From contig NZ_NFIP01000001.1 in NCBI RefSeq assembly GCF_002161805.1, positions 62,001-126,000 on the forward strand: 64,000 nucleotides of DNA. The letters are read 5' to 3'. This DNA is from Collinsella sp. An307. GTDB lineage: Bacteria; Actinomycetota; Coriobacteriia; Coriobacteriales; Coriobacteriaceae. The notes under the pieces were generated by a model. That model did no database searches, was not told where the DNA came from, and saw only the letters and a program-made list of their open reading frames with translations. Below, piece by piece: positions 1-64,000 of the stretch (positions are counted from its first letter, which is position 1; each line of letters starts with the position of its first letter). The position numbers were made by a program, and so were the translations under genes.

Positions 1-402
1 TCTGCCATCACCAAACTCGGCAGCGACATGGCGGTGCCCAACGAGCGCCTGCACGAGGTCGTGGCGCTCTACCGCGCGACCTTGGCCGAGGCCGGGCTTG
101 AGGCCGCCGCGTGGGGGCACATTGGCGACAACCACCTGCACGTGAACGTTTTGCCGCGCGACGCCGCAGATTACGCCGCCGGCAAGGAGCTTTTCGCCCG
201 GTGGGCGCGCGAGGTCGCTGCCATGGGCGGTGCGGTCTCTGCCGAGCACGGTGTGGGCAAGCTGAAGCGCGACTTCCTCAAGACCATGTACGGCGAGGGG
301 GCGCTTTGCGAGATGGCGCGCGTCAAGCGCGCGTTCGATCCCGCGGGTATGTTTGGCCGAGGAAACCTCTTTGACGAGAGCCTGCTGGAAGGGGGTGCGT
401 GA
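1..402 (+). CDS. FAD-linked oxidase, C-terminal part (LctD/GlcD-like, 5' truncated by window)
   Basis: The reading frame is open from base 1, so the gene starts upstream and only about 133 C-terminal residues are seen. They carry two hallmarks of the FAD-linked oxidase C-terminal domain of the GlcD/D-lactate dehydrogenase family: GHIGDNHLHVN and SAEHGVGKLKR. The stop at 400-402 is 3 bases before the etfB start, so it is co-transcribed with etfBA. In Acetobacterium the equivalent trio (LctBCD) is a lactate dehydrogenase that couples lactate oxidation by NAD+ to ferredoxin oxidation. The ferredoxin domain on the EtfA here supports that role. Another 2-hydroxyacid substrate, such as glycolate, cannot be excluded from the fragment. 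Confidence 0.85.
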   Translation, partial: SAITKLGSDMAVPNERLHEVVALYRATLAEAGLEAAAWGHIGDNHLHVNVLPRDAADYAAGKELFARWAREVAAMGGAVSAEHGVGKLKRDFLKTMYGEGALCEMARVKRAFDPAGMFGRGNLFDESLLEGGA

Positions 403-405
403 GAG

Positions 406-1212
406 ATGCATATCGTGGTCTGCGTAAAGGCGGTGCCCGCCTCGACCGAGGTCAAGATGGACCCGGTGACCAACACGATCGTGCGCGACGGCGGCGCGTC
501 GGTGGTGAACCCATTTGACGCGACGGCGCTCGAGGTCGCGCTCTCTCTGGCCGAGGAGCGGCGGCGCGCGGGCGAGCAGTGTCGGGTGAGCGTGCTCTCC
601 ATGGGCATCCCGGCTACCGAGGCGCTTCTGCGCGATTGCCTGGCCCGCGGGGCGGACGGCGCGCTCCTTCTGTCTGACCGGGCGTTTGCCGGTGCGGATA
701 CCCTTGCCACCACCTATGCCTTGAGCTGCGGCATTGCCCATCTGGCAAAGCAGTGGGGCGAGCCTGATCTTGTGCTCTGCGGCAAGATGGCCGTTGACGG
801 CGACACTGCGCAGATCGGCCCCGAGCTTGCCGCCACCCTTGGCGCGACGTGTGCGACCGATGTACGCGAGGTTCTCACCTGCGGCGCGGGCGCCGTAGCG
901 GTGCGCGCCGCAGTGGATGGGGGTACCGCCGCGCTCGAGCTCCCACTGCCGGCGGTCCTTACGCTTGCACGCGAGGCGGCACAGCTGCGCATGCCGAGCA
1001 TCGCGGGCGTGCGCGCCGCCGCTGAGATGCCGGTGGAGGTGCTCGGTGCCGCTGCCGTGGGCGCGGACACCGCACGCACGGGCCTTGCCGGGTCGCCCAC
1101 GCAGGTGGTGCGCTCCTTTGTACCCGAGAGCCAGCATGAATCGGTGGCGGTCGACGGAACGCCGGCGGAGCAGGCGCTCCGCCTGGTAGAGATTATCGAG
1201 GGGGTGGCCTGA
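406..1212 (+). CDS. etfB: Electron transfer flavoprotein beta subunit
   Basis: This 268-residue protein starts with the EtfB-type segment MHIVVCVKAVPASTEVKMD and contains DLVLCGKMAVDGDTAQIGPE, the nucleotide-binding region of EtfB. In bifurcating Etfs the beta subunit carries the bifurcating FAD and the NADH site. It lies between the dehydrogenase fragment and etfA; its stop overlaps the etfA start (TGATG at 1210-1214), implying coupled, equimolar translation. Length is normal for the family. Assignment to the bifurcating subgroup is inferred from the linked ferredoxin-EtfA. Confidence 0.93.
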   Translation: MHIVVCVKAVPASTEVKMDPVTNTIVRDGGASVVNPFDATALEVALSLAEERRRAGEQCRVSVLSMGIPATEALLRDCLARGADGALLLSDRAFAGADTLATTYALSCGIAHLAKQWGEPDLVLCGKMAVDGDTAQIGPELAATLGATCATDVREVLTCGAGAVAVRAAVDGGTAALELPLPAVLTLAREAAQLRMPSIAGVRAAAEMPVEVLGAAAVGADTARTGLAGSPTQVVRSFVPESQHESVAVDGTPAEQALRLVEIIEGVA

Positions 1213-2441
1213 TGGCGGGACTCGTAATCGACGCCGAGCGCTGCATTGGCTGCAAGCGCTGCGAGCGCGCCTGCGCCACGGTAGGAATCGAGGTCGTGGA
1301 CCGACTCGCGCGCCCAACGGAGGGCTGCGTGCTTTGCGGGGCGTGCGTCGACGCCTGCCCGGTGGGCGCCATCTCGCTCGTGCGTGATGGGGCGGCTCAA
1401 AGCGATCTGGGGGCGTATCACGATATCTGGGTATTCGCGCAGGTGGACCGCGACGGATACCTCATGCCGGTCGCCCGCGAGCTTACCGCCAAGGCCCACG
1501 AGCTCGCCGCGGCGCGGGGCTGCGAGGTGGTGGCCCTGGTGGCCGAGGGAGAGTTCGCAGACGATGCGGCGGCGCACGAGCTCATAGCCTGCGGTGCCGA
1601 CCGCGTGCTCCGGGCGCACGATGAGCGCTTCGCGCTGGTGGACCCGGAGCTGCTGGCAAGTTGGGTGTGCGCGCTCGCGCGTGCCCGGCGCCCCGAGATT
1701 GTGCTCTTTGGTGCCACGCCGCTGGGGCGCGAGCTCGCCCCGCGCGTGGCAGCGGAGCTCAAGACGGGTCTCACGGCAGATTGCACGGCGCTCTCCATCG
1801 ACAGCGAAACGGGTCTTCTCCATCAGACGCGCCCCGCCTTTGGCGGCAACCTCATGGCGACGATCATGTGCCCCGTGCACCGTCCGCAGATGGCAACGGT
1901 GCGCCCCGGCGTTTTTGCGGCACCGGAGCTCGACTCCTCCCGCACGGGCGCGATTGAAGAGGCACCGCTCGATGCGGACGTACAGCCGCGCGTGCGGACC
2001 CTCGCCTTCGAGCGCGCCACCTCGTCCTCATCCATTGCGCAGGCAAAGCGGCTCGTGGTGGTAGGGCGCGGCATCGGCTCTAAGAAGAACCTCCCGCTTA
2101 TGGAGCGCTTGGCGGAGCTTCTGGGGGCGCAGATCGGCTGCACACGACCGCTGGTGGAGGCGGGCTGGCTCGACTACGCGCACCAGGTGGGGCAGACCGG
2201 AGTCGCCGTCGCGCCCGAGCTCCTTGTGAGCATAGGCGTGTCGGGTGCGATCCAGCACCTGGCCGGTATCTCGGGCGCCGGCACGGTCATTGCCGTGAAC
2301 GAGGACGCGCAAGCACCCATCTTTGGCGCGGCGCAGTACCGTGTGGTGGGCGATGCCGTAGAGGTGGCAGAAGAGCTCGTCGCAGCGCTCGAGGCTCGCG
2401 GTAGCGCGGGCACGCCCCCAAGCGCATCCTCGGCATGCTAG
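1212..2441 (+). CDS. etfA: Electron transfer flavoprotein alpha subunit with N-terminal 2[4Fe-4S] ferredoxin domain
   Basis: Residues 1-60 form a ferredoxin domain with cysteines at 11, 14, 17, 21 and 39, 42, 45, 49, enough for two [4Fe-4S] clusters. An EtfA N-terminal domain follows, then the C-terminal FAD-binding domain with GRGIGSKKNLP, AGWLDYAHQVGQTG and SGAIQHLAGISGAGTV. The 409-residue length fits ferredoxin-fused EtfA such as LctC of the lactate dehydrogenase/Etf complex. The fused clusters would pass electrons between ferredoxin and the flavins. The stop codon (2439-2441) overlaps by 3 bases the stop of the convergent azlD, leaving no room for a terminator between them. Confidence 0.93.
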   Translation: MAGLVIDAERCIGCKRCERACATVGIEVVDRLARPTEGCVLCGACVDACPVGAISLVRDGAAQSDLGAYHDIWVFAQVDRDGYLMPVARELTAKAHELAAARGCEVVALVAEGEFADDAAAHELIACGADRVLRAHDERFALVDPELLASWVCALARARRPEIVLFGATPLGRELAPRVAAELKTGLTADCTALSIDSETGLLHQTRPAFGGNLMATIMCPVHRPQMATVRPGVFAAPELDSSRTGAIEEAPLDADVQPRVRTLAFERATSSSSIAQAKRLVVVGRGIGSKKNLPLMERLAELLGAQIGCTRPLVEAGWLDYAHQVGQTGVAVAPELLVSIGVSGAIQHLAGISGAGTVIAVNEDAQAPIFGAAQYRVVGDAVEVAEELVAALEARGSAGTPPSASSAC

Positions 2442-2764
2442 AACACGAAGTTCACGAGCACCATATAGAGCGCGGTCGAGGCAAAGATGGAAAGCAGCAT
2501 GCTGTGGCGCCAGAGGTAGAGGCCGCCCGCAAGCAGGATGCCCGCCGCCTCGGGAATGCCGTGACTGCCTGCGAGGGGGTCAACGTCTTTTAAGCAGTAG
2601 ACAACGAGCAGGCCAAAGACCGCGCCGGGCAGTGCGTGTCCAAGGTAGGAGATGTAGCGCGGCGTCTCGCGCCCCGGCGGGAACGCGATAAAGGCGATGG
2701 CGCGCGTGAGGACCGTTGCCGCTCCGGCGGCAAAGACGGTGATGAGCATCTGTGTGGTTGTCAT
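2438..2764 (-). CDS. azlD: Branched-chain amino acid exporter small subunit AzlD
   Basis: A 108-residue hydrophobic protein with about four membrane segments, typical of AzlD/BrnE (PF05437). It partners the large permease AzlC to export branched-chain amino acids or azaleucine. Its ATG (2762-2764) overlaps the azlC stop (ATGA), the usual translational coupling of the pair. The start was chosen for this overlap; upstream in-frame codons belong to antisense azlC sequence. Because azlC appears frameshifted, AzlD may have no working partner in this strain. Confidence 0.85.
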   Translation of the reverse strand: MTTTQMLITVFAAGAATVLTRAIAFIAFPPGRETPRYISYLGHALPGAVFGLLVVYCLKDVDPLAGSHGIPEAAGILLAGGLYLWRHSMLLSIFASTALYMVLVNFVF

Positions 2765-3515
2765 GAGCGGCTCGCCTCCGCGGCGCTGTAAGCGCGCTCG
2801 ATGCGCCCGCGCAGCAACGTGACGGCGATGAGGATGAGCACCATCGCGGGGATCATGAAGTTGTCTGCTCCAAAGATGGCGAGCGCCACCGCCGCAGCGA
2901 GGACGCCCGTGCAGGCGCTCAGGTGCTGCGCGTCCTTTTCCCACTGGTCGAGGAAGATCACCACAAAGAGTGCCGTCATGGCAAAGGAAACGCCCTCGAT
3001 GGAGATGGCGACGACTGCGCCAAAGACGCTGCCCAGCGTGCAACCGACGATCCAGTAGAGGTGGTTGAACAGCGTCACCCAGAACATGAACCAGCCACGG
3101 TCGACGCCCGCGGGCGGCTCGGTGGCGTAGTTGATGGAGAAGGTCTCGTCACACATGCCAAAGATGAGGTGGGGACGTTTGCGACCGAGCCCCGGAAGCG
3201 CTCGAGCATTGAGAGGCCGTAGAAGAGGTGCCGGGCGTTGATGATGAGGACCACGGCAAAGGTGGTGAGGGGATCGAAGGCGCCGGCAAGCTGCGACGCT
3301 ACGACAAACTCCGCCGACCCGGCGAAGATGACGATGCTCATGAGGGTGGGCATCCACCAAGGGAGGCCGAGCGAACCCGCATAGATGCCGCAGGTGATGC
3401 CTAGGAACACGAACCCGGCGAGAATGGGGATCGTGTGCGGGAACGCGGCCGCGAGCGCGGCGCGGGCACGGTTGCGGCGCGCGGCGAGGTAGGTTTGCGG
3501 GTCGGTTTCGGTCAT
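2761..3515 (-). pseudogene. azlC: azlC large permease, frameshifted
   Basis: Two overlapping frames together give one AzlC (PF03591) of about 251 residues. The N-terminal frame, from the ATG at 3513-3515, runs from MTETDPQTYLAARRNR to ARHLFYGLSMLERFRG and then derails. The family sequence resumes in the next frame as LGRKRPHLIFGMCDETFSIN and continues to the stop at 2761-2763. The switch falls in a four-C run on the + strand (3190-3193); a fifth base would restore one frame. This is either a natural one-base deletion in a homopolymer, a reversible slipped-strand variant, or a sequencing error. No other damage is visible, so the lesion is recent or artefactual. Confidence 0.8.
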
Positions 3516-3530
3516 GGGCGTATCCAGGGA

Positions 3531-3565
3531 TAAAAGACGGCAGGACACCCTAGGGCGCCCTGCCG
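3531..3565 (-). terminator. Rho-independent terminator after the cyclase gene
   Basis: Arms 3553-3565 and 3538-3550 pair over 13 positions on the minus-strand transcript (two G-U pairs) around a very small loop. They are followed by TCTTTTA (3537-3531). It lies 23 bases past the cyclase stop and only 16 bases before the azlC start, so azlCD transcription must come from read-through or from a promoter inside this short stretch. Confidence 0.75.
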
Positions 3566-3587
3566 GTACGTGCGGTGCGTTTTGGTG

Positions 3588-4340
3588 CTAGGCAAAGACA
3601 GCGGCCACGCGCGCGGGAAGGCCCGTCGCGCCCTCGATGTGCGGCCACGTTACAAAGACGATGGCGCCGGTGGCGGGCACCTTGTCGAGGTTCGCCATAA
3701 CCTCGACCTGAAGGTGCCCGTGGTCGAGGACCCAACGCTCGCAGGCAAGGTCATCGGCCTCGGCGGCAAGGTAGGACGCGTCGGTATCAAAGGTCTCGTG
3801 ACCGTTCATCTGGATGCGGCGCTCCTCGTAGAGGAACTGGAGTGCCGGCAGCGACCAACCGGGGCAGTGCTCGCCGCCCTCGGCATCGAAGTTGTTGAGG
3901 GCGTTGTTGTCCGGCCAGCGCAGGTACCAGTCGGTGCGCAGCGCCACGAAGGCGCCCTCGGGGATGCGGCCGTGCTCGGCCTCCCACGCCTCGATATCCT
4001 CTACCGACACCGCAACATCGGGACCCTCGGCAGCAATCTTGGGCGTGAGGTCGATCACGCAAAGCGGCATGGCCATCTTATCGACGCCAAACGCCTCGGA
4101 GCCGACCTTGCCCGGGGTGAAGTGGCTTGGGAAGTCCACGTGCGTGCCAAACTGACCAGGGAACTTGTAGGTGTGGATGCGGCAGGAGAGCATCTCCTCG
4201 TCGTAGTCAAAGACAGTGCGGCAGAGCTCGACCGACCCCTCCGGAATGCCCGCCCAGTAGGGGCTCTCGTTGGTGAGCGGATGGGTAAGGTCGACCCAGG
4301 TTGCAGATTGCAGCTTCTCGAGTTCAGGCCAAAGGCTCAT
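3588..4340 (-). CDS. Cyclase family / kynurenine formamidase-like metal hydrolase
   Basis: This 250-residue protein belongs to the cyclase/KynB family (PF04199). The metal-binding signature GTHVDFPSHF is at about residues 60-70, and a later HGHLQVEVMANL segment is also typical. The start is the ATG at 4338-4340, preceded by AGGAAAGGGG; codons further upstream lack a ribosome site. Members hydrolyse amide or lactone bonds, for example N-formylkynurenine, but no tryptophan catabolism genes are nearby. The substrate is therefore unknown. It is a single gene closed by its own terminator. Confidence 0.85.
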   Translation of the reverse strand: MSLWPELEKLQSATWVDLTHPLTNESPYWAGIPEGSVELCRTVFDYDEEMLSCRIHTYKFPGQFGTHVDFPSHFTPGKVGSEAFGVDKMAMPLCVIDLTPKIAAEGPDVAVSVEDIEAWEAEHGRIPEGAFVALRTDWYLRWPDNNALNNFDAEGGEHCPGWSLPALQFLYEERRIQMNGHETFDTDASYLAAEADDLACERWVLDHGHLQVEVMANLDKVPATGAIVFVTWPHIEGATGLPARVAAVFA

Positions 4341-4564
4341 GGGGTCCCCTTTCCTAGGAAACAGGCTGTTGCTGAGTGTCTTGTATTGTAGGCGCCAGTT
4401 GGCTTGGCCACGGCTGAGGACGGGTTGTTTACATGGAAGCAAATCTGTGGCGCGCCCCACTAGCACGGAAAGTTTCATCTGAAAATAGGCTGTTTATGTG
4501 TAAGAATAGAACACATGTACGATATTGTGAAGTGATGGGAGGACGTATGGGATCGAGGGCGGTT

Positions 4565-4666
4565 GCAATATGCTCGAGCATCCGAGTCAATCGCCAGTGG
4601 CGTCTTTGTTTCCAATGGAATGGAGAGGAGGCGGTGGAAGTTGAATTCGTCGACTACCATGGCTGA
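4565..4666 (+). pseudogene. higB: C-terminal remnant of HigB/RelE-type toxin
   Basis: Only about 33 residues are recognisable: SSIRVNRQWRLCFQW then VEVEFVDYHG and a stop, which is the last third of HigB/RelE toxins (the strand with the RINDQWR-type motif and the closing DYH). The upstream frame gives no matching N-terminus and no suitable start. The remnant overlaps the higA start by 8 bases, exactly as in an intact higBA operon. The stretch 4341-4564 is visibly AT-richer than its surroundings and holds nothing else that I can identify. Confidence 0.7.
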
Positions 4667-4937
4667 TATCGTGTCGACGCCAGGGGATATCCTGCTCGAG
4701 GAATTCCTTGTGCCTTTGGGCATCAGTCAATATCGGCTGGCAAAAGCGATTGGAAAACCCCAATCTGCTATTTCTGACATTGTGCGTGGGAAGCGCGCGA
4801 TCACTCCAGAAATGTCGTTGCTGCTCGGTAAGGCGTTGGGGACATCTCCCATGTATTGGCTTAACCTGGAATCGACGTATCAGCTTAAGCTGCTGCAGGA
4901 CCAAGATCTTTCCGACGTCGTAGCGTTGGTCGGATAG
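4659..4937 (+). CDS. higA: HigA-family antitoxin (orphan)
   Basis: This 92-residue helix-turn-helix protein has TPGDILLEEFLVPLGISQYR, GKRAITPEMSLLLGKALGTS and MYWLNLESTYQL, the signature of HigA antitoxins (XRE/HipB fold). The ATG at 4659 was chosen because MADIVSTPGDIL matches the family N-terminus and overlaps the toxin remnant. HigA binds HigB and represses its own operon. With the toxin reduced to a C-terminal scrap, this protein may persist as a DNA-binding regulator or an anti-addiction leftover. Confidence 0.9.
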   Translation: MADIVSTPGDILLEEFLVPLGISQYRLAKAIGKPQSAISDIVRGKRAITPEMSLLLGKALGTSPMYWLNLESTYQLKLLQDQDLSDVVALVG

Positions 4938-5015
4938 CTTCGTTCACCTCGGTCGCCAAGCTCGAGGTTAAGTCGAGCGTACTCGCGGAGGTATTGCGCC
5001 CTTGCGAACCTGTGG

Positions 5016-5912
5016 TTAGATTTGCTCGTCCACCCAAGCGCGCAGGTGTCCGTCCATCCGGTTCATGAGCTGCGCCGTCGCCCGGTTGGTGAAGGGGCGC
5101 TCGATGCCAAAGGGCCTCTCGAAGGGCTGGAAGATGAAGCCCTGGTCGAGTGCGATCTCGAGGCTTGCGGGATAGACGAGCTCGTAGGTGAAGCAGGAGA
5201 GGGCAACGAGGTAGTCCGCCGGCTCGGTCCTCTCGTCGCGCCGCACGCAGCGGTGCGCAAAGAACGCATCCTCGGTGGCGGGGGAGACGGCGCTGGCGAG
5301 AAGTTCGTCCTCTGTGATGCCAAGGACGGTCTGGACGTCGTCGGTGTAGGTGACGCGCAGGATGTCTATCTTGTCCGCATCGCGCACGACGTCGCAGACA
5401 GCGCGTGTGCGTATGTCAAGCTCATCGGGCAGGCGGAAGGCGCTGTGATAACCCACGGCCGCGCGGATGAGGGCGCTCGCGGCAGGATCTGAGGCGGCCT
5501 CGGGGGCAAACGCGGCGAGTGCACCCGCCTCGCGCGCATGCGCTGCGAAGGCGTCGTCTGCGCGAGCCGCCGCCACGACGTTTACGAGCACAGGGTCATC
5601 CAGGTGGCTGGCACCCTCAAAGAGCACGTCCACGCCGATGGCGGCATGGTCTGCCGAGGCGCGGTCGTTAAAGGTGTCCCAGCGCCTCAGCTGCTCAAAG
5701 CGGCCGATATCGTGCAAGAGGCCGGCGAGCCAGCAGAGGTCGATACCTGCCGGCGTAAAGCCCTGGGCGCGCGCAATCTCCTCGGCAAGTTCTGCAACGC
5801 GCAGGGTGTGTTCGATCTTGAGCGCCACGCGCGGGTTGCTCGCATCGTAGGGTGCCACATAGGCGTCAAACGCTGCTCGCGCCCTTGCGCGGTCGATTTC
5901 CAACGGTGCCAT
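5016..5912 (-). CDS. HD-domain phosphohydrolase
   Basis: This 298-residue soluble protein has an HD metal-dependent phosphohydrolase domain: H at about 35 in IEHTLRVAELAEEIA, the HD pair in AGLLHDIGRFEQL, and the downstream SADHAAIG. The closing Asp is likely in VRDADKIDILR. The substrate cannot be named; relatives act on nucleotides or cyclic nucleotides. It is monocistronic. Three copies of a TTAcCAGTTT-like motif lie 47-90 bases upstream and suggest control by a dedicated repressor or activator. Confidence 0.82.
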   Translation of the reverse strand: MAPLEIDRARARAAFDAYVAPYDASNPRVALKIEHTLRVAELAEEIARAQGFTPAGIDLCWLAGLLHDIGRFEQLRRWDTFNDRASADHAAIGVDVLFEGASHLDDPVLVNVVAAARADDAFAAHAREAGALAAFAPEAASDPAASALIRAAVGYHSAFRLPDELDIRTRAVCDVVRDADKIDILRVTYTDDVQTVLGITEDELLASAVSPATEDAFFAHRCVRRDERTEPADYLVALSCFTYELVYPASLEIALDQGFIFQPFERPFGIERPFTNRATAQLMNRMDGHLRAWVDEQI

Positions 5913-5958
5913 GGTTTTCAGCCTCTATTCTCGACAAAAGACAAATTGGCTAGATATG

Positions 5959-6002
5959 TTATCCAGTTTGCCCGGAAACTGGTAACAAACTCTTACCAGT
6001 TT
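5959..6002 (-). promoter_or_regulatory. Operator-like triple inverted repeat upstream of the HD gene
   Basis: Three copies of one motif alternate in orientation: TTATCCAGTTT (5959-5969), AAACTGGTAA (5976-5985) and TTACCAGTTT (5993-6002). The last two form a perfect 10-base inverted repeat with a 7-base loop; the first two can pair alternatively. They sit 47-90 bases before the HD-gene ATG, a promoter-proximal position. They could be a multi-site operator or two mutually exclusive RNA hairpins. Confidence 0.5.
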
Positions 6003-6053
6003 TGTGAAGACATGACTGACCAGCTAGCCTGCTTCTCGCACCTGCAGTTTTCG

Positions 6054-7457
6054 CTATGCGTCCGGCATCGCCAGCATGGTGCCCGCAAAGACCGGCGTGC
6101 CCAGCTGATGGTCGATAATGAGGTAGGCGAAGGGCCGGTTGAGGATGACGTCGTAGACCACCGGCTCGTCAAGCGGTGCCGAGGCGCCCGCCTCCAGACC
6201 GATGGAGGTTGCCGCGGCGGCGCGCGTGCCCTCCTCGTTCACGTCGATAAAAGTCTTGTGCAACACCTGCCCGATATAGAGCGGTCCGTCCTCGTCGGTG
6301 CCCATGGGGGTAAAGTCGGCGAGCTCGGGGTCAAAGGCCGTGTTCATGCCGAGTGCGCGCAGCGCGTCCGTGAGCTCGGTGCCGTACTCGAACTTGAACT
6401 TAGGCAGGCCCGCATTGACCTCAGCGTTCACGACCGGCTGGAGGAGCGCTTCGAGCGCAGGGCCATCGAGCGCGGCGACGGCGTCGGCGAGGGAGACGCC
6501 CCCGCGCGGCAAGAGGCCCACAAAGACATAGCGATAGTCGGCGTACGGCCTAACGAAACCTTGGAGCTGCTCGTTCTCCACGTAGGCGCCTTCGTGCGAG
6601 CGCATCATCCGCACCGTTTGCTCGGTGCCGTCCTCGCACGTGAAGACGTCGTCCTCCACATCTGAGTCCTCATACGGTTCTTCCCAAGCGTCCTCAAAAG
6701 TGAGCGCGTTGATAAGGTAGAGCCGTGCCGCATCGGGGATTTCGCTGATGAGCTGCTCGATCATATGGTTGGTATGTTTGTCCACCCAGGCGTTGATGTC
6801 GTCTATGGTGGTTGCGTCAAAAGGTGCCGAGAATACGCTTGCATCGAGCTCGTTCGCGCAGGTGGCAAGGTAGTCGTCGCCCACCTCGAGAGAATCGGTT
6901 TCGCGGATCCAGATGGAGTTTGCCAGGTGGAGTGATGCCGTCGTGCCGCCTTCGTTATCGCCCTCGCCGTCGAGCTCGGTGCCCCACAGGTCGCCGGTCT
7001 CAAGATAGTGCGCATAGGTGCCCAAGTAGGAGTTGAGCTCGTCGGTGCCAAGGCCGGTTACCGCGGAGAGTTCGTCGAGCGTGGTGCCCGCGGCGCCGTT
7101 TTGTGCGAGCGCAAGCGCATAGCGAATCGAGAGGGGAGAGATGAAGGTGTTGGCGCGCTCGTCCTTTGCGCAGTCTGCCTGCGAGCAGGTGCGGAGCAGA
7201 TTCGCTGTAAGCGTGTACGATGCCGATAATGCCTGTTCGTCCGACAGGATGGTATAGGGGTCCTCGCCGCTGATTGAGAAGGACGCCGCTTCGCGCGCAG
7301 GCTCGGTGAGGTCGGTTGCGGTGAGCGCAAGCGCGCCGTCTGTGTTGTCGCAGCCGGTAAGAGCCACCGGTGCCACAGCTGCGGTTCCCAGAAGCGCGGC
7401 AAGCTCCATCATCGAGCGGCGGGAGAGCACAGGGGCAACAAGGTCGTTCGTACGCAT
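6054..7457 (-). CDS. Serpin-family protease inhibitor, lipoprotein
   Basis: This 467-residue protein starts at the ATG at 7455-7457 behind AGGAGG. It has a twin-arginine-like leader (SRRSMMEL), a hydrophobic core and a lipobox ALTGC, so it should be a surface lipoprotein. The rest is a serpin fold (PF00079): NTFISPLSIRYALALAQNGA, SIWIRE, LYLINALTF, and the hinge EEGTRAAAAT at about residue 400. The small-residue hinge is that of inhibitory serpins, and HKTFIDVNEEGT precedes it as in active inhibitors. The reactive bond lies in the following GLEAGASAPL, but its exact position is unclear. Gut bifidobacteria use secreted serpins against host elastases; a similar role is inferred. Confidence 0.92.
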   Translation of the reverse strand: MRTNDLVAPVLSRRSMMELAALLGTAAVAPVALTGCDNTDGALALTATDLTEPAREAASFSISGEDPYTILSDEQALSASYTLTANLLRTCSQADCAKDERANTFISPLSIRYALALAQNGAAGTTLDELSAVTGLGTDELNSYLGTYAHYLETGDLWGTELDGEGDNEGGTTASLHLANSIWIRETDSLEVGDDYLATCANELDASVFSAPFDATTIDDINAWVDKHTNHMIEQLISEIPDAARLYLINALTFEDAWEEPYEDSDVEDDVFTCEDGTEQTVRMMRSHEGAYVENEQLQGFVRPYADYRYVFVGLLPRGGVSLADAVAALDGPALEALLQPVVNAEVNAGLPKFKFEYGTELTDALRALGMNTAFDPELADFTPMGTDEDGPLYIGQVLHKTFIDVNEEGTRAAAATSIGLEAGASAPLDEPVVYDVILNRPFAYLIIDHQLGTPVFAGTMLAMPDA

Positions 7458-7602
7458 GGTGGCCTCCTTCTGGTCGGAGCGCGTTTTCCCATTGTACCCC
7501 GTGCGACGCAGCGGAATTATCGTTCGCACGCTGATTAGGGGGGGCACGTGGGGAATACTTCCCGTAAAGCCATTGCTGGCGAGAAAGAGAGAAGGTGCTG
7601 CC

Positions 7603-7890
7603 ATGATTCCCGAGATTGTCCTATTGATCTCTGCAATCGCTGTGGTTATCAGCGCCCTGTGCGCATTGCGGGGCAGTCTCCCTAGGGCCGCTCTCGCCGC
7701 CCAGGGTGTGCTATGCACGGTGGTTCCCACGCTCATCATTGCCGATCTCAACCGCATGGCGCAAATTCCCGATTTTCAGGGGATGATTGACGTGCTACCC
7801 GCGTGGCTCTGGGGCTGCATCATCCTCATCGCCATCGTTGTGGTGCTGGACGTTGTGGCCGTCGTTCGCGAGCGTCGGAGCAACTGTTAG
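7603..7890 (+). CDS. Small membrane protein of unknown function
   Basis: The 95-residue product has three predicted membrane segments (about 4-20, 29-47 and 68-90) and ends in charged RERRSN. The ATG at 7603 follows an AGAGAGAAGG ribosome site; the open frame upstream overlaps the serpin gene antisense and is not family-like. I do not recognise a family. Its neighbours are the divergent serpin and the convergent ABC-2 permease, neither on its strand. A GGGAATACTTCCC palindrome (7552-7564) lies about 40 bases upstream and may be regulatory. Confidence 0.6.
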   Translation: MIPEIVLLISAIAVVISALCALRGSLPRAALAAQGVLCTVVPTLIIADLNRMAQIPDFQGMIDVLPAWLWGCIILIAIVVVLDVVAVVRERRSNC

Positions 7891-7981
7891 GCCGTTCACT
7901 CTATGCAGGACACGGTTTAGCTTGTCTCAAGGTTTTGCTTGCCAGGTTTGAGAACTCTCAGACGTTGAGCGGCTGTGCGGC

Positions 7982-9574
7982 TCAATGCAGCTGCACCGCC
8001 GCAAGGGTGGCGACGGCGACGGTGCCGATCCAGAATGCGAGAGGGACGGCGTTCGGCATAAGTGCTGAGGCGGCGGCAATCACGATGGCGAGGATTGCTG
8101 TCGCCGATTCGCAGGTAAGGCGAACGCGCTTAGGCATGAGGTCGACTACGTCGAGGGCGCCGATGCAAGCGAACGAGACGTCAAGCGCGACGGCGCATAG
8201 GACGAAATCAATCGTCTTGCCAGTAGAAACGCCTAACGCTCCCATGCAGAGGCCTACGGCGATCGAGGAGAGCGTGGCGACGATGAGGCCCGGCAGCACG
8301 TTCCAGATAAAGAGCACTTGCGTTGACACGGGAAGATGCTCTCGGAAGAAGCGGTTCCTCACGTCCGCGATAAAGACGCGGGCGAGCGTTCGGGGCGCAT
8401 CTGAGCTGTTGATGGCGAGTAGGATCCAGCTTGCTGCGCCGAGTATGCGCGCGCCCGTCTCGCCGCCGAGTATTGCGGCCGTCGTACTTGCTTGCGCGAG
8501 CGTGCCGGATAGCAGTGCGGCTCCCAGCGGTGCGATGAGGGCGCCGGCGGCTATAAGGGCAGGTATCACAGCAATTTGCCGGACAAGCGAGATCGACGAG
8601 CGCGCAAGGACGACGAGCGAGCCTTGGGCGCGGGGCATACGGATGCGCGGTGAACGACGCGCCTCTCGACGACTTTTGGTGAGAGCTCGGTACGCCTTTG
8701 GGTTGTATACCGCCATGCGGCGTACTGTATACAGCGAGGGATTAGTCGCAGCCTCGCTAGAGAGTGCGACAGGGGAGAGCATGCGGGCGGCGACGGCGGC
8801 GAATAGAATTGCTGCGATAAAGAATATGCTCGCACCGAGCAAAGGAACAAGGTTTCCGTGCAGCAGGTCGAGCGCGATGTTCTGACACGTGGTGAACAAC
8901 ACCGCGGCGACGCAGACAAGGGCCGTCGCTCCGATAAGGACGGCGATTGCGAGCGCAGGGCGTCTCGCGCGTCCCAAGCGCAGGCGTGTTATTCCTATCA
9001 CCCATGCGATGGCATATGCCGCAGAGCATGCAAGGCCCAGGGTAGCGCCATAGGGAAGACAACTGGGGAGCGTCGGGGCACCGCCTGCCGACGCTAAGGC
9101 AAAGGCGGCGACAAGATAGCCCGCGCACGTGCACGTGACCGCGCGGACAACAATACGCTTCGCAAGCTCGATGGCGCTCCACGAGATGATGGAGACGGGC
9201 TGCTGTGTGAGCCAGGCAACATCGGGCGGCGATGGAATCCAGGGAGCACGCCACGCCGCGCGTACTGTCCATGCTGCAGCGGCGGTGGCAGGAAGCACAA
9301 GCGCCGCACCAGCAATCAGGCGGCCTAAGTCTGCCAGCAGCGCTGCCTCTTGGGGACTTGATGCCTGCGCTGCACCAACGACAAGACCGAGGATCCAGAG
9401 CCAACAGGCGGTGACCGCCGCCCCCACAATCACAACGAGGTACGCAAGGTAGGCGCGCTCGGCGACACCGCGCGCCTCGTCGAGGTCCGTCCCAGCGGCC
9501 CAGGGCCAAAAGTTGAGCTCAGCACGCAGGTGCTTTGCTTCAAGCCATAAAAGCGCGGGAAGCTCGAAGGACAT
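7982..9574 (-). CDS. ABC-2 type exporter permease (hypothetical substrate)
   Basis: A 530-residue polytopic membrane protein with about twelve hydrophobic segments, starting at the ATG 9572-9574 (MSFELPALLWLEAKHLRAEL). It lies 10 bases downstream of an ABC ATPase gene on the same strand, so the two form an export system. The soluble N-terminus followed by paired groups of membrane segments resembles large ABC-2 permeases of Actinobacteria. No substrate clue is present. Codon use is somewhat more AT-rich than the flanking metabolic genes. Confidence 0.7.
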   Translation of the reverse strand: MSFELPALLWLEAKHLRAELNFWPWAAGTDLDEARGVAERAYLAYLVVIVGAAVTACWLWILGLVVGAAQASSPQEAALLADLGRLIAGAALVLPATAAAAWTVRAAWRAPWIPSPPDVAWLTQQPVSIISWSAIELAKRIVVRAVTCTCAGYLVAAFALASAGGAPTLPSCLPYGATLGLACSAAYAIAWVIGITRLRLGRARRPALAIAVLIGATALVCVAAVLFTTCQNIALDLLHGNLVPLLGASIFFIAAILFAAVAARMLSPVALSSEAATNPSLYTVRRMAVYNPKAYRALTKSRREARRSPRIRMPRAQGSLVVLARSSISLVRQIAVIPALIAAGALIAPLGAALLSGTLAQASTTAAILGGETGARILGAASWILLAINSSDAPRTLARVFIADVRNRFFREHLPVSTQVLFIWNVLPGLIVATLSSIAVGLCMGALGVSTGKTIDFVLCAVALDVSFACIGALDVVDLMPKRVRLTCESATAILAIVIAAASALMPNAVPLAFWIGTVAVATLAAVQLH

Positions 9575-9584
9575 GAGGGCCTCG

Positions 9585-10376
9585 TTATCTTTCAACGTGC
9601 ACGGTGTCGCTGTGCGCGCTGACGGCAAAGGGCTCGTTCGCGACATCGCATGTCGAGAGGGTCCCGTTGTCAAGTTTGAGTACGCGCGTGGGTACAATGG
9701 TTTTGAGCTCGTGGTGGCAGCTCATAAGCACGGCGCAGCCCTTGCCTGCGACGCGGGCAATCTCGTCTTCCAAGATTGCAGCGGAGGTGGGGTCGAGCGG
9801 GCCTGTGGGTTCATCAAGCAAGAGGCAGGCGGGCTCGAGCGCCAGTGCAAGCGAACAGGCGAGCTTCTGGAGCATGCCACGGGAGAAAGTCTGAGGGTAT
9901 TGATCACAAAAGGACGCGATGCCAAAGCGTTCGAGTAGCCGGTCCGCCTCATTCCAACGCGCGTCCTCCCAGCGGTTGGCCCGACCAAGCAGCTCGACGT
10001 GTTCGTAGGCGGTAAGGTCGTCGTAGAAAGCGGGCACGTCCGCCACGAATGCCATGCGGTTGCGCTTCTTAGAGCTCAGCTTTTCAAGCGTCGTCCCCTC
10101 AAAGGTAATCTCACCAGCGCGCAAACGCTCCCACCCGGCAAGACAGCGCAAAAGCGTCGATTTGCCAGCGCCATTCTCGCCAACAAGAAGCACCATCTCG
10201 CCTGGCTCGAGTGCGAGTGAGACATGCTCCCACACGTTGGTGCGTCCGTAACCGAAAGCAATGTCAGGTGGGTAGTAGTCTGTAAATGGTATTGTATTAA
10301 GTATCAAATATGGGATCTGATACAATACCTTAAAGAGTGTTCTAGAACATACCAAGGAGTAGGAAATGGCTGCCAT
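9585..10376 (-). CDS. ABC transporter ATP-binding protein with uncertain 5' end
   Basis: ABC ATPase with Walker A GENGAGKST, signature region QTFSRGMLQKLACSLAL, Walker B CLLLDEPTGPLD and switch histidine in SCHHE. Family homology starts only at FGYGRTNVWEHVSLALEPGE (from about 10262). The roughly 38 codons before it (MAAISYSLVCSRT...) are unlike any ABC N-terminus, lack a ribosome site, and coincide with the promoter/operator of the divergent toxin-antitoxin genes. The only in-frame ATG (10374-10376) overlaps the antitoxin start. The true start may be a non-ATG codon near 10262, or the 5' end was replaced when the toxin-antitoxin module arrived. It pairs with the permease gene 10 bases downstream. 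Confidence 0.8.
   Translation of the reverse strand: MAAISYSLVCSRTLFKVLYQIPYLILNTIPFTDYYPPDIAFGYGRTNVWEHVSLALEPGEMVLLVGENGAGKSTLLRCLAGWERLRAGEITFEGTTLEKLSSKKRNRMAFVADVPAFYDDLTAYEHVELLGRANRWEDARWNEADRLLERFGIASFCDQYPQTFSRGMLQKLACSLALALEPACLLLDEPTGPLDPTSAAILEDEIARVAGKGCAVLMSCHHELKTIVPTRVLKLDNGTLSTCDVANEPFAVSAHSDTVHVER
10288..10329 (+). promoter_or_regulatory. Promoter/operator of the toxin-antitoxin module
   Basis: The AT-rich stretch holds a perfect 10-base inverted repeat, GGTATTGTAT (10288-10297) and ATACAATACC (10320-10329), plus an inner GTATCA/TGATAC pair (10301-10306/10318-10323). TACAAT at 10321-10326 would serve as a -10 box 40 bases before the antitoxin ATG. The layout fits autorepression by the antitoxin complex. 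Confidence 0.55.
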
Positions 10377-10656
10377 TTATTCTTCCGCAGCGCTCAAGAC
10401 GCGTCAACGCGAGATTAAGAATGAGGCTCAGAAGCAGGTCGTGCATATCACAGAAAATGGTAACGCCGCGTTTGTTTTCTGCTCCGAGGAAGTCTTCGAG
10501 AGCGAGATTCGCCGCGCAGCGGAGAACGCCGCATACGAGGAGCGCATGCGTGCCGTACTGGAGCGCGGGCGAATCGATTACGCCACAGGACGTTTTATTG
10601 AGGGAACGGACTCCGCGTTGGCAGAAATCGAGCGGAGGGCGGCTGCCCGTGTCTAG
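10366..10656 (+). CDS. Phd/YefM-like antitoxin
   Basis: A 96-residue protein whose first half (LKTRQREIKNEAQKQVVHIT, then NGNAAFVFCSEEVFE) matches the DNA-binding fold of Phd/YefM antitoxins; the charged C-terminal half would neutralise the toxin. The start at 10366 follows AAGGAGTAGGAA. Its stop lies inside the toxin gene, an overlap of 8 bases, so the two are coupled. It probably represses its own promoter through the inverted repeat just upstream. RelB is an alternative family name. Confidence 0.82.
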   Translation: MAAIYSSAALKTRQREIKNEAQKQVVHITENGNAAFVFCSEEVFESEIRRAAENAAYEERMRAVLERGRIDYATGRFIEGTDSALAEIERRAAARV

Positions 10657-10918
10657 GATGGTGTACACGGAAGGGTTTCTCGATGATGCTGCAGCAGTGT
10701 GGTCGGGACAGGTCCGGGATCGTCTTGGTCGCATGCTTGCCGCGATAGAGGCGTTTCCAGAAATCGGTTCTCGCGATATTCCGGCGTCGTTGCGCGCCCA
10801 ATACGGGGACGGTATACGCAAAGCGGTGGTGGAGCCGTTCGATCTGATTTATGAGTATGATTCAAAGACCGATAGCGTTATCGTCTACGGTCTTGTCCAT
10901 TTCCGAGCGGCACACTAA
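10649..10918 (+). CDS. RelE/ParE-family toxin
   Basis: An 89-residue toxin starting at GTG 10649 (VSRMVYTEGF), 10 bases after a GGAGGG site; an ATG at 10658 would give 86 residues. It has the RelE/ParE pattern: N-terminal YTEGFLDDAAAVW helix start, then FPEIGSRDIP, YGDGIRKAVVEPFDLIYEYD and a terminal VYGLVHFRAAH. Toxins of this superfamily cleave mRNA on the ribosome or poison gyrase; which applies here cannot be told. It is overlapped by the antitoxin gene and followed by a structured hairpin repeat. Confidence 0.85.
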   Translation: MSRMVYTEGFLDDAAAVWSGQVRDRLGRMLAAIEAFPEIGSRDIPASLRAQYGDGIRKAVVEPFDLIYEYDSKTDSVIVYGLVHFRAAH

Positions 10919-10951
10919 CGGACGGTTTGTACGCCTCATATACGAATCGAA

Positions 10952-11031
10952 GAGGCCCCGGAGGGATTCCGAGTAAACATTCCGCAGGCGCACAGCGCCG
11001 AGGACGTTTACGAGGAACCCTCCGGGGCCTC
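10952..11031 (+). repeat. Structured intergenic hairpin repeat, copy A
   Basis: A perfect 14-base outer stem (10952-10965 with 11018-11031) encloses TTCC/GGAA, a GA/GA internal loop, GTAAAC/GTTTAC, then the core ATTCCGCAGGCGC with GCGCCGAGGAC. It lies between the toxin gene and the convergent purL end. No T-tract follows on either strand. The core is shared with copies B-D, while the stems differ with pairing preserved. Confidence 0.85.
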
Positions 11032-11053
11032 CCGTGGGATGCGATATGCGCGT

Positions 11054-14000
11054 CTACGCGAAGTAGCTCACGCCGCCCTCGAAGATGGGCATGTACTTGT
11101 CGCCCGGCACGTTCTGGTAAAGACCGTTGCCGCTGCGTTCCACGTGGCCCATCTTGCCAAAGACGCGACCGTCCGGCGAAGTGATGCCCTCGATGGCCAT
11201 GACCGAGCCGTTGGGGTTCACGTCGAGGTTCATGCTGGGCGTGCCCGCGGCGTCCACGTACTGCGTGGCAATCTGACCTCCGGCGATGAGCTGCGAGAGC
11301 ACCTCGTCGTTGGCGACGAAGCGGCCCTCGCCGTGGCTGATGGCGACGGTGTGGATGTCGTCCACGTCGCACTTGGAGAGCCAGGGGGAGAGGTCGCTCG
11401 CCACGCGCGTGCGCACAAGGCGGCTCTGGTGGCGGCCGATGGTGTTGAAGGTGAGCGTGGGGGCGTCCGCGGTGGCGTCGACGATGTCGCCGTAGGGCAC
11501 GAGGCCGAGCTTCACGAGCGCCTGGAAGCCGTTGCAGATACCGAGCATGAGACCGTCGCGTGCCTGGAGCAGGTCGCGGACCGCCTCGGTGACCTCGGGC
11601 GCGCGGAAGAACGCCGTGATGAACTTGGCGGAGCCGTCCGGCTCGTCACCGCCGGAGAAGCCGCCGGGGATCATAACAATCTGGCTCTCGCGGATGCGGC
11701 GTGCGAGCTCGTGGGTGCTCTCTGCAACCGCCTCGGGCGTGAGGTTGTTGATGACAAAGGTGTCAGCCACGGCACCGGCGCGCTCGAAGGCGCGGGCGGT
11801 GTCGTACTCGCAGTTGTTGCCCGGGAAGACGGGGATGATCACGCGCGGGCGCGCGAACGTCTCGCCGGTGTGGATCGCCTTGATGCGGCCGGTCTCGGCG
11901 CAGCGGTAGCTGACAGGCTCCACCGCGGGGAGCTTCTCGGCCTCATCGGCGGGCGTGCGGTAGGCAAAGACGCTCTCGATGCCGCTCTCCCACGCCTCCT
12001 GCAGCTCGGCAAGGTCGATGACCTCGTGTTTGCGACCGATGTAGGTGAGCTCGTAGGCCTCGTCGGTCTCGCCGAGCTCAAACACCTCAAGCTCGTCACC
12101 GTAGGCCGGCAGCTCGGCGCCGTCAGCAAGCTCTACGATGAAGCTGCCGTAGGCGTGGTCGGTGAGGTCGATGCCGTTCTCGTCCTCGATGCCCGGCGTG
12201 TAGGCAAAGCCGATGCGGTTGCCCACGCACGCCTTGAAGACCGCCTCGGCGATGCCGCCAAAGCCCGGCGTGGAGGCGGAGAGGACCTTGCCCTCGCGCA
12301 CGAGCTGTTCGACAAGCTCAAAGGCCTTGAGCTGGCTCGTTGCTTCGGGGAGGACGCCTGCCCACTCGTAGGTGGGGCAGATGAGCGCCACGCGGTGGCC
12401 GGCGCCCTTGAACTCGGGGGAGACGACGTGGTCGAGCGAGCCGGTTGCCACGGCAAAGGAGACGAGCGTCGGCGGGACGTCGAGGTCCTCGAAGGAACCG
12501 GACATGGAGTCCTTGCCGCCGATGGCGCCGATACCGAGGTCGACCTGCGCCATGAGGGCGCCAAGCACCGCTGCCATGGGCTTGCCCCAGCGCTCGGGAA
12601 CGTCGCGCAGGCGCTCGAAGTACTCCTGGAAGGAGAGGTAGGCGCGCTTGTGGTCAAAGCCGGTCGCGACGAGCTTGGCGACGCTCTCCACCACGGAGAG
12701 GTAGGCGCCGCGGTACTGGTCGGCGCTCATGATGTAGGGGTTGAAGCCCCACGCCATACCGGAGACCGTGGTGGTCTCGCCCATCACGGGGAACTTGGCC
12801 ACCATGGCCTGAGCGGGGGTGAGCTGCGTGGTGCCGCCAAAGGGCATGAGCACGGTGGCAGCGCCGATGGTGGAGTCAAAGCGCTCGGCAAGGCCCTTGT
12901 TGGAGGCCACGTTGAGGTCGCTCACGAGGGTGCGCATCGCGTCGGCAAAGGTCTCCGCGTCGTCGCCCGGGGCCGCCGGAATCTCGTCGACAGCCTGGAC
13001 GGGCACGTGGACGGCCTGGTGCTTGGGCGCGCCGTTGCTGGCGAGGAATTCGCGCGACAGATCCACGATCACGTCGCCGTCCCAGGCCATGCGCACGCGC
13101 TTCTCGTGCGTGACCTCGGCGATGACGGTCGCCTCGAGGTTCTCCTCCGCGGCGTAGCCCATGAACTCGTCGACGTCGTCCTCGGCCACGGCCACGGCCA
13201 TGCGCTCCTGGGACTCCGAGATGGCGAGCTCGGTGCCGTCCAAGCCCTCGTACTTCTTGGTCACTTGGTCGAGGTCGATGTAAAGGCCGTCGGCGAGCTC
13301 GCCCACCGCTACGCTCACGCCGCCTGCGCCAAAGTCGTTGCAGCGCTTGATGAGGCGGCACGCGTCCTCGCGGCGGAAGAGGCGCTGGAGCTTGCGCTCC
13401 ATGGGGGCGTTGCCCTTCTGGACCTCGGCGCCGTCCTTCTCGATGGACTCGACGTTGTGCGCCTTGGATGAGCCGGTGGCGCCGCCGATGCCGTCACGGC
13501 CGGTGCGGCCGCCGAGCAGGATGATCTTGTCGCCGGGTTGGGGCTCCTCGCGGCGGACGTGGGACGCCGGCGTGGCACCCACCACGGCGCCGACCTCCAT
13601 GCGCTTGGCCACATAACCCGGGTGGTAGAGCTCAGAGACCTGACCGGTGGCGAGGCCGATCTGGTTGCCGTAGCTCGAGTAGCCGGCGGCGGCGGTGGTC
13701 ACGAGCTTGCGCTGGGGGAGCTTGCCCGCAAGCGTCTCGGACACGGGCACCGTTGGGTCTGCGGCGCCGGTGACGCGCATGGCCTGGTAGACGTAGCTGC
13801 GGCCGGAGAGCGGGTCGCGGATGGCGCCGCCGATGCAGGTCGCCGCGCCGCCGAAGGGCTCAATCTCGGTCGGGTGGTTGTGGGTCTCGTTCTTAAAGAG
13901 GAAGAGCCAGTCCTCATCCGTGCCGTCGACGTCGACTTTGACCTTGACGGTGCAAGCGTTGATCTCTTCGGACTCGTCAAGGCCGGTGAGCACGCCCTCG

Positions 14001-14890
14001 TGCTTGAGCCACTTGGCGCCGAGTGTGCCCATGTCCATGAGGCAGACGGGCTTCTCGTCGCGGCCGAGTCGTGTACGCATCTCAAGGTAGCGGTCAAAGG
14101 TGGCCTGCACGACCTCGTCGTCGATCGTAACGTCGTCGAGCACCGTGCCAAAGGTGGTGTGGCGGCAGTGGTCGGACCAGTAGGTGTCGATCACGCGGAT
14201 CTCGGTGATGGTGGGGTCGCGGTCCTCGGAGGCAAAGTACTCCTGGCAGAAACGCAGGTCGGCGTCGTCCATGGCAAGGCCGCGCTCGGCGATGAACGCG
14301 GCGCGGGCGGCCTCGTCCATCGCGCGGAAGCCGTCGAGCACCTCGACGGGCTCGGGCTCGGGGATCTCGGTCGTGAGCGTGTCGCGCAGCGCCAGGTCGC
14401 ACTCGCGGGACTCAACCGGGTTGATGACGTAGTGCTTGATGGCCTCGACCGTCTTGGGCGCGAGGTCGCCGGCGATCACGTAGAGCTTGGCGCAGCGCAC
14501 AGTCGGGCGCTCGCCCTGGGAGATGAGCTGCACGCACTCGGCGGCGGAGTCGGCGCGCTGGTCAAACTGGCCGGGGAGCGCCTCGACCGCGAACGCGGTG
14601 AGCCCAGGCGCGGTGACCGAGATGCCCTCGCCCGTGCCCGCGGCGCCGATCGTCACGCCCTCGATGGCGAGCTCGCGGCAGGCGGTGTCGACCTGGGGCT
14701 CGCTGAACACCACGGGGACGCAGCGCTCAAAGAGCGCCTCGTCGATGCCCTCGACATCGTAGACGTTCACAATGCGCAGGCTCGCCTCAGCGGGCAGGCC
14801 CTCGGCGATGACGGTGCGCAGCTCAGCCAGAAGCTGGTGCGCCTCCACATCGAATCCCGGTTTCTTCTCTACATAGATGCGCGAGACCAT
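11054..14890 (-). CDS. purL: Phosphoribosylformylglycinamidine synthase, single-chain
   Basis: This 1278-residue enzyme carries out the ATP- and glutamine-dependent FGAR to FGAM step of purine synthesis. It has synthase halves with motifs such as DTYWSDHCRHTTF, ETHNHPTEIEPFGG and GGRTGRDGIGGATGSS. The C-terminal class I glutaminase starts near residue 1020, with PVFPGNNCEYD and the nucleophile segment MLGICNGFQALVKLG. This corresponds to the fused PurL type of Clostridia and Coriobacteria (TIGR01857) rather than separate PurS/PurQ/PurL. The ATG at 14888-14890 follows AAGGGGCG; the frame remains open upstream but into hairpin copy B. The gene stands alone. Confidence 0.95.
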   Translation of the reverse strand: MVSRIYVEKKPGFDVEAHQLLAELRTVIAEGLPAEASLRIVNVYDVEGIDEALFERCVPVVFSEPQVDTACRELAIEGVTIGAAGTGEGISVTAPGLTAFAVEALPGQFDQRADSAAECVQLISQGERPTVRCAKLYVIAGDLAPKTVEAIKHYVINPVESRECDLALRDTLTTEIPEPEPVEVLDGFRAMDEAARAAFIAERGLAMDDADLRFCQEYFASEDRDPTITEIRVIDTYWSDHCRHTTFGTVLDDVTIDDEVVQATFDRYLEMRTRLGRDEKPVCLMDMGTLGAKWLKHEGVLTGLDESEEINACTVKVKVDVDGTDEDWLFLFKNETHNHPTEIEPFGGAATCIGGAIRDPLSGRSYVYQAMRVTGAADPTVPVSETLAGKLPQRKLVTTAAAGYSSYGNQIGLATGQVSELYHPGYVAKRMEVGAVVGATPASHVRREEPQPGDKIILLGGRTGRDGIGGATGSSKAHNVESIEKDGAEVQKGNAPMERKLQRLFRREDACRLIKRCNDFGAGGVSVAVGELADGLYIDLDQVTKKYEGLDGTELAISESQERMAVAVAEDDVDEFMGYAAEENLEATVIAEVTHEKRVRMAWDGDVIVDLSREFLASNGAPKHQAVHVPVQAVDEIPAAPGDDAETFADAMRTLVSDLNVASNKGLAERFDSTIGAATVLMPFGGTTQLTPAQAMVAKFPVMGETTTVSGMAWGFNPYIMSADQYRGAYLSVVESVAKLVATGFDHKRAYLSFQEYFERLRDVPERWGKPMAAVLGALMAQVDLGIGAIGGKDSMSGSFEDLDVPPTLVSFAVATGSLDHVVSPEFKGAGHRVALICPTYEWAGVLPEATSQLKAFELVEQLVREGKVLSASTPGFGGIAEAVFKACVGNRIGFAYTPGIEDENGIDLTDHAYGSFIVELADGAELPAYGDELEVFELGETDEAYELTYIGRKHEVIDLAELQEAWESGIESVFAYRTPADEAEKLPAVEPVSYRCAETGRIKAIHTGETFARPRVIIPVFPGNNCEYDTARAFERAGAVADTFVINNLTPEAVAESTHELARRIRESQIVMIPGGFSGGDEPDGSAKFITAFFRAPEVTEAVRDLLQARDGLMLGICNGFQALVKLGLVPYGDIVDATADAPTLTFNTIGRHQSRLVRTRVASDLSPWLSKCDVDDIHTVAISHGEGRFVANDEVLSQLIAGGQIATQYVDAAGTPSMNLDVNPNGSVMAIEGITSPDGRVFGKMGHVERSGNGLYQNVPGDKYMPIFEGGVSYFA

Positions 14891-14985
14891 AGCGCCCCTT
14901 CCGTGGGTGTCGTTGCATACCGTCCCCATGATACCAGCGCACGGGGCAGCGCGACTCCGGAGCGGGGCCTTCGCGGAAAACGCAA

Positions 14986-15069
14986 CCGGCCGCCCGAAAG
15001 GTTCCTCGCAAACGTCCTCGGCGCTGCGCGCCTGCGGAATGTTTGCTCGGAATCCTTTCGGGCAGCCGG
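14986..15069 (-). repeat. Structured intergenic hairpin repeat, copy B
   Basis: In the purL direction the outer stem pairs 15069-15054 with 15001-14986 (16 bases, one mismatch). Inside are the shared ATTCCGAGCAAAC and ATTCCGCAGGCGC with GCGCCGAGGAC and GTTTGCGAGGAA. It lies between the divergent purL and dltA genes, about 100 bases before the purL start, a place where no terminator is needed. The rest of 14891-15301 holds a probable dltA promoter and nothing else I can identify. Confidence 0.85.
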
Positions 15070-15196
15070 GCGCGTGCCGTGACAGGCGCGTGTCGGGTTC
15101 GTGACTGTTCCGTAAGGCGATGAGCGCATGTTCGTCACACATCTGATCGAGCGCTTAAGCTGCGCTTATGTGCCGCTTAATCCGCGGCGGAGCGCG

Positions 15197-15226
15197 TTGA
15201 CGGTGGGTGCGCTCGGTCGTACCTTC
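15197..15226 (+). promoter_or_regulatory. Probable promoter of the dlt operon
   Basis: TTGACG (15197-15202) is a near-consensus -35 box, and TACCTT (15221-15226) could be the -10 box after 18 bases. It lies 76 bases before the dltA ATG, which follows a strong GGTGGAGGAAAA ribosome site. Confidence 0.4.
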
Positions 15227-15301
15227 ACCGGCGATGCAGGCGAGATGTCGCGCGTACGCCGCGGCACCTCGCAACGTTTTCGTTCGGGGTGGAGGAAAAC
15301 C

Positions 15302-16861
15302 ATGTTCTTTCTCGATGTGGTTGCGCGTTACGTGTCCGAGGCACCCGGAGCGCTCTGCGTGCGCACCTCAGACGGCGCAACGATGACCTACGGTGAGCTC
15401 TGGAACGCCTCGGGCGCCATTGCGGCACATCTTTTAGCGGATGCCGAGGGCCCGGTTGTTATCTTTGGCCACAAGGACCCCCTCATGGTCGCGGGCATGA
15501 TCGCCTGCATGCGTGCGGGCCGCCCCTACGTGCCGGTCGACCGCCATTCGGTTCCCGCAGGGCGCGTCGCCTCTATCGTGCGCCAGCTGGGCGACCCGGT
15601 GGTGCTCGACGCCGAGGATGCGTTTCCTGCCGGGGTGCTCGCCCCGCATCGTATCTGCCGTGGCGATATCGAGCGCGCCGTGCGTGTGGGCGGGGAGCCC
15701 GATGCCCGCCTTGCCATCGCGGGTGAGGACCCCTGCTACATCCTCTTCACCTCCGGCTCTACGGGCGAGCCCAAGGGCGTTGCGGTGACGGCGGCGTGCT
15801 TTGACAACTTCTGCCGCTGGTCGCTCACGCTTGTGGGGGACCCGCGCCCGGGCAGGGTCTACCTCGACCAGGCTCCGTTCTCGTTTGACCTCTCGGTCTT
15901 TGAGCTCGCGGGCGCGCTTGCTCAGGGCGGCACGCTCTTCTCGCTCACCCATACAACGTTCGAGAGCGCCGCCAAAAAGGAGCAGGCGCTTGCCGCATCG
16001 GGCATCAATGTGTGGGTCTCCACGCCGTCGTTTGCCGAGCTCTGCCTTGCCGACCCTGCTTTTGACGCATGCCTTCTGAGCTCGCTTGAAACCTTCCTGT
16101 TCTGTGGGGAGACGCTCCCGCTTGCCTGCGCGCGTGAGCTTGCGCACCGCTTTCCGGAGGCGCGCATCTTGAACACCTACGGGCCGACGGAGTCCACGGT
16201 CGCGGTGACGGCGGTCGAGGTAACAGACGAGATGCTCGCCTGCGAGGAGCCGCTTCCCGTGGGCTCGCCGCGCCCGGGCACGCGCCTGCGCATCGTCGAC
16301 GCGGCGGGCGAGAAGGCCCCGAGCGGCACCTGGGGCGAGGTCGTCATCGAGGGCGACACGGTGGCGGCGGGTTACTTCGGCCGTCCCGACCTTACGGTGG
16401 CGGCCTTTGGCGAGGCTGTGCTCGATGGTGAGCGGGTGCGGACGTACCGCACGGGAGACGAGGGCATGCTCGATGCCGCAGGTATGCTCCACTACCGCGG
16501 CAGGCTTGATGCGCAGGTGAAGATGAGTGGCTACCGTATCGAGCTCGGCGAGATCGAGGCGCAGCTGCGCCGCATCGCCCACGTGCGCGCCGCGGCGGTG
16601 GTTGCCGTCGAGCGCGACGGCCGCGTGCACCACCTTGCCGCCTTCGTGGTGTCTGACGCACCCCGACCCGCGGGGGATTTCCGCGCGGGTCTCGCGCTTA
16701 AAGAGGAGCTCAAGCAGGTGCTGCCGCACTACATGGTGCCCCGTACCATCCGTTTTATAGACGCATTGCCGCAGACGCCCAACGGCAAGGTCGACCGCCG
16801 GCTGCTTGCCGCTGTTGCCGCTGGCAGGCGAGTGCTCGCACCGGCGGACGACCGGGCGTAG
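15302..16861 (+). CDS. dltA: D-alanine--carrier protein ligase DltA
   Basis: A 519-residue ANL-superfamily adenylation enzyme with FTSGSTGEPKG (about residue 150), NTYGPTESTVA, YRTGDEGMLD and the final PQTPNGKVDRR lysine motif. DltA activates D-alanine with ATP and loads it on the phosphopantetheine of DltC for wall or lipoteichoic acid D-alanylation. It is first in dltA-B-C-X-D. Stop and dltB start are 11 bases apart. A peptide-synthetase adenylation domain would look similar, but the neighbours settle the assignment. The start at 15302 was chosen for its GGAGG site. Confidence 0.95.
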   Translation: MFFLDVVARYVSEAPGALCVRTSDGATMTYGELWNASGAIAAHLLADAEGPVVIFGHKDPLMVAGMIACMRAGRPYVPVDRHSVPAGRVASIVRQLGDPVVLDAEDAFPAGVLAPHRICRGDIERAVRVGGEPDARLAIAGEDPCYILFTSGSTGEPKGVAVTAACFDNFCRWSLTLVGDPRPGRVYLDQAPFSFDLSVFELAGALAQGGTLFSLTHTTFESAAKKEQALAASGINVWVSTPSFAELCLADPAFDACLLSSLETFLFCGETLPLACARELAHRFPEARILNTYGPTESTVAVTAVEVTDEMLACEEPLPVGSPRPGTRLRIVDAAGEKAPSGTWGEVVIEGDTVAAGYFGRPDLTVAAFGEAVLDGERVRTYRTGDEGMLDAAGMLHYRGRLDAQVKMSGYRIELGEIEAQLRRIAHVRAAAVVAVERDGRVHHLAAFVVSDAPRPAGDFRAGLALKEELKQVLPHYMVPRTIRFIDALPQTPNGKVDRRLLAAVAAGRRVLAPADDRA

Positions 16862-16872
16862 CGGAGGGAGCC

Positions 16873-18075
16873 ATGCAGTTCTATAGCTCGCCATCGTTTT
16901 TCTTGGCGCTTACTGCCCTCGCGCTGCCTGCGGTGGTGCTCGGTCTTACCGGCCGCTCCATCAAGCGCTACGGCGAGGCTGCCTCGCTCATCATGCTCGC
17001 GTTGCTCTTCTCGGCATCGCCCATGCAGCTTGCATGCTTCGCGGTCTTTGTTGTGGTGGCAGTTGCGGGCACCTTCGCGACGCTTGCGAGCTGGCGCTCG
17101 GGCCGCTGCAGCTTGGCGGTCTTTCGCGTGTCGCTCGCCTCTGTGCTCGCGCCCCTCGTCCTCTACAAGCTCACGGCTGCCGCGGGCGCGGGCGTAGCGG
17201 GCTTCATCGGTATCTCGTATGTGACCTTTCGCGCGGTGCAGGTGTTGATTGAGATTCGCGACGGCCTCATCACCGAACTCACGCTTGGCGACTACCTCTA
17301 CTTCCTTACGTTCTTCGCGCAGATTACCTCGGGTCCCATCGATCGCTCGCGTCGGTTCCTCGCCGATGCAAACGGCACGCCCGGTCGCCGCGCCTATGCG
17401 GACCTTCTCACCCGCGGCATCCTGCTGCTGCTCGCCGGGGCCGTGCTCGAGCTTGTGCTCGCGACCATGGCCAAGGGCTTTTTCGACCCGGCGTCGGTGC
17501 CCACGGGCACGCCATCGCTCACGGCGCTGCCGGTGTCGGGCGCGGCACGCGAGGTCGTGCGCGCCTATGCCTATGGCATCTACCTCTTCTGGGACTTTGC
17601 CGGCTATTCCTACATGGCGATGGGCGCGAGCTACCTCTTTGGCATCCGGTGTCCCACCAACTTCCGCGCGCCGTGGCGGGCATGCGATCTTAAGGACTTC
17701 TGGAACCGCTGGCACATCACGCTCTCCACGTGGCTGCGCGACTTTGTCTTTATGCGCTTCACCCGCGCTGCGATGCGGCGCCGTTGGTTTTCGAGCCGCC
17801 TTACCACGGCGTGCGCGGGCTACCTCGTGAACATGGTGCTTATGGGCGCTTGGCACGGCCTTACGGTCGATTTCCTCGCCTACGGCCTGTACCACGGTGT
17901 GCTTCTGGCGGCGACCGAGGTCTACCAAAAGCGCTCGGCATTTTACAAACGCCATCGGCGCGAGCGCTGGTACCGGCTGCTCTCGTGGGCGGTCACTCTT
18001 CAGCTCGTGATATTCGGTTTCTCGCTGTTCTCCGGACAGCTCACCCAGATAGTAGGAGGGATTATCCATGGTTGA
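16873..18075 (+). CDS. dltB: D-alanyl transfer MBOAT protein DltB
   Basis: This 400-residue polytopic protein is of the MBOAT family, with QITSGPIDRSRRF, FWDFAGYSYMAMG, KDFWNRWHITLSTWLRDFVF and the catalytic histidine region NMVLMGAWHGLTVDFLAYG. DltB works with DltC, DltX and DltD to move D-alanine across the membrane to teichoic acid. The ATG follows GCGGAGGGA, and the last 8 bases overlap dltC. Confidence 0.95.
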   Translation: MQFYSSPSFFLALTALALPAVVLGLTGRSIKRYGEAASLIMLALLFSASPMQLACFAVFVVVAVAGTFATLASWRSGRCSLAVFRVSLASVLAPLVLYKLTAAAGAGVAGFIGISYVTFRAVQVLIEIRDGLITELTLGDYLYFLTFFAQITSGPIDRSRRFLADANGTPGRRAYADLLTRGILLLLAGAVLELVLATMAKGFFDPASVPTGTPSLTALPVSGAAREVVRAYAYGIYLFWDFAGYSYMAMGASYLFGIRCPTNFRAPWRACDLKDFWNRWHITLSTWLRDFVFMRFTRAAMRRRWFSSRLTTACAGYLVNMVLMGAWHGLTVDFLAYGLYHGVLLAATEVYQKRSAFYKRHRRERWYRLLSWAVTLQLVIFGFSLFSGQLTQIVGGIIHG

Positions 18076-18349
18076 GAACGATAACGACAGGCGTGCCCTT
18101 GCTGCGCGCAAAGAGAAGATTGCGGACGAGGTGCTCGACCTCATCGGCGAGGTGTGCGATGACGACGCGGTGCGCGACGAGCGCGACCTCGACCTGTTCG
18201 AGGCGGGCCTTTTGGACTCGCTTGCCGCCATCGAGCTGTTGGTGGGGATCGAGGAGCGCTTTGGCGTGGACATTGCGCCCACGGCGGTGGAACGCAGCGA
18301 GATGAACACGCCAAACAAGATCATCTACCAGATTGCGGTGCGGCTGTGA
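18068..18349 (+). CDS. dltC: D-alanyl carrier protein DltC
   Basis: This 93-residue acyl carrier protein has the phosphopantetheine attachment serine (residue 51) in FEAGLLDSLAAIELLVGIEE. The first 20 residues are a charged extension compared with the usual 78-80 residue DltC. It overlaps dltB by 8 bases, and its stop overlaps the start of the small dltX gene (GTGA). Confidence 0.93.
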   Translation: MVENDNDRRALAARKEKIADEVLDLIGEVCDDDAVRDERDLDLFEAGLLDSLAAIELLVGIEERFGVDIAPTAVERSEMNTPNKIIYQIAVRL

Positions 18350-18501
18350 GCGCTCGGGTCCGGAATTGGTTCTTCTCCAACACCACATCTGCTGCCGTCG
18401 CTTGGGCGCTTGCCGTGCTCGCGCTTGCCGCTGTGCTCGCGTGGTTCTTTGCACTCTCGCCCTACGGCGCGCCCGCCGCGCCGGTGTACGCGGAGTTCTA
18501 G
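18346..18501 (+). CDS. dltX: DltX-like small membrane protein
   Basis: This 51-codon gene starts at GTG 18346 overlapping the dltC stop and ends 16 bases before dltD. The product has a short basic N-terminus (SARVRNWFF), one membrane helix (about 15-37) and ends in PVYAEF. DltX of Firmicutes is a single-span protein of about 50 residues ending in a FxYNEF motif whose tyrosine is implicated in D-alanyl transfer; the closing VYAEF fits that. Its position between dltC and dltD differs from the common dltX-first order. Homology is inferred from size, topology, C-terminus and operon; the sequence is otherwise divergent. Confidence 0.78.
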   Translation: MSARVRNWFFSNTTSAAVAWALAVLALAAVLAWFFALSPYGAPAAPVYAEF

Positions 18502-18517
18502 GGGAGGGGAGTAGCCG

Positions 18518-19789
18518 ATGGTCAAACGATTGGTTGCGGTTGGCCTCGCCTGCCTTGTCGCCGTGGGGGCGATGGGTGCGGCGGTGGCGGCGAGCGGCTC
18601 TGCCCTCGACGCGGCGGCTGGAGCGCGCGTGGCCTATCCCACGTCGGGCGAGGTGTCGAGCTTTGCGTTCATGGCGGACTCGTACGAGGAGCGCCGCGCC
18701 GCGGGCACCGAGCCCCTGCCGGTCTTTGGCTCCTCGGAGCTCAACCCGGCACCCGCCGGTCCCAGCCACCCCGCGGCGCTACTCACCGGCGGCGCCTACG
18801 GGATGGACGTCATGACGGTCGGCCGTGCCTTTTGCGCAGACCTTTGGCAGGCGATCGAGGTGGGTGCGCTTTCTACCAAGATGCCCGACGAAGGCCCGCG
18901 CAAGATCGTGATCTTCCCAAGTATGCAGTGGTTCATGTGCTACCGCCGACCCAAGGCGGAGTTCCCCGCGGCGTTTTCCGAGGGTGCGTTCGACGCCTTC
19001 ATGGGAAACGACCGTATCTCCAGCGCGCTCAAGGAGCGCGTCCTCGCGCGCATGGCCGACTACGGTGTCGACCGGCGCTCCGCGGCGACTCCACTTGCCG
19101 ATGCGGTGGAGACGCTCGACCGTGCGGCGGCGGGGGCGATGGGAGATGTGCGGCTCGGGCTTGACCTTGCGCTCGAAGGCGCGGGGGAGGCCCCTGAGGC
19201 GAGCTCCGCGACGCCCGACGCGCCTGATAGCCCTGCGTCAACGCCCGCTGATGCCGGAACGCGCGACGGCGCCCAGACTACTGCGGTGTCTGCTGCCGCG
19301 TCACCAGATTGGCAGGCGATCTTCGCTGCGGCAAACGCCCGCGCCCGCGAGGCGGCTGCCGGCAACGACCTCGGCCTTAACAGCGACTGGTACACCAAGA
19401 GCTGTGCATCCTGGCTCGCCGGTGCGCAACGTAGCTGGAAGGTCGCGGGCGATGCGTACTTCAGTGAGCAGGAGTTTGAGGACTTCGAGACGCTTCTTCA
19501 GGTCTGCCAAGAGGCGGGCGTGGAGCCGCTCGTGGTCATCCAACCGGTCAAGGGCGCACTCTACGATCAGACCATCTACAACCGCGGGGTGCGCGCACGC
19601 TACTACGACATAATCCGGGGCGCGTGCGCCCAGGCGGGCGTTGCCGTGGCGGACTTCTCATCCCACGAGTACGACCCGTACTTTCTGCGCGACTACTCGC
19701 ACCCCTCAGACCTCGGCGGCGCCTATTATTCGCAGGCGATCTACACCCTCTACCAAGCTGGCGAGCCGGTCACCTCGTATCCCCGGTAA
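18518..19789 (+). CDS. dltD: D-alanyl transfer protein DltD
   Basis: A 423-residue extracytoplasmic protein anchored by an N-terminal hydrophobic segment (about 5-28). It keeps the DltD active-site motifs: FGSSELN (about residue 70) and the histidine in DYSHPSDLGG (about 394). An unusual Ala/Pro/Ser/Thr-rich insert at about 225-265 (EASSATPDAPDSPASTPAD) separates the two halves and looks like a flexible linker. The start at 18518 follows AGGGGAGGGGAG. It ends the dlt operon; hairpin copy C follows 74 bases later. Confidence 0.92.
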   Translation: MVKRLVAVGLACLVAVGAMGAAVAASGSALDAAAGARVAYPTSGEVSSFAFMADSYEERRAAGTEPLPVFGSSELNPAPAGPSHPAALLTGGAYGMDVMTVGRAFCADLWQAIEVGALSTKMPDEGPRKIVIFPSMQWFMCYRRPKAEFPAAFSEGAFDAFMGNDRISSALKERVLARMADYGVDRRSAATPLADAVETLDRAAAGAMGDVRLGLDLALEGAGEAPEASSATPDAPDSPASTPADAGTRDGAQTTAVSAAASPDWQAIFAAANARAREAAAGNDLGLNSDWYTKSCASWLAGAQRSWKVAGDAYFSEQEFEDFETLLQVCQEAGVEPLVVIQPVKGALYDQTIYNRGVRARYYDIIRGACAQAGVAVADFSSHEYDPYFLRDYSHPSDLGGAYYSQAIYTLYQAGEPVTSYPR

Positions 19790-19863
19790 GACCCCGCCCG
19801 CCCGGCCGCGTCACAGCCACATTGGCGAGGATGGGGAATTGACCGCACGATGGCGTTAACGCA

Positions 19864-19948
19864 GGAGGGCGCCCGAAAGGATTCCGAGCAAACATTCAGA
19901 GGCGCGCAGCGCCGAGGACATTTGCGAGGAACCTTTCGGGCGCCCTCC
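19864..19948 (+). repeat. Structured intergenic hairpin repeat, copy C
   Basis: A perfect 17-base outer stem (19864-19880 with 19932-19948) encloses ATTCCGAGCAAAC and GCGCCGAGGAC as in copies A and B. The left core is slightly changed to ATTCAGAGGCGC and the right inner arm to ATTTGC. It lies between dltD and the convergent hom gene without an adjacent T-tract. Confidence 0.85.
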
Positions 19949-19963
19949 GCCGTGCGTCAACTG

Positions 19964-21313
19964 TTAGTCGTTCTTCTCCGCGCCCTCGCTCCACGCCTCA
20001 ACATCCTCGATGCGAATAACGCTTGCCACGCGGTCGACCTCGTCCATACCGTCGAAGATCTTGATGGCGGCATGCACGTCGCGCTCGAGCGCCTTGTGCG
20101 TGAGGAACACAACCGAGCAGGTGGTGCCGTTGCCGTCTTTGAGCTGGTGGATGGTCGAGATGGAGATACCGGCCTTGGCAAAGGCGGCGACCACGGGCGC
20201 GAGCGTGCCCACGCGGTCCTCGACCATAAGGCGGATGTAGTAGCGGGTCTCGAGCTCCTCGATGGAGCGCAGGCGCAGCACGCGGTCATAGGGTTCGGTC
20301 TCGGGCATGGGGCCCTCGCCGCGCGCGATGGCGTCGGCGAGCTCGAGCACGTCGCCCACCACGGCGCTCGCGGTGGGGAAGGAGCCCGCGCCCGCCCCGT
20401 AGAACATGGTCTCGCCCACGGCGTCGCCCACCACAAACACCGCGTTCATGGCGCCCGAGACGCCGGCGAGCATATGGTCGGCGGGGATCATCGTGGGGTG
20501 TACGCGCACGTCGACGCCCTTCTCGGTGTTGCGGGCGACGCCGAGGAGCTTCACGCGGTAACCGAGCTCGCGCGCCTGCGCGATGTCGGCGGCCGATACG
20601 TTGCGGATGCCCTGCATGTAGACGTCGTCGGTGGTAACGCGCGTGTGGAAGGCGATGGACGAGAGGATGGCCACCTTGCTTGCGGCGTCGAAGCCGTCGA
20701 CGTCTGCCGAGGGGTCCGCCTCGGCGTAGCCCAGGCGCTGCGCGTCGGCCAGGACCTCGTCGTAATCGAGCCCCTCGGTCTCCATGCGGCTGAGCATGTA
20801 GTTGGTGGTGCCGTTCAGGATGCCGGCGACCGTGAGGATCTCGTTGCCGGTGAGGGCGTGCTCCAGCGCGTTCACGATGGGAATGCCGCCCGCAGCCGCC
20901 GCCTCGCACTTGAGCTGGACGCCGTGCTCGGCCGCGAGGCGCGCGAGCCGCTCCACGTGGCGGCCCAGAAGTGCCTTGTTGGCGGTGACCACGTGCTTGC
21001 CGGCGGCAAAGGCGGCCTCGAAGATCTCGGTCGCGGGGTGCTCGCCGCCGATGAGCTCGACCACGATGTCCACGGCGGGGTCCGCCACGAGCTCGCGCCA
21101 GTCGCTGGTGAGGGTGCCGGGTGCGAGCCCCAGCTCGGCCTCGCGTTCGGGGCGCATGTCGCAGACGCGGGCGATGCGCAGGTCGATGCCGTAGGCGCGC
21201 AGGTACTCCTCGCGGTGGCGCAGGATCGTGCGCGCGGTGCCGCCGCCCACGGTGCCGAGGCCGATGATGCCCACGCCCACGGTGCGGGCGGTCGTGCTGG
21301 TAGCGGCGGTCAT
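19964..21313 (-). CDS. hom: Homoserine dehydrogenase
   Basis: A 449-residue enzyme that reduces aspartate semialdehyde to homoserine in threonine and methionine synthesis. It shows the NAD(P) fold IIGLGTVGGGTA at the N-terminus, TANKALLG, the substrate region EAAAAGGIPIVNALEHAL, GILNGTTNYMLS and DVDGFDAASKVAILSS. The C-terminal ACT domain (about 365-445, RLMVEDRVGTLAPV) mediates threonine feedback in this family. The ATG at 21311-21313 follows AAAGGAGA. It is a single gene, divergent from livJ. Confidence 0.95.
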   Translation of the reverse strand: MTAATSTTARTVGVGIIGLGTVGGGTARTILRHREEYLRAYGIDLRIARVCDMRPEREAELGLAPGTLTSDWRELVADPAVDIVVELIGGEHPATEIFEAAFAAGKHVVTANKALLGRHVERLARLAAEHGVQLKCEAAAAGGIPIVNALEHALTGNEILTVAGILNGTTNYMLSRMETEGLDYDEVLADAQRLGYAEADPSADVDGFDAASKVAILSSIAFHTRVTTDDVYMQGIRNVSAADIAQARELGYRVKLLGVARNTEKGVDVRVHPTMIPADHMLAGVSGAMNAVFVVGDAVGETMFYGAGAGSFPTASAVVGDVLELADAIARGEGPMPETEPYDRVLRLRSIEELETRYYIRLMVEDRVGTLAPVVAAFAKAGISISTIHQLKDGNGTTCSVVFLTHKALERDVHAAIKIFDGMDEVDRVASVIRIEDVEAWSEGAEKND

Positions 21314-21691
21314 GATCTGTCTCCTTTGCGGTCGAGTGCCGGATGTGCTCGGGCTTCGCGCGCCGGCGCGGCGTCGCGGGGCCTTTGCTATTTGTCTTGC
21401 CAACCCTAGGGGACCGGTAGCGCGACCGCGCACCGGCCCACGCCTGAAACCAAGATGTAACATGGCTTCTACGCTGCGGGTTGTCTTTAAAGCGCAGGTA
21501 GACTTTACCATACTGGTGTGCGCCGCGCGGGCGGGCGCCGCGAGGCGGCCTGCTCGGCGTGTTCGACCTTACCAACTCTCCAAAAAACGAGTAAGGTTAA
21601 CGTCACCGCTATTGCTCAGGCGATGGCGCACGCATCATCAACCGTCAGCACGCACGCGCTATGGCAGGCGCGATAAGGGAAGGAGCGTCGC
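21314..21691. promoter_or_regulatory. hom-livJ divergent intergenic region
   Basis: These 378 bases contain the promoters of hom and livJ. The one clear structure is a 7-base inverted repeat, ACCTTAC (21566-21572) and GTAAGGT (21591-21597), 18 bases apart and about 95 bases before livJ; it may be an operator for the transporter. I see no convincing -35/-10 pair, riboswitch or T-box fold. Confidence 0.4.
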
Positions 21692-22954
21692 ATGACCAAC
21701 ATGAATCTCAACCCCCAGATGAGCCGTCGTACCCTCATCGCCGGTGCTACCGCACTTAGCGCTGCCGGCATCCTCGCCGGTTGCTCGGGCGACGGTGACA
21801 CCGCCTCCGCAGGCTCCACCGCCGGCACCACGGCTGCTGCCGGCGCCTTTAAGATCGGCGGCATCGGACCCACCACCGGTGGCGCCGCCATCTACGGCAA
21901 CGCCGTCAAGAACGGTGCCCAGATCGCCGTCGACGAGATCAACGCCGAGGGCGGCGACGTTCAGTTCGAGCTGAACTTCCAGGACGACGAGAACGACGCC
22001 GAGCGCTCCGTCAACGCCTACAACAACCTCAAGGACTGGGGCATGCAGATCCTCGTCGGTACCGTCACCACCACCCCGTGCGTGGCCGTTTCCGCCGAGA
22101 CCAACACCGACAACCTCTTCCAGCTGACCCCGTCCGGCTCCTCGACCGACGTCATCGGCGGCTTCGAGGATGCTGATGGCAACATCTCCATCCCGCGCAA
22201 GGAGAACGTCTTCCAGATGTGCTTCACCGACCCCAACCAGGGTGCGGCTTCCGCGCAGTACATCTCCGAGCAGCAGCTCGGCACCAAGATCGCCATCATC
22301 TACAACATCTCCGACACCTACTCCACGGGCATCTACAACAGCTTCAAGGCTGAGGCCGCCGACCTTGGCCTCGAGATCGTGTCCGAGACCTCGTTTACCG
22401 AGGACAACCAGACCGACTTCTCCGTCCAGCTGAACGACGCCAAGAACGCCGGCGCCGACCTCGTGTTCCTGCCCATCTACTACACCCCGATCTCGCTTCT
22501 GCTCACGCAGGCCAACCAGATGGGCTACGCGCCCAAGTGGTTCGGTGTCGACGGCATGGACGGCCTGCTCACCGTCGAGGGCTTCGACACCTCGCTTGCC
22601 GAGGGCTGCATGCTCCTGACGCCGTTTGTCGCCACCGCCGAGGACGAGGCCACCAAGGCTTTCGTCGGCACCTACAGCGAGAAGTTCGGCGAGACCCCCA
22701 ACCAGTTCGCCGCTGACGCCTACGACTGCGTCTACGCGCTCAAGCAGGCCATCGAGACCGCCGGTGTCTCCGCCGACGCCGACTTCACCGAGATCTGCGA
22801 CGCGCTCGTCGAGACCTTCACCTCGTCCGACTTTGCCTTCACCGGCCTTACCACCGCCGGCGAGGAGGCCACGTGGGCCGATACCGGTGAGATCTCCAAG
22901 CAGCCCATGGGCATGGTCATCCAGGGCGGCGTCTACATGCCGCTCGACGCGTAA
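21692..22954 (+). CDS. livJ: Branched-chain amino acid ABC transporter, substrate-binding lipoprotein
   Basis: This 420-residue periplasmic-binding protein type I (LivJ/Leu-Ile-Val binding) has a twin-arginine leader SRRTLIAG and lipobox ILAGCSG, so it is a membrane-anchored lipoprotein. The mature part begins FKIGGIGPTTGGAAIYGNAV, standard for the family. It is first in livJHMGF, and a hairpin terminator after it should make it the most abundant subunit. Start ATG at 21692 behind GGGAAGGAG. It uses codons noticeably biased to C-ending forms, as expected for high expression. The ligand may be branched-chain or another amino acid. Confidence 0.93.
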   Translation: MTNMNLNPQMSRRTLIAGATALSAAGILAGCSGDGDTASAGSTAGTTAAAGAFKIGGIGPTTGGAAIYGNAVKNGAQIAVDEINAEGGDVQFELNFQDDENDAERSVNAYNNLKDWGMQILVGTVTTTPCVAVSAETNTDNLFQLTPSGSSTDVIGGFEDADGNISIPRKENVFQMCFTDPNQGAASAQYISEQQLGTKIAIIYNISDTYSTGIYNSFKAEAADLGLEIVSETSFTEDNQTDFSVQLNDAKNAGADLVFLPIYYTPISLLLTQANQMGYAPKWFGVDGMDGLLTVEGFDTSLAEGCMLLTPFVATAEDEATKAFVGTYSEKFGETPNQFAADAYDCVYALKQAIETAGVSADADFTEICDALVETFTSSDFAFTGLTTAGEEATWADTGEISKQPMGMVIQGGVYMPLDA

Positions 22955-22989
22955 TGTCGCGTCCGACCGGCTCTGACGCCTAGATTCGG

Positions 22990-23025
22990 GCGGAGATCAC
23001 CGCGCGCACGGTGGTCTCCGCTTTT
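22990..23025 (+). terminator. Partial terminator between livJ and livH
   Basis: A 13-base stem (22990-23002 with 23009-23021, one G-U pair), a 6-base loop and TTTT (23022-23025). The downstream genes have no separate promoter in sight, so it probably attenuates the permease and ATPase genes relative to livJ. Confidence 0.75.
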
Positions 23026-23043
23026 CACATGGAAGGAGGGGAC

Positions 23044-23925
23044 GTGGAAGTTCTCACCAACCTCATCAACGGTATGAGTTTGGGCAGCGTCTACGCCATC
23101 ATCGCGCTCGGGTACACCATGGTGTACGGCATCGCCAAGATGCTCAACTTCGCCCACGGCGACGTCATCATGGTCGGCGCCTACATCTGCTTCTGCGCCG
23201 TGAGCTACCTGGGGCTGCCCGCCATCGCCGGCGTGGCGCTCTCGGTTGTGGGCTGCACCGTGCTCGGCATCGTGGTCGAGCGCCTCGCCTACAAGCCGCT
23301 GCGCAACGCGCCCAGCCTGAACGTGCTCATCACCGCCATCGGCGTGAGCTATTTTTTGCAGAACGCCGCACTGCTCATCATGGGCTCCGACCCCAAGAGC
23401 TTCTCGTCGATCATCAGCCTGCCCGCGCTCAACCTCTTTGACGGTGCGCTCACCATCTCGGCGACGGCGGTGCTTACCATCCTCGCCTGCGTGGCGATCA
23501 TGGTCGCGCTCACGATGTTCACGGGTAAGACCAAGATGGGCAAGGCCATGCGCGCCTGCTCCGAGGACCGCGACGCCGCCCAGCTCATGGGTATCAACGT
23601 GAACTCCACCATCTCGATGGTCTTTGCCATCGGCTCGGGCCTTGCCGCCATCGCCGGCGTGCTCATGTGCCTCGCGTACCCCACGCTCATGCCCACCACC
23701 GGTTCCATGCCCGGCATCAAGGCCTTCACGGCGGCGGTGCTCGGCGGCATCGGCTCCATCCCTGGTGCGGCACTCGGCGGTATTCTGCTCGGCGTCATCG
23801 AGATCTTCGCCCGCGCCTACATCTCCACGCAGATCGCTGACGCGGTGGTCTTTGCGGTGCTCATCGTGATTCTGCTCATCCGTCCCGCTGGCCTTCTCGG
23901 CAAGCCGGTCAACGAGAAGGTGTAG
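23044..23925 (+). CDS. livH: Branched-chain amino acid ABC transporter permease LivH
   Basis: A 293-residue permease with about eight membrane helices and the LivH pattern LINGMSLGSVYAIIALGYTM, KMLNFAHGDVIMVGAY and RACSEDRDAAQLMGIN. Start chosen as GTG 23044, 7 bases after GGAAGGAGGGG; the ATG at 23029 overlaps that ribosome site and is less likely. It forms the membrane channel with LivM. Confidence 0.93.
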   Translation: MEVLTNLINGMSLGSVYAIIALGYTMVYGIAKMLNFAHGDVIMVGAYICFCAVSYLGLPAIAGVALSVVGCTVLGIVVERLAYKPLRNAPSLNVLITAIGVSYFLQNAALLIMGSDPKSFSSIISLPALNLFDGALTISATAVLTILACVAIMVALTMFTGKTKMGKAMRACSEDRDAAQLMGINVNSTISMVFAIGSGLAAIAGVLMCLAYPTLMPTTGSMPGIKAFTAAVLGGIGSIPGAALGGILLGVIEIFARAYISTQIADAVVFAVLIVILLIRPAGLLGKPVNEKV

Positions 23926-25038
23926 GTGAGAGGTATGGGAATCAAGACGTTAAAGCCGCAGACGCGGTCCACCATCATCACCTATGCGATCGTTGTGGGC
24001 GCCTTTGTCCTCGTGACGATCTTGGACGGCCTCGGGCTCATCTCGCACTCGCTCTCGGGCCAGCTTGTGCCCATCTGCGCCTACGTGTCGCTCGCGGTGT
24101 CGCTGAACCTCGTCGTTGGCGTCTCGGGCGAGCTGTCGCTCGGACACGCCGGCTTCATGAGCGTCGGCGCCTTCACGGGCGTCGTCGTGGCCGGCTGCAT
24201 GGCACGCGCCGGCGTGGAGAACGGGATCCTGCTCTTTGTGGGCGCCGCCGTGGTGGGCGCTATCGCCGCCGGTGTCATCGGCTTTTTGGTGGGCATCCCC
24301 GTCATGCGCCTGCGTGGCGACTACCTCGCCATCGTGACGCTCGCCTTTGGTGAGATCATCAAGAACCTGCTCAACATCTTCTACGTGGGCGTGGACGACG
24401 CGGGCCTGCACTTCTCGCTCACCGACTCCGCCTCCCTCGGCATGAGCAAGGGCACCATCCTCATCAACGGCCCCAAGGGCGCGGTGGGCATCGAGAAGGT
24501 TTCGACCTTCTTCATCGGCATCGTGCTCGTGCTCGTGACCGTGGCCGTGGTGCTGAACCTCATGCACAGCCGCGACGGCCGCGCGATCATGGCCGTGCGC
24601 GACAACCGCATCGCCGCGGAGAGTATCGGCATCAACACCACCAAGTACCGCCTCATGGCCTTTACCGTGGCCTCCGCGCTTGCCGGCGCGGCGGGTGTGC
24701 TCTACGCCATGAACTACTCCACCATCGTGCCGTCGCAGTTCGACTTCAACCAGTCGATTCTGATCCTCGTGTACGTGGTGCTTGGCGGTATGGGTAACAT
24801 CTCCGGCTCGATCATCTCGGCCGCCTTCCTGACGGTGCTGCCCGAGGTGCTGCGCCCCATCAACAACTACCGCATGCTGCTCTACGCGATCGTCCTCATC
24901 CTCGTGATGGTCGTGCCGCATACCAAGATCTACCAGCGTATCGCCGACGCGCTGCGCCGTCGTTTCCGCAAGGGTGACTTTGACGACGCGCCCGTTGCCG
25001 AGGCTGTTGCCGAGGAAGGGGGCGAGGCGCATGAGTAG
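23926..25038 (+). CDS. livM: Branched-chain amino acid ABC transporter permease LivM
   Basis: This 370-residue permease has the LivM signature SGELSLGHAGFMSVGAF near residue 70 and RDNRIAAESIGINTTKYR in the coupling region. The GTG at 23926 directly follows the livH stop and has GAGAAGG upstream; ATG 23935 (MGIKTLK) is the alternative. The acidic C-terminus (FDDAPVAEAVAEEGGEAHE) is longer than usual. It overlaps livG by 8 bases. Confidence 0.92.
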   Translation: MRGMGIKTLKPQTRSTIITYAIVVGAFVLVTILDGLGLISHSLSGQLVPICAYVSLAVSLNLVVGVSGELSLGHAGFMSVGAFTGVVVAGCMARAGVENGILLFVGAAVVGAIAAGVIGFLVGIPVMRLRGDYLAIVTLAFGEIIKNLLNIFYVGVDDAGLHFSLTDSASLGMSKGTILINGPKGAVGIEKVSTFFIGIVLVLVTVAVVLNLMHSRDGRAIMAVRDNRIAAESIGINTTKYRLMAFTVASALAGAAGVLYAMNYSTIVPSQFDFNQSILILVYVVLGGMGNISGSIISAAFLTVLPEVLRPINNYRMLLYAIVLILVMVVPHTKIYQRIADALRRRFRKGDFDDAPVAEAVAEEGGEAHE

Positions 25039-25906
25039 GCTCACCGATTTTGCCAAGCAGCGCCGTGAGAACACCAAGATGGTGCCGGTGCCGAGCGTCT
25101 CGATCATGCCCGAGCGCGACCTCGGCAAGGCGCCGGCGCTCGAGTGCCTGCACCTGGGCATCGACTTTGGCGGCCTCAAGGCGGTCGATGACTTCAACAT
25201 CACCGTCGGCCGGACCGAGATTTGCGGTCTCATTGGCCCCAACGGCGCGGGTAAGACCACGGTCTTCAACCTGCTCACCAAGGTCTACCAGCCCACGCGC
25301 GGCACCATCATCGTCGACGGTCAGGACACCGCCGGCCTCGACCCGGCGCGCGTGAACCGCCTGGGAGTGGCGCGTACCTTCCAGAACATTCGCCTCTTCA
25401 ACACGCTCACCGTGGAGGAGAACGTTGCGGTTGGCCTGCATAACCAGCACCATTGCGGCATGGCAACCTCCATCTTGCGCCTGCCCCACCACTGGAAGAG
25501 CGAGAAGTACTATCACGACCGCGCCCTCGAGCTGCTCGACATCTTTGATATGACGGGCCTTGCCGACCACGAGGCGGGAAGCCTGCCCTACGGCGCCCAG
25601 CGCCGCCTGGAGATCGTGCGCGCGCTTGCCACGAACCCCAAGCTCTTGCTCCTCGACGAGCCGGCGGCGGGTATGAATCCCTCCGAGACGGCCGAGCTCA
25701 TGGAGAACATCGTCAAGATCCGCGACCAGTTCCAGATCGCGATCATGCTCATCGAGCACGACATGAACCTCGTCATGAACATTTGCGAGGGCATCTGCGT
25801 GCTCAACTTTGGCAAGATCATCGCCAAGGGTACGCCCGAGGAGATCCAGCAAAACGACGCCGTCATCGAGGCGTACCTCGGCAAGCAGAACAAGGAGGTG
25901 GCCTAG
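25031..25906 (+). CDS. livG: Branched-chain amino acid ABC transporter ATPase LivG
   Basis: A 291-residue ATPase with Walker A GPNGAGKTT, LivG-typical ARTFQNIRLFNTLTVEENV, signature SLPYGAQRRLEIVRAL and Walker B LLLLDEPAAGMNP. An extra N-terminal stretch of about 35 residues precedes the usual start of the family (LECLHLGIDFGGLKAVD). It energises LivHM together with LivF. Confidence 0.94.
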   Translation: MSRLTDFAKQRRENTKMVPVPSVSIMPERDLGKAPALECLHLGIDFGGLKAVDDFNITVGRTEICGLIGPNGAGKTTVFNLLTKVYQPTRGTIIVDGQDTAGLDPARVNRLGVARTFQNIRLFNTLTVEENVAVGLHNQHHCGMATSILRLPHHWKSEKYYHDRALELLDIFDMTGLADHEAGSLPYGAQRRLEIVRALATNPKLLLLDEPAAGMNPSETAELMENIVKIRDQFQIAIMLIEHDMNLVMNICEGICVLNFGKIIAKGTPEEIQQNDAVIEAYLGKQNKEVA

Positions 25907-26608
<702 letters not shown>

Positions 26609-26638
26609 CGCCGCGTCGCCAACCATAGCGGATTTTGG

Positions 26639-26680
26639 GCCGCCGCCTTTGCCGTTGGGGCAGGGCGGCGGCGTCTGTTT
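26639..26680 (+). terminator. Terminator of the liv operon
   Basis: A GC-only 9-base stem (26639-26647 with 26664-26672), 16-base loop and T-rich tail TCTGTTT (26674-26680), about 30 bases after the livF stop. Confidence 0.75.
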
Positions 26681-26730
26681 GTGCCACAATGAGGGGCGCT
26701 AACGTGTTCTTCAAAGGAAAGGACCTCCCC

Positions 26731-27414
26731 ATGTCTGACCTTCTGCGCGAGTTTTGTGCCGAGAACTTCACCGGCGTGCCGGCTGCCATCGAGGCGGGAG
26801 CGCGCCGCATCGAGCTCTGCGACAACCTCGCCGTTGGCGGCACCTCGCCCTCGATGGGGGTCATCGAGGCGACGGTCGACTACGCGCACGCCCACGGCGC
26901 CCGTGTGATGGCCATGGTGCGCCCGCGCGGCGGCGACTTTGTGTATGACGAGCGCGAGCTCCAGATGATGGAGACCGATGCGCGCATCGCGCTTGCCCTT
27001 GGGGTGGACGGCATCGTGCTCGGCTGCCTTACGCGGGATGCCTTGGGCGAGCTCGAGCTCGACGTGGCGGCGCTCGAGCGCATCTCGGCCATCGCCCGCG
27101 AGGCCGCCTCTGAGCGCGGGGAGGCCGTTGATATGACGTTCCACATGGCCTTTGATGCCCTGCCCGAGGAGCGCCAGCTCGGCGCGATCGACACCATCGC
27201 TGGGCTCGGCTTCACGCGCATCCTGACGCACGGCGGTGTTGCCGGAACGCCCATCGAGGGCAACCTCGACCGTCTGGCTGCTTATATCGAGCGCGCGGCG
27301 GGCCGTCTCACGATTCTGCCGGGCGCCGGCATCACGTGGGAGAACGTGGAGGCAATCGCCGAGCGCCTGGGTGTCTCTGAGTGCCACGGCACCAAGATTG
27401 TAAAGCTCGCATAG
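26731..27414 (+). CDS. cutC: CutC family TIM-barrel protein
   Basis: A 227-residue protein of the CutC family (PF03932): GARRIELCDNLAVGGTSPS, MVRPRGGDFVY, GVDGIVLGCLT, VDMTFHMAFDA and ILTHGGVAGTPIEGN follow the family order. The historical role in copper homeostasis is not firmly established, so the reaction is uncertain. The ATG at 26731 follows AAAGGAAAGGA. It is 14 bases ahead of the double-GNAT gene and probably co-transcribed with it. Confidence 0.9.
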   Translation: MSDLLREFCAENFTGVPAAIEAGARRIELCDNLAVGGTSPSMGVIEATVDYAHAHGARVMAMVRPRGGDFVYDERELQMMETDARIALALGVDGIVLGCLTRDALGELELDVAALERISAIAREAASERGEAVDMTFHMAFDALPEERQLGAIDTIAGLGFTRILTHGGVAGTPIEGNLDRLAAYIERAAGRLTILPGAGITWENVEAIAERLGVSECHGTKIVKLA

Positions 27415-27428
27415 GGGAGGCGCCGTAC

Positions 27429-28823
27429 GTGACCGTCATCACAACGCAGCGCCTTATCTTGCGGCCGTGGGACGAGGTGGATGCCCCGGCGCTCTTTCCG
27501 CTTGCGAGCGATCCTGCCGTGGGGCCGGCGGCGGGTTGGCCTGCACATGCGAGCGAGGAGGAGAGCCTCGGCGTCATTCGCGACGTGTTGCGTGTGCCGG
27601 GGAGCTTTGCGGTCTGCCTGCGTGACGCGGGCCCCGCGGGTGAGCCAGCGGGTACGCTCGTGGGTGCCATGGCACTCAAGGACGCTGACGCGAGCGCCTA
27701 CGTGACGGGCGCGGACGAGCGCGAGCTCGGCTATTGGATAGGCCGTCCGTTCTGGGGGCGCGGCTATGCGCCCGAGGCGGCTCGCGCGCTCATGGGCCAC
27801 GCGCGCCGCACCCTCGGCATCCGCACGGTATGGCTCGGCTACTACGTGGGCAACCGCAAGTCGGCCCGCGTGCAGGACAAGCTTGGGTTTCGCTACGTGC
27901 GCACCGAGCGCGGCGTGGCGGTTCCCCTTTTAGGCGAGGTGCGCGACGAGGTGGTGAACCGCCTCGACCTGGCGGGCGGCCCCGCAGACGTCTGCGGCGA
28001 GGATAGCGCTGAGGGCGTCACCGCGGTAGTCCCCGCGGGAGATGGTGACGTCTCGTGCACCGCTGCCGCGGACGCGTCGGTCGAGCGCGCGCTTGCGGTG
28101 CTTGCCGCCCAGCCCGACCCGGCGCGCTTCTTAAGCATCATCGAGCCTCTGCGTTTGGGGCGGGTCACCGTGCGAGCGGTGGGCGAGGACCTCGGCGTGC
28201 TTGTGCGCTTCAAACGCAACGGCGCCTACTTTGCCGCGCCTGTCGACGACGTGGCTGCCCGCATCATGGCGGGGCTTGTCCCGGACCGCGCCCTCGTGAG
28301 TATGCCCGATGACCGCTATCTGCCCATTTTTCTTGACGGCGCCGACGAGGCCGAGGTCGATCCGGGCCGCTACGAGCTCTGGGTGTACGAGGGCGCCTCG
28401 TCGCCTGTGGCAACGGGTGCGGTTGCGCTGCCGGAGGGCTTTACCATCGCTCCGCTTGGCACAGACGCCGCAGACGTGGTCGACGCGCACTACAACCTGC
28501 TCAGCCGCTCGGGCATTGAGGACCACCTCGCCCGTGGCTGGATCCGCGGCGGCTTCGCTGCCGACGGCGCACTCGTGGGCTTTATCGGCGAGCACGACGA
28601 GGCGTCGATGGGCATGCTCGAGGTCTTTCCCGAGGCACGGCGCCACGGCTTTGCCCAGGCGCTCGAGGAGGCGCTCATCGGCGAGCTTCTTGCTACCGCC
28701 CGCACGCCTTACTGTCATGTGGCGCCCGACAACGAGGCGTCCCGCGCGCTGCAGGCAAAGCTCGGCCTGCGCCGCGTGGACACCGTCCAGTGCTGGTTTG
28801 GGATGCCGGAGCGACACGCCTAA
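27429..28823 (+). CDS. Two-domain GNAT acetyltransferase fusion
   Basis: A 464-residue protein starting at GTG 27429 behind GGGGAGG. Residues 1-180 are a RimJ-type GNAT domain (TQRLILRPW, then ELGYWIGRPFWGRGYAPEAA and NRKSARVQDKLGF). Residues about 340-464 form a second GNAT domain (GALVGFIGEHDEASMGMLEV, RRHGFAQALEEAL, PDNEASRALQAKLGL). The middle segment (210-330) resembles the N-terminal half of the second module and has no name I recognise. Both domains keep an acetyl-CoA-loop-like pattern. The substrate is unknown. Confidence 0.82.
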   Translation: MTVITTQRLILRPWDEVDAPALFPLASDPAVGPAAGWPAHASEEESLGVIRDVLRVPGSFAVCLRDAGPAGEPAGTLVGAMALKDADASAYVTGADERELGYWIGRPFWGRGYAPEAARALMGHARRTLGIRTVWLGYYVGNRKSARVQDKLGFRYVRTERGVAVPLLGEVRDEVVNRLDLAGGPADVCGEDSAEGVTAVVPAGDGDVSCTAAADASVERALAVLAAQPDPARFLSIIEPLRLGRVTVRAVGEDLGVLVRFKRNGAYFAAPVDDVAARIMAGLVPDRALVSMPDDRYLPIFLDGADEAEVDPGRYELWVYEGASSPVATGAVALPEGFTIAPLGTDAADVVDAHYNLLSRSGIEDHLARGWIRGGFAADGALVGFIGEHDEASMGMLEVFPEARRHGFAQALEEALIGELLATARTPYCHVAPDNEASRALQAKLGLRRVDTVQCWFGMPERHA

Positions 28824-28824
28824 A

Positions 28825-29032
28825 ATGTGTACGGTGAAGCTGCCCAAATTGTGTACGGTGAAGCTGCCCAAATTGTGTATACCGAAACATTGTGTGCGGT
28901 GAAACTGTTTATCAAGTTTGGTTGAATTAATCGAAAGCCATCATCGCCGCAGGTAGTCAGCTTGCCGAGATTTGCAACACCGAAAACTCGCTCAGTTTCA
29001 CCATACACAATTTGTTTCGCTATACACAATCT
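28825..29032. repeat. Cluster of TTGTGTA-type repeats in both orientations
   Basis: Four direct copies of a TTGTGTAYGGTGAARCTG-like motif begin near 28824, 28848, 28872 and 28889, the first three exactly 24 bases apart. Two inverted copies lie at about 29000-29014 and 29019-29032, reading TTGTGTATGGTGAAACTG and TTGTGTATAGCGAAAC on the minus strand. Nothing between them (28905-28990) is recognisable as a gene. The remainder of 28824-29254 contains a TGTGGC/GCCACA inverted repeat (about 29041-29072) and the recJ promoter. The cluster could be an operator array or the scar of a lost gene. Confidence 0.7.
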
Positions 29033-29191
29033 GCCCGTTAGTGTGGCGTGAGGGGCGGCTGCGCCGTGCCACATGTCCACACCGCGCCGGGCCGGCGGGC
29101 ATCGCCAGTCGGCCTCGCATCGTCGGACGGCTGCATCGCGCTAGTCGGCTGCAGCGCACAGCGTGTTGGCCGGGGCTTGTCCGCTCGATAT

Positions 29192-29197
29192 GTATAA
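29192..29197 (+). promoter_or_regulatory. -10 box of the recJ-helicase gene
   Basis: A consensus TATAAT lies 58 bases before the ATG. A good -35 element at the right distance is not visible (TTGTCC at 29176 is too close). Confidence 0.45.
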
Positions 29198-29254
29198 TGG
29201 AGATGTTCAACAGCTCGGCCCGCCGCAGCGGGCCATACAACAAGGACGTCTCCT

Positions 29255-32200
29255 ATGGCATCGCTAAAAACGAGCCACCGCTGGGCGGTAGCTCCCCAAA
29301 ACCCCCAACTTGCCCAAGAGCTCGCCGCCGGGCTCGGCATCGCGCCGCTCGTGGCGCGCATCATGGTCGCGCACGGCATCTCCTCGGTGGAGGAGGGGCG
29401 GCTGTTCCTCACCCCCTCGCTTGAGCGCGATTGGGCGGACCCGCTCATCATCCCCGGTATGTACGAGGCCGCCGCGCGCGTGGAGCGCGCCCTCGACGCG
29501 GGCGAGTCCATCGCGGTTTTTGGCGACTTCGACGTCGACGGCATCACGTCCACGTGTCTGCTCACCGAGGCCCTCCGCACCCTCGGTGCTTGCGTGACCC
29601 CGTTTATCCCGCACCGCTTCGACGAGGGCTACGGCCTCTCGCAGGCGGCGCTCGATCGCGTGATCGATACCTGCGCGCCCACTCTCATCATCACGGTCGA
29701 CAACGGCATCGCGGCGCGCGACGAGGTGGCCTACCTTGCTGAGCGCGGCATCGACCTCGTGGTGACCGACCATCACGAGCCGTCCGACATGGTGCCCCAG
29801 GGCGTGCCCGTGACCGACCCCAAGCTCGCCTCCGAGGGCCCCTCGCGCGAGCTCGCCGGTGCGGGCGTGGCGCTCAAGCTCGTCCACGTGCTGGGCGAGC
29901 GCCGCGGGTTGCCTGACCTCTGGCGCGGTCTTACCGAGGTGGCGGCGCTCGGCACGGTGTCGGACATGATGCCGCTCACGCCCGAGAACCGCGCGCTCGT
30001 GGCAGACGGCATCGCCCACATGCGCGCCACCTCACGTCCCGGCTTCATTGCGCTCGCGGCCCTCGCCCGGGCGGACCTTGCCACCATCACGGCGGACGGC
30101 CTGTCGTTCTCGCTCATCCCCCGTCTCAACGCCGCCGGGCGCATGGCGGACCCCGCGCTCGCACTCAACCTGCTGCTTGAGCGCGACCCGGTGGAGGCGG
30201 GCCGCCTTGCGGCGGAGCTCGAGGCCGTCAACCAGGAGCGGCGCGACATCGAGGCGGCGCTTACCGAGGACGCGCTCGCCAAGGTGGAGGAGACCTACCG
30301 CGGCGGCCGCGTCGTGGTTGTGGGCGGCGAGGGCTGGCACGAGGGCGTGAAGGGCATCGTGGCGAGCCGTATCGTGAACCACTACCACGTGCCGGCGCTG
30401 CTCTTTTCTATCGAGGGCGACCAGGCGCGCGGCTCGGGCCGCTCAGTGGGCTCGGTCAACCTCTTTGAGGCGGTCGAGCGCTGCGGCGACCTCCTAACGC
30501 GCTTTGGCGGGCACGCGGGTGCGGTGGGCGTGACCCTGCCCGCTAAGAACCTGCCGGCTCTCCGTGAGCGTCTGGACGAGGTTTTGGCCGAGCTTCCCGC
30601 CGAGGCGTTTGAGGACACCTCCGAGGTCGCCGCGACGGTCGACTTGGGCGAGCTCACGATAGAGACGATTGAGCAGATCAGCCGGCTCGAGCCCTTTGGC
30701 CAGGGCAACCGCGTGCCGCTTCTCGCGGCAACGGGCGTCACCATGACGGACCGTTCCTGCGTGGGCCGCACGGGCGACCATATCCGCTTCACGGCGACCG
30801 ACGGCATCTCGAGCGTGGCCGCGATCATGTTCCGCGCACCCGATGTGGACGCGCTTGTTGCCTGCGACAGCGCGGTCGACCTCGTCTTTGAGGCGGTGGC
30901 CGAGCACTGGCAGGGCCGCGTCAAGCCCAAGCTCATGGTGAAGGACATCCTGCGCCATGATGCCGCGGGTGCCGCGGACGCTGCGGGCGCTACGGCAGGA
31001 GCCGACGACGCCGATGCAACCCTGGACGCGCCGCTGCCTCCGCAGTGCGCCGCGGTGGCAGATGCGGTTAAGGGCACGCCCGCCGCGCTGGAGTGCTCCG
31101 CGGCGCCGCACACCGCGACCGCAACCAGCCGCCGCGCTATGCTCGCGAACCTCTCCTTTGACGAGCTCACCCGCTCGCTCGTGAACGCGCTCACGCACGG
31201 CGCCCGCCCCCACGAGGCGCAATCGCGCGCGCTTGAGGCGCTCGCACACGGCACGAACACCCTTGCCATCATGGGAACGGGGCGTGGCAAATCGCTCATC
31301 TTCCAGGTCCACGCCGTGCGCGAGGCGATTCTCCACGGGCGGGCGAGCGTCTTTGTCTATCCTCTCCGTGCCCTCATCTCAGACCAGGCTTTCCATCTTG
31401 CGCAGCTCCTCGGCGCCTGGGGCGTTACAGTGGGCGTGCTCACGGGCGACACCGACGCGGCCGAGCGCGAGCGCACGTTTGGCGCACTCGCGGCCGGTTC
31501 CCTCGACATCGTGCTCACCACGCCCGAGTTTCTTTCCATCCACCGCGACCGCTTTGCCGCCGCGCGCCGCGTGGGCTTTCTCGCGGTGGACGAGGCGCAC
31601 CACATCGCAGACGCGCCGCGCGGCGAGCGCAGCGCCTACCTCGATCTGCCGGACGTGCTCGACGCGCTCGCGCACCCGACGGTGCTTGCCGTCACGGCCA
31701 CGGCAGACGGCGCCACCGCCGCCTCGATCTGCCGGCTTCTGGGTATTGAGAACACGGTGGTCGACGACGCCGATCGTCCCAACCTAGAGATCGAGGACGA
31801 CCGCGACCTGCCGAGCCGCGAGAACCGCCTTGTCTCCATCGTGGCGACGGGGGAGAAGTGCGTCGTCTACGTCAACTCCCGCGAGCAGACGGTCGCGCTC
31901 GCGCGCACGCTTCGCCAGCGCGTGCCCGGGCTCGGCGGCGCCATCGGCTTTTACAACGGCGGGCTCGACCGCACCACTCGCGCCCGCGTGGAGGAGGCCT
32001 TCCGCACAGGCGCGCTCACCTGCATCGTCTCTACCTCGGCCTTTGGCGAAGGCGTGAACCTGCCCGATATCCGGCACGTGGTCCTCTACCACATGCCCTT
32101 CTCGGCGACCGCGTTCAACCAGATGAGCGGCCGCGCCGGACGCGATGGCGAGCGGGCCCTCATCCACGTCATGTACTCCGCCCGCGACGCACGCATCAAC

Positions 32201-32623
32201 GAGCGCCTGCTCGAGGCGGCCTCGCCCGAACGCGGCGAGCTCGTGGTCCTCTACCGGGCGCTCCAGACCATGTGGCGCAGCCACCGCGGCAAGACGGGGG
32301 AGAGCGCCTTCTTGGCGAGCGACCTTGACATCGCGAGCATGTGCCGCGCTATCGACGCGCGCGAGGTGGTGGACGAGCGCGCCGTGGCGAGCGGCATCAA
32401 GATCTTCGAGGAGCTTGGTTTTGCGCGCGTGACCGGATTCGACGACGGCCGCCGTATCGAGATGAGCGAGAACCCGGGTCACATGGCGCTCACCTCGTCG
32501 GTGCGCTACCTCGAGGGCCTGCGCGCCCGCCTTGCGTTTACAACCTTCCGAAGCTGGGCGCTCGACGCCTCGGCTCGTGATATGCTTAGCCGAATAGCCC
32601 ACCCCATAACGCCTGCAAACTAG
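29255..32623 (+). CDS. recJ: RecJ single-strand exonuclease fused to RecQ-like helicase
   Basis: This 1122-residue protein has two enzymes in one chain. Residues 1-570 are RecJ: FGDFDVDGITSTCLL, IITVDNGIAARDEV, VVTDHHEPSD (about 170), IPRLNAAGRMADP and FGGHAGAVGVTL. An Ala-rich linker (about 570-620) follows. Residues 630-1122 form a superfamily 2 helicase: Walker A GTGRGKS (about 675), DEAH box VDEAHHI (about 778), TATADGAT, and the C-terminal FGEGVNLPDIRHVV and QMSGRAGRDGE. The helicase resembles RecQ but lacks an obvious zinc-binding or HRDC region. Such a protein could unwind and degrade 5' ends in recombinational repair. It is followed at 31 bases by rel. Confidence 0.93.
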   Translation: MASLKTSHRWAVAPQNPQLAQELAAGLGIAPLVARIMVAHGISSVEEGRLFLTPSLERDWADPLIIPGMYEAAARVERALDAGESIAVFGDFDVDGITSTCLLTEALRTLGACVTPFIPHRFDEGYGLSQAALDRVIDTCAPTLIITVDNGIAARDEVAYLAERGIDLVVTDHHEPSDMVPQGVPVTDPKLASEGPSRELAGAGVALKLVHVLGERRGLPDLWRGLTEVAALGTVSDMMPLTPENRALVADGIAHMRATSRPGFIALAALARADLATITADGLSFSLIPRLNAAGRMADPALALNLLLERDPVEAGRLAAELEAVNQERRDIEAALTEDALAKVEETYRGGRVVVVGGEGWHEGVKGIVASRIVNHYHVPALLFSIEGDQARGSGRSVGSVNLFEAVERCGDLLTRFGGHAGAVGVTLPAKNLPALRERLDEVLAELPAEAFEDTSEVAATVDLGELTIETIEQISRLEPFGQGNRVPLLAATGVTMTDRSCVGRTGDHIRFTATDGISSVAAIMFRAPDVDALVACDSAVDLVFEAVAEHWQGRVKPKLMVKDILRHDAAGAADAAGATAGADDADATLDAPLPPQCAAVADAVKGTPAALECSAAPHTATATSRRAMLANLSFDELTRSLVNALTHGARPHEAQSRALEALAHGTNTLAIMGTGRGKSLIFQVHAVREAILHGRASVFVYPLRALISDQAFHLAQLLGAWGVTVGVLTGDTDAAERERTFGALAAGSLDIVLTTPEFLSIHRDRFAAARRVGFLAVDEAHHIADAPRGERSAYLDLPDVLDALAHPTVLAVTATADGATAASICRLLGIENTVVDDADRPNLEIEDDRDLPSRENRLVSIVATGEKCVVYVNSREQTVALARTLRQRVPGLGGAIGFYNGGLDRTTRARVEEAFRTGALTCIVSTSAFGEGVNLPDIRHVVLYHMPFSATAFNQMSGRAGRDGERALIHVMYSARDARINERLLEAASPERGELVVLYRALQTMWRSHRGKTGESAFLASDLDIASMCRAIDAREVVDERAVASGIKIFEELGFARVTGFDDGRRIEMSENPGHMALTSSVRYLEGLRARLAFTTFRSWALDASARDMLSRIAHPITPAN

Positions 32624-32653
32624 AGGGGTCCGCATAAGGAAAAGAGGGTCGCC

Positions 32654-35002
32654 ATGGATGCTGCAACGCGTGCCGCGCACGATGCGTCGCTCACGTCTTC
32701 TGCCCAGATGGTCCACTATACGCATGCCGACGACCTCCCGCCCGAGATCTGCGCCGACGACTGGGACGAGCTCGCCTCGCTTTGCCGCAAGTACATGAGT
32801 GAGGAGGACTGCGCCCTTGTGGAGCATGCCTACTGCTTTGCGGCCGAGAAGCACAGCGCGCAGCGCCGCCGCTCCGGCGAGCCCTACATCAACCATCCCG
32901 TTGAGGTCGCGGTCATCTTGGCCGAGCTCAAGATGGACTCCGATGTGGTCTGCGCCGCGCTTCTGCACGACACGGTGGAGGATACCGAGGTCTCGCTCGC
33001 GGACGTTAAGGGTATCTTTGGCGAGACCGTGGCGGGCCTCGTGGACGGCGTCACCAAGCTCACCAATATCGAGGTCGACAACATGGACGAGAAGCAGGCG
33101 CTCAACCTGCGCAAGATGTTTCTCGCCATGTCGAAGGACATCCGCGTCATCATCGTCAAGCTTGCCGACCGCCTGCACAACATGCGGACGCTCGCGGCGC
33201 TGCGCGAGGACCGCCGCCGCTTCAAGGCGCGCGAGACCATGGACGTTTACGCGCCGCTCGCCGACCGCCTGGGCATGAGCTCCATCAAGTGGGAGCTCGA
33301 GGACCTCTCGTTCTTCTACCTGGAGCCCGAGGCCTACCAGCGCATCGCCCGCATGGTGGCAGAGAGCCGCGAGGTGCGCGAGCGCTACCTCGCCGAGACC
33401 ATCAAGACGCTTACCGACGAGCTCAAAGACGCCGGACTCGAGGGCTTCCAGATCAACGGCCGCTCCAAGCACTACTGGTCGATCTACCAGAAGATGCGTC
33501 GCAAGGGCAAGGAGTTCTCCGAGATTTACGACCTCGTGGCCATGCGCGTCATCTGCCATACCGTGGGCGACTGCTACTCGGCGCTCGGCGCGGTGCACGC
33601 GCTTTGGCACCCCATGCCCGGCCGCTTTAAGGACTACATCGCCAACCCCAAGCTCAACAACTACCAGTCGCTGCACACCACGGTTATTGGCCCCACGGCG
33701 CGCCCGCTCGAGATCCAGATCCGCACCTACGAGATGCACGAGCAGGCCGAGTACGGTATCGCCGCGCACTGGCTCTACAAGCGCTCGGGTGGCTCGAGCG
33801 CTACCAAGACGGGCGACCAGCAGCGTCTGGACGAGCAGATCAACATGCTCAAGCACACGCTCGACTGGGCGGCCTCCGACGAGATTGACGACCCCAAGGA
33901 GTTCTTGCACTCGCTCAAGGTCGACCTCTACGACCAGGAGATCTTTGTCTTCACCCCCAAGGGCGAGATCATGAACCTGCGCGCGGGCTCCACCCCGCTC
34001 GACTTTGCCTACACCATCCATACCGAGGTGGGAAACCACTGCGTGGGCGCCAAAGTCAACGGCGTGGTGGCGCCGCTCACCCACGAGCTGCAGATGGGTG
34101 ACCGGGTCGAGATTCTCACCAACAAGAACGCCAAGCCCTCGCGCGACTGGCTGGCGCTTGTCAAGACCCCTTCGGCGCGCTCGAAGATTCGCCGCTACTT
34201 TGCCGCCGCCACCAAGGACGACGACGCCGCAGCCGGCCGCGAGATGCTCTCCCGCGACCTGCGCAAGCGCGGTTACGGCATCTCCACCCAGCGCTCCACG
34301 CGCGCGCTCAACCAGGTGTGCGAGGAGCTCAACTACAAGCATCTGGAGGACCTCTTTGCTGCCATCGGCGCCGGCAAGCAGACGGCGCGCCTCGTGGGCA
34401 ACCGCGTCCAGCAGATTCTGGACCCCAAGCCCGAGCTCCCGGCCATGGCGGCCGCCAACGTTTCGGTGGCGCCCGAGCGGGGGAGCAACCGCCGCCCGCA
34501 GACGAGCGGCAAGGGCGGCTCTGCCGTGGTGGTCAAGGGTTCGTCCGACTCTGGCCTGCTCGTGCGCCTCGCACACTGCTGCAACCCCGTTATGGGCGAC
34601 GACATCGTGGGCTTTATTACCCGCGGTCGCGGCGTCTCGGTCCACCGGGCGGACTGCCCCAACGTGAAGGGCCTGATGGAGCACCCCGAGCGCATGATCG
34701 AGGTCGGCTGGGACACCCGGGCAGACGCTGCCTTCCGCGTGGAGATCGTGGCCGAGTGCCTCGACCGCATGGGCCTTCTCAAGGACGTCACCATCGCCAT
34801 CGGCGACGCGGGGGCGAACATCCTCTCCGCCGCTACCTCCACAAACCGCGACGGCGTGGCCGTGCTGCGCTTTTTGGTGGAGATCTCCGACGCGAGCGGC
34901 CTCGACCCCTTGCTCGCCGCTATCAGCCGGGTCGACAGCGTCTACGATGCGCGCCGTCTGAAGCCGGGCGAGGGTGCGAGCCAGATGAAGCGGATAGGGT
35001 AG
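32654..35002 (+). CDS. rel: Bifunctional (p)ppGpp synthase/hydrolase (RSH)
   Basis: A 782-residue Rel/SpoT homologue. The HD hydrolase domain has HPVEVAVILAELKMD and ALLHDTVEDT (about 108), intact, so it can degrade ppGpp. The synthetase domain follows (YDLVAMRVI, GRFKDYIANPKLNNYQSLHT, EIQIRTYEMHEQAEYGIAAH), then TGS (about 430-490, FVFTPKGEIMNLRAGST), the helical and zinc-finger region (LAHCCNPVMGDDIVGFIT) and a C-terminal ACT domain. It governs the stringent response. The hydrolase GloB-like gene follows after 3 bases. Confidence 0.95.
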   Translation: MDAATRAAHDASLTSSAQMVHYTHADDLPPEICADDWDELASLCRKYMSEEDCALVEHAYCFAAEKHSAQRRRSGEPYINHPVEVAVILAELKMDSDVVCAALLHDTVEDTEVSLADVKGIFGETVAGLVDGVTKLTNIEVDNMDEKQALNLRKMFLAMSKDIRVIIVKLADRLHNMRTLAALREDRRRFKARETMDVYAPLADRLGMSSIKWELEDLSFFYLEPEAYQRIARMVAESREVRERYLAETIKTLTDELKDAGLEGFQINGRSKHYWSIYQKMRRKGKEFSEIYDLVAMRVICHTVGDCYSALGAVHALWHPMPGRFKDYIANPKLNNYQSLHTTVIGPTARPLEIQIRTYEMHEQAEYGIAAHWLYKRSGGSSATKTGDQQRLDEQINMLKHTLDWAASDEIDDPKEFLHSLKVDLYDQEIFVFTPKGEIMNLRAGSTPLDFAYTIHTEVGNHCVGAKVNGVVAPLTHELQMGDRVEILTNKNAKPSRDWLALVKTPSARSKIRRYFAAATKDDDAAAGREMLSRDLRKRGYGISTQRSTRALNQVCEELNYKHLEDLFAAIGAGKQTARLVGNRVQQILDPKPELPAMAAANVSVAPERGSNRRPQTSGKGGSAVVVKGSSDSGLLVRLAHCCNPVMGDDIVGFITRGRGVSVHRADCPNVKGLMEHPERMIEVGWDTRADAAFRVEIVAECLDRMGLLKDVTIAIGDAGANILSAATSTNRDGVAVLRFLVEISDASGLDPLLAAISRVDSVYDARRLKPGEGASQMKRIG

Positions 35003-35005
35003 ACC

Positions 35006-35686
35006 ATGCAGCTTGATTTGACGCCTTGCGGTCCGGTCGACATTTCCTATGTGGTGAACGGGCCCATCGAGACCAACACGTACTTTGCGATCTCGGGCGA
35101 CGAGGCCGTCGTCATCGACCCGGCGTGGGAGGGCGAGGAGCTCGCCCAGAGCTTCGCCGCCGCGCACCCCGGAGTGCGGATCGTCGCCATCGTGTGCACG
35201 CACGGGCACGCCGACCACGTGGGCGGTGTGGCGGGTATGCGCCGTGCACTCGGGCCCGAGGTGCCCTATCTGCTGCCGGCAGACGACGCCCAGATGCCCG
35301 CGGTGAACATCGCGCACCAGCGTAGCGCCTGGGGCATCGAGACCGAGGACCCCGGCGCGCCCGACCGCCTCATCGGCGAGGGTGACACCATCCCCTTCGG
35401 TACCGCCGCACTCCAGGTCATCGCCACCCCCGGGCACACGCCGGGCGGGGTCGTGCTCTTCTGCGCTGCCGAGGGCGGAGCAATAGCCTTTGTGGGCGAC
35501 ACGCTCTTCCCCGGGAGCCACGGCCGCACCGACCTCGCTGGTGGCGATGAGCGCGCCATCCAGGCATCGCTTGCGCGCCTGGGCGAGCTTTTGCCGCGCG
35601 AGACGCTCTGCCTTGTGGGGCACGGCCCCTCCACCACGGTCGAGCGCGAGCTCGCTACCAACCCGTTCATGGGCGCCGCCTGGTAG
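35006..35686 (+). CDS. Metallo-beta-lactamase-fold hydrolase (glyoxalase II-like)
   Basis: A 226-residue MBL-fold protein with the metal motif THGHADHVGG (about 72), HTPGG (about 150) and FVGDTLFPGSHGRTD, ending GHGPSTTVERELATNPF, typical of the YcbL/GloB-like group. Probably a thioester or glyoxalase II hydrolase; in many genomes this gene also sits downstream of rel. The ATG at 35006 lies 3 bases after the rel stop with GGATAGGGTAG upstream. Confidence 0.87.
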   Translation: MQLDLTPCGPVDISYVVNGPIETNTYFAISGDEAVVIDPAWEGEELAQSFAAAHPGVRIVAIVCTHGHADHVGGVAGMRRALGPEVPYLLPADDAQMPAVNIAHQRSAWGIETEDPGAPDRLIGEGDTIPFGTAALQVIATPGHTPGGVVLFCAAEGGAIAFVGDTLFPGSHGRTDLAGGDERAIQASLARLGELLPRETLCLVGHGPSTTVERELATNPFMGAAW

Positions 35687-37228
<1,542 letters not shown>

Positions 37229-37300
37229 CACGCTCGCGTCCACCGCTCGGATTACCACTCGCGGAATGGGACGCCTTGCCGCCGAGAGGCCCCCGCGCCG

Positions 37301-37309
37301 TGGTACACT
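37301..37309 (+). promoter_or_regulatory. Extended -10 promoter of fba
   Basis: TGGTACACT combines an upstream TG with a TACACT -10 box, 40 bases before the fba ATG. A -35 box is not obvious, as is common with extended -10 promoters. Confidence 0.5.
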
Positions 37310-37349
37310 AATAGCGTCTTTGGGCAACCCTAGTTTTGGGAGGTTTTAT

Positions 37350-38216
37350 ATGCTCGTCAATGCAGCAGAGATGCTCAAGAAGGCTGAGGCCGGCAAGTAC
37401 GCGCTCGGCGCCTTCAACACCAACAACCTGGAGTGGACCCTCGCCCTTCTCCAGGCCGCCGAGGAGGCCAAGAGCCCGCTGATCATCCAGTGCACCGCTG
37501 GTGCCGCTAAGTGGATGGGCGGCTTCAAGGTCTGCGCCGACATGGTCAAGGCCGCCGTCGAGGCTAGCGGCGTGACCATTCCCGTGGCGCTCCACCTCGA
37601 TCACGGTTCGTATGAGGACTGCTTCAAGGCCATCGAGGCTGGCTTCACCTCCATCATGTACGACGGCTCCCACGAGGAGACCTTCCAGCTCAACCTCGAC
37701 CGCACCAAGGAGCTCGTCGAGCTCGCCCACTCCAAGGGCCTCTCCATCGAGGCTGAGGTCGGCGGCATCGGCGGCACCGAGGACGGCGTGACCTCCAACG
37801 GCGAGCTCGCCGATCCGGCTGAGTGCAAGCAGATTGCCGACCTGGGCGTCGACTTCCTCGCCTGCGGCATCGGCAACATCCACGGCGTGTACCCCGAGGA
37901 TTGGGCCGGTCTTTCCTTCGAGCGTCTCGGTGAGATCAAGGAGCAGGTCGGCGACCTGCCGCTCGTTCTCCACGGCGGCTCCGGCATCCCGGTCGACCAG
38001 ATTCAGAAGGCCATCTCCCTCGGCGTTTCCAAGATCAACGTCAACACCGATCTCCAGCTCGTCTTTGCTGCGGCTACCCGCAAGTACGTCGAGGCTGGCA
38101 AGGACCTCGAGGGCAAGGGTTTCGACCCGCGCAAGCTCCTCAAGCCCGGTCGCGACGCCATCGTCGAGAAGACCAAGGACCTCATGGAGGAGTTCGGCTC
38201 TACCAACAAGGCGTAA
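37350..38216 (+). CDS. fba: Class II fructose-bisphosphate aldolase
   Basis: A 288-residue zinc-dependent aldolase with LGAFNTNNLEWTLALLQAA, LHLDHGSYEDC (zinc ligands), SIMYDGSHE, EAEVGGIGGTEDG, LVLHGGSGIP and KINVNTDLQL. It catalyses fructose 1,6-bisphosphate cleavage in glycolysis, although tagatose-bisphosphate aldolases look alike. The start at 37350 follows TTGGGAGG. Codon bias is strong, fitting high expression. It is a single gene followed by hairpin copy D. Confidence 0.94.
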   Translation: MLVNAAEMLKKAEAGKYALGAFNTNNLEWTLALLQAAEEAKSPLIIQCTAGAAKWMGGFKVCADMVKAAVEASGVTIPVALHLDHGSYEDCFKAIEAGFTSIMYDGSHEETFQLNLDRTKELVELAHSKGLSIEAEVGGIGGTEDGVTSNGELADPAECKQIADLGVDFLACGIGNIHGVYPEDWAGLSFERLGEIKEQVGDLPLVLHGGSGIPVDQIQKAISLGVSKINVNTDLQLVFAAATRKYVEAGKDLEGKGFDPRKLLKPGRDAIVEKTKDLMEEFGSTNKA

Positions 38217-38225
38217 GGTCTGACT

Positions 38226-38328
38226 GAAACCCTTGGTGGAATCCCCCGAGAGTTCCCACGCGAACGCCCTCGGCCTTTGGCCTGCGGAATGTTCGCTTAG
38301 GGAATCTCTCGGGGGATTCCCGCGTTTC
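38226..38328 (-). repeat. Structured intergenic hairpin repeat, copy D
   Basis: A perfect 15-base stem (38238-38252 with 38306-38320), with a further GAAAC/GTTTC pair outside. In the minus direction the core reads AAGCGAACATTCCGCAGGCC and GGCCGAGGGCGTTCGC. The outer loop is TAA/GT instead of GA/GA. The inner stems differ from copies A-C at several positions on both arms so that pairing is kept. It lies between fba and the next gene on the same strand. Confidence 0.82.
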
Positions 38329-38437
38329 AGGAGACCGGTTGCGGTAGGCTAGAAAAGACGCTGTCTGCGAAGGAAGCCCTGCGGGGTCCTTCTGTGTTGC
38401 GGGCGACGGCGTTATGAGTGAGGGGGGAGAGGCTGCT

Positions 38438-39868
38438 GTGGCGGTTGAGACGGTTTATCCCGAGGCGGGCGAGCTTGTCTGCGAGGGACCGGTGGGGTTC
38501 ACCGATGAGGTGTCCAACGACGATTTCCGCTATCTCGATATCGGGCTTCCGCCCGAGATTGCGCGCCTAAAGGCGGCCGGGCACCTTACCGAGGCTCGCG
38601 ATGCGTGCACGCGCCTGCTTGAGGCGGGCTGCGAGCGCGAACTGGCGGCGTGCCTGCGCGCCGAGCGCCACCGCATGGGCCGCCTTGCCGAGGACTTCTG
38701 CGTGCCGCGCGCCTCGGCCATCGCCCAGATCCGCCGCGAGTGGCCCGACTTTACCGAGCAGGCCTTCGACGACCTTATCGCCCGCGGCCGCATCGACTGG
38801 CGCTACGTAGACGGCGAGCTCTGCGTACTCGGAAACTTCCTCGATTCGCTGCGTGTCTACCCCGCCGAGGTGCCCGGTCTTGCACCCGAGCCGCCGCTCG
38901 ACACCGCTACGCGCGACCGCATGCTCGCTTCCATGCGCGCGGAGGGTGCCGCCGAGCGCGAGATAACGCTTCGCGCAATCCTCGAGGTGCCCGCAGCACT
39001 GCCGGGCGAGACCGTTCGCGCCTGGTTGCCGCTTCCCGCTGCTTGCGCACTGCAGGGCGACATCGAGATTCTCGACGCCACGCCCGGCGCACGCATCGCG
39101 CCCGCGACCGCACCGGCGCGCACGGCCTTCTGGGAGTCCGATACCCTTCGTTCGTTCACGGTCACCTACCGCTACCGCGCCCGTGCCCCCTACGTTGACG
39201 CCTGGGCGGGCGACGTGCGGCAGACGGAGCGCATCGGTAGCGACCCCGAGCCCACGCCCGAGGACCTCGCCGAGTTCCGCCCGCACATCGCGTTCACGCC
39301 CTATCTGCGTGCGCTCGCCGCGTCGCTCGTGGAGGGCATCGACCGTCCGCTCGACCGGGCGCGCGCCATCTACGACTACGTGACCCGCCACGTCGACTAC
39401 CGCTACCAGCCCGCCTACGCGCAGCTCGACGCCATCGCCGACTCCTGCGCCAAATCGCTGCGGGCAGACTGCGGCATCTTTGCCCTCACCTTCATCACGC
39501 TCTGCCGGATCGCCGGCGTGCCCGCGCGCTGGGAGAGCGGCCTCTACGTTGCCTGCGACCACGTGGGTCCGCATGACTGGGCGCGCTTCTACACGCCCGA
39601 GGCGGGTTGGCTCTGGGCGGACTGCTCCTTTGGTTCCTCGGCACGCCGCGCGGGCGATGAGGAGCGCCGGCGCCATCATTTTGGCAACCTTGACCCGTGG
39701 CGCATGGTCGCCAACCGCGCCTTCCAGGCGGAGCTCGACCCGCCGGCGGATGGCGTGCGATGGGACCCCTACGACAACCAAATGGGGGAGGCGAGTGTGG
39801 ACGGCCGCGGCCTCGACGTGCGCGAGATGCGCCGCGCCGTGGAGCTCATCGAGATGCGCGAGGTTTAA
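38438..39868 (+). CDS. Transglutaminase-like protein
   Basis: A protein of about 476 residues with a C-terminal transglutaminase-like core: catalytic Cys in RADCGIFALTFITLCRIAGV, His in GPHDWARFY and Asp in WLWADCSFGS. The first 150 residues are soluble and helical (CVPRASAIAQIRREWPDFTE) and resemble nothing I know. There is no signal peptide, so it is probably cytoplasmic, unlike many family members. GTG 38438 was preferred because GAGGGGGGAGAGG precedes it; ATG 38414 is in frame but has no ribosome site. It may be a protease or amidase; the role is unknown. Confidence 0.82.
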   Translation: MAVETVYPEAGELVCEGPVGFTDEVSNDDFRYLDIGLPPEIARLKAAGHLTEARDACTRLLEAGCERELAACLRAERHRMGRLAEDFCVPRASAIAQIRREWPDFTEQAFDDLIARGRIDWRYVDGELCVLGNFLDSLRVYPAEVPGLAPEPPLDTATRDRMLASMRAEGAAEREITLRAILEVPAALPGETVRAWLPLPAACALQGDIEILDATPGARIAPATAPARTAFWESDTLRSFTVTYRYRARAPYVDAWAGDVRQTERIGSDPEPTPEDLAEFRPHIAFTPYLRALAASLVEGIDRPLDRARAIYDYVTRHVDYRYQPAYAQLDAIADSCAKSLRADCGIFALTFITLCRIAGVPARWESGLYVACDHVGPHDWARFYTPEAGWLWADCSFGSSARRAGDEERRRHHFGNLDPWRMVANRAFQAELDPPADGVRWDPYDNQMGEASVDGRGLDVREMRRAVELIEMREV

Positions 39869-39912
39869 TGCCGGCAGCACCGATGTGTTGTGGTACGATA
39901 GTCCGGCGAAAA

Positions 39913-39999
39913 GCCTGAGTGGCGGAATTGGCAGACGCAGTGGACTCAAAATCCACCGATGGCGACATCGTGAGAGTTCGAGTCTCTCCTCAGGCACCA
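39913..39999 (+). tRNA. tRNA-Leu (anticodon CAA)
   Basis: An 87-base tRNA with acceptor arms GCCTGAG/CTCAGGC, encoded CCA (39997-39999), anticodon loop CTCAAAA giving CAA for UUG codons, a long class II variable arm and the T-arm GAGTTCGAGTCTC. A strong terminator follows. Confidence 0.96.
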
Positions 40000-40008
40000 C
40001 GCAAACCC

Positions 40009-40030
40009 AAGGGCCCTTCGGGGCCCTTTT
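40009..40030 (+). terminator. Terminator after tRNA-Leu
   Basis: AAGGGCCC (40009-40016), TTCG tetraloop, GGGCCCTT (40021-40028) and TT, with flanking GCAAAC/GTTTGC able to extend the stem. Confidence 0.85.
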
Positions 40031-40104
40031 GCGTTTGCATTCCGCCCATTCGGTATTGGTTATAAAAATAGTATCAATTTCTCGTCCAGACGCAGCTGAC
40101 GATG

Positions 40105-40149
40105 TGTTAAGCTAGCGACACGCCTCGAGAGGACCCGTTCGGGCGAGGC
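40105..40149 (+). promoter_or_regulatory. Possible promoter and leader hairpin of rubrerythrin
   Basis: TGTTAAGCT (40105-40113) resembles an extended -10 element. A leader hairpin follows: GCCTCG (40122-40127) with CGAGGC (40144-40149), inside which CCCG/CGGG pair. It may stabilise this abundant mRNA. The call is tentative. Confidence 0.35.
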
Positions 40150-40187
40150 TAAAACCGTCTGGTACCTGCAACGAAAAGGAGAACACC

Positions 40188-40745
40188 ATGAAGTTCGTTT
40201 GCCCTGTCTGCGGTTATGTTGAGGAGTTCGACGGCGAGGAGCTTCCCGTCGATTTCAAGTGCCCCCAGTGCGGCGTCTCCGGCGACCGCTTCACCAAGAT
40301 GGGCGGCGAGATGACCTGGGCTGCCGAGCACGTCGTGGGCGTCGGCTCGCTCCCCGAGGTCCCCGAGGACATCGTGGCTGACCTGCGCGCCAACTTCGAG
40401 GGCGAGTGCTCCGAGGTCGGCATGTACCTCGCTATGGCCCGCGTGGCCCATCGCGAGGGCTATCCCGAGATCGGCCTCTATTGGGAGAAGGCCGCCTTCG
40501 AGGAGGCCGAGCACGCCGCTAAGTTCGCCGAGCTCCTCGGCGAGGTCGTGACCGACTCCACCAAGAAGAACCTCGAGATGCGCGTCGAGGCCGAGAACGG
40601 CGCCACCGCTGGCAAGTTCGACCTCGCCAAGCGTGCCAAGGCTGCTAACCTCGATGCCATCCACGACACCGTGCACGAGATGGCTCGTGACGAGGCCCGC
40701 CACGGCAAGGCCTTCGCCGGTCTGCTTCAGCGCTACTTCGGCTAA
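40188..40745 (+). CDS. Rubrerythrin, reverse type with N-terminal rubredoxin domain
   Basis: A 185-residue protein. The N-terminal rubredoxin-like iron site uses C5, C8, C25 and C28 (CPVCGY, CPQCG). A four-helix ferritin-like domain with a diiron site follows ([41 protein letters not shown]). Domain order is opposite to classical rubrerythrin, as in the NADH-dependent peroxidases of clostridia that protect anaerobes from peroxide and oxygen. The codon bias is extreme, pointing to abundance. Start behind AAAAGGAGAA. It stands alone with its own terminator. Confidence 0.94.
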
Positions 40746-40776
40746 GAGCCGCTCACGCGCTTAGCAACATATCCGC

Positions 40777-40829
40777 GCAACGCAAAGGGTGCGCTCCGGA
40801 TCGGTCGGGGCGCACCCTTCTTTCGTTGC
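40777..40829. terminator. Bidirectional terminator between rubrerythrin and the cation efflux gene
   Basis: AAGGGTGCGC (40785-40794) pairs with GCGCACCCTT (40810-40819), and GCAACG/CGTTGC extend the stem outside. Pyrimidine-rich TTCTTTCGTT follows on the + strand and TTTGCGTT on the minus strand, serving both convergent genes. Confidence 0.8.
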
Positions 40830-40872
40830 CTGCGGATTTGCCGTCGCAGAAAGGCTGCTAATCCCGCTCGCT

Positions 40873-42051
40873 CTACTGCTCCGAGCTCACGTAGCTCTCG
40901 TCAACGGTGATGACGCAGCGGCAGCTCGGATAGTGGTCGCGCACGATGTCGTCGATGCGGCGCTTGAGCTGGCTCTCGGTGATGGCAAGGTCGTGCGGCC
41001 GCACGCAATCGAAAATCACGTTGGAGTGCGTGGGGCCGGGGACGGTCCTCAGGTCGTGGATCGAGAGGCGCGGGTCGATGATCTTCACGGCCTGGTTGAT
41101 CCAGTTGCGCATGTCGTTCACCTCGGGGTCGTCGGTGACGATGGGATCGTAGTGCAGGGTCACGATCATGCGGTCCTCGGTCTTAAAATCCTGCTCGATG
41201 TTATCGATAAGGTCGTGGCTCTCCATAGGGTTCGCCTCGGCGGCCATCTCCACGTGCGCGCTTGCAAACTGCCGGCCCGGGCCGTAGTCGTGCACCATGA
41301 GGTCGTGGGTGCCGAGCACGCCGGGGTAGCTCATGATCTTCTTCCGGATATGCTCGATGAGCTCGGCGGAGGGCGCTTGCCCAAGGAGCGGGTTCACCGT
41401 CTCGCGCACAAGGCCAATACCGCTCCACAGGATAAAGAGGCCCACGGCGGTACCCACCCAGCCGTCGAGGTCGAGCCCGGTCAGGTGCGCAATAACGGCG
41501 GAGGCGAGTACCGCGCCCGTCGAGATGACGTCGTTGCGCGAGTCCACCGCGGTTGCCTCGAGCGTCTCGGAGCCAATGCGGTGTCCGATGGTGCGGTTGA
41601 AGACAGCCATCCAGAGCTTCACGACAATCGAGAGAACAAGCACGACCACGAGCGCGGCCGAGAACTCGACCGGGGTGGGCGAGAGGATCTTCTCGATCGA
41701 GGACTTGATAAGCTCAAAGCCAATGGCAAGCACGAGCGCCGCCACGATGAGGCCCGAGAGGTACTCGTAGCGGCCATGGCCGTAAGGATGCTCGGGGTCG
41801 GCGGGGCGGCTTGCCAGCTTGAAGCCAAGCAGGCTGATGATGTTGGACGAGGCGTCCGAGAGGTTGTTCACCGCATCGGCGACGATGGAGACCGAGCCCG
41901 AGATGAGGCCCACCGCGCCCTTGGCAAGGCAGAGGGCGACGTTGCAGATGATGCCCACGGTGCCCGCAAACTGGCCATAGCGGGTGCGGACGGCGGGGTC
42001 CTGGGTGTTCTCGGCGCCGGGTACAAAGTGGCCGATGAGCCAATCGATCAT
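40873..42051 (-). CDS. Cation diffusion facilitator family transporter
   Basis: This 392-residue CDF protein exports divalent metals. It has six membrane helices with metal site motifs ADAVNNLSDASSN and ATAVDSRNDVIST, the family motif HPYGHGRYEYLSGL, and a cytoplasmic C-terminal domain (GPGRQFASAHVEM). An additional C-terminal segment (about 300-392) is longer than in FieF. Zinc, iron or manganese are possible. The ATG at 42049-42051 follows GAAGGAGA. Confidence 0.9.
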   Translation of the reverse strand: MIDWLIGHFVPGAENTQDPAVRTRYGQFAGTVGIICNVALCLAKGAVGLISGSVSIVADAVNNLSDASSNIISLLGFKLASRPADPEHPYGHGRYEYLSGLIVAALVLAIGFELIKSSIEKILSPTPVEFSAALVVVLVLSIVVKLWMAVFNRTIGHRIGSETLEATAVDSRNDVISTGAVLASAVIAHLTGLDLDGWVGTAVGLFILWSGIGLVRETVNPLLGQAPSAELIEHIRKKIMSYPGVLGTHDLMVHDYGPGRQFASAHVEMAAEANPMESHDLIDNIEQDFKTEDRMIVTLHYDPIVTDDPEVNDMRNWINQAVKIIDPRLSIHDLRTVPGPTHSNVIFDCVRPHDLAITESQLKRRIDDIVRDHYPSCRCVITVDESYVSSEQ

Positions 42052-42288
42052 GAGGTCTCCTTCAATATGAGACGCCGCGCGGGCGCTGGGCAGCCGCGCG
42101 GCGATGGTGTGCCATGCTACGATAGTACAAGCCGCGCCATCGCGCCATACAAGAGCGCCACCGGCTTGTTTTGTCACACACGCGTTGCGCCTTGTCGGCG
42201 GGCGCGTTTTGTCGTCTCCACCTTGCTCGGCGCGTGAGTATCATGTCGTTGCATCGTCACGTTCTCGTAGTTGGCTGAAAGGTGATTC

Positions 42289-43266
42289 ATGATTCCAGAC
42301 CAGCAGGGCCTTCCCGAGGGCCTGCCACGTTTTCGGGGCAACACGCACGCCCATTCCACCAATTCGGACGGACGTCTCGCGCCTGAGGCGGTGGCAGAGG
42401 ACTTCCGCGCGCACGGCTATGCGTTTCTGTGCCTGACCGACCACGATTACTTCACTGATCCAGCTGGTGCCTACGACACCGACGGTTTCATCGTGCTGCC
42501 CGCTATCGAGGCGTCGGCGTACCTCTATGCGGATGAGGCGCGCACTGCGCTGCTAGCGTGTCACCATATGACGGGCATTCTCGGTACCGACGAGATGGTC
42601 GCCGCTGCCCCTAGTCGGTTTCACGACGGCGAGCGTCTCGAGCCGCTCTGCTACTTTGGCTCATGGGACGGCGCTGCCGCCGCTCGCGAGCTTGTGGCGC
42701 GTCTTACCGACCGCGGTTGCATTGCGATTTACAACCATCCCATCTGGAGCAGGGTAGCGCCCGCAGACGTGATGGGGCTCGATAACATTATCGGAATCGA
42801 GGTCTTCAATTATGACACGGTGAACGAAGCCGCCGAAGGCGAGGACACCGTTTTCTGGGATCTTATGCTGCGCCATGGCGCCCGCCTGGGCGGTATCGCT
42901 GCAGATGATTCGCACCACACGGTTGATTTTGATGACGTTTTTGGCGGTTGGATCGTGGTCGCGGCGCCTGAGCTCACGCGCGACGCAATCGTTCGCGCTC
43001 TTATCGAGGGTGCTTATTACGCGAGTTCGGGACCTAAGATTCACCAGTTTGGGGTAGACCACGGTGTCGCGTGGATCGAATGTGACCCGTGTGAGCGCAT
43101 TGTCCTCGTTGCGGGAGGGCCCATTGGCGGCAACGTCGCGCGCATCGCACCGGCGGGCGAGCGCCTCACCCGCGCGGAGTTTGCGCTCAAGGGAACCGAG
43201 ACGTACATTCGCTTTGAGTGCGTGGATGATCGGGGGCGCCGTGCCTGGACGAACGCTCTGCGCTGA
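42289..43266 (+). CDS. PHP-domain phosphoesterase
   Basis: This 325-residue protein has PHP metal motifs: NTHAHSTNSDGRL (about 19-31), LTDHDYF (about 49), AIEAS, IYNHP and IAADDSHH. Relatives hydrolyse phosphoesters such as 3',5'-nucleoside bisphosphates or histidinol phosphate; this single-domain stand-alone form with a C-terminal beta region has no assigned substrate. It ends 6 bases before the convergent yaaA. Confidence 0.85.
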   Translation: MIPDQQGLPEGLPRFRGNTHAHSTNSDGRLAPEAVAEDFRAHGYAFLCLTDHDYFTDPAGAYDTDGFIVLPAIEASAYLYADEARTALLACHHMTGILGTDEMVAAAPSRFHDGERLEPLCYFGSWDGAAAARELVARLTDRGCIAIYNHPIWSRVAPADVMGLDNIIGIEVFNYDTVNEAAEGEDTVFWDLMLRHGARLGGIAADDSHHTVDFDDVFGGWIVVAAPELTRDAIVRALIEGAYYASSGPKIHQFGVDHGVAWIECDPCERIVLVAGGPIGGNVARIAPAGERLTRAEFALKGTETYIRFECVDDRGRRAWTNALR

Positions 43267-43272
43267 GTGTCC

Positions 43273-44175
43273 CTACTCTGCTCGCATGAAGACGAGGGTC
43301 GTGTGCGCGGCAGGCGTGCGCGGGCGAGCGACGGTTGCCGAGAGCTCCGGTACCAAGCGGTAGCCCACATCGAAGCGCTCGAGCTCGCGGGCGTCTGCAA
43401 CGCTGTGCTCCGCCATCCATCGGACCATAGAGCCGCGCGCGATCTTGGACGCCGTCGCGCGCTGGACCGGTTTGCCGCTGCGCAAAGCCTCGCCAAAGAT
43501 GCAGGTAACCACCTGTGCGCTGGGCGAGAGGTGGGGGAGGACGGCGCGCGCGTACTCCACGCTCGCAAGGTTCACTACCGTGACGACCCCGCCGTCTGTC
43601 GCGGCTGCTGCGTCGCGTTCCTCAGCATCGCCTGCGCTTGCGGCCCTGCCGTCACTTCGGGCATCACCCTCAATCGCACGCGCCAGCTTGTCGTCCCAGA
43701 ACGCATAGAGGTCGCGCGCCCCGCCGACGGCGAGCTTTGCCCCCATCTCGAGCCGGTAGGGCGCCACCGCGTCAAAGGGCCGCACGCAGCCGTAGAGGCC
43801 CGAGAGTATCCAGAGGTGCTCCGCCAGCCAGGCGAGCGCATCCTCGTCCATAACCTCGGGCGCCATGCTGCGGTACTGGATGCCCACGTAGGAAAAGACA
43901 GCCGCACTCACGCGTCTCGCCACAGCGGCATCGTCGAGTGCGTCCACGTCCGTCACGGACGCAAAGTCATACAGGCGCTCGACATTTTCGGTAAGGAGCT
44001 TCTCGTTCACACCCCAAAGCGTCCGCAGGCCCACCGGCCCCTGGGTGCGCTCGATGTCGCAAAGCGCCCGCCAGAGCCGCTCCGTCTCCCGCGGATACGG
44101 CGGGATCCCCTGTGGAGCAAAGGCGTCGCGCGCCACGCGCATCTGCTTGGCGGGGGAGATGATGACCTCGAGCAC
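43273..44175 (-). CDS. yaaA: Peroxide stress protein YaaA
   Basis: A 300-residue YaaA/DUF328 protein: IISPAKQMR at the start, YVGIQYRSMAPEVM, LWILSGLYGCVRPFDAVAPYRLEMG, YAFWDDKLARAI and a final FMRAE region. An insert of about 30 residues (DARSDGRAASAGDAEERDAA) is not in the Escherichia coli protein. YaaA limits Fenton damage by lowering free iron and binds DNA. The GTG start at 44173-44175 is preceded by GAGGAGGAA. Confidence 0.9.
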   Translation of the reverse strand: MLEVIISPAKQMRVARDAFAPQGIPPYPRETERLWRALCDIERTQGPVGLRTLWGVNEKLLTENVERLYDFASVTDVDALDDAAVARRVSAAVFSYVGIQYRSMAPEVMDEDALAWLAEHLWILSGLYGCVRPFDAVAPYRLEMGAKLAVGGARDLYAFWDDKLARAIEGDARSDGRAASAGDAEERDAAAATDGGVVTVVNLASVEYARAVLPHLSPSAQVVTCIFGEALRSGKPVQRATASKIARGSMVRWMAEHSVADARELERFDVGYRLVPELSATVARPRTPAAHTTLVFMRAE

Positions 44176-44273
44176 GGTTCCTCCTCAATACGCATGCGGG
44201 ACGGCTAATCCGTTTCTTTATAGCATTTATCCCTGTCTAGGATCTCGTGAGCGCATCCGCCCATATAGCGCAA

Positions 44274-44341
44274 AGGCCCCGCCCCCCTTGCATAAGCGCG
44301 CATCCGCGAAGCGCTGCGCGCGTTGCAAGAGGGCGGGGCCT
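44274..44341 (-). terminator. Terminator and divergent hairpin repeat (copy E)
   Basis: AGGCCCCGCCC (44274-44284) pairs with 44331-44341, then CTTGCA/TGCAAG, a TAA/GT internal loop, GCGCGCA/TGCGCGC and a CGC-GAA-GCG tip. On the minus strand it follows the M18 aminopeptidase stop at 23 bases and ends in TTT, so it can terminate that gene. The TAA/GT loop flanked by GCG stems is identical to that of hairpin copy D, suggesting a shared origin. Confidence 0.7.
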
Positions 44342-44363
44342 CAAGCTACGTGGTCGTCTGTGC

Positions 44364-45761
44364 CTACGCGCGGCCGATAAACGCCTTGTAGCCCTTGTAC
44401 GCCTCGTAAACGTCGGCCTTGTTGGTGACCTCCCAAAGCGAGTGCATGCTGAGCACCGCCACGCCGGAGTCGATCACGTCCATGCCGTACTCGGCGAGGA
44501 TGTAGGCGATGGTGCCGCCGCCGCCCGCGCCAATGCGGCCGAGCTCGCAGGTCTGGAAGTCAACGCCTGCCTCGTCCATGATGTCGCGCACAAGCGCCAT
44601 GTACTCGGCGTCAGCGTCGTTGGAGCCGCCCTTGCCACGGGAACCGGTGTACTTGTTGAAGCAGAGGCCGTGGCCCATGATGGCGGCGTTCTTCTTCTCA
44701 AAGCGGTCGGCGTAAAGCTGGTCAAAGCCGGCAGATACGTCGGAGCTGAGCATGCGCGAGTTCGCGAGCGCACGGCGGAGCGCCAGCGCGCTGCCCTCGC
44801 CGGCGAGCGCCATAATCTCGGCCACGGTGTTCTCAAAGAAGCGGCTCGTCATGCCGGAGGCGCCCACCGAGCCGATCTCCTCCTTGTCGACGAGCAGGCA
44901 CACGCTCGTGCGCTCGACCTCGGCCACGTCAAGCTGAGCGGCGAGTGAGGTGTAGGCGCACACGCGGTCGTCCTGGCCATAGCCCAGGATCATCGAACGG
45001 TCAAAGCCCATCTCGCGTGCGGCACCGGCGGGCACGACCTCGATCTCGGCGGAGAGGAAGTCCTCCTCGTCGATGTCGTACTTCTCTTTCAGGATGTCGA
45101 GCAGGTACTGCTTGACGGGCTCCTTGGCCTCGTCGTCCTTCTGCTCGTCAATCACCACAGGGCGGCCGCCCACGATGACGTCGAGGTTCTCATGGTCAAC
45201 GGCCTCGGCAGCGGGCTTCTTCAGCTGGTCGCTTGCCAGGTGGATGAGCAGGTCAGAGACGCAGAAGACCGGGTCGTTCGCGTCCTCGCCCACGCACACC
45301 TCAACGGTGGTGCCGTCCTTCTTGCAGATGACGCCGTGCAGCGCGAGCGGGGTGGCGACCCAGTGGTAGGCCTTCACGCCGCCGTAGTAGTGCGTGTCGA
45401 GGTAGGCCATGTCGCCCGCCTCGTAGAGCGGGTTCTGCTTGAGGTCGAGGCGCGGGCTGTCAATGTGCGCGCCCAGGATGTTCATGCCGCTCTCCATAGG
45501 CTCGGTGCCGAGGTTCACGAGCATGAGGGTCTTGTTATGGCAGGTGGCGTAGACCTTGTCGCCGGCCTTGAGCTCACGGCCGAGGGCCGCGGCCTCCTCG
45601 AGCGAGATGTAACCCGCCTCGCGCGCGGCGGCCACACCTGCGACCACGCACTCGCGCTCCGTCTTGTTCGTGCTGATAAAGGCGCGGTAGTCGCCGCAGA
45701 GCTGCTCGAGCTCGGCCACCGCCGCGTCGTCGTACTTCTTCCAAGCGTTCGGACGCTCCAT
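44364..45761 (-). CDS. M18 family aminopeptidase
   Basis: This 465-residue zinc aminopeptidase of family M18 has metal ligands in GAHIDSPRLDLK, LLVDKEEIGSVG, SSDVSAGFDQ and VLSMHSLWEV, and the YYGGVKAYHW region typical of the family. It removes N-terminal acidic or neutral residues from peptides in the cytoplasm. The ATG 45759-45761 was chosen because CAAGGAGG lies upstream. The next gene on the other strand, hsdM, begins the defence island. Confidence 0.92.
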   Translation of the reverse strand: MERPNAWKKYDDAAVAELEQLCGDYRAFISTNKTERECVVAGVAAAREAGYISLEEAAALGRELKAGDKVYATCHNKTLMLVNLGTEPMESGMNILGAHIDSPRLDLKQNPLYEAGDMAYLDTHYYGGVKAYHWVATPLALHGVICKKDGTTVEVCVGEDANDPVFCVSDLLIHLASDQLKKPAAEAVDHENLDVIVGGRPVVIDEQKDDEAKEPVKQYLLDILKEKYDIDEEDFLSAEIEVVPAGAAREMGFDRSMILGYGQDDRVCAYTSLAAQLDVAEVERTSVCLLVDKEEIGSVGASGMTSRFFENTVAEIMALAGEGSALALRRALANSRMLSSDVSAGFDQLYADRFEKKNAAIMGHGLCFNKYTGSRGKGGSNDADAEYMALVRDIMDEAGVDFQTCELGRIGAGGGGTIAYILAEYGMDVIDSGVAVLSMHSLWEVTNKADVYEAYKGYKAFIGRA

Positions 45762-45984
45762 AGAGAAACCTCCTTGTTCTGCTAACAGATACCGCACGCC
45801 ATGGTAGCACGGCAGGATGGGAAAAAGGTGCTAGTGCTGTCACAACATCACATCTGATTGAACGCGTGTGTCCGCATGCGTTGATTGCTCGTTGTCTCAA
45901 CAGATTGAATGTATATCTTTTTCTTACGCTGTAGGAGAATGTAAGTCAACCGATCAAGCGGCATCTTATTCGGAAGGATTGCGT

Positions 45985-48555
45985 ATGAACAAGCAGCAGC
46001 TGGCTTCGAAGATTTGGGAGTCCGCCAATAGGATGCGCTCGAAGATTGAGGCGAACGAGTATAAGGACTATATCCTGGGCTTCATCTTCTATAAGTTTCT
46101 CTCTGAGACTGAAATTGCTCGCCTTAAGGCGAAGGATTTCTTGGAGAGCGACCTTCCGACCTTGCGGGAAGAGGACTCCGAGCTGGTTGAATTCGTTAAG
46201 GATGAGTGCGGTTACTTCATCTCTTACGACAACCTGTTCTCAACATGGCTTGCCAAAGGTAAGGATTTCGGGATTGAGAACGTTCGCGATGCGCTTTCGG
46301 CGTTTGATCGCAATATCAACAAACCGCAGCGTCGTGTGTTCGACGGCGTCTTCGACACTCTCCAGACGGGACTATCGAAACTCGGCACCGATGCACGGAG
46401 CCAGTCCAAAGCGGTGCGTGATCTCGTGCAGCTCATTCGTGACATCCCTATGGATGGTCGTCAGGACTATGACGTACTTGGCTTCATCTACGAATACCTG
46501 ATTTCTAACTTCGCTGCGAACGCAGGTAAGAAGGCGGGCGAGTTTTACACCCCGCACGAGGTCTCTCAGCTCATGAGCGAGATTGTTGCATGGCATCTCA
46601 AGGGCAGAGGCGAGATCAACATCTATGATCCGACTAGCGGATCGGGCTCGCTGCTCATCAATATCGGCAAGGCCGTTGCCCGTCTTAACGGAAACCCCGA
46701 CTCCATCAAATACTACGCGCAGGAACTAAAGGAGAACACCTTCAACCTCACGCGCATGAATTTGGTGATGCGCGGCATTCTGCCGGATAACATCGTGGCG
46801 CGAAACGGCGATACACTGGAAGACGACTGGCCATGGTTCGAATCGGACGAGACCAAGGAAGAGACCTATGAGCCGTTGTTCGTGGATGCCGTGGTGTCCA
46901 ATCCGCCGTATTCTCAGCGTTGGGATCCTCAGGACAAGGAGCTAGACCCGCGGTTCGAGTACGGTATCGCGCCCAAGTCAAAGGCGGACTACGCCTTCCT
47001 GTTGCATGATCTCTACCACCTTCGCCCTGATGGCATCATGACCATCGTCTTGCCGCACGGTGTGTTGTTCCGCGGCGGCGAGGAGGGCGCTATTCGCAAG
47101 AACTTAGTGGAGAACCGTCATATTCAGGCGATTATCGGTCTCCCGGCAAACATCTTCTTCGGTACCGGCATCCCCACCATCATCATGGTGCTGCGTAAGA
47201 ATCGCCCGGCAGGCGAGAGCGATGTGCTCATTGTGGATGCATCCAAGCATTACGTTAAGGCGGGGAAGAGCAACAAGCTCCAAGCGAGCGACATCAAGCG
47301 CATTGTTGATGCTGTGACGGGCAATCGAACAATCGAGGGGTTCAGTCGCCCTGTATCGATTGAAGAGATTCGGGCAAACGACTACAACCTCAATATCCCG
47401 CGCTATGTGGATTCGTCGGAGGCACCTGAGACTTGGGATGTGTACGCATCCATGTTTGGCGGTGTTCCCAAGGCCGAGGTTGCTGCATTGGATCGGTATT
47501 GGGCGGCTTGGCCGTCGCTCAAGTCTGAGCTCTATATGGACGAGGGCGGTTGTTGCCTAGATCCGAAGAAGGGCGATCTTGCAGAGATGGTTCGGTCTAA
47601 CGCTGACGTTCAGGCGTTCGTAGACGATTTTGATCAGTCACTGCTTGACCTGCCGAACGAACTTCGTTCTGTACTTATCAACAATCCCATGACGGTGGAT
47701 GTGCTTGCCGAAGAGGGTGCGGTGAACAGGATTATTGAGCGAGCCATTGAAAATCTGCCACTTATCGATCCATATAACGCGTACCAATGTCTCGATGACG
47801 CATGGCAGGGTATCGCCATTGACTTGGAGATAATTCAGACTGAGGGTTTCGAGGCAGTACGCAAGGTCGACCCGAACATGGTCATAAAAAAGGTCAAGGG
47901 AGTTGACACCGAAGTTCAAGATGGATGGACGGGCCATGTGCTTCCCTTCAAGCTGGTGCAAGAGCAGCTGCTCTCTGATGATCTTTCGAAGATTAAGGAG
48001 AATGAGGGGCGTATCCCTCAGATTGATCAAGAGCTCTCCGAGCTGCTCGAGAACATGGATGAAGAAGATAAGGGATCGACCGACGCCGTAAACGATGAGG
48101 GGGATTCGTTTGTCACTGCTGCGCTCAACAAGGCAGTTAAAGCTTTGAAGGGCCAAGCAGAGTCAGATTTCGATCAAGCGCTTGTTCGGGCAAAGATGCT
48201 GAGTGACGAACAGAAGCGAGTAAAAAAGCAGATAAAATATGCTCGTTTTGAGCTGGAAGAGAGAACGAGGAAGGTAATGGCGTCGCTCACGGACGAGCAA
48301 TGCCGCGCGCTGCTTGAGGAGAAGTGGATCAACCCTCTAATGGCCGGCCTTAATTCTCTTTCTCAAAACGTGATTGACGAATTCGTTGCCAAGGTACGGA
48401 CGCTAAATGAGAAGTATGCGACCACCTATGCAGATGTGTGCCTTCAGATTGATGCAGCGGAAAAGGAGCTTGTCCAGATGCTTGGGCAGCTCACGGGTAA
48501 CGATTACGACATGGCAGGCATTCAGGAGCTCATGAGCCTGTTGGGCGGTGAGTGA
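45985..48555 (+). CDS. hsdM: Type I restriction-modification DNA methyltransferase subunit
   Basis: An 856-residue HsdM. The N-terminal helical domain (QLASKIWESANRMRSKIEAN) is followed by the N6-adenine methyltransferase core with motif I DPTSGSGSLLINIG (about 215) and motif IV NPPY (about 307), plus GEFYTPHEVSQLM. Residues from about 500 to the end are an extension of roughly 330 residues, charged and probably coiled-coil (KENEGRIPQIDQELSELLEN), not found in the usual 490-530 residue HsdM. Start ATG 45985 behind GGAAGGA. It overlaps hsdS by 8 bases. The sequence is AT-richer than the chromosome around it. Bases 45762-45984 hold the divergent promoters. Confidence 0.95.
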   Translation: MNKQQLASKIWESANRMRSKIEANEYKDYILGFIFYKFLSETEIARLKAKDFLESDLPTLREEDSELVEFVKDECGYFISYDNLFSTWLAKGKDFGIENVRDALSAFDRNINKPQRRVFDGVFDTLQTGLSKLGTDARSQSKAVRDLVQLIRDIPMDGRQDYDVLGFIYEYLISNFAANAGKKAGEFYTPHEVSQLMSEIVAWHLKGRGEINIYDPTSGSGSLLINIGKAVARLNGNPDSIKYYAQELKENTFNLTRMNLVMRGILPDNIVARNGDTLEDDWPWFESDETKEETYEPLFVDAVVSNPPYSQRWDPQDKELDPRFEYGIAPKSKADYAFLLHDLYHLRPDGIMTIVLPHGVLFRGGEEGAIRKNLVENRHIQAIIGLPANIFFGTGIPTIIMVLRKNRPAGESDVLIVDASKHYVKAGKSNKLQASDIKRIVDAVTGNRTIEGFSRPVSIEEIRANDYNLNIPRYVDSSEAPETWDVYASMFGGVPKAEVAALDRYWAAWPSLKSELYMDEGGCCLDPKKGDLAEMVRSNADVQAFVDDFDQSLLDLPNELRSVLINNPMTVDVLAEEGAVNRIIERAIENLPLIDPYNAYQCLDDAWQGIAIDLEIIQTEGFEAVRKVDPNMVIKKVKGVDTEVQDGWTGHVLPFKLVQEQLLSDDLSKIKENEGRIPQIDQELSELLENMDEEDKGSTDAVNDEGDSFVTAALNKAVKALKGQAESDFDQALVRAKMLSDEQKRVKKQIKYARFELEERTRKVMASLTDEQCRALLEEKWINPLMAGLNSLSQNVIDEFVAKVRTLNEKYATTYADVCLQIDAAEKELVQMLGQLTGNDYDMAGIQELMSLLGGE

Positions 48556-49798
48556 CGTGACCGAGAAAGCTATGGTGCCGAGAATCCGTTTCAAAGGTTT
48601 CACTGACCCTTGGGAACAGCGTAAGTTAGGCAACTGTGGGACAACCTATAGCGGTCTGAGCGGTAAAACCAAAGAGGATTTCGGTCATGGCAACGCCAGG
48701 TTCGTTCCGTATACCAATGTCTTCGACAATCCCCTGACGGACACAGAGCGGCTCGAGGCAGTCGAAATAGATTCGAGCCAAAATAAAGTTGCGTATGGTG
48801 ACGTGTTCTTCACCGTGTCTTCTGAAACGCCGGATGAAGTTGGTATGTCCTCCGTTTGGCTCTCTGACCAGGATGATGTTTACCTCAACAGCTTCTGTTT
48901 TGGATACAGACAAGATGCAACGTTTGACCCGCATTACCTAGCCTACATGCTCAGGTCAAGTTCGATTCGTTCCGATCTCACTCTGCTGGCTCAGGGGATC
49001 TCTAGATTCAACATATCCAAGAACAAGGTGATGGAGTTGAGCGTTGCTGTTCCGTCTGCGGCAGAGCAGAAGCAAATTGGTCAATACTTCGCCCACCTCG
49101 ACAGTCTCATCACCCTTCATCAGCGTAAGTATGACAAGCTTGTTCAGATGAAGAAGGCTCTTCTTGACAAGATGTTTCCGAAAGCCGGCGAGTGCGTTCC
49201 AAAAATCCGCTTCAAGGGTTTCACTGACCCTTGGGAACAGCGTAAGTTAGGCGAGCTCTGCACTATTTCTAAGGGGCATGGCTACAGTAAAGCTGACATT
49301 AGGGATGCTGGCACCCCACTGATCTTGTATGGACGCCTGTATACCCAATATGAATCACGTATTGAGGGCGTGGACACTTTTGCCGTTGAGCAAGAGGGAT
49401 CGCTTCTTTCGAAGGGTAACGAAGTAATCGTTCCTGCATCCGGGGAAACGGCAGAAGACATTGCCGTTGCATCATCCGTGCGCAGGTCAGGAATCATTTT
49501 TGGAGGCGATTTGAATGTCGTTACTCCAGTAAGCAAGCTTGATCCAGACTACACCGCGCTTGCTATAACGTACAGCAAAGCTCATGACGATTTAGCAAAG
49601 CGAGCACAAGGAAAATCAGTCGTACATGTCCATGGCAACGATATCGCCGAAGTTGAAATCTCTTACCCGTCGGAAAGCGAGCAGAAGCGCATATCTACGG
49701 TCGTTCTCGGTCTCGACAACCTCATCACCCTTCATCAGCGTAAGTTGGAATTACTCAAGTCCGTCAAGAAATCCCTCCTTGAGGGTATGTTTGTATAG
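48548..49798 (+). CDS. hsdS: Type I specificity subunit, expressed copy with two TRDs
   Basis: A 416-residue HsdS built as a tandem: each half opens with RFKGFTDPWEQRKLG and closes with LITLHQRK, enclosing different target recognition domains (about 30-180 and 240-390). The DNA of the openings is a 51-base near-identical repeat (48581-48631 and 49202-49252), and the closings share CACCCTTCATCAGCGTAAG (49111-49129, 49726-49744). Further copies border the silent cassettes downstream, so recombination can exchange either half. GTG start overlaps hsdM. Together with HsdM and HsdR it defines which bipartite site is methylated and cut. Confidence 0.95.
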   Translation: MSDVTEKAMVPRIRFKGFTDPWEQRKLGNCGTTYSGLSGKTKEDFGHGNARFVPYTNVFDNPLTDTERLEAVEIDSSQNKVAYGDVFFTVSSETPDEVGMSSVWLSDQDDVYLNSFCFGYRQDATFDPHYLAYMLRSSSIRSDLTLLAQGISRFNISKNKVMELSVAVPSAAEQKQIGQYFAHLDSLITLHQRKYDKLVQMKKALLDKMFPKAGECVPKIRFKGFTDPWEQRKLGELCTISKGHGYSKADIRDAGTPLILYGRLYTQYESRIEGVDTFAVEQEGSLLSKGNEVIVPASGETAEDIAVASSVRRSGIIFGGDLNVVTPVSKLDPDYTALAITYSKAHDDLAKRAQGKSVVHVHGNDIAEVEISYPSESEQKRISTVVLGLDNLITLHQRKLELLKSVKKSLLEGMFV

Positions 49799-49821
49799 GG
49801 GTTAACGAGGAGGTTTCTAGT

Positions 49822-50007
49822 ATGGATCGCAAAAGATTGATGGAGGAAGCCATTCATTCGGGAGAGATGGAAGGTGCCTACGTCTCTGAAGAGTTCCGCA
49901 AGGACGCAGACGAGTACGTCAAGGGCGATATTTCCATTGAGGACTTAATGAGAAGGACCAAGCGTCGCTGGATAGTTGAGCGCAAAGAGGCTGCTCATGT
50001 CGGATGA
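49822..50007 (+). CDS. VbhA-like antitoxin of Fic
   Basis: A 61-residue protein with SGEMEG at 13-18, matching the inhibitory (S/T)xxxE(G/N) helix of class I Fic antitoxins; the glutamate (E17) would block ATP positioning in Fic. The rest, EEFRKDADEYVKGDISIEDL, resembles the VbhA/antitoxin-VbhA family. It overlaps fic by 11 bases and starts behind GAGGAGG. Confidence 0.88.
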   Translation: MDRKRLMEEAIHSGEMEGAYVSEEFRKDADEYVKGDISIEDLMRRTKRRWIVERKEAAHVG

Positions 50008-50653
50008 GTTTGTTGACCCTTATATCGACCCTGCGACTGGGGTTTTGAAGAATCTCGTCGGCGCTGAGAGCTATGACGATCTTGCTCGCGCGGAAGGGGA
50101 ACTTGCTTCCATGCGGATGGGCGAGCTATTCGAGCAGGGGAGCTTTCATCCAACTGGGACGCTCGAGGACTTTCAGCATATCCATCGCTGGCTCTTCCAA
50201 GACATATACGCTTGGGCAGGATGTATCAGGACTATCGAAATCCGCAAGAACACAGAGGACGCCGAGTTCTTTCTTCCCTCTGTCAATATCGAGATGGGCA
50301 TGGAGTGGTCGCGCTCGAAACTTGAGCATGACGGCATGCTCAAAGGATTGAGCCAAGATCGATTTGTCGAGCGTTTGGCGTATCACTATGACAATTACAA
50401 CTTCGTTCATCCTTTCCGCGAGGGGAACGGTAGGACACAGCGCGTGTTCTGGACGCTGCTCTGTCATGATGCAGGTTACGACCTTGATTGGCGCTTGGTT
50501 TCTGGTGTAGAGAACGATGAAGCAAGCCGGCTTGCGGCGGAGGATAGGGACTACTCGGCGCTTATTGCGATGTTCACGCGCATCGCGAAGCCTTGTGATC
50601 CGGCAGTTCCGATTAACAAAGAACTTGCTCCGGGCCGACACCTGAAAGATTGA
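49997..50653 (+). CDS. fic: Fic-domain AMP transferase toxin
   Basis: A 218-residue Fic protein with the complete active-site motif HPFREGNGRTQR (H138), a flap region IEIRKNTEDAEFFLP, and the N-terminal helix YDDLARAEGELASMRM. Such enzymes AMPylate targets such as gyrase and topoisomerase IV; the antitoxin gene upstream restrains it. The ATG 49997 lies within the antitoxin gene. The pair sits inside the segment that hsdS inversion would flip, between the expressed hsdS and the silent cassettes. Confidence 0.93.
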   Translation: MSDEFVDPYIDPATGVLKNLVGAESYDDLARAEGELASMRMGELFEQGSFHPTGTLEDFQHIHRWLFQDIYAWAGCIRTIEIRKNTEDAEFFLPSVNIEMGMEWSRSKLEHDGMLKGLSQDRFVERLAYHYDNYNFVHPFREGNGRTQRVFWTLLCHDAGYDLDWRLVSGVENDEASRLAAEDRDYSALIAMFTRIAKPCDPAVPINKELAPGRHLKD

Positions 50654-50671
50654 GGGGATTGGTCTGTCCAG

Positions 50672-51115
50672 TTACTTACGCTGATGAAGGGTGATGAGGG
50701 AGTCGAGGCTGCGGAAGAGGGCGCCGATTGCGCGCTGCTCCTCAAACTCTGGCTCCACAACAATCGTTGAGCTGATTGATTGCTTCGATAGACTTGGTAA
50801 TCCGGTTGATTCATTCTTCGATTTCCAGTCGACCTTCAGGAAGAGGCAGAAGGCAAAATCGAGATCAACTCTTGGTCGAGGAACTGAATAAAACAGCGTG
50901 TCAACGGTCCAAAACGGCGCATACAGGATATAGGGGTTGTCAATGGTCCCTTTCCTGCCGATTCCGATTGCGTCATCAGAAGATGAAAGAGCATCAGACA
51001 CGCTCGTCATATAACCACCGGTCCCGTATACCGGAACATCCCCTGAAGGCAGATGCTTATAATCCTTGCCACTGCAAACGTCAACAACCTCCCCCAGCTC
51101 ACGCTGTTCCCAAGC
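50672..51115 (-). pseudogene. Silent hsdS cassette 1 (single TRD, inverted)
   Basis: Reading leftwards, the cassette begins at the GCTTGGGAACAGCGTGAGCT repeat (51115-51096), encodes PAWEQRELGEVVDVCSGKDY through one complete TRD to RSLDSLITLHQRK, and stops just after its CACCCTTCATCAGCGTAAG repeat (50693-50675). There is no ribosome site or start codon matching HsdS, so it is a donor segment rather than a gene. Inversion between matching repeats would place this TRD in hsdS. Confidence 0.88.
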
Positions 51116-51169
51116 AGGAAGCTTAATTCGAGTAGATAACGGGGCTCTCGCTTGGGAACAGCGTAAGTT
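51096..51169. repeat. Inverted repeat pair between the silent hsdS cassettes
   Basis: The arms AGCTCACGCTGTTCCCAAGC (51096-51115) and GCTTGGGAACAGCGTAAGTT (51150-51169) are inverted copies with 18 of 20 positions alike. The same TGGGAACAGCGTAAGTT occurs in hsdS at 48611 and 49232. All share the core CAGCGTAAG with the second repeat class, CACCCTTCATCAGCGTAAG (49111, 49726 and 51651 on +, 50675-50693 on -). They are the likely crossover sites. Confidence 0.85.
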
Positions 51170-51767
51170 AAATGAATATCTTGAAACCTCAAGAGAGAAG
51201 AATGAGTCTTGCCGTTTTGGCAAGGACGATGTTCTTTCAGTCTCGGGCGACTATGGGATCGTTAACCAGATTGAATTTCAGGGCAGATCGTACGCTGGCA
51301 CATCCGTTGCAAATTATGGTGTTGTCCATAAGGGCGATGTCGTATATACCAAATCGCCATTGAGGAGCAATCCATACGGGATTATTAAAACCAACAGGGG
51401 AAATGACGGTATTGTTTCGACTCTCTATGCCGTTTACCATCCGACAGAGAAGACTCATCCCGACTTCGTGCAGGTATATTTTGAGCAGAATGCGCGTATG
51501 AATAATTACATGGCGCCATTAGTCAGCAAGGGTGCCAAAAACGATATGAAGGTGTCAGCCGAGAATGCACTAAAAGGTGCGGTAACTTTTCCCGGAATCA
51601 AGGAGCAAGAAGTAATCGCGTCTTATTTCTCTCAACTGGACGATCTCATCACCCTTCATCAGCGTAAGCAAAAAAACGGTTTGACGGTCCACAAAGTCGC
51701 CGTTTACCTATCTCTGAGCTGTGAAAGAGGGGGTAACGGTAGAATGGGAAAAACTAACTACGAATAA
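51150..51767 (+). pseudogene. Silent hsdS cassette 2 (single TRD)
   Basis: It begins at GCTTGGGAACAGCGTAAGTT (51150-51169), encodes LAWEQRKLNEYLETSREKNE through one TRD to LDDLITLHQRK at the CACCCTTCATCAGCGTAAG repeat (51651-51669), and runs on for about 32 unrelated residues to a stop. It has the same orientation as hsdS. It lies head to head with cassette 1, their opening repeats 34 bases apart (51116-51149). It is probably not translated by itself. Confidence 0.87.
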
Positions 51768-51802
51768 TCTGCCTGTTCGTTCTGTATCAGGGAGGACTTC
51801 TC

Positions 51803-54800
51803 ATGGTCTTCGAGAATGAAGCTCAATTTGAAGAGGCTCTTATCGGCGTGCTCAAACAGCACGGATGGACTGACGACGTGTTGCGTTATCCGACGGAAGA
51901 GCAGCTTCTTCAAAACTGGGCGGACATTCTCTTCCGTAATAATTCAGGTATTGATCGACTCAACGGCTGCCCGCTAACCAAGAGCGAGATGGCTCAGATA
52001 ATCGAGCAGGTGGAGACGCTTAAAACGCCCCTTGCGCTCAATTCGTTCATCAATGGCAAGACGGTGTCTATTAAGCGCGACAATCCCGACGATGTAGCCC
52101 ATCTTGGCAAAGAGGTCAGCCTTAAAATCTATGACCGAAGGGAAATTGCCGCAGGCAATAGCAGCTACCAGATTGCCCAACAGCCCGTTTACCGTGCCAA
52201 GAACAAGTTACTGAACAGTCGACGGGGCGATATCTGCCTGCTCATCAATGGTATGCCGGTCATTCATATCGAGCTTAAACGCAGCGGGGTGCCGGTGAGC
52301 CAGGCGTGCAGCCAGATTGAGAAATATGCTCATGAGGGGGTCTTCTCGGGCATTTTTCGACTTGTGCAGATTTTCGTTGCCATGAATCCGGACGATGCGG
52401 TGTATTTTGCCAATCCCGGTCAGGGAACGTTCAATCCGAGCTATTTCTTCCACTGGGCGGATTTCAATAACGAGCCGATTTGCGCTGGTAAGCATTCGGG
52501 CGCAGATGAATGGAAGCGGTTTGCATCGCTTCTCCTCTCTATTCCTATGGCACACCAGCTCATCGGATTCTATACGGTTGCGGATAGTTCTGACGGCTGC
52601 CTGAAGGTACTGCGAAGCTATCAGTACTACGCTGCCAGCGGCATATCCGATAGGGTGCGCAAATGTGACTGGGACGAGCCGGTTCCCATGGGCCAGCCTG
52701 GAAGGCCTGGTGGATATGTCTGGCATACCACTGGCTCCGGAAAGACCATGACGAGCTTCAAGTCGGCGCAGCTCATTGCTGACTCAAAAGATGCGGATAA
52801 AGTTGTCTTCCTCATGGATCGCATCGAGTTGGGAACCCAATCGCTCAAGGAATACCAGTCTTTTGCCGATGATGCCGACGATGTCCAAGGAACCGAGAAC
52901 ACAGGCGTGCTTAAGGCGAAGTTGGATGATCCGGACCCGTCTAACACGCTTATCGTCACCTCGATACAGAAGATGAGCAATATCAAGGCGGGGAAAGGCA
53001 AAATCACCCAAGCGGAAATTGACCGCATGGCCAGCCGGCGCATCGTTTTCATCATCGACGAGTGCCACCGTTCCACCTTCGGGGACATGCTCCAAGATAT
53101 CCGCCGATCGTTCCCAAACGCGCTCTATTTTGGATTCACTGGGACGCCCATTCTTGATGAGAATCAGAAGAAGAACTCTACGACTTCCATGATCTTTGGG
53201 TCATGCATTCACCGATACAGCATTGCCGACGGTATCCGTGACGGCAACGTATTGGGCTTCGACCCCTATATGGTTACTACGTACCGTGACGATGATGTGC
53301 GCGAGGCTGTCGCGCTCGAGCGCGCCAAGGCCAAGGACGTGTCCGAAGTGTATGGCGACGCCAAGAAGGCAAAGGTGTTCGAATACTACATGGATTCCTC
53401 GAAAGTTCCCATGGGTCCCATGGTGGCGCCTGATGGAACGCATATCAAGGGTATCGAAGATTACCTTACTGCGGAACAGTACGCTCCCGGTACGCCGCAT
53501 GAGGACATGGTGGTTGCGGACATCATCGATCGGTTTCCCGTACTTAGCCATGGGAACAAGTTCCATGCGATTTTCGCTACAACTTCAATCTCCGAGGCTA
53601 TCAGCTACTATCGCCTTCTGAAGGCGCACGCGCCGCAGCTCAACGTGACGGCGCTCTTCGACCCGAACATCGACAACAATGATGGCGCCACTATCAAAGA
53701 AGATGCGCTGGTTGAAATCGTCTCCGATTACAACGCCGCATATGGCAAGGAGTTCACAATTCCAACGTGGGCAAGCATGAAGAAAGACATCTCGGCGCGA
53801 CTTGCACACAAGAAACCCTATGTGAATATCGATGCTAAACGCGAGGGACGCATCGACATTCTCATCGTGGTCGACCAGATGCTCACAGGTTTCGATTCCA
53901 AGTGGGTGAACACGCTTTATCTTGATAAGGTTATCGATTACGAGAACATTATTCAGGCGTTCAGCCGCACCAATCGCCTCTTTGGACACGAGAAGCCCTT
54001 TGGCGTGATTCGCTATTATCGTAAGCCTCACACCATGAAGGGCTTTATCGAGGCGGCGGTCAAGCTCTATTCAGGTGATAAGCCCCTCGACCTGTTTGTC
54101 TGCAAGCTGCCGGAGAACATTCTTTCTATGGATGCTCGCCTGATGGAGATCGAAGCAGTGTTCGAGGCTGCAGGCGTTCCCGACCTCTCGCGGCTGCCCG
54201 ATTCCGTTGAGGCGTGCAAGAAGTTCGCCAAGGACTTCGCTGAACTCAGCGAGTTTCTAGAAGCCGCGAAAATTCAAGGGTTCTCATGGGATCAGCGTAC
54301 GTATGAGGTGTGGGACGAAAACGGCGACACGGTATTCGTGGAGCCGACTATAGACGAACAGATCTATCTAATCCTTGTTCAACGTTATCGTGAGCTTGGA
54401 GGAGGGCCGGGACCCGGGTCGGAGCCAAGTGCCCCTTATGACCTTAAAGGCTATATCACGGCAATTGATACAGGGCACATCGATACTGACTACATGAACG
54501 CCAACTTTACCAAGTGGCTCAAAGCGCTCGCTCAGGGGGACGAGGAGCTGGAGAGGGCGGAGAAAGAGCTTCACCGCTCTTTCGCGGCGCTCACGCGGGA
54601 AGAGCAGAAGATCGCCGAGGTATTCCTCCATGATGTTCAACGCGGTGACGTGGTGCCCGAGGAGGATATGACGTTGCGCGACTACATCACCGCCTATGCC
54701 AAACGGGCAAAAGACGATCAGTTTGAGCGCGTCTCGGAGCTTCTTGGATGCAACAAGGACCTTCTCATCGAGATGTGCAGCGCTGACTTGCGCGAGGACA

Positions 54801-54973
54801 ACCTCAACGAGTTTGGACGCTTTGATCGGCTTAAAAAATCCGTCGACGTGTCTAAGGCGCGCGCCTACTTCGAGGAGAAGGATGGCACATCCCTGCCCCC
54901 GTTCAAAGTGAATATCCTCGCAGCCAACCTGCTCAAGCATTTCGTGCTTAACGGTGGAGTGGACATTGCCTAA
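51803..54973 (+). CDS. hsdR: Type I restriction endonuclease subunit R
   Basis: A 1056-residue HsdR. The N-terminal nuclease domain has the PD-(D/E)xK elements GDICLLINGMPVIHIELKRS (about 140-158). The translocase has Walker A TTGSGKT (about 310), DECH box IIDECHRSTFG (about 417), FTGTPIL and the motif VI region QAFSRTNRLFG. It cuts non-methylated DNA after ATP-driven translocation when assembled with HsdM and HsdS. The ATG is behind AGGGAGGAC, 35 bases after silent cassette 2. Length is normal. Confidence 0.95.
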   Translation: MVFENEAQFEEALIGVLKQHGWTDDVLRYPTEEQLLQNWADILFRNNSGIDRLNGCPLTKSEMAQIIEQVETLKTPLALNSFINGKTVSIKRDNPDDVAHLGKEVSLKIYDRREIAAGNSSYQIAQQPVYRAKNKLLNSRRGDICLLINGMPVIHIELKRSGVPVSQACSQIEKYAHEGVFSGIFRLVQIFVAMNPDDAVYFANPGQGTFNPSYFFHWADFNNEPICAGKHSGADEWKRFASLLLSIPMAHQLIGFYTVADSSDGCLKVLRSYQYYAASGISDRVRKCDWDEPVPMGQPGRPGGYVWHTTGSGKTMTSFKSAQLIADSKDADKVVFLMDRIELGTQSLKEYQSFADDADDVQGTENTGVLKAKLDDPDPSNTLIVTSIQKMSNIKAGKGKITQAEIDRMASRRIVFIIDECHRSTFGDMLQDIRRSFPNALYFGFTGTPILDENQKKNSTTSMIFGSCIHRYSIADGIRDGNVLGFDPYMVTTYRDDDVREAVALERAKAKDVSEVYGDAKKAKVFEYYMDSSKVPMGPMVAPDGTHIKGIEDYLTAEQYAPGTPHEDMVVADIIDRFPVLSHGNKFHAIFATTSISEAISYYRLLKAHAPQLNVTALFDPNIDNNDGATIKEDALVEIVSDYNAAYGKEFTIPTWASMKKDISARLAHKKPYVNIDAKREGRIDILIVVDQMLTGFDSKWVNTLYLDKVIDYENIIQAFSRTNRLFGHEKPFGVIRYYRKPHTMKGFIEAAVKLYSGDKPLDLFVCKLPENILSMDARLMEIEAVFEAAGVPDLSRLPDSVEACKKFAKDFAELSEFLEAAKIQGFSWDQRTYEVWDENGDTVFVEPTIDEQIYLILVQRYRELGGGPGPGSEPSAPYDLKGYITAIDTGHIDTDYMNANFTKWLKALAQGDEELERAEKELHRSFAALTREEQKIAEVFLHDVQRGDVVPEEDMTLRDYITAYAKRAKDDQFERVSELLGCNKDLLIEMCSADLREDNLNEFGRFDRLKKSVDVSKARAYFEEKDGTSLPPFKVNILAANLLKHFVLNGGVDIA

Positions 54974-54987
54974 CCCGGCGGTTCATT

Positions 54988-55990
54988 AGCCCTCATCAGC
55001 GTGGGCCAGAAGGCTGACGGAGGATGGTGAACATGGTAGGGACAATCAATGGCGACACGCTGCTTTGTACGTATTACGCTCAATGGATTCAGGTTTACAA
55101 GGCGGGTGCGATTCGCGATGTGACCATGAAGAAGTATGAGCTGTCGCTGAATTGGCTCAAGAAGTTGGCGCCCAAGCTCAAACTGCGGGAGCTGGACAGG
55201 ACCGAATATCAGAGGCTTATCAACGGTTATGCTGAAGCCCATGAACGACAGACGACGATGGATTTTCATCATCAACTCAAGGGTGCCATTCTTGATGCAG
55301 TCGACGAAGGCCTTATAGAACGCGACCCCACGCGCAAAGTGATAATCAAGGGAAGAAGGCCCCGGCGCAAGAAGGTGAAGTATCTCAATCAGTTTGAGCT
55401 TCATGCCATACTCGAGGACTTGCAGCTCGGAGATTCACCTGACTGGGACTGGCTAATTCTTCTAGTGGCGAAGACGGGGCTTCGTTTCTCCGAGGCACTG
55501 GGGCTTACCCCGGCGGACTTCGACCTTGCCCATCAGACACTCGAGGTAAACAAGACGTGGGACTATAAAAACGGAGGCGGGTTCGTCCCCACGAAGAACG
55601 CCTCTTCTGTGCGAAAGGTCCAGATGGATTGGCAGCTGACGATGCAGCTGGCATCTCTGCTCAAAGAGCTTCAACCCGATAAGCCGTTGTTCGTGCATGG
55701 CAAGGTGTATAACTCGACGGCAAACGGCGTCCTGGCAAGGCATTGCAGAAATGCCGGAACACCGGTTATCTCCGTTCACGGCCTGCGACATACGCATGCC
55801 TCTATCCTGTTGTTTGCGGGGGTATCCATCGCGAGCGTCTCAAAGCGCCTCGGGCACGCCAGCATGAACACTACGCAAGAGACGTACCTCCACGTAATTC
55901 GCGAGTTGGAGAACAAGGATGTCGACATCATAATGCGTGCGATTTCAACGCTCATGTAAGGACTGTTTTGGCTACGCGCTGATGAGGGCT
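54988..55990. repeat. Inverted repeats bracketing the recombinase gene
   Basis: AGCCCTCATCAGCGTG (54988-55003) and CGCGCTGATGAGGGCT (55975-55990) are inverted copies, 15 of 16 alike, placed just outside the recombinase start and stop. They share the TCATCAGCG core with the closing repeats of hsdS. They may be att-like sites or let the recombinase gene flip itself. Confidence 0.65.
55033..55959 (+). CDS. Tyrosine recombinase, probable hsdS invertase
   Basis: A 308-residue phage-integrase-family recombinase. All catalytic residues are visible: R151 in TGLRFSEALGL, the Lys region in FVPTKNASSVRKV, H249 and R252 in HGLRHTHAS, H275 in LGHASMNTT and Y285 in TYLHV. The N-terminal SAM-like core-binding domain (about 1-110) is present. 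ATG 55033 was chosen for its spacing from GGAGG; ATG 55024 is too close. Recombinases next to hsdS cassettes catalyse specificity switching in several bacteria, and the repeats here fit that role; integration of an island is the alternative. Confidence 0.9.
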   Translation: MVGTINGDTLLCTYYAQWIQVYKAGAIRDVTMKKYELSLNWLKKLAPKLKLRELDRTEYQRLINGYAEAHERQTTMDFHHQLKGAILDAVDEGLIERDPTRKVIIKGRRPRRKKVKYLNQFELHAILEDLQLGDSPDWDWLILLVAKTGLRFSEALGLTPADFDLAHQTLEVNKTWDYKNGGGFVPTKNASSVRKVQMDWQLTMQLASLLKELQPDKPLFVHGKVYNSTANGVLARHCRNAGTPVISVHGLRHTHASILLFAGVSIASVSKRLGHASMNTTQETYLHVIRELENKDVDIIMRAISTLM

Positions 55991-56041
55991 GCTTTACTGG
56001 TAAGCTGAGCATGGTGCTGATTTACGGTTGGGGGCTTTGCG

Positions 56042-56971
56042 ATGGCGATTCCAAAGTATGACGAGCTGTTCGAGTACGTACTGCGGTTTCTTGCAGATGG
56101 GGCGGAGCACTCCGCGGCAGAGATGCGGGCTTCTATTGTTGCCGAGCTCAACTTGACCGAAGAGGAGCGCAACGAATATCTTCCCAGCAAGCGCCAGCGA
56201 GTAATCGATAACCGTATTGGCTGGGCTCGCACTTATCTCAAGAAAGCCGGTCTCATGCATTCGCCCAGGCGGGGCTGTTATCAAATCGACCAAGCAGGAG
56301 TAGACGCACTTGCTTCAGACTGCCCTATAGATAACGATTATCTTGTTCGCTTCGACTCCTTCCGTGTGTTCAAGGAGGAAAGTCGCGGCGGTGAAAAAAA
56401 CGTCGGAGCAGATTCAAATGATGGAAATGCGGATGGTGCACAGTCCGAGACTCCTGATGAGGCTCTCGCCCAAGCATATGAAGAGATTACTGCCCAACTT
56501 GCTGATGAGATCCTAGAGGAAGTCATGAAGCTCACTCCCGTCGCTTTTGAGCACATGGTGCTCGACCTTATGGCAAAGATGGGTTACGGTACGCTCGAGG
56601 CGCCTGCGAGGACAACTCCGAAGACGGGCGATGAAGGGATCGATGGCATCATCATGCTCGATAAGCTCGGCTTCGATCTCATTTATGTGCAAGCAAAGCA
56701 CTACGCGGTAAACCATGCCGTGGGGAGGCCCGATATCCAAGCCTTTGTCGGTGCAATCGCTGGCAGAGGAGGAAAGGGCCTGTTCGTTACAACGTCCCAG
56801 TTCTCCGCTCCCGCGGTTGCCTATGCCAAGATGCAGCATATCGTTTTGATTGATGGGCAGAAGCTCGCGCATCTTATGATCGAGAACGACTTTGGCGTTG
56901 CAACGAAGCAGACGTTCTTCATCAAGGCAGTAGACTCCGATACGTTCACCTCTTACGTGGAGGATGAGTAA
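56042..56971 (+). CDS. mrr: Mrr-like type IV restriction endonuclease
   Basis: A 309-residue protein with an N-terminal winged-helix Mrr_N domain (YDELFEYVLRFLADGAEHSA, SKRQRVIDNRIGWARTYLKK), an acidic linker and a C-terminal Mrr catalytic domain: FEHMVLDLMAKMGYG, GDEGIDGII and YVQAKHY (D-QxK nuclease site), then GLFVTTSQFSAPAVAYA. Mrr cuts DNA with foreign methylation. It is 80 bases after the recombinase and has the same AT-richer base use, so it belongs to the island. Confidence 0.92.
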   Translation: MAIPKYDELFEYVLRFLADGAEHSAAEMRASIVAELNLTEEERNEYLPSKRQRVIDNRIGWARTYLKKAGLMHSPRRGCYQIDQAGVDALASDCPIDNDYLVRFDSFRVFKEESRGGEKNVGADSNDGNADGAQSETPDEALAQAYEEITAQLADEILEEVMKLTPVAFEHMVLDLMAKMGYGTLEAPARTTPKTGDEGIDGIIMLDKLGFDLIYVQAKHYAVNHAVGRPDIQAFVGAIAGRGGKGLFVTTSQFSAPAVAYAKMQHIVLIDGQKLAHLMIENDFGVATKQTFFIKAVDSDTFTSYVEDE

Positions 56972-57048
56972 GGGAGTTGCCCTCTGGGTATCGGAGTTCC
57001 TGCCGTGCTTGTCGGTTTTGCGCGCCCTGATGGAGGTCGTGGGTAACT

Positions 57049-57669
57049 ATGTGCCAGCGAATGTGTCCGCTCACCGTTGAGGAGGCGGAGGAAGTGCTCG
57101 ATGCCCGTCGTGCGACGGGTCGGGCGCGTCTGAACGCTGGCGATGAGGACTTCGACCCCGCGCGCGACGCGTGGCCGGGGTCGCTCGTGCCCGCCTACGT
57201 GCCCGGGGAGGACGGCGCCCTCGCCACGGTGTCGCTTATCTGGGGCTTCGAGTCGCCGCGGGACGGACGCCCCGTCTTCAACACGCGCCTCGACACGGCG
57301 CTCGCCCAGCTCGAGCGCGGGCGTGGCCTCTGGCTCGACGCTATCTCGCACGGTCGCTGTCTTGTGCCGGTGCGCGCGTTTTACGAGGGGCATATGACCG
57401 AGCGCGTGCCGAGTGAGCGCACCGGCAAGCCCGTGCGCCGCCAGTATCGCTTTCGTTTGCCGGGCGCCCGTGCCTTCCTGCTCGCCGGCGTCACGGAGGG
57501 AGGACGTCTCTCCATCGTCACGACCGAGCCCAACGCCGCGGTCGCGCCCGTGCACAACCGCATGCCGCTCGTGCTGGGGCCAGGGGAGTCTGCCATTTGG
57601 CTCTCGGGCGATTTTGCGAGCCTTGCCGACCGCAGCTGCATCGCGCTTGCCGCCGAGCCAGAGCTTTAA
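57049..57669 (+). CDS. SOS response-associated peptidase family protein (SRAP/YedK-like)
   Basis: A 206-residue SRAP/HMCES-family protein. Cys2 after Met1 is the residue that crosslinks to abasic sites in single-stranded DNA; further motifs are FNTRLDTA, CLVPVRAFYEG (glutamate) and APVHNRMPLVLG (histidine). It protects abasic sites during replication. Base composition returns to chromosome-like GC here, so the island ends before it. Confidence 0.9.
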   Translation: MCQRMCPLTVEEAEEVLDARRATGRARLNAGDEDFDPARDAWPGSLVPAYVPGEDGALATVSLIWGFESPRDGRPVFNTRLDTALAQLERGRGLWLDAISHGRCLVPVRAFYEGHMTERVPSERTGKPVRRQYRFRLPGARAFLLAGVTEGGRLSIVTTEPNAAVAPVHNRMPLVLGPGESAIWLSGDFASLADRSCIALAAEPEL

Positions 57670-57733
57670 CCGTACCGAAACGCCCTGAGGATCAGCATGC
57701 TCATCTAAAAATACTGGGATATCAAAATAAATA

Positions 57734-57742
57734 TGGTATACT
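57734..57742 (+). promoter_or_regulatory. Extended -10 promoter of the marR-transporter operon
   Basis: TGGTATACT has an upstream TG and a near-consensus TATACT, 37 bases before the start codon. ATACTGG occurs twice (57711-57717 and 57738-57744), once overlapping the -10 box, and could be the site for autorepression by the MarR product. Confidence 0.55.
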
Positions 57743-57778
57743 GGCAGCGTTGGCAGAGCGTTTTGGTGGGGGAGGTGC

Positions 57779-58243
57779 TTGAGTGTGGAGGATTTTGCCT
57801 ATGAGGTCTCGCGTACGCGCAGACTGGTGAATCAGCTTCTTGTAACCGAGCTTGAGCGACGCGGCTATGCGGGACTCGCTCCTTCGCACGGCGACATTCT
57901 GGCGCAGTTGTTTGATAGCGAGCGGATGCGCATGACCGAGCTGTCGCGCCGAATCAAGCGCGATCCCTCCACTGTGACGGCTCTTGTACGGAAGCTCGTA
58001 AAGCTCGGATATGCCAAGACCGCGCGGGATGAGACTGATGGGCGCGCCACGGTGGTTCTGCTCACCAGGCGCGGGCGTGAGCTCGAGCGGGATTTTGCCC
58101 AGATTTCAGCGGTTCTGCGCGCTACGTGGATGGATGGCAACTCCGCAGAGGACCTTGCCACTGCCGCGCGCGTGCTTTCTGTTATGCAGCGCAATCTACG
58201 TGCGGCAATTGAGCGCAATAGCGATTCCCACAAGATCAAATGA
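57779..58243 (+). CDS. MarR-family transcriptional regulator
   Basis: A 154-residue winged-helix protein: MRMTELSRRIKRDPSTVTAL is the recognition region and LVKLGYAKTARDETDGRATV the wing. TTG 57779 sits 3 bases after GGGGGAGGTGC; GTG 57785 is equally possible. It is 13 bases ahead of the amino acid transporter genes and probably controls them and itself. The ligand is unknown. Confidence 0.87.
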   Translation: MSVEDFAYEVSRTRRLVNQLLVTELERRGYAGLAPSHGDILAQLFDSERMRMTELSRRIKRDPSTVTALVRKLVKLGYAKTARDETDGRATVVLLTRRGRELERDFAQISAVLRATWMDGNSAEDLATAARVLSVMQRNLRAAIERNSDSHKIK

Positions 58244-58256
58244 AAGGATAAGAACC

Positions 58257-59207
58257 ATGTTGAACCACCTTCACACCTCCATCAGCCGCCGCGGGTTTCT
58301 TGCTGCTGCGGCAGCGATTGGCACTGCCCTTGCGGGCTGCTCGAGCGGTCAGGGCGCGGCGAGCGGTTCGGCTGCTGCCGCGGACTCGGCTTCGTCGGGC
58401 GGTGCGCGAACGCTTCGCGTTGCCATGGAACTTGCCTACCCACCTTTTGAAACTAAGGACGACGCGGGTAATCCCTCGGGTGTCTCTGTCACGTTCATGC
58501 AAGACTTTGCGGATTCTTACGGTTACGACCTTCAGATTGACAACATCAGCTTTGACGGCCTCATCCCGTCGCTTCAGACCGGTAAGGCTGATGCCGTCAT
58601 GAGCTCCATCACCATTACGCCCGAGCGCGAGGAGGAAGTTGACTTCACCGATCCCTACGCGGTGGCGCAGCTCGCGATTCTTGTTGGTGCGGACTCGGGT
58701 GTTGAGAGCGTAGAGGACCTCAACCAAGCGGGCAGGACCGTTGCAGTTAAGACCGGTTCGACGGGCGACGTCTATGCGACCAAGAATCTCGTCAATGCAG
58801 AGATTCTGCGCTTGGCGGACGAGAGCGCCTGCGTGACCGAGGTTGCCCAGGGACGAGCGGACGGTTTTTTCTACGACCAGCTCACCATCTATCGCAACAA
58901 CCAAGCCAACCCCGACACCACGCGTGCGGTCTTTATTCCGTTTCAGGATCCCGAGTACTGGGGCATTGCCGTGGCCTCGGGCAATGACGAACTGCGTGAG
59001 GAGCTGAATGCCTTTATTGCCAAGAGTAAGACGAACGGCGAGTTCGATCGTCTGACCGGCGAGTACCTGGCTGAGGAGAAAGCCGCATTTGACGAGCTCG
59101 GCTTCCGCTGGTTCTTTGATTTTGAGGATGCCGATGCCGAGGGCTCGGCCGATGGCGCTGTTGGCACCGCGGCGGATGTTGAGGGTGCGGCGGGAGAGGA
59201 CGCTTAA
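58257..59207 (+). CDS. Polar amino acid ABC transporter substrate-binding lipoprotein
   Basis: A 316-residue family 3 binding protein. A clear Tat signal SRRGFLAAAA is followed by lipobox ALAGCSS. The ligand domain begins TLRVAMELAYPPFETKDDAG and continues FDGLIPSLQTGKADAVMSSITITPER. An acidic Ala/Asp/Glu-rich tail (ADAEGSADGAVG) closes the protein. The stop overlaps the permease start (TAATG). The ligand is a polar amino acid or a related compound. Confidence 0.92.
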   Translation: MLNHLHTSISRRGFLAAAAAIGTALAGCSSGQGAASGSAAAADSASSGGARTLRVAMELAYPPFETKDDAGNPSGVSVTFMQDFADSYGYDLQIDNISFDGLIPSLQTGKADAVMSSITITPEREEEVDFTDPYAVAQLAILVGADSGVESVEDLNQAGRTVAVKTGSTGDVYATKNLVNAEILRLADESACVTEVAQGRADGFFYDQLTIYRNNQANPDTTRAVFIPFQDPEYWGIAVASGNDELREELNAFIAKSKTNGEFDRLTGEYLAEEKAAFDELGFRWFFDFEDADAEGSADGAVGTAADVEGAAGEDA

Positions 59208-59992
59208 TGCCAAATCCCTTTACCGTGCGCCCCGGCGAGCGACCCGGCCCCATAAAGGCAGCGGTTAGCTACCTCATTGTGGTTGCCCTCATCATTGGGT
59301 TCTTTTGGGTGTCGCTCTTGCAAGTGGGCGTAGCTCTCGATTTTAGCTTTGTGGCGCAGTACCGCGTGCGTATCTTGGACGGTCTTGTGCTCACGCTTGA
59401 GATTGCGCTCGGGAGTCTTGTGACGAGCCTCGCCATCGGTTTGCCCGTTGCGGTGGGGCAGGGGAGCCGCATCTTGCCGGTTCGCTACCTCTGCGATGTG
59501 TACGTCAAACTCATGCGCGGCACGCCGCTGCTCGCCCAGATCTATCTCTTCTTCTACATCGTGGGCACTGCGTGGGGTGTAGAGAACCGTTTGGCGGCGG
59601 GCATCATCATCCTCTCCATTTTCTCGGGTGCCTACATCGCCGAGATTGTGCGTGGCAGTCTGAACTCGCTCGACGCTGGACAGTTGGAGGCAGCGCGGGC
59701 GGTGGGCTTCACTCGGCGGCAGACGCTACGCTACGTGGTGGCGCCGCAGCTCGTGAGTCGCACGCTCCCGGCGCTTACGGGGCAGCTTGCAAGCATGGTC
59801 AAGGACTCGTCGCTGCTCTCGGTCATCGCGGTAATCGAGCTCACTCAGACCATGCAAGAAATCAGCTCTGCCACGTTCAATCTGTTTGGGACCTATCTCT
59901 TCCTCGCGGGGGCGTACCTTGTTCTCACGCTGCCCATCATGTTTGTGAGCCGCTACTTTGAGAGGAGGCTCGACTATGCGCATGCAGATTGA
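59207..59992 (+). CDS. Amino acid ABC transporter permease
   Basis: A 261-residue HisM/GlnP-family permease with about five helices and the coupling motif YIAEIVRGSLNSLDAGQLEA followed by ARAVGFTRRQTLRYVVAPQ. MRGTPLLAQIYLFFYI is the usual family segment. The last 17 bases overlap the ATPase gene. Confidence 0.93.
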   Translation: MPNPFTVRPGERPGPIKAAVSYLIVVALIIGFFWVSLLQVGVALDFSFVAQYRVRILDGLVLTLEIALGSLVTSLAIGLPVAVGQGSRILPVRYLCDVYVKLMRGTPLLAQIYLFFYIVGTAWGVENRLAAGIIILSIFSGAYIAEIVRGSLNSLDAGQLEAARAVGFTRRQTLRYVVAPQLVSRTLPALTGQLASMVKDSSLLSVIAVIELTQTMQEISSATFNLFGTYLFLAGAYLVLTLPIMFVSRYFERRLDYAHAD

Positions 59993-60710
59993 GGGCCTTT
60001 GGCAGAGCTTTGGCGACCGCCAAGTGCTGAGCGGCATTGACTTTGAGGACGATGTCACCACGCTTGCCGTCATCGGTCCTTCGGGTGGCGGAAAGTCGAC
60101 GTTTCTCCGTATCCTGGGCGGGCTCTTGGCGCCGAGCGCAGGGCGTGTGGTGTTAGATGGCGAGGTCGTGCCTACTGATGAGGCCGCGCTTGCGCGCTAC
60201 CGGGCGAGCCTAGGTTTTGTCTTTCAGGACGGCGGTCTTTTTCATCATCTTTCGGCGCGCGAGAACATTGCGCTGCCCTTGCGTGCCGTGCATGGTATGG
60301 ATGAGGCGAGCGCGGCGGCGCGTGCCGACGAGCTGCTCGACCGCTTTGGCCTCGCTGGTGAGGGAGACAAACGTCCCGCTCAGCTTTCGGGCGGGCAACG
60401 ACAACGCGTGGCTATCGCGCGCGCCGTGGCGCCGCGCCCTAAGATGCTTCTGCTCGACGAGCCTACAAGCGCGCTTGATCCCGAGTACACCACCGAGGTG
60501 CTCGATTTGCTGGCAGACCTCAAACGCGAGGGCACGCGCTTTATCACGGTCACGCACGAGATGGGTTTTGCGCGCCATGCGTGCGACAAAGTGGCGTTTC
60601 TCTGCCACGGGACGCTCATGGAATACGGTTCTGCGGCGGAGCTGTTCGCGGCACCCAAGACGCCCGAGTTGGGGCGCTTTTTAGGTAAGTTGCTGGAATG
60701 GAGCGTGTGA
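59976..60710 (+). CDS. Amino acid ABC transporter ATP-binding protein
   Basis: A 244-residue GlnQ-type ATPase: Walker A GPSGGGKST, VFQDGGLFHHLSARENI, signature LSGGQRQRVAIARAV, Walker B MLLLDEPTSALDPE and the switch THEMGFARHACDKV. It starts at ATG 59976 behind GAGAGGAGG. The stop overlaps the ATP-grasp gene (ATGA). Confidence 0.94.
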   Translation: MRMQIEGLWQSFGDRQVLSGIDFEDDVTTLAVIGPSGGGKSTFLRILGGLLAPSAGRVVLDGEVVPTDEAALARYRASLGFVFQDGGLFHHLSARENIALPLRAVHGMDEASAAARADELLDRFGLAGEGDKRPAQLSGGQRQRVAIARAVAPRPKMLLLDEPTSALDPEYTTEVLDLLADLKREGTRFITVTHEMGFARHACDKVAFLCHGTLMEYGSAAELFAAPKTPELGRFLGKLLEWSV

Positions 60711-61675
60711 TGGTTACGACGGGTTGCACGGGGGAGTGCGTACGGCGCGTGCCGAGCGGTCCTGCCGCAGATGAGGTCGCCTATGTGGCGGACGGCCCGG
60801 CGCCAGATGCCGCTTGGGTGGGAGTGCTCTACGAGTCGAGCGAATGGTCCGACTTCAAGCTTGCTCAGGAGCTCGCTGCGCGAGACGTGCCCGTGCGGAT
60901 GATCGATATGGAGCGGCAGGATGCCACCGAGAACGCACTCTCATGTCAGCTCCTCGTGAGTCGCGTCTTTGCGAGTGCGCTCGAGCGCGGGCACGCCGCA
61001 TCGCATGTGCACATGGCGGAGGTAGTTGCGCAAGCAGGCGAACGTGGGGTTATGCTTATCAATCCCGGGCGCGCCCATGCCTTTGAGGTGAGTAAGCGCG
61101 CTGCCACCGAGGCGCTCGGACGTGCGGGCATTGCGGTGCCGGCGGTTCTCGCGTGCGCTGTGCCCGCTGACATTGACCCGACCGCACTTGTTTACCCCTG
61201 CATCATCAAGCCCGACTGCGGCGGCCGCTCGGCGCGCACAGCGGTGCTGCACGATGAGGACGAGGCGCGGGAGTTTCTTGCCGAGGCGCCCGCGGCGACC
61301 GTCTTTATCGTCGAATCGTATGTGAGGTCGCGGGCCGGTTATCTCACACGCATAGAGATTGTGGGTGGTCGGGTTGCGCATTTGCACCGTCGGAGCATTG
61401 CCGCAAACGGCCTCTCGTCCTACCACTTCGGCTCCACCTACGAGCCCTACAAGGATTGCCCGCCCGACGTTATAGCCGCAGCGGAGCGCGCGGCGACGCT
61501 TCTTGGTTTTGAGCTCGGTAGCTTTGACGTTATCGAGACCGAGCGGGCTCCCGTCTTTATCGATGCCAATTCTGTCTCCAATGTGTCTGCGGATTGCGAT
61601 GAGCTTTTGGGCTACGACCTTATGGCCGAGTACGCAACCTATATAGCCGCTCGGTACCGGGAGCTGTTTGGATAG
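60710..61675 (+). CDS. ATP-grasp domain protein linked to amino acid transport
   Basis: A 321-residue RimK-like ATP-grasp enzyme: PCIIKPDCGGRSARTAVL (ATP-binding lysine), FIVESYVRSRAGYLTRIEIV and the metal-binding FDVIETERAPVFIDANSVSN. Such enzymes join a carboxylate to an amine through an acyl phosphate. The start was set at ATG 60710, overlapping the transporter ATPase stop; ATG 60698 would add four residues. Tight coupling to an amino acid importer suggests that it modifies or ligates the imported compound. The product is unknown. Confidence 0.85.
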   Translation: MVTTGCTGECVRRVPSGPAADEVAYVADGPAPDAAWVGVLYESSEWSDFKLAQELAARDVPVRMIDMERQDATENALSCQLLVSRVFASALERGHAASHVHMAEVVAQAGERGVMLINPGRAHAFEVSKRAATEALGRAGIAVPAVLACAVPADIDPTALVYPCIIKPDCGGRSARTAVLHDEDEAREFLAEAPAATVFIVESYVRSRAGYLTRIEIVGGRVAHLHRRSIAANGLSSYHFGSTYEPYKDCPPDVIAAAERAATLLGFELGSFDVIETERAPVFIDANSVSNVSADCDELLGYDLMAEYATYIAARYRELFG

Positions 61676-61758
61676 TACCGCCATTTCGCCCGGCACCATG
61701 GTTCAGAGAGATGGGGCAGGGTGTGATAACCCGCTCCAAAAGAGAGGGGGGATCTGCA

Positions 61759-62442
61759 ATGAAGACAATCGAAGAGGTATTCAATCTGTTTAACGAGGTG
61801 GGCTGCTGCAGCTTTGCCACGCTGGATGGCGCGGGTGGGGTTGATTCGCGCATCGCGCACTTCTTTGCCTACGATAACGAGGGGCTCTACCTGCGCACCA
61901 TGCGCGTCAAACCGTTCTACCGCCAGCTCAAGCTCGGCGCCCTTACGGTCTCTGCCGAGAAGACCTCTGAGCACTGCACGTGGGATGATGACAACCTCCC
62001 GCACTTCCAACCCGGCTACATGGTGCGCGTCTCGGGGACGGTGCGCGAGCTCGCACAGGAAGAGGTGGACGCCAAGGCGGCGGCGAACCCGCTGTTCAAC
62101 GTGGCTGTCTATGATATCAACAAGTATCCGGAGACCGTCGTCTTCGTGCTCGACCGCTTCCACGGCGAGTACTATGACTACGACTTCAATATGGTTCATC
62201 GCGACCATAAGATTTTGCGTGAGCGTTTCGCCTTCGGCGGTGACGCGTTTGAGGCGCCGGGCCTCTCTATCGATTCGGATCGCTGCATTGCCTGCGGCGC
62301 CTGCACCCAGGCCTGCACGCATAAGGCCATCTTCCCCACGGCAGATGGCGCAGCGTATGAAATCCATGGTGAGCGCTGTGACGAGTGCGGCAACTGCCAC
62401 CACGCATGCCCGGCAGGCGCGGTGCGCTCCAAGGGCTGTTGA
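61759..62442 (+). CDS. Flavin-binding (PNPOx-fold) protein with C-terminal 2[4Fe-4S] ferredoxin domain
   Basis: A 227-residue protein. Residues 1-160 have a pyridoxamine-phosphate-oxidase-like split barrel (CCSFATLDGAGGVDSRIAHF, GLYLRTMRVKPFYRQL). The C-terminus has two cysteine clusters, CIACGACTQACTHKAIF and CDECGNCHHACPAGAV, for two [4Fe-4S] centres. A small redox enzyme between ferredoxin and a flavin substrate is likely. It begins behind GAGAGGGGGG, 83 bases after the ATP-grasp gene. Confidence 0.88.
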   Translation: MKTIEEVFNLFNEVGCCSFATLDGAGGVDSRIAHFFAYDNEGLYLRTMRVKPFYRQLKLGALTVSAEKTSEHCTWDDDNLPHFQPGYMVRVSGTVRELAQEEVDAKAAANPLFNVAVYDINKYPETVVFVLDRFHGEYYDYDFNMVHRDHKILRERFAFGGDAFEAPGLSIDSDRCIACGACTQACTHKAIFPTADGAAYEIHGERCDECGNCHHACPAGAVRSKGC

Positions 62443-62512
62443 CGCACACAGCGCCTCTGGGGAGCAACTGCGTGTAAGAGATGCTTTTGGTTGCCATCGG
62501 ACCCAAGCGCAC

Positions 62513-62605
62513 TTTGACTATGACGAGACGCGCGACCGCATCCGCAAGGACTCGTTCTTCTGGTATCGCAACGTTATCGCCTCAAACGGCGAGAACTTGG
62601 GTTAG
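62513..62605 (+). pseudogene. C-terminal remnant of a second GH1 6-phospho-beta-glucosidase
   Basis: Thirty residues (FDYDETRDRIRKDSFFWYRN, then VIASNGENLG and a stop) match the end of GH1 enzymes and align with the end of the intact enzyme at 35732-37228 ([20 protein letters not shown]). Nothing upstream (62443-62512) continues the homology and no start is present. The stop overlaps that of the convergent HAD gene. Confidence 0.78.
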
Positions 62606-63228
62606 AGCACCGCTTGTAAGATGTCCTTGGGGGCGTCGAGGACAACATCTGGCTCCTCGATGCCCTCTGAGGACGTGCTGCCCCACGTGGCGTAGCCAAA
62701 GGCCATGTGGGCGTTGCGCGCCGCCTCGTAGTCCGAGTGCGCGTCGCCGATGTAGATCGCCTCGGAGGGCTCAACACCCAAGCGCTCGAGGCACATGAGA
62801 AGCGGGGTGGGGTCGGGCTTGTGGCGGTCGGTGTCCTCGGCAAGCACCGCCGTTTCCATATAGCGGTCGATGCCTTTGGAGACAACGTCGATCTCGTACT
62901 GCGCGTGGGTCTTGGCAGAGACCACGGCCTGCGTGATACCGCGGGCGGAAAGCTCGGCAAATACCTCGTCAAAACCCTCGTAGAGGGTGGCGCCCTCCTC
63001 GTACTCGTTCACATAACGCGCCCAGCGCGCATAGGTGCCCTCGGGGTCCGCGACGCCGAGCGCCTCCATCACCTTCATGCCGGGCCACGGGGCAAACTTG
63101 AGCACCTGCTCAAAGGTCCACGCCTCGCCCGTCTCCTCCTCGATGATGCGCATGAGGGGGCACATGTTCATGTTGAGGGTGTTGAGGACGGTCCCGTCGA
63201 TGTCATAGATCACGGCACGGCAGGGCAT
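62602..63228 (-). CDS. HAD-superfamily phosphatase (phosphoglycolate phosphatase-like)
   Basis: A 208-residue HAD hydrolase: nucleophile motif VIYDIDGTVLNT (D9), motif II VVSAKTH, motif III lysine in HKPDPTPLLM and motif IV YIGDAHSDYEAARNAH. The helical cap of subtype I fits phosphoglycolate phosphatase or beta-phosphoglucomutase; with a GH1 remnant beside it a sugar phosphate substrate is possible. Start ATG 63226-63228. It is divergent from polA. Confidence 0.9.
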   Translation of the reverse strand: MPCRAVIYDIDGTVLNTLNMNMCPLMRIIEEETGEAWTFEQVLKFAPWPGMKVMEALGVADPEGTYARWARYVNEYEEGATLYEGFDEVFAELSARGITQAVVSAKTHAQYEIDVVSKGIDRYMETAVLAEDTDRHKPDPTPLLMCLERLGVEPSEAIYIGDAHSDYEAARNAHMAFGYATWGSTSSEGIEEPDVVLDAPKDILQAVL

Positions 63229-63385
63229 GGCGGTCCTTTCTTGTAGCAGCCGGGCGGGATGCTTGCGTCATTATCACACGCAGGGGGCGCGGGCGCGCGA
63301 GCCGGCAGCGATATGGCGCAACGTTGTGGCGCGTGTCCGCGCGGGCGGGTAGACTGGTAGGCAGCCAACCGGAGAGGATGCCCCC

Positions 63386-64000
63386 ATGTCTGACACCACT
63401 GCGCCCAAGGACCGCCGTACGTTTGCTGTCATCGACGGCAACTCGCTTATGCACCGGGCGTTTCACGCCGTACCGCCCACCATGAACGCGCCGGACGGTC
63501 GGCCCACCAACGCCGTCTTTGGCTTTCTCAACATGTTCCTCAAGATGGTGGACGCGTTCCATCCAGACGGGGTCGCCGTTGCCTTTGACAAGGGCAAGCC
63601 GCGCGTGCGCATGGAGATGCTTCCGCAGTACAAGGCGCAGCGCCCGCCCATGGACCCAGACCTGCGCGTGCAGTTCCCCATGGTAAAGGAGCTGCTCTGC
63701 GGCCTTAAGGTGCCTATTCTTGAGGCCGAGGGCTGGGAGGGCGACGACATCCTGGGCACGCTCGCCCGCACCGGCGAGGCGGCCGGGTGCGACATGTACC
63801 TCATCACGGGCGACCGCGACATGTACCAGCTCTCTACCGAGCACGTGAAGATCGTGGGCACCAAGAAGGGCCTCTCCGACGTCCAGATCATGACGCCCGA
63901 GACGGTGGAGGACCTCTACCACGGCATCACGCCCGAGCTTGTGCCCGACTTTTACGGCCTTAAGGGCGACACGTCTGACAACATCCCGGGCGTGCCGGGC
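63386..64000 (+). CDS. polA: DNA polymerase I, N-terminal part (3' end outside window)
   Basis: The 205 visible residues are the 5'-3' exonuclease domain: FAVIDGNSLMHRAFHAVP, GFLNMFLKMV, VAFDKGKPRVR, GWEGDDILGTLAR, YLITGDRDMYQL and the helix-hairpin-helix start DFYGLKGDTSDNIPGVPG. The enzyme fills gaps and removes RNA primers. Start ATG 63386 behind GGAGAGGA; the reading frame is open to the window edge. Confidence 0.95.
   Translation, partial: MSDTTAPKDRRTFAVIDGNSLMHRAFHAVPPTMNAPDGRPTNAVFGFLNMFLKMVDAFHPDGVAVAFDKGKPRVRMEMLPQYKAQRPPMDPDLRVQFPMVKELLCGLKVPILEAEGWEGDDILGTLARTGEAAGCDMYLITGDRDMYQLSTEHVKIVGTKKGLSDVQIMTPETVEDLYHGITPELVPDFYGLKGDTSDNIPGVPG

Follow-up and report, generated by a model that had tools for sequence, protein, structure and literature searches.

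The window analysed here, by which we mean the whole stretch of 64,000 nucleotides (64 kb), comes from the 2.2-Mb genome of Collinsella sp. An307 and contains a type I restriction-modification (RM) locus with hsdM, hsdS and hsdR all present. The hsdM gene (45868-48555, plus strand) and the active hsdS with its two recognition domains (48548-49798, plus strand) are accompanied by two silent hsdS halves of one recognition domain each, one on the minus strand (50672-51223, Pfam Methylase_S) and the other on the plus strand (51066-51767), which shows a weak Methylase_S match and a PLHQRK-type 3' repeat. The array also houses a VbhA-type antitoxin and a Fic gene (49822-50653, plus strand), which separate the active hsdS from a silent half and are reminiscent of the Phd-Doc pair in the pneumococcal tvr locus; Fic is also found near hsdS in the relatives L039, L041, L058, L062 and L107. 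The hsdR gene (51803-54973, plus strand) is directly followed by an intact open reading frame for a tyrosine recombinase (55024-55959, plus strand; Pfam PF00589, E 8.7e-19), and a gene for an Mrr-type restriction endonuclease (56042-56971) stands directly 3' of it. The order hsdR-recombinase-Mrr recurs in a Lachnospiraceae contig (L120:5027-5932).

The extra hsdS pieces carry inverted repeats of the active hsdS (I1-I3, 84-86% over 36-45 bp), and the catalytic residues of the recombinase are conserved in an alignment of 20 homologs (R154, K177/K182, H252-R255, H278 and Y288). Together with the full set of hsd genes, these are features of an inverting type I RM locus, in which the tyrosine recombinase probably shuffles the hsdS recognition genes of a DNA-defence system.

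The arms around the recombinase gene and the hsdS repeats

A previous reading of this DNA from the sequence alone had reported inverted repeats just outside the recombinase gene, and they are indeed there. The upstream site AGCCCTCATCAGCGTG (54988-55003, plus strand) and the downstream site CGCGCTGATGAGGGCT (55975-55990, minus strand) pair at 15 of 16 positions, with an exact inverted match of 14 bp (54988-55001 and 55977-55990). The upstream exact block stops 22 bp 5' of the recombinase ATG at 55024, and the downstream one starts 17 bp past the stop codon, which ends at 55959. When the downstream flank was shuffled, none of 60 and none of 200 shuffles reached the score of the arms (maximum 11 versus 14 observed).

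The hsdS repeats at this locus are of two types. Recognition domains start with GGGAACAGCGTAAGTTA (5' type; one copy has GTGAG) and end with CTTCATCAGCGTAAG (3' type), and both types contain the core CAGCGTAAG, preceded by A in the 5' type and by T in the 3' type. In the hsdS frame this core reads Gln-Arg-Lys (48617-48625, 49238-49246, 51098-51106 and 51159-51167), so that the putative crossover core is conserved at the protein level as a motif too. Both recombinase arms belong to the 3' type, not to the 5' type, with CCCTCATCAGCGTGGGCC around the core of the upstream arm, and T precedes the core in 96% of the recombinase arms across the family. If strand exchange covers the base before the core, pairing would be restricted to sites of like type, 5' with 5' and 3' with 3'. 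The sequence-only reading had also pointed out a likeness of the arms to the hsdS repeat, which holds in that TCATCAGCG is common to both and the upstream arm is 85% identical to the hsdS 3' repeat over 20 bp (I18); it has to be narrowed to the 3' type, and the inner half of the downstream arm deviates from it.

Exact matches to CCYTCATCAGCG number six across the 2.2-Mb genome: four close hsdS recognition domains at their 3' ends and the other two flank the recombinase gene, against one match for the reversed control pattern. Similarly, the 13-mer CCYTCATCAGCGT has 36 copies in ten relatives, nearly all within the hsd/recombinase locus, and its reversed control occurs 0-1 times per genome there. 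We also scanned the 64 kb with a weight matrix built from other loci, and the top five hits were the upstream arm (20.2) and the four hsdS 3'-type sites, namely those of domain 1 (49117-49131, plus strand, 23.1), domain 2 (49732-49746, plus strand, 20.9), the silent minus-strand domain (50673-50687, 23.1) and the silent plus-strand domain (51656-51670, 24.3). Sites on the minus strand at 50673-50687 and 51098-51106 mean that the repeats are present in both orientations at the locus.

The downstream arm scored 8.9, which is at background, whereas the upstream arm is level with the hsdS 3' sites. Its core TCATCAGCG is intact and its inner arm is disturbed, reading CAGCGCGTAGCC where CAGCGTRAGCC is expected: CAGCG is followed by CGTAGCC, with AGCC displaced by one base. 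The bracket sites are probably genuine, and the recombinase gene lies between inverted copies, the downstream one degraded, of a site that its own product presumably recognizes.

Conservation and natural rearrangement of the sites in relatives

The bracket test covered 94 homologous recombinase loci from whole genomes and GTDB contigs. Leaving aside the window and its near twin, these are 63-82% identical to the Collinsella recombinase (tblastn), and Actinobacteria, Firmicutes, Proteobacteria and Saccharibacteria are among the names in the contig titles. A bracket, defined as inverted arms with an ungapped score of at least 11, surrounds the recombinase gene in 73 of the 94, a figure to be read as prevalence and not as 73 independent events because the set came from a close-relative search and includes related genomes. 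Relatives with intact brackets include Collinsella stercoris DSM 13279 and Bifidobacterium callitrichidarum. The same test gave brackets around 1 of 49 hsdM and 3 of 55 hsdR genes as controls, and directly oriented pairs were found around the recombinase gene in 3 of the 94 homologs. About a fifth of the 94 have no detectable bracket, and none was found in several IMG/VR homologs of 50-57% identity. Homologs on Ligilactobacillus salivarius plasmids, whose neighbours are GbpC/Spa adhesins in some cases and hsdS in others, have no significant bracket either. In L170, L171 and L180 (about 8000-8900; L. salivarius plasmids), recombinase relatives of 54-55% identity stand beside GbpC/Spa-domain surface proteins, not hsdS, which suggests that this enzyme family also serves surface-protein loci.

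The bracket arms of the homologs share the core ATCAGCGTRAGC and lie 10-60 bp from the ends of the recombinase ORF. Among 63 pairs aligned on the core, the identity between arms is 92-98% over TCAGCG, and on the inner side it has sunk to chance by a distance of about 15 bp. Moreover, bracket 9-mers recur elsewhere in their own locus 2.0 times on average versus 0.14 for shuffled 9-mers, the best 9-mer per locus having been taken, which somewhat favours the real value. The recombinase lies between convergent hsdS halves in 16 loci. In 15 others, hand-picked and mostly from Lachnospiraceae, no recognition domain was detected beside the gene; here the T and core of the upstream arm do not vary and those of the downstream arm hardly do, while gene identity is 72-93% (median 77%) and bases close by in the downstream flank agree about as often as by chance. 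This comparison was anchored on the core pattern, which inflates identity at some positions but not at the preceding T and the free positions. Judged from such comparisons, the bracket is a feature of the family, more general than the window.

Several relatives differ from each other by rearrangements at these sites. When Bifidobacterium callitrichidarum (L062) is compared with B. aesculapii (L065), the recombinase gene is reversed relative to both flanks, with the DNA on both sides conserved at 76-86% and inverted sites around the gene in each; the two also differ in their recognition-domain content, so that more than a single simple inversion may be involved. Two close genomes of the Collinsella family (L034 and L035) have recombinase DNA that is 99.5% identical and carry one recognition domain at opposite ends of the cassette, 3' in one genome and 5' in the other; this domain, identical over 491 bp, diverges exactly after CATCAGCGTGAG, so that the break falls inside the site. 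In plasmid records of two Enterococcus raffinosus strains (L173 and L174), recognition domains have changed places around a related recombinase: the segments 8708-9383 and 11434-12109, which flank its gene, show a reciprocal inverted exchange, with the gene in the same orientation in both strains and hence no net flip. In addition, eight contig ends fall within 150 bp of the recombinase gene, compared with about one per 150 bp at distances above 900 bp. Such an excess would be expected of populations with more than one arrangement, and the repeats may contribute to it. Two contigs of one assembly both start at a copy of the crossover site (G041 C10:5-17 and C34:5-17), which may mean that arrangements were mixed in the population that was sequenced.

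Both orientations of the cassette are thus found in relatives, while the two available genomes of the Collinsella locus share one. The near twin of the window (L057; recombinase protein 99% identical) has the same orientation and the same downstream arm, together with an upstream arm that fits the consensus (23.9), and no inverted state was found in these two genomes. Of the 34 loci in which the recombinase gene comes straight after hsdR, 31 have the two genes co-directional and 3 have the recombinase gene inverted, counts that ignore kinship among the loci. This bias, the degraded downstream arm and the same orientation in the near relative make a freely flipping on/off switch unlikely. The data do not show the pattern of free self-inversion at equilibrium, and an inversion that is rare, selected against or decayed fits better.

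Interpretation and comparison with known systems

Our preferred interpretation, which we consider probable, is that the arms are 3'-type recombination sites of the locus's own recombinase and form an invertible or exchangeable gene cassette. They would be the same type of site that closes each hsdS recognition domain; the recombinase gene would be a cassette that its enzyme could invert by crossover in the shared TCAGCG core, the presumed region of strand exchange, and that could also swap with neighbouring recognition domains through the same core. The rearrangements at the sites in relatives are presumably catalysed by the recombinases encoded there. In the window, the cassette stands outside the hsdS array, behind hsdR, with an upstream site still of hsdS quality; since the downstream site is without its inner arm, inversion has probably become weak here or been lost altogether. 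Points against this interpretation are the background score of the downstream arm, the 31:3 orientation bias, the single orientation in the two genomes with this locus, the unflipped gene in E. raffinosus and the fifth or so of homologs without a detectable bracket. The earlier suggestion that the enzyme may invert its own gene is partly supported: for the family, the conserved inverted brackets, the two orientations and the breakpoints within sites in relatives support a capacity for self-inversion, as far as sequence comparison can tell, and for this genome the low score of the downstream arm, the 31 of 34 co-directional loci and the near twin make current inversion doubtful. Inversion might also affect the expression of the recombinase, for instance through the uncoupling from upstream transcription that the earlier reading proposed. 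A further step, that the bracket is a selected self-limiting device by which the recombinase inverts its own gene and so changes its expression and the rate of specificity shuffling in many gut bacteria, locked here by the decay of one site, is a tentative proposal to which we assign a rather low probability.

The same modest probability is given to the arms being a passive vestige, namely the 3' ends of recognition domains left from a former place of the gene inside the hsdS array, without a present role and with the downstream one decaying. The resemblance of the upstream arm to the hsdS coding repeat beyond the core, the degraded downstream arm and the 16 loci where the gene is still sandwiched by convergent hsdS halves would suit such an origin. 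However, both cores are kept while the neighbouring bases have diverged in the 15 loci without a detected adjacent recognition domain, and the arms match each other (14/14) better than either matches hsdS over the same stretch. It is still less probable that the arms are autoregulatory sites, to which the recombinase binds and thereby represses or blocks its own transcription without inverting the gene. Their short distance from the ORF ends and the 31:3 orientation bias would agree with binding alone, but an operator could do without a further inverted copy past the end of the gene, the homologs have 73 inverted pairs against 3 direct ones, and the site junctions in relatives show crossover.

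It is very improbable that the arms are attachment sites dating from the integration of an island or of the recombinase gene itself: the recombinase does belong to the phage-integrase family, with relatives in prophages, but integration leaves direct repeats at both ends, and the arms are inverted, with direct pairs around only 3 of the 94 homologs. For this reason the relics of island integration that had been proposed as an alternative find no support in the usual sense; a decayed, once-active bracket is a live option. Chance similarity deserves hardly any credence, because, common as short inverted pairs are (52 pairs listed in 12 kb), no shuffle attains the score, all six genome copies lie in this locus, the bracket is conserved in homologs from several phyla and the gene controls are low.

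Phase-variable type I systems and the recombinases that serve them have been described before; as a candidate means by which the recombinase might limit itself, the conserved pair of crossover sites on either side of its gene is concrete. In addition, the motif ATCAGCGTRAGC offers a handle for finding shufflable hsdS loci.

A parallel to a gene between its own sites is the Hin segment of Salmonella, in which the recombinase gene lies between two inverted sites on which Hin acts. Hin is a serine recombinase and its segment holds a promoter for flagellar genes, whereas the Collinsella enzyme is a tyrosine recombinase. A promoter scan of our region gave one weak promoter-like match, at chance level, and a promoter switch is rejected on this ground.

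Among type I RM systems, recombinases amid hsdS genes have been described, and the openly accessible journal literature consulted yielded no dedicated inverted pair around the recombinase gene and nothing direct on Collinsella hsdS or on self-inverting recombinases. Related surveys are those of REBASE (PMC7394358) and of genome-wide inversions (PMC5903667). In gut inverton profiling, an hsdS-linked inverton group was noted as a potential exception, with recombinases in regulatable and non-regulatable orientations (PMC11892184). The cod/SpnIII locus of Streptococcus pneumoniae is similar in that a locus-encoded tyrosine recombinase, PsrA, inverts hsdS at 15-bp inverted repeats; unlike our recombinase gene, psrA is placed between the hsdS genes, and the parts of these reports consulted describe no dedicated inverted pair around it (PMC4948785; PMC7096588). 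The hsdS-recombinase-hsdS arrangement of Bifidobacterium longum (PMC4618763) and the streptococcal SsuCC20p (PMC10790761) likewise have the recombinase amid hsdS pieces, and no conserved sites bracketing it are described in the consulted parts of either paper. In five strains of S. agalactiae, the SsuCC20p recombinase gene is reported to be inverted with respect to the locus; unlike Collinsella, these strains had lost the inverted repeats (PMC10790761).

The SpnIV tvr locus of S. pneumoniae resembles ours in its type I RM genes, its tyrosine recombinase (TvrR), the toxin-antitoxin genes among the hsdS pieces and the two repeat types with a common short core, and it uses an attenuator and toxin-antitoxin homologs to limit the recombinase (PMC6265443). 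On the other hand, the tvr repeats all point in one direction and shuffling proceeds by excision and reintegration (PMC6265443), the toxin-antitoxin pair is the Phd-Doc-like tvrAT instead of Fic/VbhA, and the Collinsella recombinase stands behind hsdR with an inverted pair of its own. A tvr-type excision-reintegration locus is rejected on account of the minus-strand sites and of a recombinase gene behind hsdR, not between hsdS pieces. Overall, the Collinsella locus is probably a variant of the inverting type I loci already described, with a recombinase cassette that has been rearranged in some relatives and in this genome is probably crippled on one side.
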